DNA of 33,830 nucleotides from NCBI GenBank assembly GCA_022508665.1, contig JAFLUT010000015.1, positions 2,160 through 35,989 on the forward strand, written 5' to 3'. This stretch comes from Prevotellaceae bacterium (GTDB taxonomy: Bacteria; Bacteroidota; Bacteroidia; Bacteroidales; Bacteroidaceae). The notes under the pieces were generated by a model that worked only from the letters and a program-made list of their open reading frames with translations, made no database searches and had not been told where the DNA came from. Numbering within the stretch: position 1 is the stretch's first letter; the number at the start of each line of letters is the position of its first letter. Below are positions 1-33,830 of this stretch, piece after piece. The translations under genes and the position numbers were made by a program.

Positions 1-150
1 TGACATTGTTGAGCTGCGCCGAAAACCAGTTGACCGCTCTTGACGTGTCGAAGAACACGGCACTGACAGATTTGTACTGCTCCGACAACCAGTTGACCGC
101 TCTTGACGTATCGAAGAACACGGCGCTGACATATTTGGAATGCTACAACA
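1..150 (+). repeat. 63-bp direct repeats encoding LRR units
   Basis: The segment CCAGTTGACCGCTCTTGACG starts at 26 and again at 89, a period of 63 bp, with only a few differences between copies. Each copy encodes one 21-residue LRR. The array probably continues left of the window. Such near-identical in-frame copies can expand or contract by recombination. Confidence 0.85.
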
Positions 151-1007
151 ACCAGATAAAAGGAATATCTATGGATGCTCTAATCAATAGTCTGCCAGAA
201 AATCCTAACAAAGGCATTACATTTGATGATGGTGATACAGGCAGTGGGGACTTAAATGATGATTATGCAGACGGGAAAGCGTCAAGTAATATATATAGAT
301 TGTATATTTATAATAGTACTGTAGATGATGGCAATATATGTACTCGCAGTCAAGTAGCAGCAATCAAAGCGAAAGGTTGGACTCCTTATGATCATGGTGC
401 TTATCCTGCAAAAGAAGAATACGCAGGCTGTGACGACCCAACATCTGTTACTGTCTCTGTAAATGCAGACGGACTTTCAACATATTGCCCAGTATTCGAT
501 GTGGATTTCAGCAGCGCAACAAAGATTGCAGCATACACGGCAACTGTCAGCGATAATACTGTATATTTGGAGAAAGTAAAGGCTGTGGCAGCAGGAGAAG
601 GTGTGCTACTCCGCTCGCTCAATGGCGGCGAGGTGACGGAAGAACTGCCAATAAACAAAGCAGAAAAGCATGAGGGCAATGCGTTTGTAGGTACATTGGA
701 GGCTATCGTACTGAAAGAAAAGGTGGACAATGCCACAAACTTCATCCTCGGCTGGAATTCGGGTACTCTCGGTTTCTACAAGGCAAACGACACACGCCTT
801 TCTGCGTGGGAGGCATATCTGCCAGTGGAGAACTACAACCCATCTAAACCTCTCCGCATCATATTCAGCGATGTAACAGACATCAACGAGATACTCGCTC
901 AGCCATCAACTGAAGACGATGCGTTCTACACCCTGAGCGGAGTGCGTGTGACGAACCCAACAAAGGGCATCTACATCAAGAACGGCAAGAAAGTAGTTGT
1001 CAAGTAA
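1..1007 (+). CDS. Leucine-rich-repeat secreted protein, 3' part only
   Basis: The reading frame is open to the left edge, so the start and signal peptide lie outside the window. The first ~55 visible residues are LRR units of 21 residues (LTALDVSKNTALT.L.C..NQ), encoded by nearly identical 63-bp DNA repeats. A region without LRRs follows, then a beta-rich domain (GLSTYCPVFDVDFS..., AGEGVLLRS) of a kind frequent in Prevotella secreted proteins. The C-terminus, YTLSGVRV...KGIYIKNGKKVVVK, resembles a secretion or sorting tail. By family these are surface or exported binding proteins; ligand unknown. A hairpin terminator follows 27 bases after the stop. Identification as a secreted LRR protein is firm; use of type IX secretion is inference. 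Confidence 0.85.
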   Translation, partial: TLLSCAENQLTALDVSKNTALTDLYCSDNQLTALDVSKNTALTYLECYNNQIKGISMDALINSLPENPNKGITFDDGDTGSGDLNDDYADGKASSNIYRLYIYNSTVDDGNICTRSQVAAIKAKGWTPYDHGAYPAKEEYAGCDDPTSVTVSVNADGLSTYCPVFDVDFSSATKIAAYTATVSDNTVYLEKVKAVAAGEGVLLRSLNGGEVTEELPINKAEKHEGNAFVGTLEAIVLKEKVDNATNFILGWNSGTLGFYKANDTRLSAWEAYLPVENYNPSKPLRIIFSDVTDINEILAQPSTEDDAFYTLSGVRVTNPTKGIYIKNGKKVVVK

Positions 1008-1034
1008 TAAACGCCAAACATTACGGACAAACAA

Positions 1035-1073
1035 AAATCGCCTCGCAAGCCATCTGTGCTTACGAGGCGATTT
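1035..1073 (+). terminator. Hairpin terminator after the LRR gene
   Basis: A 15-bp stem (AAATCGCCTCGCAAG with CTTACGAGGCGATTT, one G-T pair) closes a 9-nt loop 27 bases after the LRR stop. The T run is short (TTTCCT). The stem sequence is almost the same as in the terminator at 4294-4331. Confidence 0.75.
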
Positions 1074-1175
1074 CCTATTATAGCAATTCTATTCTACCGA
1101 TTGAACAAATTCCCAACATTCCACTGCAAAAACTCTTCGACTGGCACACCGCCAGAGCCGACAACGAAGGAGAGT

Positions 1176-1247
1176 AAATCTCCATTACAAAATGTTCAAT
1201 TCTTCGTTACAAAATGTTCAAATCTCCGTTACAAAATGTTCAAATCT
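1176..1247. repeat. Tandem array A: three 22-nt units
   Basis: Three consecutive 22-nt units lie at 1176-1197, 1198-1219 and 1220-1241, followed by six bases of a fourth. All share TTACAAAATGTTC; differences are confined to the preceding AAATCTCCR segment. The array lies in the 377-base gap between the LRR gene and the flippase-like gene, about 90 bases upstream of a -7 promoter element. The small open frame over this region looks like chance. Confidence 0.85.
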
Positions 1248-1337
1248 ATACTATACGGCATCGTTTTCACGAGAGAAAAAGTTAATGGCAATCCATCTTT
1301 TTTATCGTGTCTGTGCAGAAATGTCGGGATTTTTATA

Positions 1338-1345
1338 TAAATTTG
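1338..1345 (+). promoter_or_regulatory. Bacteroidetes-type -7 element
   Basis: TAAATTTG fits the TAnnTTTG consensus. It lies 40 bases before the ATG at 1385 and inside the longer open frame from 1307, so it favours the 1385 start. I see no TTTG at the usual -33 distance. Confidence 0.5.
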
Positions 1346-1384
1346 CAAGATAATATATATACAGCAGATTCACGACGTTTTTTG

Positions 1385-2392
1385 ATGAACAGCAATAAAA
1401 CTCTGAAAAAGACCTTTAATATAGCCCTGCCGTTTGTGTTGGGAGGCGCTATATTGTGGTGGATGTACCGTGACACGGACTTCAAGGTGATGGAGGAGAC
1501 TGTGCTGCACGGTATGGATTGGGGGTGGATGCTATTCTCGCTTGTGTTTGGCGTGACGGCGCAGATGTTTCGGGGCATCAGATGGCGGCAGACACTTGAA
1601 CCGCTGGGCGAAAGACCGAGGGTGTGGGACTGCATTCACGCAGTGTTCATATCTTACGCATCGAGCCTCATCATTCCTCGCAGCGGCGAGTTGGCACGGT
1701 GCGGAGTGCTGGCAAAGTATGACGGCACTTCGTTTATGAAGGCATTGGGAACGGTCGTGACGGAGCGAGTGATTGACACGCTGCTCATTCTTCTCATTAC
1801 GGCTGTCGTGATACTATCGCAGTGGGGAGTGTTCGGCTCTTTCTTCGACCAGACAAGCATAAACCTTACGGACACGCTGAGGGGATTTACGACAATGGGG
1901 TATGTCGTCACAGCCATCTGCCTTGCCATCACCGCCGTATTTCTGTGGGCAGGGCTGAAGAAGTTTGCTTTTATGACAAAACTGAAACAGATGGCGACAA
2001 ATGTGAAGGATGGCGTATTGTCGTTGCGTGACGTGAACAACAAGTGGTTGTTTGGCTTCTACACCATCGCTATCTGGATAAGTTATTTCCTGCATTTTTG
2101 GATAACCTTCAAATGCTTTGATTTCACAGAAAATCTGAGCATTGTGGTGGCATTGGTGTGCTTCATCGTAGGTAGCATTTCGGTCATTGTGCCGACGCCA
2201 AACGGTGCCGGGCCGTGGCACTTTGCGGTGAAGACTATACTTATAATATATGGTGTGGCAGACGCTGACGCCGTTGCATTCGTGCTGATTGTACACACCA
2301 TACAGACGGCGCTTGTGCCTCTGCTGGGAGTGTATTCATTGGCAGCGTTGGGCATAAGGAAACTGCCGATGCCAACTGTGAGCAAGCAATAA
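1385..2392 (+). CDS. Flippase-like membrane protein (lysylphosphatidylglycerol synthase TM / UPF0104 family)
   Basis: 335 residues with about eight hydrophobic segments, beginning with one at residues 11-24. The conserved family stretches are SSLIIPRSGELARCGVLAKYDG...ALGTVVTERVID and a late PTPNGAGPWHFAVKTIL. Members span the inner membrane and resemble the flippase half of MprF; many act with glycosyl- or phospholipid pathways, but the substrate here is unknown. The frame extends upstream to 1307, but a promoter element at 1338-1345 lies within that extension, so the ATG at 1385 is preferred. pepD follows 53 bases downstream on the same strand with no visible promoter of its own, which suggests cotranscription. 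Confidence 0.85.
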   Translation: MNSNKTLKKTFNIALPFVLGGAILWWMYRDTDFKVMEETVLHGMDWGWMLFSLVFGVTAQMFRGIRWRQTLEPLGERPRVWDCIHAVFISYASSLIIPRSGELARCGVLAKYDGTSFMKALGTVVTERVIDTLLILLITAVVILSQWGVFGSFFDQTSINLTDTLRGFTTMGYVVTAICLAITAVFLWAGLKKFAFMTKLKQMATNVKDGVLSLRDVNNKWLFGFYTIAIWISYFLHFWITFKCFDFTENLSIVVALVCFIVGSISVIVPTPNGAGPWHFAVKTILIIYGVADADAVAFVLIVHTIQTALVPLLGVYSLAALGIRKLPMPTVSKQ

Positions 2393-2445
2393 ATGAACAA
2401 GCAATAAAATAGATTATTACCAAACCATTAAAAACATATACAACT

Positions 2446-3912
2446 ATGAATCCGATTGAAGAACTATCTCCCAAAGGCGTATGGAGAAACTTTTACGCAT
2501 TGACACAAATTCCTCGTCCATCGGGACACACGGAGCAGGTGGCTAACTATCTTGTGGACTTCGCAAAGAAGAACGGTGCGGAGGCATACATCGACGAGAT
2601 TGGCAATGTCATCATAAAGAAAGGTGCAACGGCAGGATATGAAGACCGTGAAACGACTGTCATTCAGGCACACATGGACATCGTTCCGCAGAAGACGAAG
2701 GAGAGCAAGCATAACTTCGTGACTGACCCATTGGATGTGTACATCGACGGCGATTGGGTAACGGCGAGAGACACCACCCTCGGCTCTGACGATGGCATCG
2801 GTGTTGCCGCAGCAATGGCAATCCTCGAGGACGACAGCATTCCGCATGGTCCAATCGAGGTGCTGATAACAAGGGATGAGGAGACTGGTCTGATTGGTGC
2901 TTTCGGACTGAAAGCAGGCGAACTCGACGGCAAGTATCTGCTGAACCTCGACTCCGAAACGGAAGGAGAGATTACCATCGGATGTGCAGGTGGAATGGAC
3001 GTTATCTGCACGATGGAATACCAAGAAATGAATGTTGAACCAGAGAATATGCTGTGCTACAACATCGCCATCAAGGGATTGAAGGGCGGACATTCGGGCA
3101 TTGAAATCAACGAGGGTCGTGCCAACGCAAACAAACTGATGGCTCGTGTGCTGTTCGCAACGGTCAACACTCAGACAGCATGGCTGTGCAGTTGGCAAGG
3201 AGGCAATATGCGTAACGCTATCCCTCGCGAGTGCGAAGCAACAGTGCTTGTGCCTGTGACAATGAAAGACGAATTCCTTGCGATGATTGAAAAGTGCAAG
3301 GCTACTTTCACAGAAGAATACAAAGACATTGAGACTCAAGGCATTCAGTTCATTGTTACTGAAAGCGAGCAGTTGCCATCGAAGGCTGTTCCGCAGGATG
3401 TGCAGGAGAACATCATCAATGCCGTGATGGCTGCTCACGATGGCGTGCTTCGCTACACTCCATCTCTGCCTGAACTCGTAGAGACATCGAGCAACCTCGC
3501 CATTATCAATGTTGCAGACGGAAAGGCAAAGGTCGAGATTTTGGCTCGTTCATCGCAAGACAGCATGAAGCAATATCTGTGCAACAGCCACATCGCTTGT
3601 TTCTCCATGGTCGGCATGAAAGTGTCGTTGGAAGGCGGATACAGCGGATGGCAGCCTAACCCAAAGAGCGAACTCGTAGCCATGATGTCGGGCATATACG
3701 AGAAGATGTACGGCAACAAGCCTATCGTTGGCGCTTGCCACGCAGGTTTGGAGTGCGGCATCATCGGCGTGAACTATCCCGACATGGACATGGCAAGTTT
3801 CGGCCCTACCCTCGTCAGCCCTCACACTCCGAGCGAGGCATGCAACATCCCATCGGTGCAGAAGTTCTACGACTACCTGCTTGAGATTTTGAAGAACATT
3901 CCTAAGAAATAA
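2446..3912 (+). CDS. pepD: Aminoacyl-histidine dipeptidase (M20 family, cytosolic nonspecific dipeptidase)
   Basis: 488 residues, the usual length of PepD. Metal and catalytic positions of the family are visible: H76 and D78 (QAHMDIV), D115 (GSDDGIG), E145/E146 (TRDEETG), D169 (LNLDSE) and H460 near the end (VSPHTPSEA). The enzyme is a cytosolic zinc peptidase that hydrolyses dipeptides including Xaa-His. A dimerisation (lid) domain, ~200-390, sits between the two catalytic halves. The MerR gene begins six bases after the stop, so the two are probably cotranscribed. Identification is strong; substrate range cannot be read from sequence. Confidence 0.95.
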   Translation: MNPIEELSPKGVWRNFYALTQIPRPSGHTEQVANYLVDFAKKNGAEAYIDEIGNVIIKKGATAGYEDRETTVIQAHMDIVPQKTKESKHNFVTDPLDVYIDGDWVTARDTTLGSDDGIGVAAAMAILEDDSIPHGPIEVLITRDEETGLIGAFGLKAGELDGKYLLNLDSETEGEITIGCAGGMDVICTMEYQEMNVEPENMLCYNIAIKGLKGGHSGIEINEGRANANKLMARVLFATVNTQTAWLCSWQGGNMRNAIPRECEATVLVPVTMKDEFLAMIEKCKATFTEEYKDIETQGIQFIVTESEQLPSKAVPQDVQENIINAVMAAHDGVLRYTPSLPELVETSSNLAIINVADGKAKVEILARSSQDSMKQYLCNSHIACFSMVGMKVSLEGGYSGWQPNPKSELVAMMSGIYEKMYGNKPIVGACHAGLECGIIGVNYPDMDMASFGPTLVSPHTPSEACNIPSVQKFYDYLLEILKNIPKK

Positions 3913-3918
3913 TGTTAG

Positions 3919-4269
3919 ATGGCTCTAAACAAGAATAAAGACCTCAAGATGTTCTACAGCATCAGCGAAGTCGCCCAGATGTTCAATGTTACGGAAACCC
4001 TTCTCCGCTATTGGGAGAAGGAGTTTCCTAACATCAAACCTCAGAAGGGGGGGCGAGGCATACGCCAATACACCAAGGACGACATCAAGCAGGTAAGGCT
4101 TGTTCACCACTTAGTGAAGGAACGTGGCTTGACGCTACAAGGTGCGCGCGACATGCTGAAACGCAACAAGAAAGGTGACGTGAACCGTCAGATAGAGGTC
4201 ATAGACAGACTTAAAGCCGTCAAAGCGGAACTGCAAGAGATTGGGAAAAATCTTAATGGATTGGTGTGA
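3919..4269 (+). CDS. MerR-family transcriptional regulator
   Basis: 116 residues. A MerR winged-helix domain fills residues ~12-80: YSISEVAQMFNVTETLLRYWEKEFPNIKP, then RQYTKDDIKQVRLVHHLV. A short helical tail (RQIEVIDRLKAVKAELQEIG) probably dimerises. No cysteine-rich effector domain is present, so the signal is unknown; this short form is common in Bacteroidetes. It begins six bases after pepD and ends before a strong bidirectional hairpin. The codons for KGGRG contain a run of seven G (4047-4053), a possible slippage site. The regulated genes are not evident. Confidence 0.88.
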   Translation: MALNKNKDLKMFYSISEVAQMFNVTETLLRYWEKEFPNIKPQKGGRGIRQYTKDDIKQVRLVHHLVKERGLTLQGARDMLKRNKKGDVNRQIEVIDRLKAVKAELQEIGKNLNGLV

Positions 4270-4293
4270 AGTCCATTAAAGAAGAATAAAAAT

Positions 4294-4331
4294 AATCGCC
4301 TCGCAATATCATAAGTAATTGCGAGGCGATT
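4294..4331. terminator. Bidirectional terminator between convergent genes
   Basis: A perfect 14-bp stem, AATCGCCTCGCAAT with ATTGCGAGGCGATT, closes a 10-nt loop. It is preceded by A-rich and followed by T-rich sequence, so it can serve both the MerR gene (plus) and the unknown gene ending at 4371 (minus). The stem nearly matches the terminator at 1035-1073. Confidence 0.85.
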
Positions 4332-4370
4332 TATTGTTGGGTAAAGAACTATGCCGTTGCTGTTTCAATG

Positions 4371-4943
4371 CTATTCTTCTATTTCCTCATAGTTCTCCAA
4401 GAATGTGTATTCAAAGTTTGGACTTTTTGCAGCAGGGAACTGTGAGCGTGGGTCAACCTCTGGGCGGCGTTTCAGATGCTCGACGATGCGGTTGTAGGCA
4501 TCCATGGCGCTGTTGGCTTTGAGGCGCACACGGAAAGGAGTGTCGATGTATTTACACTTGCCTGTTTCGGGCATTGTCAACACACGCTTGAAAGTAAGGC
4601 ATGCTTCCCACCAGCCAATCTTTTCTTCATTTAGTGCTTCGATTATGGATTTCTTGCGTTCAGCAATAGTTGTCAGACGGTCGGTTTTCTGTTCCTTGCG
4701 CATAGCCTCTTCTTCCTTGAACTGTGCAAGTGTCTCCGCTTCTGTCTTTAAGAACAAGACATAGTTAGAGTAACTGACCTTCAAGCGGAAGGGGTAGAGA
4801 TTGGACGAGTTGAGGAACGTCGATATACGGCTGGCAGTGTTAGCCTCCAGTTTTATCTCTTCTATCGTAGAAAGAAAATCGAGTGCCTCGTCTATGGTCT
4901 TTGCCAAGCATTCGTGGTCAAAGTATCTAACGTATAAATTCAT
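4371..4943 (-). CDS. Conserved hypothetical protein
   Basis: 190 residues; I do not recognise the family. No signal peptide or membrane segment is visible. Residues ~70-110 form a charged helix (FKEEEAMRKEQKTDRLTTIAE). The C-terminal half has a distinctive stretch (IGWWEACLTFKRVL, then YIDTPFRVRLKANSAMDAYNRIVEHLKRR) and an acidic end. The gene is monocistronic: it has a full promoter (TTTG-N19-TAACTTTG) just upstream and a shared terminator downstream. That context supports a real expressed gene. A cytosolic location is inferred. Confidence 0.8.
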   Translation of the reverse strand: MNLYVRYFDHECLAKTIDEALDFLSTIEEIKLEANTASRISTFLNSSNLYPFRLKVSYSNYVLFLKTEAETLAQFKEEEAMRKEQKTDRLTTIAERKKSIIEALNEEKIGWWEACLTFKRVLTMPETGKCKYIDTPFRVRLKANSAMDAYNRIVEHLKRRPEVDPRSQFPAAKSPNFEYTFLENYEEIEE

Positions 4944-4964
4944 CTATTATTTGTTTTTGTGGTG

Positions 4965-4995
4965 CAAAGTTACTGCAAATATGCGAGAGAACAAA
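4965..4995 (-). promoter_or_regulatory. Promoter of the 4371-4943 gene
   Basis: Read on the minus strand: TTTG (4992-4995), a 19-bp spacer, then TAACTTTG (4965-4972). This is the full Bacteroidetes -33/-7 pattern, 22 bases upstream of the start codon. Confidence 0.8.
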
Positions 4996-5197
4996 GGGTT
5001 TAGGAGTTTTTGTTGCACACTACCACCTCGCAGACGGAATGACACCCCCATTCCAGCCACGAGTAAGGCTGTTACGTGGATGCCATTTTTGTGTGCCGCG
5101 TCTCGCAAAATGCGCCATATACCACAAAAGCCATACATGTAGAGGGGTGTGACACATCTTTTTTGTCGCTCAAAACGGATTTCTCAATGTTTTTATA

Positions 5198-5205
5198 TAC
5201 CTTTG
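5198..5205 (+). promoter_or_regulatory. -7 element of the folA operon
   Basis: TACCTTTG lies 25 bases before the folA ATG. I see no TTTG at the -33 position. Confidence 0.6.
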
Positions 5206-5230
5206 CAAAACATAAGAGAGGTTCATCAAT

Positions 5231-5719
5231 ATGATTTCCATAATAGTAGCAATAGCCGAGAACAACGCAATAGGTTTTGAAAACAAGTTAATCTATTGGT
5301 TGCCAAACGACCTGAAACGCTTTAAGGCTCTGACAACGGGGCATACAATCATTATGGGCAGACGCACGTTTGAGAGTCTGCCGAAGGGTGCGTTGCCTAA
5401 CCGCCGCAACATCGTGCTGTCTCGCAATGGGAAGGCGGAAGATTTTCCTGGGGCAGACCTTTATGCGACTCTTGACGAGGCGCTTGCATCGTGCCAAGGT
5501 GAGGTATATATAATAGGTGGGGCATCGGTGTATAAGGAGGCGCTTCCGTTGGCTGACCGCCTGTGTCTAACCTGCGTGCATGACACGCCCGAAAAGGCTG
5601 ACACGTTCTTTCCGCAAATCAATGAGGATGAATGGATTGAGACATTCAGAGAAGAGCATGAGAAGGATGAAAAGCATAGCCACCGATACACATTTGTTGA
5701 TTTGGAAAGAAAGCGATGA
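5231..5719 (+). CDS. folA: Dihydrofolate reductase
   Basis: 162 residues, normal length for bacterial DHFR. It reduces dihydrofolate to tetrahydrofolate with NADPH in the cytosol, regenerating the cofactor oxidised by ThyA (thyA is in this window at 9052). Visible features: N-terminal strand ISIIVAIAENNAIG, the catalytic acid at D27 in LPNDLKRFK, the NADPH-binding segment TIIMGRRTFESLP, and YIIGGASVYKEAL. Residue 22, usually Trp, is Tyr here (LIYWLP), which I believe is common in this lineage. The stop overlaps the next start by four bases (ATGA), showing translational coupling to the methyltransferase. Confidence 0.95.
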   Translation: MISIIVAIAENNAIGFENKLIYWLPNDLKRFKALTTGHTIIMGRRTFESLPKGALPNRRNIVLSRNGKAEDFPGADLYATLDEALASCQGEVYIIGGASVYKEALPLADRLCLTCVHDTPEKADTFFPQINEDEWIETFREEHEKDEKHSHRYTFVDLERKR

Positions 5720-7119
5720 CCCTGCCACAAGACTTTGAGAACATGATGACGGATGCCATCGGCAAGGAGGAATACAGATTTCTTGCTGATGCCATCGGTC
5801 AGCAACCGCCCACAAGCATCAGGATAAACCGTGAGAAAGTCGGTGAAACGCTAATCTCCCAAGAACATAGCACGCTCGATGTGCTGAAAGGCGCAGAAAG
5901 AGTGCCGTGGTGCGATACGGGCTTTTACCTTCCAGAACGTCCGCAGTTCACATTCGACCCACTTCTGCACGCAGGATGCTACTACGTCCAAGAAGCGTCG
6001 TCAATGTTTCTTGCGCATATCCTCAAGCAATACGTTACACAGCCAGTCACAGCCCTCGACCTATGCGCCGCACCTGGGGGAAAGTCTACTCTCGCCCTCT
6101 CCATACTGCCCAAAGGTTCAATGCTCATTGCCAACGAGGCGATGCGACAACGGGCGAATATCCTTGCAGAGAACATCATCAAATGGGGCAACCCAAACTG
6201 CATCGTGACAAACAACTATGCAGAGGATTTCCACGCCTTCTCCGACACATTCGACCTCATCATCTGCGATGCCCCATGCTCGGGCGAGGGGATGTTTCGC
6301 AAAGACCCTGCCTCCATCGACGAATGGAGTCTCGCCAATGTCGCTACCTGCTGGAAACGGCAGAGAGACATCGCGAAAAACATCTGGCACACGCTGAAAG
6401 AGGGGGGCATTTTCATATACAGCACATGCACCTACAACCCTCATGAAGACGAGGAAACGGTACGGTGGATTGCCGACAATCTTGGTGCTGAACTGCTCTC
6501 ATGCCATCCGCTCGACGAGTGGCTTTTGACAGATACAAACACCCACTTCTTCCCCCACAAGCACAAAGGGGAAGGCTTCTTTATCAGTGTTCTGCGCAAG
6601 ACATCGGCATCTGAACAGACACCTGCATACAGCCACAAGCAGAGGAAGAACAAGCAGAAAAGCAAATCTTCGTCAAAGTCAAAGTTTCCATCAGAACTGC
6701 AAGAGAAACTCGCCAACCCCGACTGCTTCGCTTTCTCTGAAAACAACGGCACGTATTCAGCCTTCCCAACGGCTCACGCTCCACTGCTACAACAGGCAAA
6801 GGACACTCTGAAAGTTATCCATTCGGGCATAGAACTCGCCACGACGAAAGGCAAAAACCTTCAGCCATCGCACAGCCTTGCACTGAGCAACAGCCTCAAC
6901 CGACAAGCCTTCCCCACAGCCGAAGTGGACTACGCCCAAGCCATAGCATATCTCCGCACAGAAGCACTTCAACTCCCTGCCGACACCCCAACTGGCTATG
7001 TGCTAATCACTTACAAAGGGCATCCCCTCGGCTTCGCAAAGAACATCGGCAACAGGGCAAACAACCTCTATCCTTCCGAATGGAAGATAAAGAGTACACA
7101 CACAAGGAAAACAGAATGA
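5716..7119 (+). CDS. RsmF-like 16S rRNA cytosine-C5 methyltransferase
   Basis: 467 residues of the NOL1/NOP2/Sun family. The SAM site is LDLCAAPGGKS (116-124). The two catalytic cysteines are C188 in DAPCSGEGMFRKDP and C238 in STCTYNPHEDEE. A Lys/Ser-rich linker (~305-325) leads to a C-terminal domain (residues ~330-467) ending in a PUA-like fold (GYVLITYKGHPLGFAKNIGNRANNLYP), the RsmF architecture rather than the shorter RsmB. It probably methylates 16S rRNA; the exact base is inferred from family. It overlaps folA by four bases and is followed after 19 bases by the yccF gene. Confidence 0.88.
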   Translation: MTLPQDFENMMTDAIGKEEYRFLADAIGQQPPTSIRINREKVGETLISQEHSTLDVLKGAERVPWCDTGFYLPERPQFTFDPLLHAGCYYVQEASSMFLAHILKQYVTQPVTALDLCAAPGGKSTLALSILPKGSMLIANEAMRQRANILAENIIKWGNPNCIVTNNYAEDFHAFSDTFDLIICDAPCSGEGMFRKDPASIDEWSLANVATCWKRQRDIAKNIWHTLKEGGIFIYSTCTYNPHEDEETVRWIADNLGAELLSCHPLDEWLLTDTNTHFFPHKHKGEGFFISVLRKTSASEQTPAYSHKQRKNKQKSKSSSKSKFPSELQEKLANPDCFAFSENNGTYSAFPTAHAPLLQQAKDTLKVIHSGIELATTKGKNLQPSHSLALSNSLNRQAFPTAEVDYAQAIAYLRTEALQLPADTPTGYVLITYKGHPLGFAKNIGNRANNLYPSEWKIKSTHTRKTE

Positions 7120-7138
7120 CACACAAAAACAATAGAAT

Positions 7139-7516
7139 ATGCGCATAATAGGAAACTTATTGTGGTGGCTCTTCGGAGGACTCGAAGCAGCCATTGGTTA
7201 TTTCACAGGCAGTCTGGCAATGGCAGTCACCATCGTCGGTTTGCCCATAGCATGGCAGACATTCAAGATAGGCCTCCTCTGCCTATGGCCTTTCGGGGCG
7301 GACATAAAAGACACGGGCTATCCCAATGGCTGCATCTACATTCCGCTCAACATCATCTGGATAATCTTCGGTGGTCTGTGGGCATGGCTCACACACATCC
7401 TTTTTGGCCTCCTGCTGTTCATCACCATCATCGGCATTCCATTCGCCAAACAGCATTTCAAGATGGCAAAACTGTCGCTCTCACCATTTGGGAAAGACGT
7501 GGAACTTCATATGTAA
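7139..7516 (+). CDS. YccF domain inner-membrane protein
   Basis: 125 residues containing two copies of the YccF motif: GNLLWWLFGGLEAAIGYF...VGLPIAWQTFKIGLLCLWPFG and NIIWIIFGGLWAWLTHILFG...IIGIPFAKQHFKMAKLSLSPFG. Each copy has hydrophobic segments and a conserved GxPxxxQxFKxxxxxxxPFG end. It is an inner-membrane protein of unknown function. It is the last gene of the folA-rsmF unit, 19 bases after the preceding stop. No clear terminator follows; a 373-base gap with repeat array B comes next. Confidence 0.88.
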   Translation: MRIIGNLLWWLFGGLEAAIGYFTGSLAMAVTIVGLPIAWQTFKIGLLCLWPFGADIKDTGYPNGCIYIPLNIIWIIFGGLWAWLTHILFGLLLFITIIGIPFAKQHFKMAKLSLSPFGKDVELHM

Positions 7517-7678
7517 ACACAGTCGGAAATCCCTCTCACAGCAATGGCACCATAAGCCGGTTGTTGCAAGCGGAGTGATGGAGGAGTAATGTACAAAACA
7601 ATGGGCAAAATGAACTAAAAACCCGCGACTTCTGCATCCCTTATTCACAAAGAGTTTCAAGACATCGCTCGTAACCGA

Positions 7679-7755
7679 TGAAACGGTGTGAGTCACACCG
7701 TTGTCGAGGTCTGAGTTACACCGCTTCCGAGGTGTGACTCAGACCGTTTCAGAGG
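7679..7755. repeat. Tandem array B: 23-nt units with nested dyads
   Basis: Units of 23 nt lie at 7697-7719 and 7720-7742, with partial units on both sides. On the minus strand each holds the core ARCGGTGTRA (or AACGGTSTGA), the core of arrays C and D. At 7682-7702 two 10-base arms (AACGGTGTGA and its complement) flank one base perfectly. A second hairpin pairs 15-base arms at 7709-7723 and 7731-7745, roughly, with one mismatch. The array lies between the convergent 3' ends of yccF and the acyltransferase gene. The rest of 7517-7889 shows no gene. Confidence 0.85.
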
Positions 7756-7889
7756 CAAACTGCTAACCCTCAAAATGGCAGGCGAATATGCCTTGCTGAG
7801 GACGCTCGCTAAAGACATAATAATGTGAGAGCAGTTACAACGTTTAGAGAATATCTTGACATCTGCAAACGTAGCGCCAAGAATTAGCG

Positions 7890-9038
7890 CTATTTCCGTC
7901 CTGCTATGACTTTCAAGAACGCAGGAGCATAACGCCGCAGTAGCCAAAAGGTGCTTAGAAGGATGGCTATTGTCAGTGGGACTACGGCTACATATACGAA
8001 TAATACTCCAAGGTCAGAGGAAGGAGGGAAGACGAGAAAGAGGGCTTTCTGTATTTTGTTGCAAATCAATCCGTGTGACACGTAGATAAAGAACGAGGCC
8101 GAAGCGAGAAATGCATTCGGTTTACAAATCTTTCGGTTCAATAACCATACAGACAGATTGTAGAAGAACAACAAGCCCCAAATGGCATTAAACCGTTTGA
8201 TGATAGCACACAAGTCTGGCATCCAACACGCAGCAACAATGTGAAGCAGGGAGAATGAAATGTAAAGAATGGCAGACAGTTTTGAACATCTGCCGAACTC
8301 AGCAAGCATATTTTTATTGCTGATGCTCATGTACGCACCCCATGAAAAGAAGAAGAAAGCGGAAAGCAGTTGGTTTACACGGCCGAAAAACCAAATGCCC
8401 AATGCAAGCCATGCTATGCCTAATAAATATATAAAGTATTGACGTATGCGTTTCAGCAGATAGAAGATTATTGGTGTACATATAACCACAATCATCAAGT
8501 CGCGAACAAACCACAGAGCCATATTTTGTGGATACATAGACGCTGCCACAGTTGCTTCATTTGCGGCTATTGGCACGAACATCCCATGGCTGGCATCCCA
8601 GAATGTGTTGAGAAATGCAGCACACGAGTAATCCAATTCTGCCGCAGGGAACAATGACGGGGCGTACATTCTTCCGAAAAGCACAATCAACAGCGCTATC
8701 AGATTCCATATAATATAAGGTATTAGCAATGTTTTTACCCGATTATACAGTTTCTTTTGATATACTTTTCTCGTCAATGCCGCAACACCAAGAAAGAAAA
8801 CATAGCCAGATATGAAGAAGTAAACATTCGTGCTTTGGCCACGCAGGAAACCATCGACAAAATGGCTCACCCCCATAAACCACGGAAGTGTGCTTAAATC
8901 ATATTCATGGCCTTGAACTGAGAGAGTCTGCTCATTATTAAAAACATGCACTATTAGCACTACTATGGCCAAAGGGAAACGCAATAGGTTCAAACTGTCT
9001 GAACGCAACTTCTCTCTCGTGTTCATATTAAGGCTCAA
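7890..9038 (-). CDS. Acyltransferase family 3 membrane protein (OafA-like)
   Basis: 382 residues with about ten membrane segments. The N-terminal family signature is LNLLRFPLAIVVLIVHVF, with the conserved Arg and His; further on come FFISGYVFFLGV and ASASFFIYVSHGLI. Such proteins transfer acetyl or other acyl groups to surface glycans, lipids or secondary products; the acceptor cannot be read here. It starts 13 bases after the thyA stop and probably shares its transcript; an internal ATG at 9026 is an alternative start. By eye the gene is more AT-rich than thyA and lpxB, which may mean more recent acquisition. Confidence 0.88.
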   Translation of the reverse strand: MSLNMNTREKLRSDSLNLLRFPLAIVVLIVHVFNNEQTLSVQGHEYDLSTLPWFMGVSHFVDGFLRGQSTNVYFFISGYVFFLGVAALTRKVYQKKLYNRVKTLLIPYIIWNLIALLIVLFGRMYAPSLFPAAELDYSCAAFLNTFWDASHGMFVPIAANEATVAASMYPQNMALWFVRDLMIVVICTPIIFYLLKRIRQYFIYLLGIAWLALGIWFFGRVNQLLSAFFFFSWGAYMSISNKNMLAEFGRCSKLSAILYISFSLLHIVAACWMPDLCAIIKRFNAIWGLLFFYNLSVWLLNRKICKPNAFLASASFFIYVSHGLICNKIQKALFLVFPPSSDLGVLFVYVAVVPLTIAILLSTFWLLRRYAPAFLKVIAGRK

Positions 9039-9051
9039 GAAAGGATTGGTT

Positions 9052-9846
9052 TTATACGCTCACGGTCGCCTTAATATGCGGATGTGGGTCATAGTCTGTC
9101 AACTCAAAATCCTCGTATTGGAAGTCGAAGATGCTTTTGACCGCAGGATTTATCTTCATCTTAGGCAATGGGCGTGGGGTGCGAGAGAGTTGCAGTTTCG
9201 CCTGTTCGATGTGGTCGAGATACAGATGCGTGTCGCCTGTGGTGTAGACGAAATCTCCCGGTTGGAGGTCGCACACCTGCGCCATCATCATGGTGAGAAG
9301 TGCGTAGGAGGCGATGTTGAATGGTACACCGAGGAAGGTGTCGGCACTGCGTTGATAGAGTTGGCAACTAAGCCTTCCATCTGCTACATAGAACTGGAAG
9401 AGTATGTGGCAAGGGGGCAGGTTCATGTTCTTTATGTCCGCCACGTTCCATGCGGAGACGATGAGGCGGCGCGAGTTGGGATTGTTCTTTATCTGCTCAA
9501 TCACCTCGCTTATCTGGTCAATGTGTCCGCCGTCATAGTCGGGCCAACTGCGCCACTGGTAGCCGTAGATGTGTCCGAGGTTGCCGTCTTCATCTGCCCA
9601 TTCGTTCCAGATGCGTACTCCTCTGTCTTGCAGCCACTTGGCGTTTGTGTTGCCCTGCAAGAACCACAGCAGTTCGTAGATGATTGACTTCAAGTGCAAC
9701 TTCTTCGTTGTCAGCAACGGAAACCCCTCTTCGAGGTTGAACCGCATCTGATTGCCGAACACCGACATTGTGCCGGTTCCTGTGCGGTCGCCCTTCTGTG
9801 TGCCTTCCGTCAGTATTCGCTCTAACAAATCGAGGTATTGTTTCAT
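9052..9846 (-). CDS. thyA: Thymidylate synthase
   Basis: 264 residues, the exact length of E. coli ThyA. It methylates dUMP to dTMP using methylene-tetrahydrofolate and produces dihydrofolate, which FolA recycles. The nucleophile is C146 in [12 protein letters not shown]. Other landmarks: phosphate-binding R21 (KGDRTGTGT), RR at 126-127, [29 protein letters not shown], and the C-terminal IKATVSV (E. coli ends IKAPVAI). A -7 element (TATCTTTG on the minus strand) lies just upstream. The acyltransferase gene follows 13 bases downstream. Confidence 0.97.
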
Positions 9847-9868
9847 AATGATGATGCTTCTTTGGTTG

Positions 9869-9876
9869 CAAAGATA
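9869..9876 (-). promoter_or_regulatory. -7 element of thyA
   Basis: On the minus strand TATCTTTG lies 22 bases before the thyA start. A TTG (9898-9900) is 21 bases further upstream and could be a weak -33 element. Confidence 0.6.
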
Positions 9877-9905
9877 CTAAAATTCTGTCTATCAAGCCAA
9901 CTTTT

Positions 9906-10157
9906 TCACTCTCCTTCCGTCACTTTCCCCTGCTTTATCAGTTCCTCTCTGATGCGGAACAGCAGTTGTATCTGCCCAGAGAAAGTGCGGTTATCATGTT
10001 TTGCGAGGGCTATATTCCTCATAGGAGTAAGCGTAGCCGATACGTCGCTGATGCGCAGGCCGTGTCCTAAGTCCAACTCGCGTTCATACTTGTGAGTGTC
10101 GAACCAGTTCAGCAGTTCATCAACCTCCTCTTTCGTGTATGTTGGTTTGTAATCCAT
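9906..10157 (-). CDS. Small conserved hypothetical (DUF6965-like)
   Basis: 83 residues, soluble and helical, no signal peptide. The pattern YTKEEVDELLNWFDTHKYERELDLGHGLRISDVSATLTPMRNIAL...NRTFSGQIQLLFRIREELIKQ resembles, from memory, short Bacteroidales proteins of the DUF6965 type; I hold that name loosely. It lies 24 bases after the lpxB stop on the same strand and so is probably the last gene of the surE-lpxB transcript. Function unknown. Confidence 0.7.
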   Translation of the reverse strand: MDYKPTYTKEEVDELLNWFDTHKYERELDLGHGLRISDVSATLTPMRNIALAKHDNRTFSGQIQLLFRIREELIKQGKVTEGE

Positions 10158-10181
10158 TGATTGTATGTATATTATTGTGTA

Positions 10182-11330
10182 TTATGATTGTACTCCCTTT
10201 CTCAAAATCCCGACCATTTCCTTTGCCGCCCTTGCGCTCGCCCCTCCACCGCCGAGTATGCTGTTCATGTCATCGTAGTCGGCAAGCATTTTCTGCCTGT
10301 TAGCGCCGTTGGGCAATATGTCGGAGAGGCATTGCTCAATGTTCTGCACCGTCATGCGGTCGGCGACCAATTCCTGCACAATCTCCTTGTTTGCCACGAG
10401 GTTGACCAGCGAAATGTATTTGACTTTCAGCACCTTGCTCCTCAGCCACGATACGACCTTGCCCATAGGCATGTAGTAGCACACCACTTGCGGCACTCGC
10501 AGTATGGCTGTCTCCAATGTAGCCGTTCCCGAAGTCACTAATGCTGCGACAGATTGCCGAAGAACTTGATAAGTCTGCCCAAAACGCAGTTCCACCTCAA
10601 TGCCTTCGGGGATATACTTCCTGTAGTAAGCCTCCTCAATGTTGGGAGCGCACGCTATAACTAATTTATAATCAAACCGTGACGCCGCTTTCAGCATCAT
10701 CCTCAGATTATCCTTAATCTCCTGCCTTCTGCTGCCAGCCAAGATAGCAATCTGCTTGCCGTCATCGTTGGTCGAGGGTGGGAGCAGTGCCTCATCCTCC
10801 CTTATCGCATCCACGCATGGGTTGCCAACATAATGCACCTTGTAGTTCCTCGCCTCAAACCATTCAACCTCAAAAGGAAGGATAGAGAACAACTCATCCA
10901 CGTCACGCCTGATGTTCTTTATTCTATATTCTTTCCATGCCCATATCTTAGGGCTTATGTAGTAGAAAACCTTAGGGCTTTTCCCGTTCCTTCCCAGCTG
11001 TCTCTCCCCGAGATGGTGGACGAATTTAGCAATTTTCAGATTAAATCCGGGGTAATCGACCAAAATGACGACATCAGGATTCCACCGAGCAATATCCCTC
11101 TTGCAATACCGCATATTCCTCAGTATGGCAGGCAGATGCAACAGCACAGGAACAAAGCCCATGTATGCCAACTCACGATAGTGCTTCACAAGCGTGCCGC
11201 CCACCGCCTGCATCTTGTCGCCTCCGTAGAACCGAAACTCCGCCTCCGCATCCTCCGCTTTCAGCGCCTTCATCAAGTTCGATGCGTGCAAGTCGCCCGA
11301 TGCCTCTCCTGCTATCAGATAATACCTCAT
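10182..11330 (-). CDS. lpxB: Lipid-A-disaccharide synthase
   Basis: 382 residues, GT19 family. LpxB joins UDP-2,3-diacylglucosamine to lipid X to form the lipid A disaccharide at the cytoplasmic face of the inner membrane. Visible signatures: N-terminal YYLIAGEASGDLHASNLMKAL, FYGGDKMQAVGG, VVILVDYPGFNLKIAKFVH, VFYYISPKIWAWKE, LAGSRRQEI (nucleotide-sugar domain), SGTATLETAILRVPQVVCY and KYISLVNLVANKEIVQEL. The ATG overlaps the surE stop by four bases (ATGA), indicating coupling, an arrangement common in Bacteroidetes. Confidence 0.96.
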   Translation of the reverse strand: MRYYLIAGEASGDLHASNLMKALKAEDAEAEFRFYGGDKMQAVGGTLVKHYRELAYMGFVPVLLHLPAILRNMRYCKRDIARWNPDVVILVDYPGFNLKIAKFVHHLGERQLGRNGKSPKVFYYISPKIWAWKEYRIKNIRRDVDELFSILPFEVEWFEARNYKVHYVGNPCVDAIREDEALLPPSTNDDGKQIAILAGSRRQEIKDNLRMMLKAASRFDYKLVIACAPNIEEAYYRKYIPEGIEVELRFGQTYQVLRQSVAALVTSGTATLETAILRVPQVVCYYMPMGKVVSWLRSKVLKVKYISLVNLVANKEIVQELVADRMTVQNIEQCLSDILPNGANRQKMLADYDDMNSILGGGGASARAAKEMVGILRKGVQS

Positions 11331-12103
11331 CCCAACATCTGGCTAATCTGTTCCATTGCCGCATAAGCCGTAAGGTCAAGCCTGATAGGCGTGACGGTCA
11401 CATACCCATGCTCGAAAGCCCACGAATCGCTCTCCGTGTCATCCTTGTCAAACGGAGCGTAATACCCACCAATCCAGTAGTATTTCCCGCCATGCGGATG
11501 CTCCCTCTCCTGCCATTCGTCGTGCCAGTCGCCCATGCCCATTTTGCATATCTTGATGCCTTTCAAGTCAGCCGTGTCGGGAACATTCACGTTGAGGCAC
11601 ACATTAGGAGGCAGCCCATGCCCAAGCACAGCGCTGATGACCTTCCGCACATATACCCTCATATAACTGAAATCAGCATCTTTCTCAGCCTTGCCGCTTG
11701 AGAACGCCACCGACGGCACTTCCTTGATAGCGCCTTCGAGAGCAATAGACATAGTTCCGGAATAGTGAGCGTTCACAGCGCAGTTATCACCATGGTTGAT
11801 GCCAGCCAGCACAAGGTCGGGCTTGCGTGGCAGCAGAATTTCAAACCCCATTTTAGCGCAGTCGTCGGGAGTGCCGCTGCACTTCCACACCGTCAGACTT
11901 CCCCTCCCCTCAGCAGCCTCCTCGTGCCTTACAAAGGTATTCCTCACAGGCGACACGCTGGTAATGCTCATCCCTGCGCCGCTCCGCCCTTGGTCGGGGG
12001 CAACGACAAACACATCGCCAAACTCCCTCGCCATGTCAGCCAACTGCATCACACCGTTAGCATACACTCCGTCGTCGTTGCTTATAAATATGAGTTTCTC
12101 CAT
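11327..12103 (-). CDS. surE: 5'/3'-nucleotidase SurE
   Basis: 258 residues from the ATG at 12103, the usual length of SurE. Metal-dependent phosphatase acting on nucleoside monophosphates. N-terminal metal ligands are in ISNDDG (D10, D11); other signatures are VVAPDQGRSGAGMSIT, SGTPDDCAKMG, PDLVLAGINHGDN and YSGTMSIALEGAI. The frame stays open upstream to 12247, but that extension has no family similarity and contains a -7 promoter element at 12218-12225, so the 12103 start is preferred. It overlaps lpxB by four bases. Confidence 0.94.
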   Translation of the reverse strand: MEKLIFISNDDGVYANGVMQLADMAREFGDVFVVAPDQGRSGAGMSITSVSPVRNTFVRHEEAAEGRGSLTVWKCSGTPDDCAKMGFEILLPRKPDLVLAGINHGDNCAVNAHYSGTMSIALEGAIKEVPSVAFSSGKAEKDADFSYMRVYVRKVISAVLGHGLPPNVCLNVNVPDTADLKGIKICKMGMGDWHDEWQEREHPHGGKYYWIGGYYAPFDKDDTESDSWAFEHGYVTVTPIRLDLTAYAAMEQISQMLG

Positions 12104-12217
12104 ATCAAAATACTTTTTCAGCAAATGGCAGCCCTGCCACCGACAGATAGCCGTCCCATTCCCTATAAGATAGTTGCTATATTTATTATATATGTATCTA
12201 TCTCTTCCTAATAGACT

Positions 12218-12225
12218 ACAAATGT
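12218..12225 (-). promoter_or_regulatory. -7 element of surE-lpxB
   Basis: TACATTTG on the minus strand fits TAnnTTTG and would give a leader of about 105 bases before the surE ATG at 12103. No TTTG is found at the standard -33 spacing. Confidence 0.55.
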
Positions 12226-12298
12226 ACGCATTTCCGTCGGTTTTCATCGCTCAAAGCAAGGAAAAATATCTGCCACAAGAAAAAAAACTCAAAAACCT

Positions 12299-12329
12299 TT
12301 TGTCGGTTTCCGAAAAAGCGCTACCTTTG
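12299..12329 (+). promoter_or_regulatory. Promoter of tRNA-Gln
   Basis: TTTG (12299-12302), 19-bp spacer, TACCTTTG (12322-12329): a full Bacteroidetes -33/-7 pair ending 51 bases before the tRNA 5' end. Confidence 0.85.
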
Positions 12330-12380
12330 CATCGCAATTCCAAACAAGGGGTGCTTGTGAGGATGACGCTGAAATAAAAT

Positions 12381-12452
12381 TGGGATATGGTGTAATTGGC
12401 AACACAACAGATTCTGGTCCTGTTATTCTTGGTTCGAGCCCAGGTATCCCAA
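12381..12452 (+). tRNA. tRNA-Gln (anticodon CTG)
   Basis: 72 nt folding as a cloverleaf: acceptor TGGGATA/TATCCCA with the U1-A72 pair typical of tRNA-Gln, D stem GTGT/ACAC, anticodon loop TTCTGGT giving CTG, and T arm CTTGG-TTCGAGC-CCAGG. CCA is not encoded. The base pair at the bottom of the anticodon stem (31-39) is an A-C mismatch, which is unusual. It has its own promoter and a following hairpin. Confidence 0.92.
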
Positions 12453-12459
12453 CAGAAAA

Positions 12460-12491
12460 TAACGACTTCGGAAAATCCTCCGAAGTCGTTA
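12460..12491 (+). terminator. Hairpin after tRNA-Gln
   Basis: Perfect 13-bp stem (TAACGACTTCGGA with its complement) and a 6-nt loop, starting 8 bases after the tRNA. No long T run follows, so it may act partly as a 3' processing or protection hairpin. Confidence 0.75.
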
Positions 12492-12598
12492 ATCGTTATA
12501 TATGCAACAAGAGAACCGCTTGCGCACACAGGGGCGACACATCAACAAAGGCAATGCTTTGCCATTGCCATTCTCCCCTCACAGCCGTGTACACTCTT

Positions 12599-12682
12599 AA
12601 AATATAACTTATATTTTATAAAATTAAACTTAAATTTATTAAAACATAACCTATATTTTATAAAACATAACTTATATTTTAA
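12599..12682. repeat. Tandem array E: four AT-rich 21-nt units
   Basis: Four units of exactly 21 nt lie at 12599-12619, 12620-12640, 12641-12661 and 12662-12682. The first has perfect 9-base dyad arms (AAAATATAA and TTATATTTT) around one C, plus two extra bases; the fourth matches 8 of 9 and the third 7 of 9; the second is more diverged. The array lies in the gene-free stretch 12453-13149, 93 bases before array C. I see no gene here. Confidence 0.88.
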
Positions 12683-12773
12683 GGAAGAGAGTTGCCAACC
12701 ACTGCACTTTTATGTAGCAGCAACGCACTTCCGTGTCGCAACACAATGCTGCCCCTCTCATTCAAAGTCATAG

Positions 12774-12852
12774 TTATAAACGGTGTGTCGAGATATCGAT
12801 AAACGGTGTGTCGTTTTTACGATAAACGGTGTATCGGAAGCGTGACAAACGG
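12774..12852 (+). repeat. Tandem array C: 17-nt dyads with 6-nt spacers (23-nt period)
   Basis: Units at 12774-12790, 12797-12813, 12820-12836 and a decayed fourth at 12843-12859. The best copy is CGATAAACGGTGTATCG, a dyad of CGATA and TATCG around seven bases. The spacers are exactly six bases and all differ (agatat, ttttta, gaagcg). The same repeat forms array D 14.4 kb away. It lies ~145 bases upstream of the -7 element of the secreted-protein gene. Confidence 0.9.
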
Positions 12853-12996
12853 CTCTTCTTCCTCCCTTCCTTTTTCCAGTATCATTCAAACCCGTAAATG
12901 CTCTTAATCCCCCTTGTTTTTCACATCCTTTTTGAAAAAAACGATGAAAAAGTAAAAAAATGTCATTATTCTTCGCTTATTATCTGCAAAAAAATA

Positions 12997-13004
12997 TATC
13001 TTTG
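12997..13004 (+). promoter_or_regulatory. -7 element of the phase-shifted secreted-protein gene
   Basis: TATCTTTG fits TAnnTTTG and lies ~145 bases before the ATG at 13150, implying a long leader. The leader contains a perfect 8-bp hairpin (CATTTTCT/AGAAAATG, 13085-13108). Confidence 0.6.
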
Positions 13005-13149
13005 CATGAATTTACAGAACAGCGACTATGCAATGCCGCATGTCCGTCAAAGAAAATAAAGGTGAAGTTTATAATAATTCTCTCCATTTTCTGATATTAT
13101 AGAAAATGTGATGAAACGACTAAAAAAACAGTAAAATAAAAAATAAACT

Positions 13150-16100
13150 ATGAAAACTATTTACAAAGGTCTTTTGATGCTTCTCCTGTTTGCAATGGGG
13201 GGGGTAAATTAGCCGTTCAAGCCCAAATCTACGAAAACCGTATTTGGGCAATTTTTGACGGAAAGTCTGGAAAAGATTCGTCAGGTCAACTTAATGATGA
13301 GAAAACCGATGAAGTTTTCCAGCCAACATGGAAAGGCGCACGTGTCAGCACCCATTTTGAGGTGGACAACGCATGGGAAGCCGTGCCAAACAGAGAGCAT
13401 TGCTATAGAAGGAAGGATACAGGTAACGAAGATGCCGATATGGTAAATGGTCATATCAATGTGACGGATGGGAAAAATTCGGCATCATTGTTTTCTGGTG
13501 ATGGTAGGCTTATCAATGGAGTTCGTAACAATAATGGATTGCAATTCAGAGCATATGCAGGTCATTATGATGGTGGTGGTTACGCTACGCTGGAGGTTTG
13601 CCCAAGAGAGTACCGTATATTTATGAACTGTGTAGGAAGTGGTGCAGAAAATGAATGTTCATTCACTATTGACAATGTTCCTAATGGTTATTATATTTGG
13701 ATAGAGGCATTATCAGCCAAAGATTATGGTGTGAGATTTTCTCTATCTGGACCCGCATCGTGCGATAGAATTGATGGGAAAGGAACGGATGAAATGGGAA
13801 AGCATCTGTTTTGTTATAAAACAAATGCTGCTGGCAGTTATGTAATAAAGCCTATAAGTGACTCTGGTAACGGTGCTTGCTATCTTTATTATGTTGCCGT
13901 AATGGATCATCCATGTCCTCTAATTAACTTTACAGTAACTGAAGGCATGTATATTGATATGCAGGCTGATTATATAGGTCCATTCAAAAGTAATTTTGAC
14001 GGAGTTACATTTGATGGTGTGAAAAATGAGTCTATATCGCAGTATTTGGAGTTTTCCTCAGACGATGAAACGGTGCTTGTGGTCGACAAGAAAAGTGGGG
14101 AGATAACAGGAGTCGGAAAAGGTACTGCCACCGTTACGGCTACATTGCCCCAAGGCACACCTTATTATTATAATAATAAATGGAATTATTTGGTGCATCC
14201 AATCACTGCATCTTATAAGGTTGACGTGCGTGATAGCAGAGTAATTTCTAAATCTGTTGCAGAAAGCGAAAACAAAAATTTATGGGAAGAATTCTCTGTC
14301 GGCAATGATGTTAAGATATATATGGGCGGATGGAAGTATCAAAACAATTCGGCTCTTAAAGACGTCTATACGGGGAAGAAGTTGCAGGAAGGCTATACAG
14401 GTAGTGGCGAAAATAAAAAAACTGATTTTTGGGATAAGGCAAAAAAATACTCCGTTGGTTACGAATTGCCAGTAGATTATCAAGCAGAGCCTATCGATGG
14501 ATATATATACTATAACTTGGGTAAAGAAAATGGCAAGAATGAATTCTTGTATGGCGATGCTGCTAACGCGGACAATAATGTGGGTTTGCTTCTTGCAGGA
14601 GATTATGACCTTGAATTTAAGGAGCGTAATCCAGATGTGGTAGTTGACGATATTAAAAGTACTTCTCAAAAAGAGAATCAGGAAGGCAAAGTTAAAGGTA
14701 GAGGCAATCCATTTACTGTGCCATGTTTCGGCTCTTTCATAAAGATAGAACCAGAACGTAATGGTCAAATGACTTTGTACATTATGCAGAATGGAAACTT
14801 GGAATTCGATTCAGACCATAACAATCATTTGATTGGTCGACTTGGCTGGCGTCCTATATATATTGTTGATGAGGCAGGTAATCGTTTGCTAAGCAAGGAC
14901 GTTAAGGCTGTGACGAAGCAAAGGACAATGATTAGTTACAATGATGAAACTTCCGATGTTTATGAGCCTGATGGTGTAACTCTTATGATGAAAGATGGTA
15001 CTCCAAGTGTATATACAGAGGTTGTTAAGGAATATAAAGATGATACAACCCAAGAGTGGATATATAAACGTCATAAAGATCTATTTGATACATATTGGGG
15101 CAGACGTGGTAGTTCTGAGATTGTTCTTGACCCAGATATTACTGGTGATGGTTGGGTTGTGATGACTAAAGCATACGTTAAGTATCAGTTTGACGTGAAG
15201 GCAGGAAAGAGTTACTATGTGTTTGCCAATAAATCTGCTATAGGCTTCTGCGGAGCATCGTTCTTGCCATCCGATAGTCCTTCTGGAGATTATACTATAT
15301 CTGATGATGGAACAATGAGTTCGGCACTGGAAAACAGATTAAATAGTTTTGGTGAAAACGGAAGCCTTACAGTAAATAGTATAACATTCAAGAATACCAA
15401 GGGAGAATTCCATCAAGGTTGGAACTCTATATGTCTGCCGTTCTCTATTACGGAAAGTAAGATGAGGAAAATTTTTGGGACATCAAAGACAGATCGGGTA
15501 CAAACAGGAACATTTATGGGATTTCCTGTTTATGACTACGTGACTACATATTTCGAGGACTATGAAGTACTTCTTTTCAATGGTTGCACAGAAGAAACAG
15601 ACAAAGATGGCAACAAGACAGACAAGGTACACTTCTTCCATCACGTTTATCAGGACATAATTGCAGGCTATCCTTATATGATTTGGATTCCAGAGAATGC
15701 TGACATAATAGGGAAAAAGGAATTTAAGGTAGAGAAAGTCACCATAGAGAAAGAGAGTCTGAATAATAGGCCGACAATCTCGACAAGTAAGCAGTATATG
15801 CCTGTGGGAAGCGGTTTGGAAGGCCATTCTACTATTGATGACTTCACTTTCACAGGCGTTTATAATCCGACAGATATTCCAAAGGATTCTTATTGTGTGG
15901 TGGAGACAGGCATTCGGATTTACAATGCTGTGACATTGCCTGGCTACCGTGCTTATCTGCATCCGTCATATAAGAATAAAGGCACTTCAAACTATGAGGT
16001 GAAGAGGATTTCTGCCACAAATCTGAATGAATTGACATACATTTGGGATGAGGCAAATCCGATAAAGAGTATTTGGGCTGATGAGATGTTAGGCAATGGA

Positions 16101-16223
16101 TTCTCTGCTCCATCAGACGTGTATAGCGTGAGCGGGGTGCTTGTACGCAAGAACTCTACCTCTCTTGAAGGTCTGCCAAAGGGCATCTACATCGTGAACG
16201 GAAAGAAATATCTTGTTAAATAA
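13150..16223 (+). CDS. Large secreted Big_2-type surface protein, out of frame at a G8 tract
   Basis: The ATG at 13150 begins a signal peptide (MKTIYKGLLMLLLF...) that enters a run of eight G (13197-13204) and stops at TAG 13210 after 20 codons. The long frame, open from this tract to 16223, continues with KLAVQAQIYENRIWAIFDG. With seven G the two join into a complete signal peptide ending VQA/Q and a protein of ~1023 residues. The body carries a Big_2-like Ig stretch (VDKKSGEITGVGKGTATVTATLP), a WNSICLPFSI segment typical of Prevotella secreted proteins, and the tail YSVSGVLVRKN...LPKGIYIVNGKKYLVK, like that of the LRR protein at the left edge. Likely exported to the surface; ligand unknown. 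The gene is visibly AT-richer than its neighbours. As written it is off: phase variation or a sequencing error. Confidence 0.85.
13197..13204 (+). repeat. Homopolymer G8 tract in signal-peptide codons
   Basis: Eight consecutive G. Seven or ten would put the signal peptide in frame with the long open frame; eight leads to TAG at 13210. Nearby housekeeping genes contain runs of at most six or seven. Confidence 0.9.
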
Positions 16224-16245
16224 TTAAAAATAGGAGATTGTGAAA

Positions 16246-16464
16246 ATGAAACAGAAAAAATATGTTAAGCCAATAATAATCGTAAAGAATGTTGATTTGA
16301 AGAATTACATTCTGGGAGTGTCTACAACGGGGTTTAGAACTTCCAAAAGTGGATGCGAGAACTGGACTAATAATATGGAAAGTGTGTTGGGAGATAACAA
16401 CGGTATGTTTCATAATGGTTTTGAGATTGATGATAGTTGGGGAGATGATGCAGGGGCGCTTTAA
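16246..16464 (+). CDS. Small peptide with KYVKP head and acidic tail, downstream of the secreted protein
   Basis: 72 residues from the ATG at 16246; AGGAG at 16232-16236 fits this start better than the GTG at 16240. The pattern of a basic N-terminus with KKYVKPIIIVKNVDLKNYILGVS, a variable middle and an acidic, Trp-containing end (EIDDSWGDDAG) matches a type of short Bacteroidales open frame often found beside exported proteins; some resemble peptide precursors, but no function is established to my knowledge. It lies 22 bases after the secreted-protein stop and shares its transcript, ending at a terminator. One Cys and no membrane segment. Confidence 0.75.
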   Translation: MKQKKYVKPIIIVKNVDLKNYILGVSTTGFRTSKSGCENWTNNMESVLGDNNGMFHNGFEIDDSWGDDAGAL

Positions 16465-16476
16465 TTAAATAAATAC

Positions 16477-16515
16477 AAAAAGGTGGTAAGAATTTTGTTT
16501 CTTACCACTTTTTTT
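16477..16515 (+). terminator. Terminator of the secreted-protein operon, overlapping the clpP promoter
   Basis: A 10-bp stem (GTGGTAAGAA, 16483-16492, with its complement 16499-16508) flanked by A- and T-runs, with a T7 tail. The hairpin loop contains the TTTG of the next promoter. Confidence 0.88.
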
Positions 16516-16524
16516 ATAACTTTG
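16494..16524 (+). promoter_or_regulatory. Promoter of clpP
   Basis: TTTG (16494-16497), 19-bp spacer, TAACTTTG (16517-16524). The -33 element is in the loop of the preceding terminator hairpin and the spacer includes its T run. Confidence 0.82.
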
Positions 16525-16564
16525 TCATGGAAAACAGTTTTAATGTGATATAATTTACGGATTT

Positions 16565-17233
16565 ATGATAACAGATTTTCAGAAATATGCTACTAAGCAT
16601 TTGGGAATTAGCAGCATGGTGCTTGACGATGTGGTGAAGGCACAGGCAGGGTATCTTAACCCTTACATATTGGAAGAGAGGCAGTTGAATGTCACTCAAC
16701 TGGATGTTTTCTCGCGTCTGATGATGGACAGGATTATTTTTCTTGGTACGGAGGTGAATGACTATACGGCGAATGTGCTGCAAGCACAGATGCTGTATCT
16801 TGACAGCGTGGACAGTGCTAAGGACATTAGCATATATGTCAATTCTCCGGGAGGAAGTGTGTATGCTGGACTTGGCATATATGACACGATGCAGTTCATC
16901 AACAGCGATGTGCAGACTATCTGCACGGGCATGGCGGCAAGTATGGCTGCGGTGTTGCTTGTGGCTGGCAAGGAGGGCAAGCGCAGTGCGTTGCCTCATA
17001 GCCGCATCATGATTCATCAGCCGATGGGGGGTGCGCAAGGTCAGGCGAGCGACATTGAGATTACGGCTCGCGAAATCCAGAAGTTGAAGAAGGAACTCTA
17101 TACCATTATAAGCAATCATAGCCACCAGCCATTTGACAAGGTATGGGCGGACAGTGACCGTGACTACTGGATGACGGCACAGGAGGCTAAGGAATACGGA
17201 ATGGTGGATGAGGTGCTGATGCGAAAGGAATAA
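16565..17233 (+). CDS. clpP: ATP-dependent Clp protease proteolytic subunit
   Basis: 222 residues. Cytosolic serine protease forming a tetradecamer that degrades proteins unfolded by ClpX. The catalytic triad is S126 (GMAASMAAVLL), H151 (MIHQPMGG) and D200 (SDRDYWM), with the same Ser-His and His-Asp spacing as E. coli. Other landmarks: IIFLGTEVND and NSPGGSVYAGLGIYDTMQ. The N-terminus of ~30 residues before the mature core may be a propeptide. clpX follows after 36 bases. Promoter of full consensus directly upstream. Confidence 0.97.
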   Translation: MITDFQKYATKHLGISSMVLDDVVKAQAGYLNPYILEERQLNVTQLDVFSRLMMDRIIFLGTEVNDYTANVLQAQMLYLDSVDSAKDISIYVNSPGGSVYAGLGIYDTMQFINSDVQTICTGMAASMAAVLLVAGKEGKRSALPHSRIMIHQPMGGAQGQASDIEITAREIQKLKKELYTIISNHSHQPFDKVWADSDRDYWMTAQEAKEYGMVDEVLMRKE

Positions 17234-17269
17234 ATACACATTATATATAATATATAGAGAAAGGATATT

Positions 17270-18502
17270 GTGGCAAGGGTAAATAGATGTTCGTTTTGTG
17301 GTCGCAGTGAGAATGAAGTTAGGATGCTTATCTCTGGCATCGACGGCTACATTTGCGATGAGTGTGTGGGGCAAGCCAATGATATTTTGCGAGAGTCGAG
17401 GGTAAATGCGTCCAAGCCGGCGATGCTGACAAATCTCCCGAAGCCAAAGGAGATAAAGGAGTATTTGGACCAGTATGTGATAGGGCAGGATTCTGCTAAG
17501 ATGACTTTGTCTGTGGCGGTGTACAATCATTACAAGCGTCTGAACAATCCGGGCGAGGTGGATGATGTGGAGTTGGAGAAGTCCAACATCATTATGGTGG
17601 GCAGCACGGGTACAGGCAAGACTCTTTTGGCTCGTACTATTGCAAAGATGCTGGTAGTGCCTTTTGCTATTGTTGATGCTACGGTGCTGACTGAGGCTGG
17701 CTATGTGGGCGAGGATGTGGAGAGTCTTCTTGTGCATCTGTTGCAAGCGGCTGACGGCGATGTTGCATTGGCGGAGAGGGGTATTGTCTTCATTGATGAG
17801 ATAGATAAGATTGCACGCAAGGGTGACAATCCGAGCATTACTCGCGACGTGAGCGGTGAGGGTGTGCAGCAGGGATTGCTCAAACTGCTGGAAGGAAGCA
17901 TCGTGAATGTGCCGCCTCATGGGGGCAGAAAGCATCCGGAGCAATCGTTCATACAGGTAAATACTAAGAACATACTTTTCATTTGTGGCGGTGCTTTCGA
18001 CGGTATAGAGAAGCGTATAGCACAGCGTCTTAACACTCATGTGGTGGGCTTTGATGCGGCACGCAACGTGGCGAAGATTGACAAGGCGAACATGATGCAG
18101 TATATCGCTCCAATGGACTTGAAGTCTTTCGGCTTGATACCTGAAATCATTGGCCGTCTGCCAATTCTGACGCACCTCGAACCGCTCAGTAGGGAGGCGT
18201 TGCGCTCTATTCTGACTGAACCGAAGAACTCTATTGTGAAGCAGTATGTGAAGATGTTTGAATTGGACGGGGTGAAGCTTGTGTTTGAGGATGCTGTGCT
18301 TGACTACGTTGTGGATAAGGCGGTAGAGTTTGGGCTTGGTGCGCGTGGCTTGCGCTCACTCATAGAAACCATAATGATGGAGCCGATGTTTGAGGTGCCT
18401 TCCACAGGGGTGAAAAAGTTTGTCGTGACTCTTGACTTTGCACGTAAGAAAGTGGAGAGCGCTAACATGGCAGTGCTTAAGGAAAGTACGGATAATCGGT
18501 AA
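17270..18502 (+). CDS. clpX: ATP-dependent Clp protease ATP-binding subunit ClpX
   Basis: 410 residues from a GTG start preceded by AGAAAGGA. ClpX is the AAA+ hexameric unfoldase that feeds substrates to ClpP. The N-terminal zinc-binding domain has C7, C10, C29 and C32. Walker A is GSTGTGKT (111-118) and Walker B IVFIDEID (D176, E177). The pore loop is GYVGEDVES (144-152), and sensor regions follow in [11 protein letters not shown] and [10 protein letters not shown]. The ClpP-docking IGF-type loop is at [11 protein letters not shown], less typical. Cotranscribed with clpP. Identification is firm. Confidence 0.97.
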
Positions 18503-18547
18503 AGATGAAGTTTTTTGTCTGTTGAGATACACTTTTTCTTATTTTTC

Positions 18548-18578
18548 TTTGCAGATACGAAACAGATTTATAACTTTG
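18548..18578 (+). promoter_or_regulatory. Promoter of recQ
   Basis: TTTG (18548-18551), 19-bp spacer, TAACTTTG (18571-18578): a full Bacteroidetes promoter 52 bases upstream of the recQ ATG. Confidence 0.85.
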
Positions 18579-18630
18579 TTGATGAAAAGTTGCTAACCCT
18601 ATAACAACTAACAGACAGTTTCTGTAGAAT

Positions 18631-21219
18631 ATGGAAAAACCGACAACACTTCAGCAGTCGTTGAAATACTATTTTGGCTTTGACACGTTCAAAGGCGAAC
18701 AGGAGGCGATTATCCAGCACCTCCTTGACCGCAACGACACGTTTGTGCTGATGCCAACAGGTGGCGGCAAGTCGCTGTGCTACCAGTTGCCGGCTTTGCT
18801 TATGGAGGGTACGGCAATAGTCATTTCTCCTCTCATCGCACTGATGAAAAATCAGGTGGATGCTATCAAGCACATCAGCGAGGAGGACGGGGTGGCGCAT
18901 TTCATCAACTCGTCACTCAGCAGGGCGAACATAGAGCAGGTGAAGTCAGACATTATGGCTGGCAAGACAAAAATGCTGTATGTTGCCCCAGAGTCGCTGA
19001 CGAAGGAGGAGAATGTGGAGTTCCTTCGTCATGTGAACATATCTTTCTTTGCAATAGATGAGGCTCATTGTATATCGGAATGGGGACATGACTTCCGCCC
19101 TGAATATCGGAAAATCCGTCCGATAATCAACTGGATAGCTATGGCGCCAGTCATTGAACTTTTTGTGCCACGAGATAAGGATAGTGCTTTCAGAGAGTTG
19201 ATGTCAACATACAAGGAACGCAAGGGAAAGTATGACGAACTTTATAAGGAGTCGAAGATTTATCCCGAGCGTGTAGACAAGGCTGAATTGGAAGTGTTGC
19301 ATAAGAAGATGCAAGATGTGGCCGACATGATTACCTTCTTGTCGGAAATGAAAGAGCAGATAAAGGAGCGCTCAGACAAGTGCGCACGGCTTGACAGCAA
19401 GTTTGCGGAAGGATTGATAGAGGCAATGCCCTCAATTCGCAAGAACTATGGAGAGTTGAAAGAGCGCATGAGCCACGAGCCGTCTATTGCTGCATTGCCC
19501 GATTTGCCGTTGGACGAGGACATAAGAGAGGCATCAAAGAGGATATACAACGCTCCTGTCATAGCGCTTACGGCTACTGCAACGGAGAAGGTGCGTACTG
19601 ACATAAAGAAAAATCTTGGCATATTGACGGCTAAGGATTATAAGTCGTCGTTTAACCGCTATAATCTCTATTATGAAATACGTCCTAAGACTGTGAATGT
19701 CGATAAGGATGTCATTAAGTTCATAAGGCAGAATGAGGGTAAAAGCGGAATAATCTATTGTTTGAGCCGGAAGAAAGTGGAAGACCTCACATCGGTGTTG
19801 CAAGCAAACAATATCAGTGCGGCGGCATACCATGCAGGAATGGATACGAAAGACCGCAGCGAAACGCAGGATGATTTCATCATGGAACGTGTCGATGTTA
19901 TTGTGGCGACTATCGCCTTTGGCATGGGCATTGATAAACCGGATGTACGTTTTGTTCTTCATTATGACATTCCGAAAAGTCTTGAAGGATACTATCAAGA
20001 GACAGGACGAGCAGGGCGAGACGGCGGCGAGGGAAAGTGTGTTATGTTCTATTGCCAGAAAGACCTTGAGAAACTGGAAAAGTTGATGAAGGATAAGACA
20101 CCTGCAGAGAAGGACATTGGTAATCATCTTCTTGGAGAAATCTCGGCATATTGCGAGTCATCTGTCTGCCGAAGACGTATGCTCCTCCACTATTTTGGCG
20201 AGGAATACGGTAAGGACAACTGTGGTAACTGCGATAATTGCTTGCATCCGAAGGTGAGAAAAGAGGAGAAAGACAATCTCTTGTTGGCATTGCAGACAAT
20301 CCTTGCTGTGAAGGAGGACTTTAGAACGGACCATATCGTGAATATCTTGCGTGGCGAAGAGACGGAGAGCATATTAAAGCATAACCACGATAAACTGGAG
20401 CAGTTCGGTGGAGGAGCTGATGTGGAAACGTCTATGTGGGAGGCGATTTTCATTCAAGCGACTTTGGACGGCTACATCGATAAGGAGGTGGAGACATACG
20501 GAGTGCTGAAACTGACCAAGGAGGGCAAGAAGTTTATCAAGTCGCCAGTATCTTTTATGGTGGTGGAAAACAACGATTTTGATGGAGACTTTGGTGGTGG
20601 CGATGAGCATGGCGGTACCGGGGTTGCTGATGAGGTGCTATATAAGATGCTTATAGACTTGCGGAAGAAGATTGCCAAGAAACATGATGTGCCTCCATAT
20701 GTGGTATTCCAAGATGTGTCCATAGAATCTATGGCAACACTCTATCCCATAGATGAGGAGGAATTACAGAACATTCCCGGAGTTGGGGCAGGCAAAGCGA
20801 AGCGTTATGGTGCGGAGTTCTGTAAACTGATAAAGAAGCATTGTGCAGATAATGATATAGTTCGTCCTACCGATATGCGTGTGAGGACGGTAGCAAATAA
20901 ATCAAAAGTGAAAGTAAAGATTATACAGGCGATAGACCGCAAAGTCAGCCTCGAAGACATTGCAAAGGCTAATGGCCTTGACTTCGACGAACTGCTTGCC
21001 GAAATGGAGGCAATCGTATATAGCGGCACGAAACTCAACATTGATTACTATTTCGAGGACATCGAAATGGACGAGGACGTTATTGACGAAATCTATGACT
21101 ATTTCCGTCAGAGTGACACTGACGACATTGATACCGCCCTCGACAATCTTGATGGTGACATATACGAGGAGGATGTACGCCTCGTGAGAATAAAGTTTAT
21201 CAGTGAAATGGCAAACTGA
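18631..21219 (+). CDS. recQ: RecQ-family DNA helicase with a 136-residue insertion
   Basis: 862 residues, longer than the ~600-730 usual for RecQ. 3'-5' DNA helicase of recombination and fork repair. Motif I MPTGGGKSLCYQLPA (41-55), motif II DEAHCISEWGHDFRPEYR (143-160), motif III ALTATAT (312-318), later SSFNRYNLYYEIR, ATIAFGMGIDKPDVRFVLHYDIPKS and QETGRAGRDG. A zinc-binding RQC region (CRRRMLLHYFGE...CGNCDNC) and an HRDC domain (VDEVLYKMLIDLRKKIA..., roughly 660-740) follow. Between motifs II and III, residues ~176-311 form a charged helical block absent from the ordinary family layout; APVI occurs at each end. Removing it leaves 726 residues. The frame is intact, so the protein may be functional. 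Confidence 0.93.
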   Translation: MEKPTTLQQSLKYYFGFDTFKGEQEAIIQHLLDRNDTFVLMPTGGGKSLCYQLPALLMEGTAIVISPLIALMKNQVDAIKHISEEDGVAHFINSSLSRANIEQVKSDIMAGKTKMLYVAPESLTKEENVEFLRHVNISFFAIDEAHCISEWGHDFRPEYRKIRPIINWIAMAPVIELFVPRDKDSAFRELMSTYKERKGKYDELYKESKIYPERVDKAELEVLHKKMQDVADMITFLSEMKEQIKERSDKCARLDSKFAEGLIEAMPSIRKNYGELKERMSHEPSIAALPDLPLDEDIREASKRIYNAPVIALTATATEKVRTDIKKNLGILTAKDYKSSFNRYNLYYEIRPKTVNVDKDVIKFIRQNEGKSGIIYCLSRKKVEDLTSVLQANNISAAAYHAGMDTKDRSETQDDFIMERVDVIVATIAFGMGIDKPDVRFVLHYDIPKSLEGYYQETGRAGRDGGEGKCVMFYCQKDLEKLEKLMKDKTPAEKDIGNHLLGEISAYCESSVCRRRMLLHYFGEEYGKDNCGNCDNCLHPKVRKEEKDNLLLALQTILAVKEDFRTDHIVNILRGEETESILKHNHDKLEQFGGGADVETSMWEAIFIQATLDGYIDKEVETYGVLKLTKEGKKFIKSPVSFMVVENNDFDGDFGGGDEHGGTGVADEVLYKMLIDLRKKIAKKHDVPPYVVFQDVSIESMATLYPIDEEELQNIPGVGAGKAKRYGAEFCKLIKKHCADNDIVRPTDMRVRTVANKSKVKVKIIQAIDRKVSLEDIAKANGLDFDELLAEMEAIVYSGTKLNIDYYFEDIEMDEDVIDEIYDYFRQSDTDDIDTALDNLDGDIYEEDVRLVRIKFISEMAN

Positions 21220-21796
21220 TATGCTTATATTGGCTTATATGATGTTATAAGCACAATCAGACATGACAAAGAACCTCTCCAATATGACTTTTGAAGAACT
21301 TTGGGAACTTTTTCCAATGTTCTGATAGAGCATAGTCCTCATTGGGTCATGCACTATGCCGAGGAGGAGATTGAACTCAAAAAGATATTGCCCAAAGAAG
21401 TTGTTGCTAGTCATATAGGCAGCACTGCTATCAAATGTATTTGGGCAAAGCCTATTATAGATATTCTTGTGGAGGTTTGTGGCAATCTGTCACATGTTTC
21501 GACCATACTTCAACATCACGGCTGGCTAAAAATGCACGAAACCGAGACTCGCATTTCATTCAACAAAGGCTATACCGAACATGGGTTTGCCGATAAGGTC
21601 TCTCATCTTCATCTTCGCCATGTTGGAGACAACGACGAAATATATTTTAGAAATTATCTGAATTCTCATCCCGGCATTGCCAAAGCCTACGTATCCCTAA
21701 AACTTGAACTATGGAAAATGTATGAGCATGACCGTAATGGCTACACCTCAGCCAAAAGTGAATTTGTCAAGACATATACAATGTTGGGGCGAACAG

Positions 21797-21880
21797 TACC
21801 GGAAGCGGGGCTCGAACCCGCACGGACGCAATGTCCAAGGGATTTTAAGTCCCTCGTGTCTACCATTCCACCATTCCGGC
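21797..21880 (-). tRNA. tRNA-Leu (anticodon TAA)
   Basis: 84 nt on the minus strand. Acceptor GCCGGAA pairs with TTCCGGT (first pair G-T), anticodon loop CTTAAAA gives TAA, a long variable arm (GGACATTGCGTCC) marks a class II tRNA, and the T arm is TGCGGGTTCGAGCCCCGC. CCA is not encoded. It lies 89 bases downstream of tRNA-fMet, with a terminator-like hairpin between, and its 3' end is ~17 bases from where grpB similarity stops. Confidence 0.95.
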
Positions 21881-21896
21881 ATCCATTATTTGGTTC

Positions 21897-21925
21897 AAAA
21901 AAAGAAGTTCGTAGGGGAACTTCTT
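21897..21925 (-). terminator. Intrinsic terminator between tRNA-fMet and tRNA-Leu
   Basis: On the minus strand a perfect 9-bp stem (AAGAAGTTC with GAACTTCTT) with a 6-nt loop is followed by T7. It should stop transcripts from tRNA-fMet. I see no consensus promoter between it and tRNA-Leu. Confidence 0.75.
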
Positions 21926-21969
21926 CTGGTTTTGTTGCTGCTACAGAGAAGAACTCTGCTTGACCTTAG

Positions 21970-22042
21970 TTGCGGGGGCTCGACTCGAACGAACGACCTC
22001 CAGGTTATGAGCCTGGCGAGCTACCAACTGCTCCACCCCGCG
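21970..22042 (-). tRNA. Initiator tRNA-fMet (anticodon CAT)
   Basis: 73 nt on the minus strand. Acceptor CGCGGGG with CCCCGCA leaves C1 and A72 unpaired, the initiator hallmark. Anticodon stem CCAGG/CCTGG with loop CTCATAA (CAT), T stem GTTCG/CGAGC with loop TTCGAGT. CCA is not encoded. A full consensus promoter precedes it. Confidence 0.94.
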
Positions 22043-22102
22043 ATATTAATGTGTACAACCTCAAGATTACATGTAAGACATGTGTCTCTTGCATTGCGAG
22101 TG

Positions 22103-22133
22103 CAAAGTTAGGACTTTTAATAGAGACGGCAAA
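22103..22133 (-). promoter_or_regulatory. Promoter of tRNA-fMet
   Basis: Read on the minus strand: TTTG (22130-22133), 19-bp spacer, TAACTTTG (22103-22110). Full Bacteroidetes pattern, 61 bases before the tRNA 5' end. Confidence 0.85.
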
Positions 22134-22270
22134 ACTTTTCGTGGCTTTTTTCGTAAAAAAGTGTTAGTCGATGTTTTTTTTCTGCTTTTTAATATCTAAT
22201 CACCCTTGAAAAAGCCGTGTGGCAATGGTGATGGCCATAAATGTATGCGGTCAAATGCTGATAGAGAATG

Positions 22271-24241
22271 TCAACCTTTTATCTCCTCCAATGTCATGCA
22301 TGCTTCTGTCCATTCGTCTTCGGCTGTGGCAAGTTGGGTTTTCAGTTCTCCGTGCCGAGTGAAGAGGGATGTGTCACTTGCCCCTTCGGGTGTTGCTAAT
22401 TTGGCCTCTATTGCTACAATCTCTTTTTCCAAATCCGCAACCTTTTTTTCTGCTGTCTCGACTGCTTTTTCGGCTTTTCTTATTTGCTTGTTATGCTCTT
22501 TCTGTTCTGCGTATGAGAGTGTTGAAGAAGTTTTTGCAAGGCTAGCGTCAGTCGGTGCAGGTTGGTGCTGGGCGTCAGAAGCATTGGAGGGGCTTCCGGA
22601 ACTGTTCATGTTTCTTCCCAATTCGTCGAGCGACTCAATACGCTTCTTCTGCAAGAAATCGTAGATACCGCCGATGTGTTCCCTTACTTTCCCACCTCCA
22701 AACTCATACACCTTATCCACCAATCCGTCAAGGAAGTCGCGGTCGTGGCTGACGATGATTGCCGTACCGTCAAAATTGCTGATAGCCTGCTTCAGCACAT
22801 CCTTCGACTGCATGTCAAGGTGGTTTGTTGGCTCGTCAAGGATGAGCAGGTTGACAGGCTCGAGCAACAGACGTATCATTGCCAAGCGACTTCGTTCTCC
22901 ACCCGACAGCACCTTGACGAACTTATCGGATGCCTCGCCGCCAAACATGAACGCTCCCAGTATATCACGTATTTTCAGACGAATATCGCCCTTTGCCACA
23001 CGGTCAATAGTGTCGAACACCGTCACATTGCCGTCGAGCAGTTGAGCCTGATTTTGTGCGAAATACCCTATTTGAACGTTATGTCCTACTTTCAGGCTTC
23101 CCTCGAAAGGTATTTCTCCCATAATGCATTTTACGAGGGTCGATTTCCCCTCTCCGTTATTTCCGACAAACGCTACCTTCTCTCCTCTTTTTATGGTTAA
23201 GGTCACATCTCCAAATACCTTGTGCTGACCATAACTTTTGCCCACTTCGTCGCAGATGATAGGGTAGTCACCACTTCGCAGACATGGTGGAAACTTTAAG
23301 TGCAGAGAACTGGTGTCGACCTCGTCTACTTCTATTGGCACGATTTTTTCCAGCATCTTTATTCTCGATTGCACCTGATTGCTTTTAGTCGGCTTATAAC
23401 GGAATGTTTCGATGAATTGCTTAATTTCGGCTATTTCTTTCTGTTGATTTTCGTATGCCCTCAGTTGCTGTTCACGCCGCTCATCACGCAGTGTGATATA
23501 GTCGTCATACTTCACCTTATAGTCGTTGATGCGGTGACAAGTGATTTCTATCGTTCTGTTTGTCACGTTGTTGATGAATGCTCGGTCGTGACTAACCAGT
23601 ATCACAGCATTGGCACGGTTAGCAAGAAACTGCTCCAGCCACTGAATAGAGCCTATGTCTAAATGGTTTGTCGGCTCGTCAAGCAGCAGCAATTCAGGCT
23701 TTTGCAGGAGTAGTTTTGCCAGTTCGATACGCATTCTCCAACCGCCCGAAAATTCCGATGTAGGGCGGTCAAAGTCATTGCTTTGAAAGCCAAGCCCTTG
23801 AAGAGTGCGTTCCAGTTCGGCGTGATAGTTTGTGCCTCCCAGCATCGTGAAACGGTCATTTTCGTGGGTGAAACGTTCTATCAGTTCCATGTATCCCTCC
23901 GACTCATAATCAGTTCGCTTTGCAATCTCGTCATTCAGCCTGTCCAACCGTTCCTGCATTTTCGTTATGTGGGCAAAAGCCGTTTCTGCTTCCTCCATTA
24001 CAGTGCGCTCGTCCGACAGCACCATAACTTGTGGCAGATACCCTATGGCAATGTCCTTCTGACGTGACACCTGTCCGTATGTCGGCTGCTGCATACCTGC
24101 TATGATTTTCAGCATTGTGCTTTTCCCTGCCCCATTTTTGCCCACAAGGGCGATGCGGTCTTTGGGGTTGACTACAAAACTTGCATCGAGAAAGAGTGGG
24201 GTAGCGGAAAATTCTACTCCGAGTTTATCTATTGAAATCAT
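22271..24241 (-). CDS. ABC-F family ATPase (Uup/YdiF-like)
   Basis: 656 residues with two ABC domains and no membrane segments, the ABC-F layout. First Walker A GKNGAGKST (34-42) and signature SEFSGGWRMRIELAKLL; second Walker A GNNGEGKST and signature LSGGERSRLAMIRLLL; both Walker B end in LLLDEPTNHLD or LILDEPTNHLD. The P-site tRNA-interacting linker lies between (RREQQLRAYENQQKEIAEIKQFI). The C-terminal ~100 residues are a Lys/Glu coiled coil (YAEQKEHNKQIRKAEKAVETAEKK). ABC-F proteins bind the ribosomal E site; some give antibiotic protection, but nothing here shows that. Overlaps the EFR1 stop by four bases (ATGA). Confidence 0.92.
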   Translation of the reverse strand: MISIDKLGVEFSATPLFLDASFVVNPKDRIALVGKNGAGKSTMLKIIAGMQQPTYGQVSRQKDIAIGYLPQVMVLSDERTVMEEAETAFAHITKMQERLDRLNDEIAKRTDYESEGYMELIERFTHENDRFTMLGGTNYHAELERTLQGLGFQSNDFDRPTSEFSGGWRMRIELAKLLLQKPELLLLDEPTNHLDIGSIQWLEQFLANRANAVILVSHDRAFINNVTNRTIEITCHRINDYKVKYDDYITLRDERREQQLRAYENQQKEIAEIKQFIETFRYKPTKSNQVQSRIKMLEKIVPIEVDEVDTSSLHLKFPPCLRSGDYPIICDEVGKSYGQHKVFGDVTLTIKRGEKVAFVGNNGEGKSTLVKCIMGEIPFEGSLKVGHNVQIGYFAQNQAQLLDGNVTVFDTIDRVAKGDIRLKIRDILGAFMFGGEASDKFVKVLSGGERSRLAMIRLLLEPVNLLILDEPTNHLDMQSKDVLKQAISNFDGTAIIVSHDRDFLDGLVDKVYEFGGGKVREHIGGIYDFLQKKRIESLDELGRNMNSSGSPSNASDAQHQPAPTDASLAKTSSTLSYAEQKEHNKQIRKAEKAVETAEKKVADLEKEIVAIEAKLATPEGASDTSLFTRHGELKTQLATAEDEWTEACMTLEEIKG

Positions 24242-24960
24242 TGTAAATCATCATGTTTATAAATACTCTTTATGGGCTTCTTCTGTCCTTTGCCCTTCGT
24301 AAACCTTCCGAAGCGTATAGCATGCATCGGGCATTGGTGGTAGCATCGCAAGCATCCTGTGCATGATGTTCTCCCCCAGCGGATGCCTCCTTTGTGGTCG
24401 GTGTCAATGTTGTGCAGCGGACATTGTTTAACGCATCGGTGACATCGGTTGCATGCATCTGTGGTGCCAAAATATCTGTCCGTGACAAGAAAACGGTTGA
24501 AAAGCGGTCGTAAAATGTAAGTTTTCAGCCATGGCAGACTTCCTCTATGCACCTCCGTTGTGTGCCGTCTTGCTTTGACTGCCTCTGCAATTTCTGGCAG
24601 CCTTGCAATGGTCTCTCTCACTTTCGCCTCTGCCACATCATCAGGGTCAACATCAAATCCCGGCAGACATACGTATGTGTTAGGCATCGGCACAGAAAAC
24701 GCTGCATCGAGCCTGCCTTTCAGTCGCTTTTGCAAAATACGGTCAGCATACCCCATATCGTCTCCGCAGGTCATTACAGCATATATGTAATTAACATCAA
24801 TTTTGCAAGCCTCCTTGTCGATGAACTCCTCTACCACTTTGGGAATGCCCCATGCATACACAGGAAACACAATCCCCAATGCGTCTTGCTCGTCAATCTG
24901 TTCCCTAAGCCAATCCGCCACAAAACGGCTGTTGCCTGTTCCTGAAAAACAGTAAATCAT
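24238..24960 (-). CDS. EFR1-family ferredoxin (flavodoxin-like domain plus two 4Fe-4S clusters)
   Basis: 240 residues. The N-terminal flavodoxin-like half starts IYCFSGTGNSRFVADWL (FMN phosphate loop), followed by GIVFPVYAWGIPKVVEEF. The C-terminal half has two ferredoxin motifs: C170, C173, C176, C180 (CNRCHRCVKQCP) and C200, C203, C206, C210 (CTGCLRCYHQCP). It is probably a cytosolic electron carrier; partner unknown. It sits between the mlaE-like gene (22 bases upstream) and the ABC-F gene (four-base overlap), so all three probably share one transcript. The operon gives no clear functional link. Confidence 0.9.
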   Translation of the reverse strand: MIYCFSGTGNSRFVADWLREQIDEQDALGIVFPVYAWGIPKVVEEFIDKEACKIDVNYIYAVMTCGDDMGYADRILQKRLKGRLDAAFSVPMPNTYVCLPGFDVDPDDVAEAKVRETIARLPEIAEAVKARRHTTEVHRGSLPWLKTYILRPLFNRFLVTDRYFGTTDACNRCHRCVKQCPLHNIDTDHKGGIRWGRTSCTGCLRCYHQCPMHAIRFGRFTKGKGQKKPIKSIYKHDDLQ

Positions 24961-24982
24961 ACGTCTCGCTCAATCATTGCCC

Positions 24983-25729
24983 CTATGTAAGTATGTGCGT
25001 CAAGAAGATATCCGAAAAAAGGACGAGTACACTGCTTGTCACTACAGCATCGGTACTTGCCACGCCCACTTCCACGCTGCCTCCTTCTACGGTATATCCT
25101 TTATATGCCGACACGCTCGTAATGATGAAAGCATATACTACCGCCTTAATCATGCCGCACCAAAAGAACCACTGGTTGAAATCATAGCGGAAACCTTCGG
25201 TGAGTTCGGGGACAGTCGTTGTTCCCATAAGCGAGGTGGCATACGCACCAATGATGCCAGAGCATACAGAGAGGGTCACGAGGATTGGCATAATAGTCAT
25301 AAGCCCTGCTATCTTAGGAAGTATCAAGAAGTTAGCGGAGTTCACGCCCATGATGTCGAGAGCGTCAATCTGCTGAGTGATGCGCATAGTACCTATTTCC
25401 GAGGCGATGTTCGAGCCTACTTTTCCTGCCAAAATAAGGCACATGATGCTTGAAGAAAATTCGAGCAGCATGATTTCGCGAGTGGTATATCCCACCACCA
25501 TGCGAGGCATCCACGGACTCTGAATGTTGAGTTTTATCTGCAAACATATCACAGCGCCGATGAAAAAGGATATGATAAGCACGATGCCAATAGAATTGTA
25601 GCCAAGTTGGTACATTTCCGTAACGTATCGCTTCATGAACATCCTCCACCTGTCGGGCTGCGAAATCGCTCTGCCCATGAGTTGAAGGTACGCCCCTAAA
25701 TGTGTTAGTCCTGACCTTATTGAAAGCAC
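24983..25729 (-). CDS. mlaE: MlaE-family ABC transporter permease
   Basis: 248 residues from a GTG at 25729; an ATG frame reaches 25813. The family core is YNSIGIVLIISFFIGAVICLQ, LEFSSSIMCLILAGKVGSNIASEIGTMRITQQIDALDIMGVNSANFLILPKI, and five membrane segments. MlaE forms the inner-membrane core of phospholipid transport with MlaF (ATPase) and MlaD. No mlaF or mlaD lies next to it here; the adjacent divergent ATPase is LptB. A -7 element (TACTTTTG, minus, 25773-25780) lies inside the longer frame and supports the shorter start. An EFR1 ferredoxin gene follows. Confidence 0.9.
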   Translation of the reverse strand: MLSIRSGLTHLGAYLQLMGRAISQPDRWRMFMKRYVTEMYQLGYNSIGIVLIISFFIGAVICLQIKLNIQSPWMPRMVVGYTTREIMLLEFSSSIMCLILAGKVGSNIASEIGTMRITQQIDALDIMGVNSANFLILPKIAGLMTIMPILVTLSVCSGIIGAYATSLMGTTTVPELTEGFRYDFNQWFFWCGMIKAVVYAFIITSVSAYKGYTVEGGSVEVGVASTDAVVTSSVLVLFSDIFLTHILT

Positions 25730-25772
25730 TTTATTTTCGTATTTAAGTAATTGGTAGATAGCAAAAACTCCA

Positions 25773-25780
25773 CAAAAGTA
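25773..25780 (-). promoter_or_regulatory. -7 element of mlaE
   Basis: TACTTTTG on the minus strand, 43 bases before the GTG at 25729. The longer ATG start at 25813 would not be transcribed from it. No TTTG at -33 spacing. Confidence 0.45.
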
Positions 25781-25854
25781 GTGATTTTTCTTCAAAAGAC
25801 AGGCTTTTAACATAGTTTTTTATTTTATAAAGCGACTAATCAACAAACAATTTG

Positions 25855-25862
25855 TACTTTTG
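25855..25862 (+). promoter_or_regulatory. -7 element of lptB
   Basis: TACTTTTG fits TAnnTTTG, 20 bases before the lptB ATG. A standard -33 TTTG is not visible. Confidence 0.5.
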
Positions 25863-25882
25863 TAACTAATTTTACACGACGT

Positions 25883-26731
25883 ATGGAAATTACACCTATT
25901 TCAGCGACCACAAATGCAGGCGATGCCGAAGTGCCAGAATACTCGGAAGAGCGTCACACTCTCTACACGCGCAATCTGGTAAAGACCTACGGCAAACGCA
26001 CCGTGGCTAACGATGTGTCCATCAGCGTGCGTCAAGGTGAGATTGTCGGTCTGCTCGGGCCCAACGGAGCAGGCAAGACGACCTCGTTCTACATGACCAC
26101 AGGGCTTGTCGTGCCAAACAGCGGAAGGGTGTTCATCAACGACCAAGAGATAACGAAAGACCCCGTGTCGACACGAGCAAAGAAGGGCGTGGGATATTTG
26201 GCGCAGGAAGCAAGCGTGTTCCGCACCATGAGCGTGGAAGACAACATCATGACGGTGCTGGAAATGAAGTACAAATCAGTGGATGAGCAGAGAGAGCATC
26301 TGGAGCGACTGCTCGACGAGTTCAATCTTCAGAAAGTGCGCCGCAACCGAGGCAACCAACTCTCGGGAGGAGAGCGAAGACGATGCGAGATTGCCCGATG
26401 CCTTGCCATCGACCCCAAGTTCATCATGCTCGACGAGCCATTCGCAGGCGTCGACCCCATCGCCGTGGAGGACATCCAGTATGTGGTGTGGAAACTGAAA
26501 GACCGCAACATCGGCATCCTCATCACCGACCACAACGTGCAGGAAACGCTCTGCATCACCGACCGCGCCTACCTGCTCTTCGAGGGAAGAATACTCTTCA
26601 AGGGAACACCGCAAGAGTTGGCGAACAACAGCATCGTGAGGGAGAAATACCTCGGAAGCAACTTCGTATTGCGCCCGAAAGACTTCCAGATGATTGAGGA
26701 GAAGAAACTGAGGGAGGCGGAAGAAAACTAA
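25883..26731 (+). CDS. lptB: LPS export ABC transporter ATP-binding protein
   Basis: 282 residues with a 25-residue N-terminal extension before the ABC domain. LptB powers transport of LPS from the inner membrane to the outer membrane with LptFG. Walker A GPNGAGKTT (59-67), the LptB-like Q-loop region RAKKGVGYLAQEASVFRTMSVEDNIMTVLE, signature LSGGERRRCEIARCLA, Walker B FIMLDEPFAGVDP and switch ITDHNVQETL. Those stretches distinguish it from MlaF, which would be the expected partner of the divergent mlaE. rsfS follows after 30 bases. No lptF, lptG or lptC gene is in the window. Confidence 0.94.
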   Translation: MEITPISATTNAGDAEVPEYSEERHTLYTRNLVKTYGKRTVANDVSISVRQGEIVGLLGPNGAGKTTSFYMTTGLVVPNSGRVFINDQEITKDPVSTRAKKGVGYLAQEASVFRTMSVEDNIMTVLEMKYKSVDEQREHLERLLDEFNLQKVRRNRGNQLSGGERRRCEIARCLAIDPKFIMLDEPFAGVDPIAVEDIQYVVWKLKDRNIGILITDHNVQETLCITDRAYLLFEGRILFKGTPQELANNSIVREKYLGSNFVLRPKDFQMIEEKKLREAEEN

Positions 26732-26761
26732 AATACAAATATACATTATTCAATATAATAA

Positions 26762-27121
26762 ATGACTGAGACAGAAAAGTTAGTACAGGCTTGCGTGGCA
26801 GGCATACAAGAGAAGAAAGGAAAGAAAATCCGTGTCGTGAACCTCGAAAACATCGACGACACCATAACGAAATACCTCGTCATCGGCGAAGGCAACTCCC
26901 CCAGCCAAGTGGCAGCGCTCACCGACTCGGTGAAAGTGATTGCACGGCGTGATGCCGACTCACGCCCCACAGCAGTTGACGGCACACGCAACAACCTCTG
27001 GGTCGCCATCGACTACACCGATGTGGTGGTACACATTTTTGTGCCTGACGCACGAGAATTCTACGATGTAGACCACCTGTGGGAAGACGCCGAAATCACC
27101 GACATCCCCGACATCGACTGA
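26762..27121 (+). CDS. rsfS: Ribosome silencing factor
   Basis: 119 residues, normal for RsfS. It binds ribosomal protein L14 and blocks 30S-50S joining when nutrients are low. Family landmarks: KGKKIRVVNLENIDDTITKYLVIGEGNSPSQVAALTDSV, DADSRPTAVDGTRNNLWVAIDYTDVVVHIFVPDAREFYDVDHLWEDAEI. It lies between lptB and ftsH, 131 bases before ftsH; that gap is occupied by repeat array D. rsfS next to ftsH and cdsA is a familiar Bacteroidetes order. Confidence 0.95.
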   Translation: MTETEKLVQACVAGIQEKKGKKIRVVNLENIDDTITKYLVIGEGNSPSQVAALTDSVKVIARRDADSRPTAVDGTRNNLWVAIDYTDVVVHIFVPDAREFYDVDHLWEDAEITDIPDID

Positions 27122-27132
27122 CCCCCTATACT

Positions 27133-27224
27133 GCACGCCGTCTGTCGGCAAATCGATAAACGGTGTATCGGTCAATCGATAAGCGGCTCATCGATGTGGC
27201 GATAAACGGTGTATATATATGGTA
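27133..27224 (+). repeat. Tandem array D: 17-nt dyads with 6-nt spacers (23-nt period)
   Basis: Copies at 27131-27147 (decayed), 27154-27170 (perfect CGATAAACGGTGTATCG), 27177-27193 (CGGCTC variant) and 27200-27216 (end changed to TATAT). Spacers are exactly six bases and differ (gcaaat, gtcaat, atgtgg). Same repeat as array C. It fills most of the rsfS-ftsH gap, so it is probably transcribed. Confidence 0.9.
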
Positions 27225-27252
27225 TTACGCTAAACAGCATTAAACGAAGAAA

Positions 27253-29442
27253 ATGGAAACAAACAAGAATAAGAATGAGATAAAGAAGCCGAGGTTTAAC
27301 TTCACTTGGCTCTATATCCTGCTCATAGGAGGGCTGACGTTCCTTGTGTTCACGAGGAAGGACAAGGACGCTTCGAGGTCGGTGGATTACACTACGTTCA
27401 GAGAACTTGTAACGGATGGCTATGTGGCTGACGTGGTGGTGAACAAAGACCGTGGCACGCTGACGCTGGGCATCGACCCGAAGCACTCGAAGGAGGTGTT
27501 TGGGGCGGCGAGCAAGGAGGGTGCGGCGGCACGCGTCAAGGTGGAGTTTGGCTCGATTGAGAATCTGGAGAACTTCCTCGACCAGCAGAATGAGGAGGGG
27601 ACGTTCACGGGCAAGGTGACGTATGAGCGTGACAATGACTTCTTCAGCAATCTGTTCTGGAACATTCTGCCGATACTCATCATCGTGTTCGTGTGGCTGT
27701 TCTTCATGCGTGGCATCGGAGGCGGCATGATGGGCGGCTCGGGCGGCATCTTCTCGGTGGGCAAGTCGAAGGCGAAACTGTTTGAGAACGACGGGAAGGA
27801 CACGCCTAAAATCACGTTCAAGGACGTGGCTGGGCAGGCTGGGGCGAAGCAGGAGGTGCAGGAGATTGTGGACTTTCTGAAGCATCCAGAGAAATACACC
27901 AACCTGGGCGGCAAGATACCGAAGGGTGCGCTGCTCGTCGGCTCGCCCGGCACGGGCAAGACGCTGCTGGCAAAGGCGGTGGCTGGCGAGGCAGGTGTGC
28001 CGTTCTTCTCAATGTCAGGCTCGGAGTTTGTGGAAATGTTCGTGGGCGTGGGCGCAAGCCGCGTGCGCGACCTCTTTCAGCAGGCGAAGGCAAAGGCGCC
28101 GTGCATCATATTCATCGACGAGATTGACGCCATCGGTCGTGCGAGGAGCAAGACGGCTGCCATGGGTGGCAACGACGAGCGTGAAAGCACTCTCAATCAG
28201 TTGCTTACGGAGATGGACGGCTTCGGCACAAACAGCGGCATCATCATCATGGCTGCGACGAACCGTGCCGACATTCTCGACAAGGCTCTCCTGCGTGCAG
28301 GGCGCTTCGACCGTCAGATACACGTCGATTTGCCCGACCTGAACGAGAGGAGGGAAATCTTCATGGTGCATCTGAAGCCGCTGAAGATTGACGAGACGGT
28401 GGACGTGGCGCAGTTGGCACGGCAAACACCTGGCTTCTCGGGCGCCGACATCGCCAACGTGTGCAACGAGGCGGCTCTGATTGCTGCGCGAAACAACAAG
28501 AAGTGGGTGGACAAGCAGTGCTTCCTCGATGCCGTCGACCGCATCATCGGAGGTCTGGAGAAGAAGACGAAACTGCTCACGGCGCAGGAGAAGAAGACCA
28601 TCGCTCTGCACGAGGCAGGACACGCAACAATATCGTGGTTCTTGGAATATGCCAATCCGCTTGTGAAGGTGACCATCGTGCCTCGCGGACAGGCGCTCGG
28701 CGCTGCGTGGTATATGCCAGAGGAGCGTCAAATCTCTACGAAGGAGGAAATTCTCGACGAGATATGCGCCACGCTGGGCGGACGTGCGGCTGAGGAGATA
28801 TGTGTGGGTCGCATCTCGACGGGAGCGATGAACGACCTCGAGAGGGTGACGAAGCGTGCATACGGCATGATTGCCTACGCTGGCATGGGCGAGAAACTGC
28901 CCAACATCTGCTACTACGACAATCAGGAATATCAGTTTGCCAAGCCATACAGCGACAAGACGGCTGAGACGATTGACGAGGAGGTGCGCAAACTCATCGC
29001 CACGGAATATGAGCGTGCGAAACGTGTGCTGCTCGAACACAAGGAGGGGCATGAGAAACTGGCTCAGTTGCTTGTGGAGCGTGAGGTCATCTTTGCCGAA
29101 GACCTCGAAGAAATCTTTGGCAAGCGTCCGTGGGTGTCTCGCTCAGACGAAATCATGGCTGCCAACGACGAGAAGAAGGGCAACGGCAGCGATGGGCAGG
29201 AGGGCATGGACACCAACGCCAAGGAGAACGAGGAAATCATCCGCCAGAAGATTGTGCAGGCGGTGATAGAAAAGGCGGAGGAGAAGGGCGAAGCATCGGC
29301 TGAGGCTGGCACTACAACCTCGGCAACATCTGGCACTACCACCTCGGCAACGCCTGATGCGGCAACGGAGTCACCCACCTCGGCAACGGCATCCTCTGCA
29401 TCCACCGACGCATCTGCTTCAGCGCCCGAAACGAAGGCGTGA
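27253..29442 (+). CDS. ftsH: ATP-dependent zinc metalloprotease FtsH
   Basis: 729 residues. Membrane-anchored AAA+ protease that degrades membrane and short-lived proteins. Membrane segments at ~19-34 and ~137-153 flank a periplasmic domain. Walker A GSPGTGKT (230-237), Walker B IIFIDEID (D289, E290), second region of homology [20 protein letters not shown], and zinc site HEAGH (453-457). The C-terminal ~80 residues are low-complexity Ser/Thr/Ala/Glu, including two 24-bp in-frame tandem copies at 29306-29353 encoding an AGTTTSAT-type unit. That tail is longer than usual and is probably disordered. The start is preceded by array D. Confidence 0.97.
29306..29353 (+). repeat. 24-bp in-frame tandem repeat in the ftsH tail
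   Basis: Two copies (29306-29329 and 29330-29353) with one or two changes, each encoding eight Thr/Ser/Ala/Gly-rich residues; a diverged third copy follows near 29366-29390. Confidence 0.75.
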
Positions 29443-29529
29443 CAGCGTGACAGTGTGACAGTTCGGTTTTGCCCATATACGACTCGGCATCCGAGCAACC
29501 AAACATATATACAAATCTAAAACGAAACA

Positions 29530-30390
29530 GTGAAAAACCTAATTCTTCGTACCATAACAGGTATTCTATTCGTTGCAGCCATCGTTACTGGCATCGTGTG
29601 GAATCCTTTCTCTCTGCTGATACTCTTTACTGCTATCACTGCCCTTGCGACGTGGGAGTTTACGACGATTGCCAATAGGCATCTGCACCTGCACGTCAAC
29701 CGCTTCATCACTACCATTGCGTCGGCATATCTCTTTGCGGCGGTGTGGGCGTTCAACACAAATGTGATGGGGGCGGAGGTGTTCATCCCTTACCTCATTT
29801 CCGTCATCTACCTTTTGGTGTCGGAGTTGTATTTCGACCGCGCGGACACGGTGCAGACGTGGGCGATGACCTTCATGGCGCAACTTTACATCGCGCTGCC
29901 GTTTGCGTCGCTCAACACGCTGTGCTTCATTGGCACGCCTGCAGGACTTTCGTATTATTACTGGTACGCCTTGGCTGTGTTTATCTTCCTGTGGTCGAGC
30001 GACACGGGGGCATACGTGTTCGGCTCGCTGCTGGGCAAGCACAGGCTCTTTCCTCGCATCTCGCCAAAGAAGTCGTGGGAGGGAAGTGTCGGAGGAGCGC
30101 TCACGGCTGTGGTGGCGTCGCAGATAATCGCATATTATGTCCCCTTTGCCGACTCGCTGATGCCTATGCTCAACCATCTGCTGTGGGCAGGACTGGCTGT
30201 GGTGGTCGTTGTCTTCGGCACATGGGGAGACCTTGTGGAGTCGCTGCTGAAAAGGAAAATCGGCATAAAGGACTCGGGCAATATCCTGCCTGGGCATGGC
30301 GGAATGCTCGACCGCTTCGACAGTTCGCTGCTCGCTATTCCTGCTGCTGTGGTATACATATATACTATAATGCTGAACATCATATATTGA
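29530..30390 (+). CDS. cdsA: Phosphatidate cytidylyltransferase
   Basis: 286 residues from a GTG start. Inner-membrane enzyme making CDP-diacylglycerol from phosphatidate and CTP, the precursor of bacterial phospholipids. About eight membrane segments. The family signature is at the C-terminus: LLKRKIGIKDSGNILPGHGGMLDRFDSSL, with the two metal-binding Asp; further signs are SSDTGAYVFGSLLGKHRLFPRISPKKSWEGSVGG. It lies 87 bases after ftsH on the same strand. A weak hairpin (30406-30425) follows. Confidence 0.95.
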   Translation: MKNLILRTITGILFVAAIVTGIVWNPFSLLILFTAITALATWEFTTIANRHLHLHVNRFITTIASAYLFAAVWAFNTNVMGAEVFIPYLISVIYLLVSELYFDRADTVQTWAMTFMAQLYIALPFASLNTLCFIGTPAGLSYYYWYALAVFIFLWSSDTGAYVFGSLLGKHRLFPRISPKKSWEGSVGGALTAVVASQIIAYYVPFADSLMPMLNHLLWAGLAVVVVVFGTWGDLVESLLKRKIGIKDSGNILPGHGGMLDRFDSSLLAIPAAVVYIYTIMLNIIY

Positions 30391-30397
30391 GAAAGTA

Positions 30398-30425
30398 TAA
30401 GTTTGAAGTGGCTCTTTGTCCACTT
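30398..30425 (+). promoter_or_regulatory. Possible -7 element and hairpin between cdsA and the DUF349 gene
   Basis: TAAGTTTG (30398-30405) fits TAnnTTTG, 56 bases before the next ATG. It runs directly into a 6-bp hairpin (AAGTGG/CCACTT, 30406-30425) followed by TTG, which could be a weak cdsA terminator. I cannot decide which is functional. Confidence 0.35.
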
Positions 30426-30460
30426 TTGTAGTAATAACAACCTCTTAAACAAAACTAACT

Positions 30461-32350
30461 ATGACTGAAATGAAGAACCCCACTGAGGAACCTGTGGTAG
30501 AACCAACTGCAGAAGAAACAGTTGAGACAACAGTGGAAGCAGCAGAAACTCCTGCACCTGCTACGGAAGAAACTCCTGCACCTGTTGCTGAAGAACCTGC
30601 CACGGAAGAGACATCGGCAACCGACGAACCTCAGGCAGAAACAACTACTTCAATCGCCACCTACGAGACAAAAGCGCAGGTAGTTGAACGACTCAAGGCG
30701 CTTGCTTCGGGCGACGAAGAAGTGACACGTCAGGAACTTGACAGCCTCAAAAGCCAGTTCTACCGCATTCATCATCAGGAAGCCGATGTGGCATACAAGA
30801 AGTTTATCGAGGACGGCGGCAATGCAGAAGAATATACTCCTGCGCCGAACTTGGAGGAAGCAGACTTCAAGGAGCAAATGGCTATACTGCGCGAAAAGCG
30901 TGCTGCCGTCGCTGCCGCACTGGAGCAGGAGCGTGAGGCTAACTATCAGAGGAAACTCGACATCATCAACAAGATAAAGGCGTTCACTGAGAACCCCGAC
31001 GAAATCAACCGCACGTACAACGACTTCAAGGAACTGCAGCAACTGTGGAACGACATCAAGGAAGTGCCTGCCGAGAAGGCGACCGAACTGTGGAAGACTT
31101 ATCAGCAGGCGGTGGAGGCGTTCTACGACACGCTGAAACTGAACAACGAACTGCGTGCATACGACTTCAAGAAGAATCTTGAACGCAAGACTGCCCTGTG
31201 CGAAGCGGCTGAGAAACTTGCTGAGGAGACTGACGTTGTTGTCGCTTTCCGCAAACTGCAGCAACTGCATCAGGAGTTCCGTGAGATTGGCCCTGTTGCC
31301 AACGACCTTCGCGAGCAGATTTGGAACAGATTCAAGGAGGCTTCGACCGTCATCAACAAGCGTCATCAGGAGCATTTCGAGACTCGCAAGCAGCAGGAGG
31401 AGGAGAACCTTGCGAAGAAGACCGCCATCTGCGAGACTATCGAGGCGTTCAACCTCGACGAACTGAAGACCTTTGCCGACTGGAACGCTCTCTCTGACAA
31501 AATCACAGCATTGCAGGCTGAATGGAAGACCATCGGCTTTGCTCCGCAGAAGATGAACACGAAGATTTTTGAGCGTTTCCGTGCTGCGTGCGACAACTTC
31601 TTCACTCGCAAGAGCGAATATTTCCAGACGGTTCGCAACACCCTCAACCAGAACTATGCGCAGAAACTCGAACTCGTGGAGAAGGCAGAGGCGCTGAAGG
31701 ACAGCACCGACTGGAAGGCAACGACCGACATTCTCGTAGACCTGCAGAAGAAGTGGAAGGAAATCGGCACTGTGCCAAAGAAATACAGCGACCAGATTTG
31801 GGAGCGCTTCAACGCTGCTTGCGATGCCTTCTTCGCTGCAAAGAAAGAGGCTAACAAGGGTGCTAACTCTGAGCAGGCGGAGAACATGGAGAAGAAGAAG
31901 GGCATCATCGAAGCCCTTGCTGCCATCGTTCCCGAGGAGTTTGAGGGTGACCTCCGTGCGAAACTCCGTGAGGCGCAGGAGGCATGGAACAACATCGGTC
32001 ACGTGCCTTTCAAGGAGAAGGACAAACTCTACAAACTCCTTCGCGAGCAGATGGACAGACTCTACGGCTTTGCCAACGAGAACGCTACCAAGCGCCGTCT
32101 CGACCGCTTCAAGGAGAACGTGAAGAACGGCAATATCGGCGGCGACCTGCGTTCACGCCTCACTCGCCAACTCGACATCCTCAAGAACGAGATAAAGACC
32201 TACGAGAACAACCTCGGCTTCCTCAACCTCTCCAACAAATCCAAGCAAGGCAACGCCCTTGTGGAAGAACTGAACCGCAAGATGGACAAACTCCGTGCGG
32301 ACATGGAGGAGGTGAAGGCGAAGTTGGCTGCGATTGAGGAGAGCAAGTAA
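30461..32350 (+). CDS. DUF349 domain protein with acidic Pro/Thr/Glu-rich N-terminus
   Basis: 629 residues. The first ~70 are Glu/Pro/Thr/Ala-rich (EETPAPVAEEPATEE) and include a 24-bp tandem repeat (30545-30592). The remainder is helical with four or five DUF349 units, each roughly a W..IG.VP......LW.RF..A.D.FF pattern (LWNDIKEVPAEKATELW, FREIGPVANDLREQIWNRF, EWKTIGFAPQKMNTKIFERF, KWKEIGTVPKKYSDQIWERF, AWNNIGHVPFKEKDKLYKLL). It ends in a coiled coil (LVEELNRKMDKLRADMEEVKAKLAAIE). Cytosolic, function unknown; no signal peptide. A strong terminator follows. Confidence 0.92.
   Translation: MTEMKNPTEEPVVEPTAEETVETTVEAAETPAPATEETPAPVAEEPATEETSATDEPQAETTTSIATYETKAQVVERLKALASGDEEVTRQELDSLKSQFYRIHHQEADVAYKKFIEDGGNAEEYTPAPNLEEADFKEQMAILREKRAAVAAALEQEREANYQRKLDIINKIKAFTENPDEINRTYNDFKELQQLWNDIKEVPAEKATELWKTYQQAVEAFYDTLKLNNELRAYDFKKNLERKTALCEAAEKLAEETDVVVAFRKLQQLHQEFREIGPVANDLREQIWNRFKEASTVINKRHQEHFETRKQQEEENLAKKTAICETIEAFNLDELKTFADWNALSDKITALQAEWKTIGFAPQKMNTKIFERFRAACDNFFTRKSEYFQTVRNTLNQNYAQKLELVEKAEALKDSTDWKATTDILVDLQKKWKEIGTVPKKYSDQIWERFNAACDAFFAAKKEANKGANSEQAENMEKKKGIIEALAAIVPEEFEGDLRAKLREAQEAWNNIGHVPFKEKDKLYKLLREQMDRLYGFANENATKRRLDRFKENVKNGNIGGDLRSRLTRQLDILKNEIKTYENNLGFLNLSNKSKQGNALVEELNRKMDKLRADMEEVKAKLAAIEESK
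30545..30592 (+). repeat. 24-bp in-frame tandem repeat in the DUF349 gene
   Basis: Two copies (30545-30568, 30569-30592) each beginning GAAACTCCTGCACCTG and encoding ETPAPxxE; a partial third follows. Confidence 0.75.
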
Positions 32351-32378
32351 AAAAAAATGACCGCACGGTCATAAAAGT

Positions 32379-32420
32379 AAAAAGAAGCGACACAATCAAT
32401 TGGATGTGCCGCTTCTTTTT
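32379..32420 (+). terminator. Terminator after the DUF349 gene
   Basis: A 16-bp stem, AAAAAGAAGCGACACA with TGTGCCGCTTCTTTTT (one A-C mismatch), 10-nt loop, followed by T-rich sequence. A smaller palindrome (ATGACC-GCAC-GGTCAT, 32358-32373) lies just before it. The hairpin can also serve the minus-strand gene ending at 32470. Confidence 0.88.
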
Positions 32421-32425
32421 ATTTT

Positions 32426-32472
32426 CAACAGTTAACGTTTTCTTTCTGTTTCCAACAGTTCACACCGTTTCA
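32426..32472 (-). repeat. Single AAACGGTGTGA copy and CAACAGTT repeat at a 3' end
   Basis: On the minus strand AAACGGTGTGAACTGTTG begins at the TGA stop of the nucleotidyltransferase gene and carries the core of arrays B-D. AACTGTTG recurs 27 bases later beside AAAACG. The period is 27, not 23, so it may be only a decayed or partial member of the family. Confidence 0.45.
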
Positions 32473-33642
32473 TCCTTTTCTTGACAGCCAATAGGAAATG
32501 CCGCTCTGTAACATCCACAGCATTTCACTCGGCGCCATAGGCAACATGCGCACCGCACGGCTTAGCCTCCTGAAAAATCTGCTCGCCTTGTTCTCTGCCC
32601 CATATTTACCATCCACCAAAACGTCAACCGACACAACGCCTTTGTCCATGATGTCGTCAAGCAGACGCTTGCCCCACTTCTCATCAGGTGCGCACAGCAT
32701 CAGCCTCTCCTCCAGCCCCAACTGCTGCAAGACATACATCAGCGCAGCGACAAACTTTCCTATACCCACTTTGCGGAAGAACGACATCGCCCACTCTCTC
32801 GTCTCGTCTGCGCTTTTGCCACCGACGGGTTTACCTTCTGTGTCAGCCATTCCTTTTTTGTCCACCATTCCTTCTGTGTCCGCACCCTTTCCTGCATCAG
32901 CCTTGCCTACCTCTTTCAGCACCCAGTAGCAATCCAGCACCTGCTTCATGCCGACGCCCTCCACCGCAAAATGGCTGAAAAGATGCACTATCACAATAAT
33001 AAGCGTTTCCTCCAATTCAGGCACAATAATCGACCCGCTCCCTTTCAACTCCACACGGCGCATCCACGCCTTTGCCTCAATCTCTCTGTATAATGCCTTC
33101 AAATGTATGCGGTGCTGAAAACTGTACAACTCGGCAGGCATGAAATGTATCTCCACCTGCACACCGTCAGCCGTAACCTCAATGTGTCTGCCATAGTGTC
33201 CGCCATGAAAATAGGGAAACCTCTTCCTCGCATACTCTGCCACCGCCTCGTATCCCCCTGACATCCACACATCCACATCACCTGCATTCCTTCGCAAAGG
33301 TTCGGGATACAGCACCCCCACACTCGCCCCCTTGACGATGCACGCACGCACGCCGTCACGCTCAAACGCATCGCACACTTTCACGCTCACACTGTTCTGA
33401 TGTCGGTTTACCTCCTCGATGTATTCTGCCACAGCAGACCAATCCATTATCACCTCCAATGGCGGCATCTGCTCCTTCGGCAGTTTCTCCACGCCGCTGA
33501 ATGCGATTCCCGACACACCATGCTTTGTCGACATGTCAAACAGTTCCTCCCATTCTTCCGCAGAAAGGGGAGCGTCAAGTGTGGCGGCATTGCCCAAGGC
33601 TATGCGCATCAACTGCAAAAAGGAACTCTCAATGTTTTTCAT
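32470..33642 (-). CDS. Nucleotidyltransferase-fold protein (NTP_transf_5 type)
   Basis: 390 residues. The nucleotidyltransferase core is IVKGASVGVLYPEPLRRNAGDVDVWM with K104-G105 and the metal-binding pair D122/D124; a later VQVEIHF supplies the third acidic residue. Members of this family often lie in polysaccharide or other biosynthetic loci, but their substrate is generally unknown. Residues ~250-285 are a Gly/Lys/Asp-rich linker (ADAGKGADTEGMVDKKG...) encoded by 18-bp tandem repeats. The gene is alone on the minus strand, converging with the DUF349 gene. No consensus promoter is visible upstream. Confidence 0.82.
   Translation of the reverse strand: MKNIESSFLQLMRIALGNAATLDAPLSAEEWEELFDMSTKHGVSGIAFSGVEKLPKEQMPPLEVIMDWSAVAEYIEEVNRHQNSVSVKVCDAFERDGVRACIVKGASVGVLYPEPLRRNAGDVDVWMSGGYEAVAEYARKRFPYFHGGHYGRHIEVTADGVQVEIHFMPAELYSFQHRIHLKALYREIEAKAWMRRVELKGSGSIIVPELEETLIIVIVHLFSHFAVEGVGMKQVLDCYWVLKEVGKADAGKGADTEGMVDKKGMADTEGKPVGGKSADETREWAMSFFRKVGIGKFVAALMYVLQQLGLEERLMLCAPDEKWGKRLLDDIMDKGVVSVDVLVDGKYGAENKASRFFRRLSRAVRMLPMAPSEMLWMLQSGISYWLSRKG
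32834..32905 (-). repeat. 18-bp in-frame tandem repeats in the nucleotidyltransferase gene
   Basis: Units of 18 nt at 32834-32851, 32852-32869, 32870-32887 and a diverged one at 32888-32905. They encode six-residue units (GMADTE, GMVDKK, GADTE type) in a linker. Their number could vary without breaking the frame. Confidence 0.8.
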
Positions 33643-33730
33643 TGTCTATCAGATGCAACAACGGATAAAATAAAAATGTCAACCCAACGGATGTGTCAAA
33701 ATAAATCGTATGTGCCATTATACAAACAAA

Positions 33731-33771
33731 AAAGAGAGTGTATCACTCCATTTTTTTGATACACACTCTTT
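33731..33771 (-). terminator. Terminator of tRNA-Val
   Basis: 15-bp stem (on the plus strand AAAGAGAGTGTATCA with TGATACACACTCTTT, one mismatch) nine bases beyond the tRNA 3' end; on the minus strand it is followed by TTTTGTTTGT. Confidence 0.85.
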
Positions 33772-33779
33772 ACTGTTTG

Positions 33780-33830
33780 TGGGCGTTGACGGATTCGAAC
33801 CGCCGACCCTCTGCTTGTAAGGCAGATGCT
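33780..33830 (-). tRNA. tRNA-Val (anticodon TAC), 5' part cut by the window edge
   Basis: The 3' 51 nt on the minus strand are visible: anticodon stem TCTGC/GCAGA with loop CTTACAA giving TAC, T arm GGCGG-TTCGAAT-CCGTC and acceptor 3' strand AACGCCC plus A73. CCA is not encoded. The D arm and 5' acceptor strand lie beyond the edge. Confidence 0.88.

What the first reader, a model, noticed from the sequence alone, without database searches (positions are those of the whole stretch)
13150..13212. G8 tract switches a large secreted protein off: candidate phase variation
The signal peptide (13150 on) and the ~1000-residue body are in different frames, and the shift falls exactly on a run of eight G. 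Seven or ten G give a complete signal peptide with a VQA/Q cleavage site. Long G runs inside signal-peptide codons are a classic slipped-strand on/off switch for surface proteins. The rest of the frame is intact over 3 kb, which fits reversible switching rather than decay.
Basis: partly seen in the sequence, partly recalled or inferred. Interest (0 to 1): 0.8.

Follow-up and report, generated by a model that had tools for sequence, protein, structure and literature searches.

The report
Poly-G off switch in secreted protein
A run of eight Gs splits the signal peptide of a large secreted protein from its body in an uncultured gut bacterium, most likely as one of many reversible on/off switches in that genome, although switching at this gene itself could not be observed.

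Summary
A G8 run (13197-13204) sits in the codons of a signal-peptide-like start. The ATG frame stops at 13210-13212, and the body frame is open to 16223 with no ATG, GTG or TTG before 13362. One G8 is unremarkable in this window; the weight lies in comparison. This uncultured rumen-type Bacteroidaceae genome has 26 G8 and 6 G9 runs but only 17 G7, against steep decay at shorter lengths. Both own-genome paralogs carry a G8 or G9 near their start, one in frame, one out. In 45 genus genomes, tracts at secreted-protein starts (judged by eye) are out of frame in 5 of 6 G9 and 1 of 11 G8, the one being this gene. Two related pairs differ at the run, with bodies aligning from the first residue after it. 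Slipped-strand phase variation is best supported, but no reads and no second strain of this locus were available. Unexpected: 19 of the 31 other runs are followed at once by TAA, TAG or TGA on the G strand, against 85 of 1482 for G4-6, also outside G-strand coding frames. I cannot explain this.

The parts
12997..13004 (+). TATCTTTG, fits the Bacteroidota -7 box TAnnTTTG (consensus recalled, from no call); possible promoter of the gene
   Evidence: Read, printed; not tested
13150..13212 (+). ATG frame: signal-peptide-like start MKTIYKGLLMLLLFAMGGVN ending in TAG
13197..13204 (+). G8 tract, the candidate switch
13205..13207 (+). TAA directly after the tract, the triplet over-represented after G8/G9 runs of this genome
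   Evidence: statistics of the 31 other tracts
13140..16223 (+). body frame, open 1027 codons plus stop, large secreted protein; one Big_2 match just below Pfam's cut-off
16116..16220 (+). 35-residue C-terminal motif (VYSVSG...GIYIVNGKKYLVK), matched at 9 places in the genome including this one, possibly a type IX sorting signal
   Evidence: SprA_N in the genome; no NCBIfam match
16246..16464 (+). 72-residue ORF directly downstream; small ORFs of similar start follow both paralogs
   Evidence: similarity by eye only

Best explanation
The G8 run is a slipped-strand contingency tract. Gain or loss of Gs during replication changes the register between the signal-peptide start and the body of a large secreted protein, so each cell either exports the protein or makes only a 20-residue peptide. 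The assembled consensus is in the off register. It is one of a set of poly-G switches in this genome acting on secreted proteins, possibly type IX cargo, and on surface-carbohydrate genes. Shown: the frames, the tract excess, the tracts in the paralogs, and the length/frame link in relatives. Inferred: slippage at this locus, reversibility, export through the type IX system, surface location and any benefit.
For: Tract and frames at the stated place. Genome-wide runs: G7 17, G8 26, G9 6, while 396 kb of sample gives 4513, 1029, 171, 20 for lengths 3 to 6, so about 2 G8 would be expected by extrapolation. Paralogs at C76 (G8, in frame) and C110 (G9, out of frame) both carry a tract within the first 20 or so codons. 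Genus: of 28 distinct ATGAAA...G8+ tracts, 17 look by eye like secreted-protein starts, 11 in frame and 6 out of frame; G9 out in 5 of 6, G8 out in 1 of 11, Fisher p 0.005. L086 (G9, out) and L087 (G8, in), and L097 (G9, out) and L088 (G8, in), align in the body from the first residue after the tract, E 2e-50 and 7e-78. Tracts also lie in genes of polysaccharide synthesis. SprA_N present, E 3.6e-219.
Against: No second strain and no reads for this locus. This gene is the single out-of-frame G8 among 11, and it has no ortholog to show that the tract, not the bases after it, holds the break. C110 has an internal ATG with its own signal-like sequence, so calling it off is uncertain; without it G9 is 4 of 5 out and p 0.013. 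The 17 genes are partly related to each other, so they are not independent. Inside genes, the rate of frame breaks at G/C runs of 8+ (4 against 16 read-throughs) does not differ significantly from that at A/T runs of 7+ (6 against 48), p 0.44. The T8 control is weak: 19 loci chosen by eye from a capped listing, 5 in frame, 1 out of frame (L159), 1 unclear (L151), 12 uninterpretable. Tract length is a consensus call from an assembly of unknown read type. Not all tract genes concern the surface: one is a BCCT transporter.
Confidence: 0.72

Rival explanations
1. The gene is a fixed pseudogene: one indel in or just after the tract inactivated it and the rest has not yet decayed.
For: Only one allele seen; the gene is the sole out-of-frame G8 in the genus set.
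Against: More than 1000 codons remain open in the body frame, the C-terminal motif is intact, and paralogs show tracts near the start in both states.
Confidence: 0.13
2. The tract length is an assembly or sequencing error and the gene is simply intact.
For: The genome is a 149-contig assembly of unknown read type; homopolymers are the usual error site; break rates at G/C and A/T runs do not differ significantly.
Against: More G8 than G7 runs is not what random length miscalls give; of the 6 breaks at A/T runs listed, at least four look by eye like gene junctions, not broken genes; other genomes show the same tract class.
Confidence: 0.08
3. The tract causes transcriptional slippage or ribosomal frameshifting, so some full protein is made from the G8 allele without any DNA change.
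For: Inference only: a G8 can slip in RNA synthesis; nothing here tests it.
Against: Relatives differ in DNA tract length together with frame; tracts also lie in front of the secreted-protein genes of C77 and C79, in promoter position, where this would not apply.
Confidence: 0.07

Closest known systems
Campylobacter capC/capD autotransporter poly-G tracts (PMC7168839, passages seen)
   Same: Poly-G tracts (G4 to at least G10 for capC in C. jejuni) in the putative promoter of one family and in the coding sequence of another family of autotransporters
   Different: Unrelated proteins and phylum; there capC inactivation did not follow tract length
Treponema pallidum tpr promoter poly-G tracts (PMC7864442, passages seen)
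   Same: Poly-G in front of putative outer-membrane protein genes; for tprL 7 to 11 Gs, varying within isolates
   Different: Transcriptional and measured; the window tract is in coding sequence and unmeasured
Bacteroidales DNA-inversion phase variation (PMC12632263, passages seen)
   Same: Same order of bacteria, surface molecules switched
   Different: Works by recombinases and inverted repeats; 'slipped', 'homopolymer' and 'simple sequence' occur 0 times in that review; no inverted repeats around the promoter seen here
Neisseria opc and porA promoter tracts (as described in PMC7864442)
   Same: Homopolymer over the -35 region or in the promoter spacer; resembles the C77 and C79 tracts
   Different: Not the situation of the window gene

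Membership tests
Slipped-strand poly-G contingency locus | Long homopolymer near the start of the coding region | tested here: met
Slipped-strand poly-G contingency locus | Frames before and after the tract differ, body otherwise open | tested here: met
Slipped-strand poly-G contingency locus | Tract length varies at this locus between cells or strains | not testable with these tools
   No reads, no second strain; the genome-contig scan with paralog alignment A1 gave no relative (records of the own genome may be left out there)
Slipped-strand poly-G contingency locus | Tract length tracks frame state in related genes | tested here: met
   G9 5 of 6 out, G8 1 of 11 out; pairs; none is an ortholog of the window gene
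Slipped-strand poly-G contingency locus | Expression switches on and off | not testable with these tools
   needs culture or metatranscriptome
Type IX secretion cargo | Organism has the type IX core (SprA) | tested here: met
   PF14349 E 3.6e-219; other components not searched
Type IX secretion cargo | C-terminal sorting domain recognised by a curated model | tested here: not met
   NCBIfam 0 families at E 0.1; a C-terminal motif at 9 places is suggestive only, so it is not filed as a member
Bacteroidales invertible promoter | Inverted repeats flanking the promoter | tested here: not met
   In 12400-13300 only AT-rich palindromes at 12596-12683, not around the -7 box (minimum length 14)

The most novel reading that the evidence does not exclude
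This lineage carries a dedicated class of contingency element, a G8-G13 run followed by TAA, TAG or TGA, placed in signal-peptide codons, in promoters 19 bp upstream of the -7 box, ahead of a C-terminal motif and in surface-carbohydrate genes. Its flanking signature is set at DNA level, not by codons, which would imply a specific mutational or protein-guided process behind tract growth or slippage.
Probability: 0.27. Interest if true: 0.75.

Novelty: new member of a known kind. Interest (0 to 1): 0.52.

Why it matters
The one Bacteroidales review whose passages I saw describes phase variation through DNA inversion (PMC12632263). A genome-wide set of poly-G switches on secreted proteins in rumen Bacteroidaceae would be a second, read-countable route to population diversity, testable in existing rumen metagenomes. 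The G8-stop-triplet signature, if it holds, points to an unknown rule for where such tracts arise or persist.

Tried and rejected
Tried and dropped: (1) Curated domains for the body (residues from 13362 on): Pfam gives only Big_2 at 22.0 bits, below its cut-off of 22.8, NCBIfam nothing. (2) Orthologs in named genomes: the scan with paralog alignment A1 matched 22 stretches by pattern and confirmed none. (3) Invertible promoter: rejected. (4) T8 signal-peptide control: too few interpretable cases. (5) The idea that stop triplets after tracts are selected as translation stops: weakened, because they also follow tracts in promoter position and in genes read on the C strand. (6) Frame-break rate at G/C against A/T runs: no significant difference (4 of 20 against 6 of 54, p 0.44). 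(7) Literature: ten searches, judged from listings; four papers opened for passages. No listing showed a report of poly-G slippage switches in Bacteroidales; O. hominis (Bacteroidota) adhesin genes are said to have a putative phase variation mechanism, of unstated kind in the passages seen (PMC13183296). (8) Crp-like identity of the C100 piece: Pfam found nothing in its 82 residues, so it stays a guess by eye.

Script flaw: picked an alignment row in place of the window record, so the window is absent from their own-genome counts (in one search from its promoter and downstream prints); one search repeats the break test with the real window, one search uses the real window, and one search is quoted as the 31 other tracts. 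The break test views every run from both strands.

Full report
What is there. The window is C57:2160-35989 of a 2.67 Mb, 149-contig genome, 99.55 percent complete. Neighbours are housekeeping genes: LpxB, SurE, then the tract gene, ClpP, ClpX, RecQ. At 13150 a signal-peptide-like start runs into eight Gs at 13197-13204 and stops at 13210-13212; the body frame is open from 13140 to 16223 with no ATG, GTG or TTG before 13362.

Is it chance? Inside this window one such run could be: shuffles give 1.47 G7 matches on average. Across the genome it is not. In 396 kb (20 stretches, all from contigs that bear tracts, plus the window), G/C runs of length 3 to 6 number 4513, 1029, 171 and 20, a fall of four- to ninefold per base. 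Genome-wide there are 17 runs of exactly 7, yet 26 of exactly 8 and 6 of 9 (overlapping matches merged by me). Extrapolation predicts about two G8. A/T runs in the same sample fall smoothly (843, 210, 74, 17, 2 for 5 to 9).

Paralogs. The body matches C110 (41 percent over residues 301-953) and C76 (36 to 50 percent in three pieces) of the same genome. Their N-terminal parts align poorly with each other and with the window, yet both have a tract at the start: C76 has G8 inside the signal peptide, in frame; C110 has G9 at about codons 16-19 after its first ATG, out of frame, but an internal ATG with a signal-like sequence follows, so its off state is uncertain. An unrelated secreted protein at C118 has G8 in its signal peptide, in frame.

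Other tracts of this genome. Out of frame at the run: C119 (G9, between a 593-codon open frame and a 112-codon frame that ends in the same kind of C-terminal motif), C3 (G9, acyltransferase 3), C1:60756 (C9, CotH; an ATG lies just after the run), and, by eye only, C63 and C100 (G8, perhaps Crp-type regulators, at contig ends; Pfam found nothing in the C100 piece). C87:7247 was flagged too but not studied. In frame: a polysaccharide biosynthesis protein, glycosyltransferases and an alpha-1,3-fucosyltransferase on C1 and C87, but also a BCCT transporter (C61) and a sulfatase-family protein (C109) (nine proteins tested there, eight, not all tract genes). In 524,572 bases, G/C runs of 8 or more give 4 breaks and 16 read-throughs with at least 60 codons on either side; A/T runs of 7 or more give 6 and 48. 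That difference is not significant (p 0.44); of the six A/T breaks listed at least four look by eye like gene junctions, while three of the four G/C breaks belong to recognisable proteins. Tracts at C77 and C79 lie 19 bp upstream of TACATTTG, ahead of two related secreted-protein genes (in C79 about 120 bp before the ATG), so they look like promoter tracts.

Relatives. In 45 genomes of the genus, ATGAAA followed after 18-48 bases by G8 occurs 29 times against 12 for the reversed pattern (sums by hand). These are 28 distinct tracts; by eye 11 are not secreted-protein starts (mostly chance ATGs) and 17 are. Eleven of the 17 are in frame and six are not. By length: G8 10 in, 1 out (the window); G9 1 in, 5 out; Fisher p 0.005; dropping C110, G9 4 of 5 out, p 0.013. 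Many of these genes are related, so the cases are not independent. Of the 21 exact-G7 hits (reversed control 8), the three that look like signal peptides are in frame. L086 (G9, out) and L087 (G8, in) have nearly the same N-terminal DNA, and the L086 body in its own frame aligns with L087 from the first residue after the tract (E 2e-50); L097 (G9, out) and L088 (G8, in) have the same bases directly around the run (E 7e-78). These are related genes of different species, not strains.

An unexplained signature. In the 31 own-genome tracts other than the window's, the next three bases are TAA 12, TAG 4, TGA 3, so 19 of 31, against 85 of 1482 after G4-6 (Fisher 1e-15). The window has TAA as well. 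It holds for the C77 and C79 tracts and for genes read on the C strand, so codon use does not explain it. In 15 genus genomes, by my hand count, 18 of 45 distinct G9+ runs have a stop triplet (15 of 42 without the own genome); no G4-6 baseline was made for these genomes. Over 151 family genomes HGGGGGGGGTAA occurs 205 times against 75 for the reversed pattern (summed). Some tracts are paralogous (C63/C100, C77/C79), so the events are fewer than the counts.

Secretion. SprA_N is present (E 3.6e-219), and the C-terminal 35 residues match at 9 places including the window, the weaker ones at E 0.001-0.009, but no curated sorting-domain model matched. Type IX export is therefore likely, not shown.

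Verdict. What stays open is whether the tract at this locus varies in nature. The kind of mechanism is known; its spread in this lineage, and the triplet after the tract, are the new parts, as far as the listings of ten literature searches show.

Noticed in passing
window 12776-12852; also 27155-27216 and upstream of the C76 paralog (L053 about 1990-2070): A 23-nt repeat (ATAAACGGTGTGTCG...) three times in tandem upstream of the tract gene, again at 27155, and similar sequence upstream of its paralog.
   Followed up: partly
window 12596-12683: AT-rich direct repeats (spacing 21) that also form imperfect palindromes between SurE and the tract gene.
   Followed up: no
L056 2090-2097 and L054 (minus strand 2923-2930): G8 tracts 19 bp upstream of a -7-like box before two related secreted-protein genes, candidate promoter switches.
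   Followed up: partly
L068 (C119:11310-11318): G9 between a long secreted body and the frame with its C-terminal motif: slippage there could decide whether the protein carries that motif.
   Followed up: partly
L050 and L064 (C63 and C100 ends): Two similar genes that look by eye like Crp-type regulators, both out of frame at a G8 run; Pfam found nothing in the piece of L064.
   Followed up: partly
L042 2964-2971 (minus strand): An in-frame G8 in a fucosyltransferase gene (FucT_N E 5e-30) of a polysaccharide gene region with five G8/G9 tracts in 28 kb.
   Followed up: partly
L199, L207, L211: In three genus genomes an open frame of at least about 370 codons ends 0 to 4 codons after a G10-G11 run.
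   Followed up: no
L192 and L193 (same genome G007): Two copies of similar sequence with G11 and G13 at the same place, a hint of length change after duplication.
   Followed up: no
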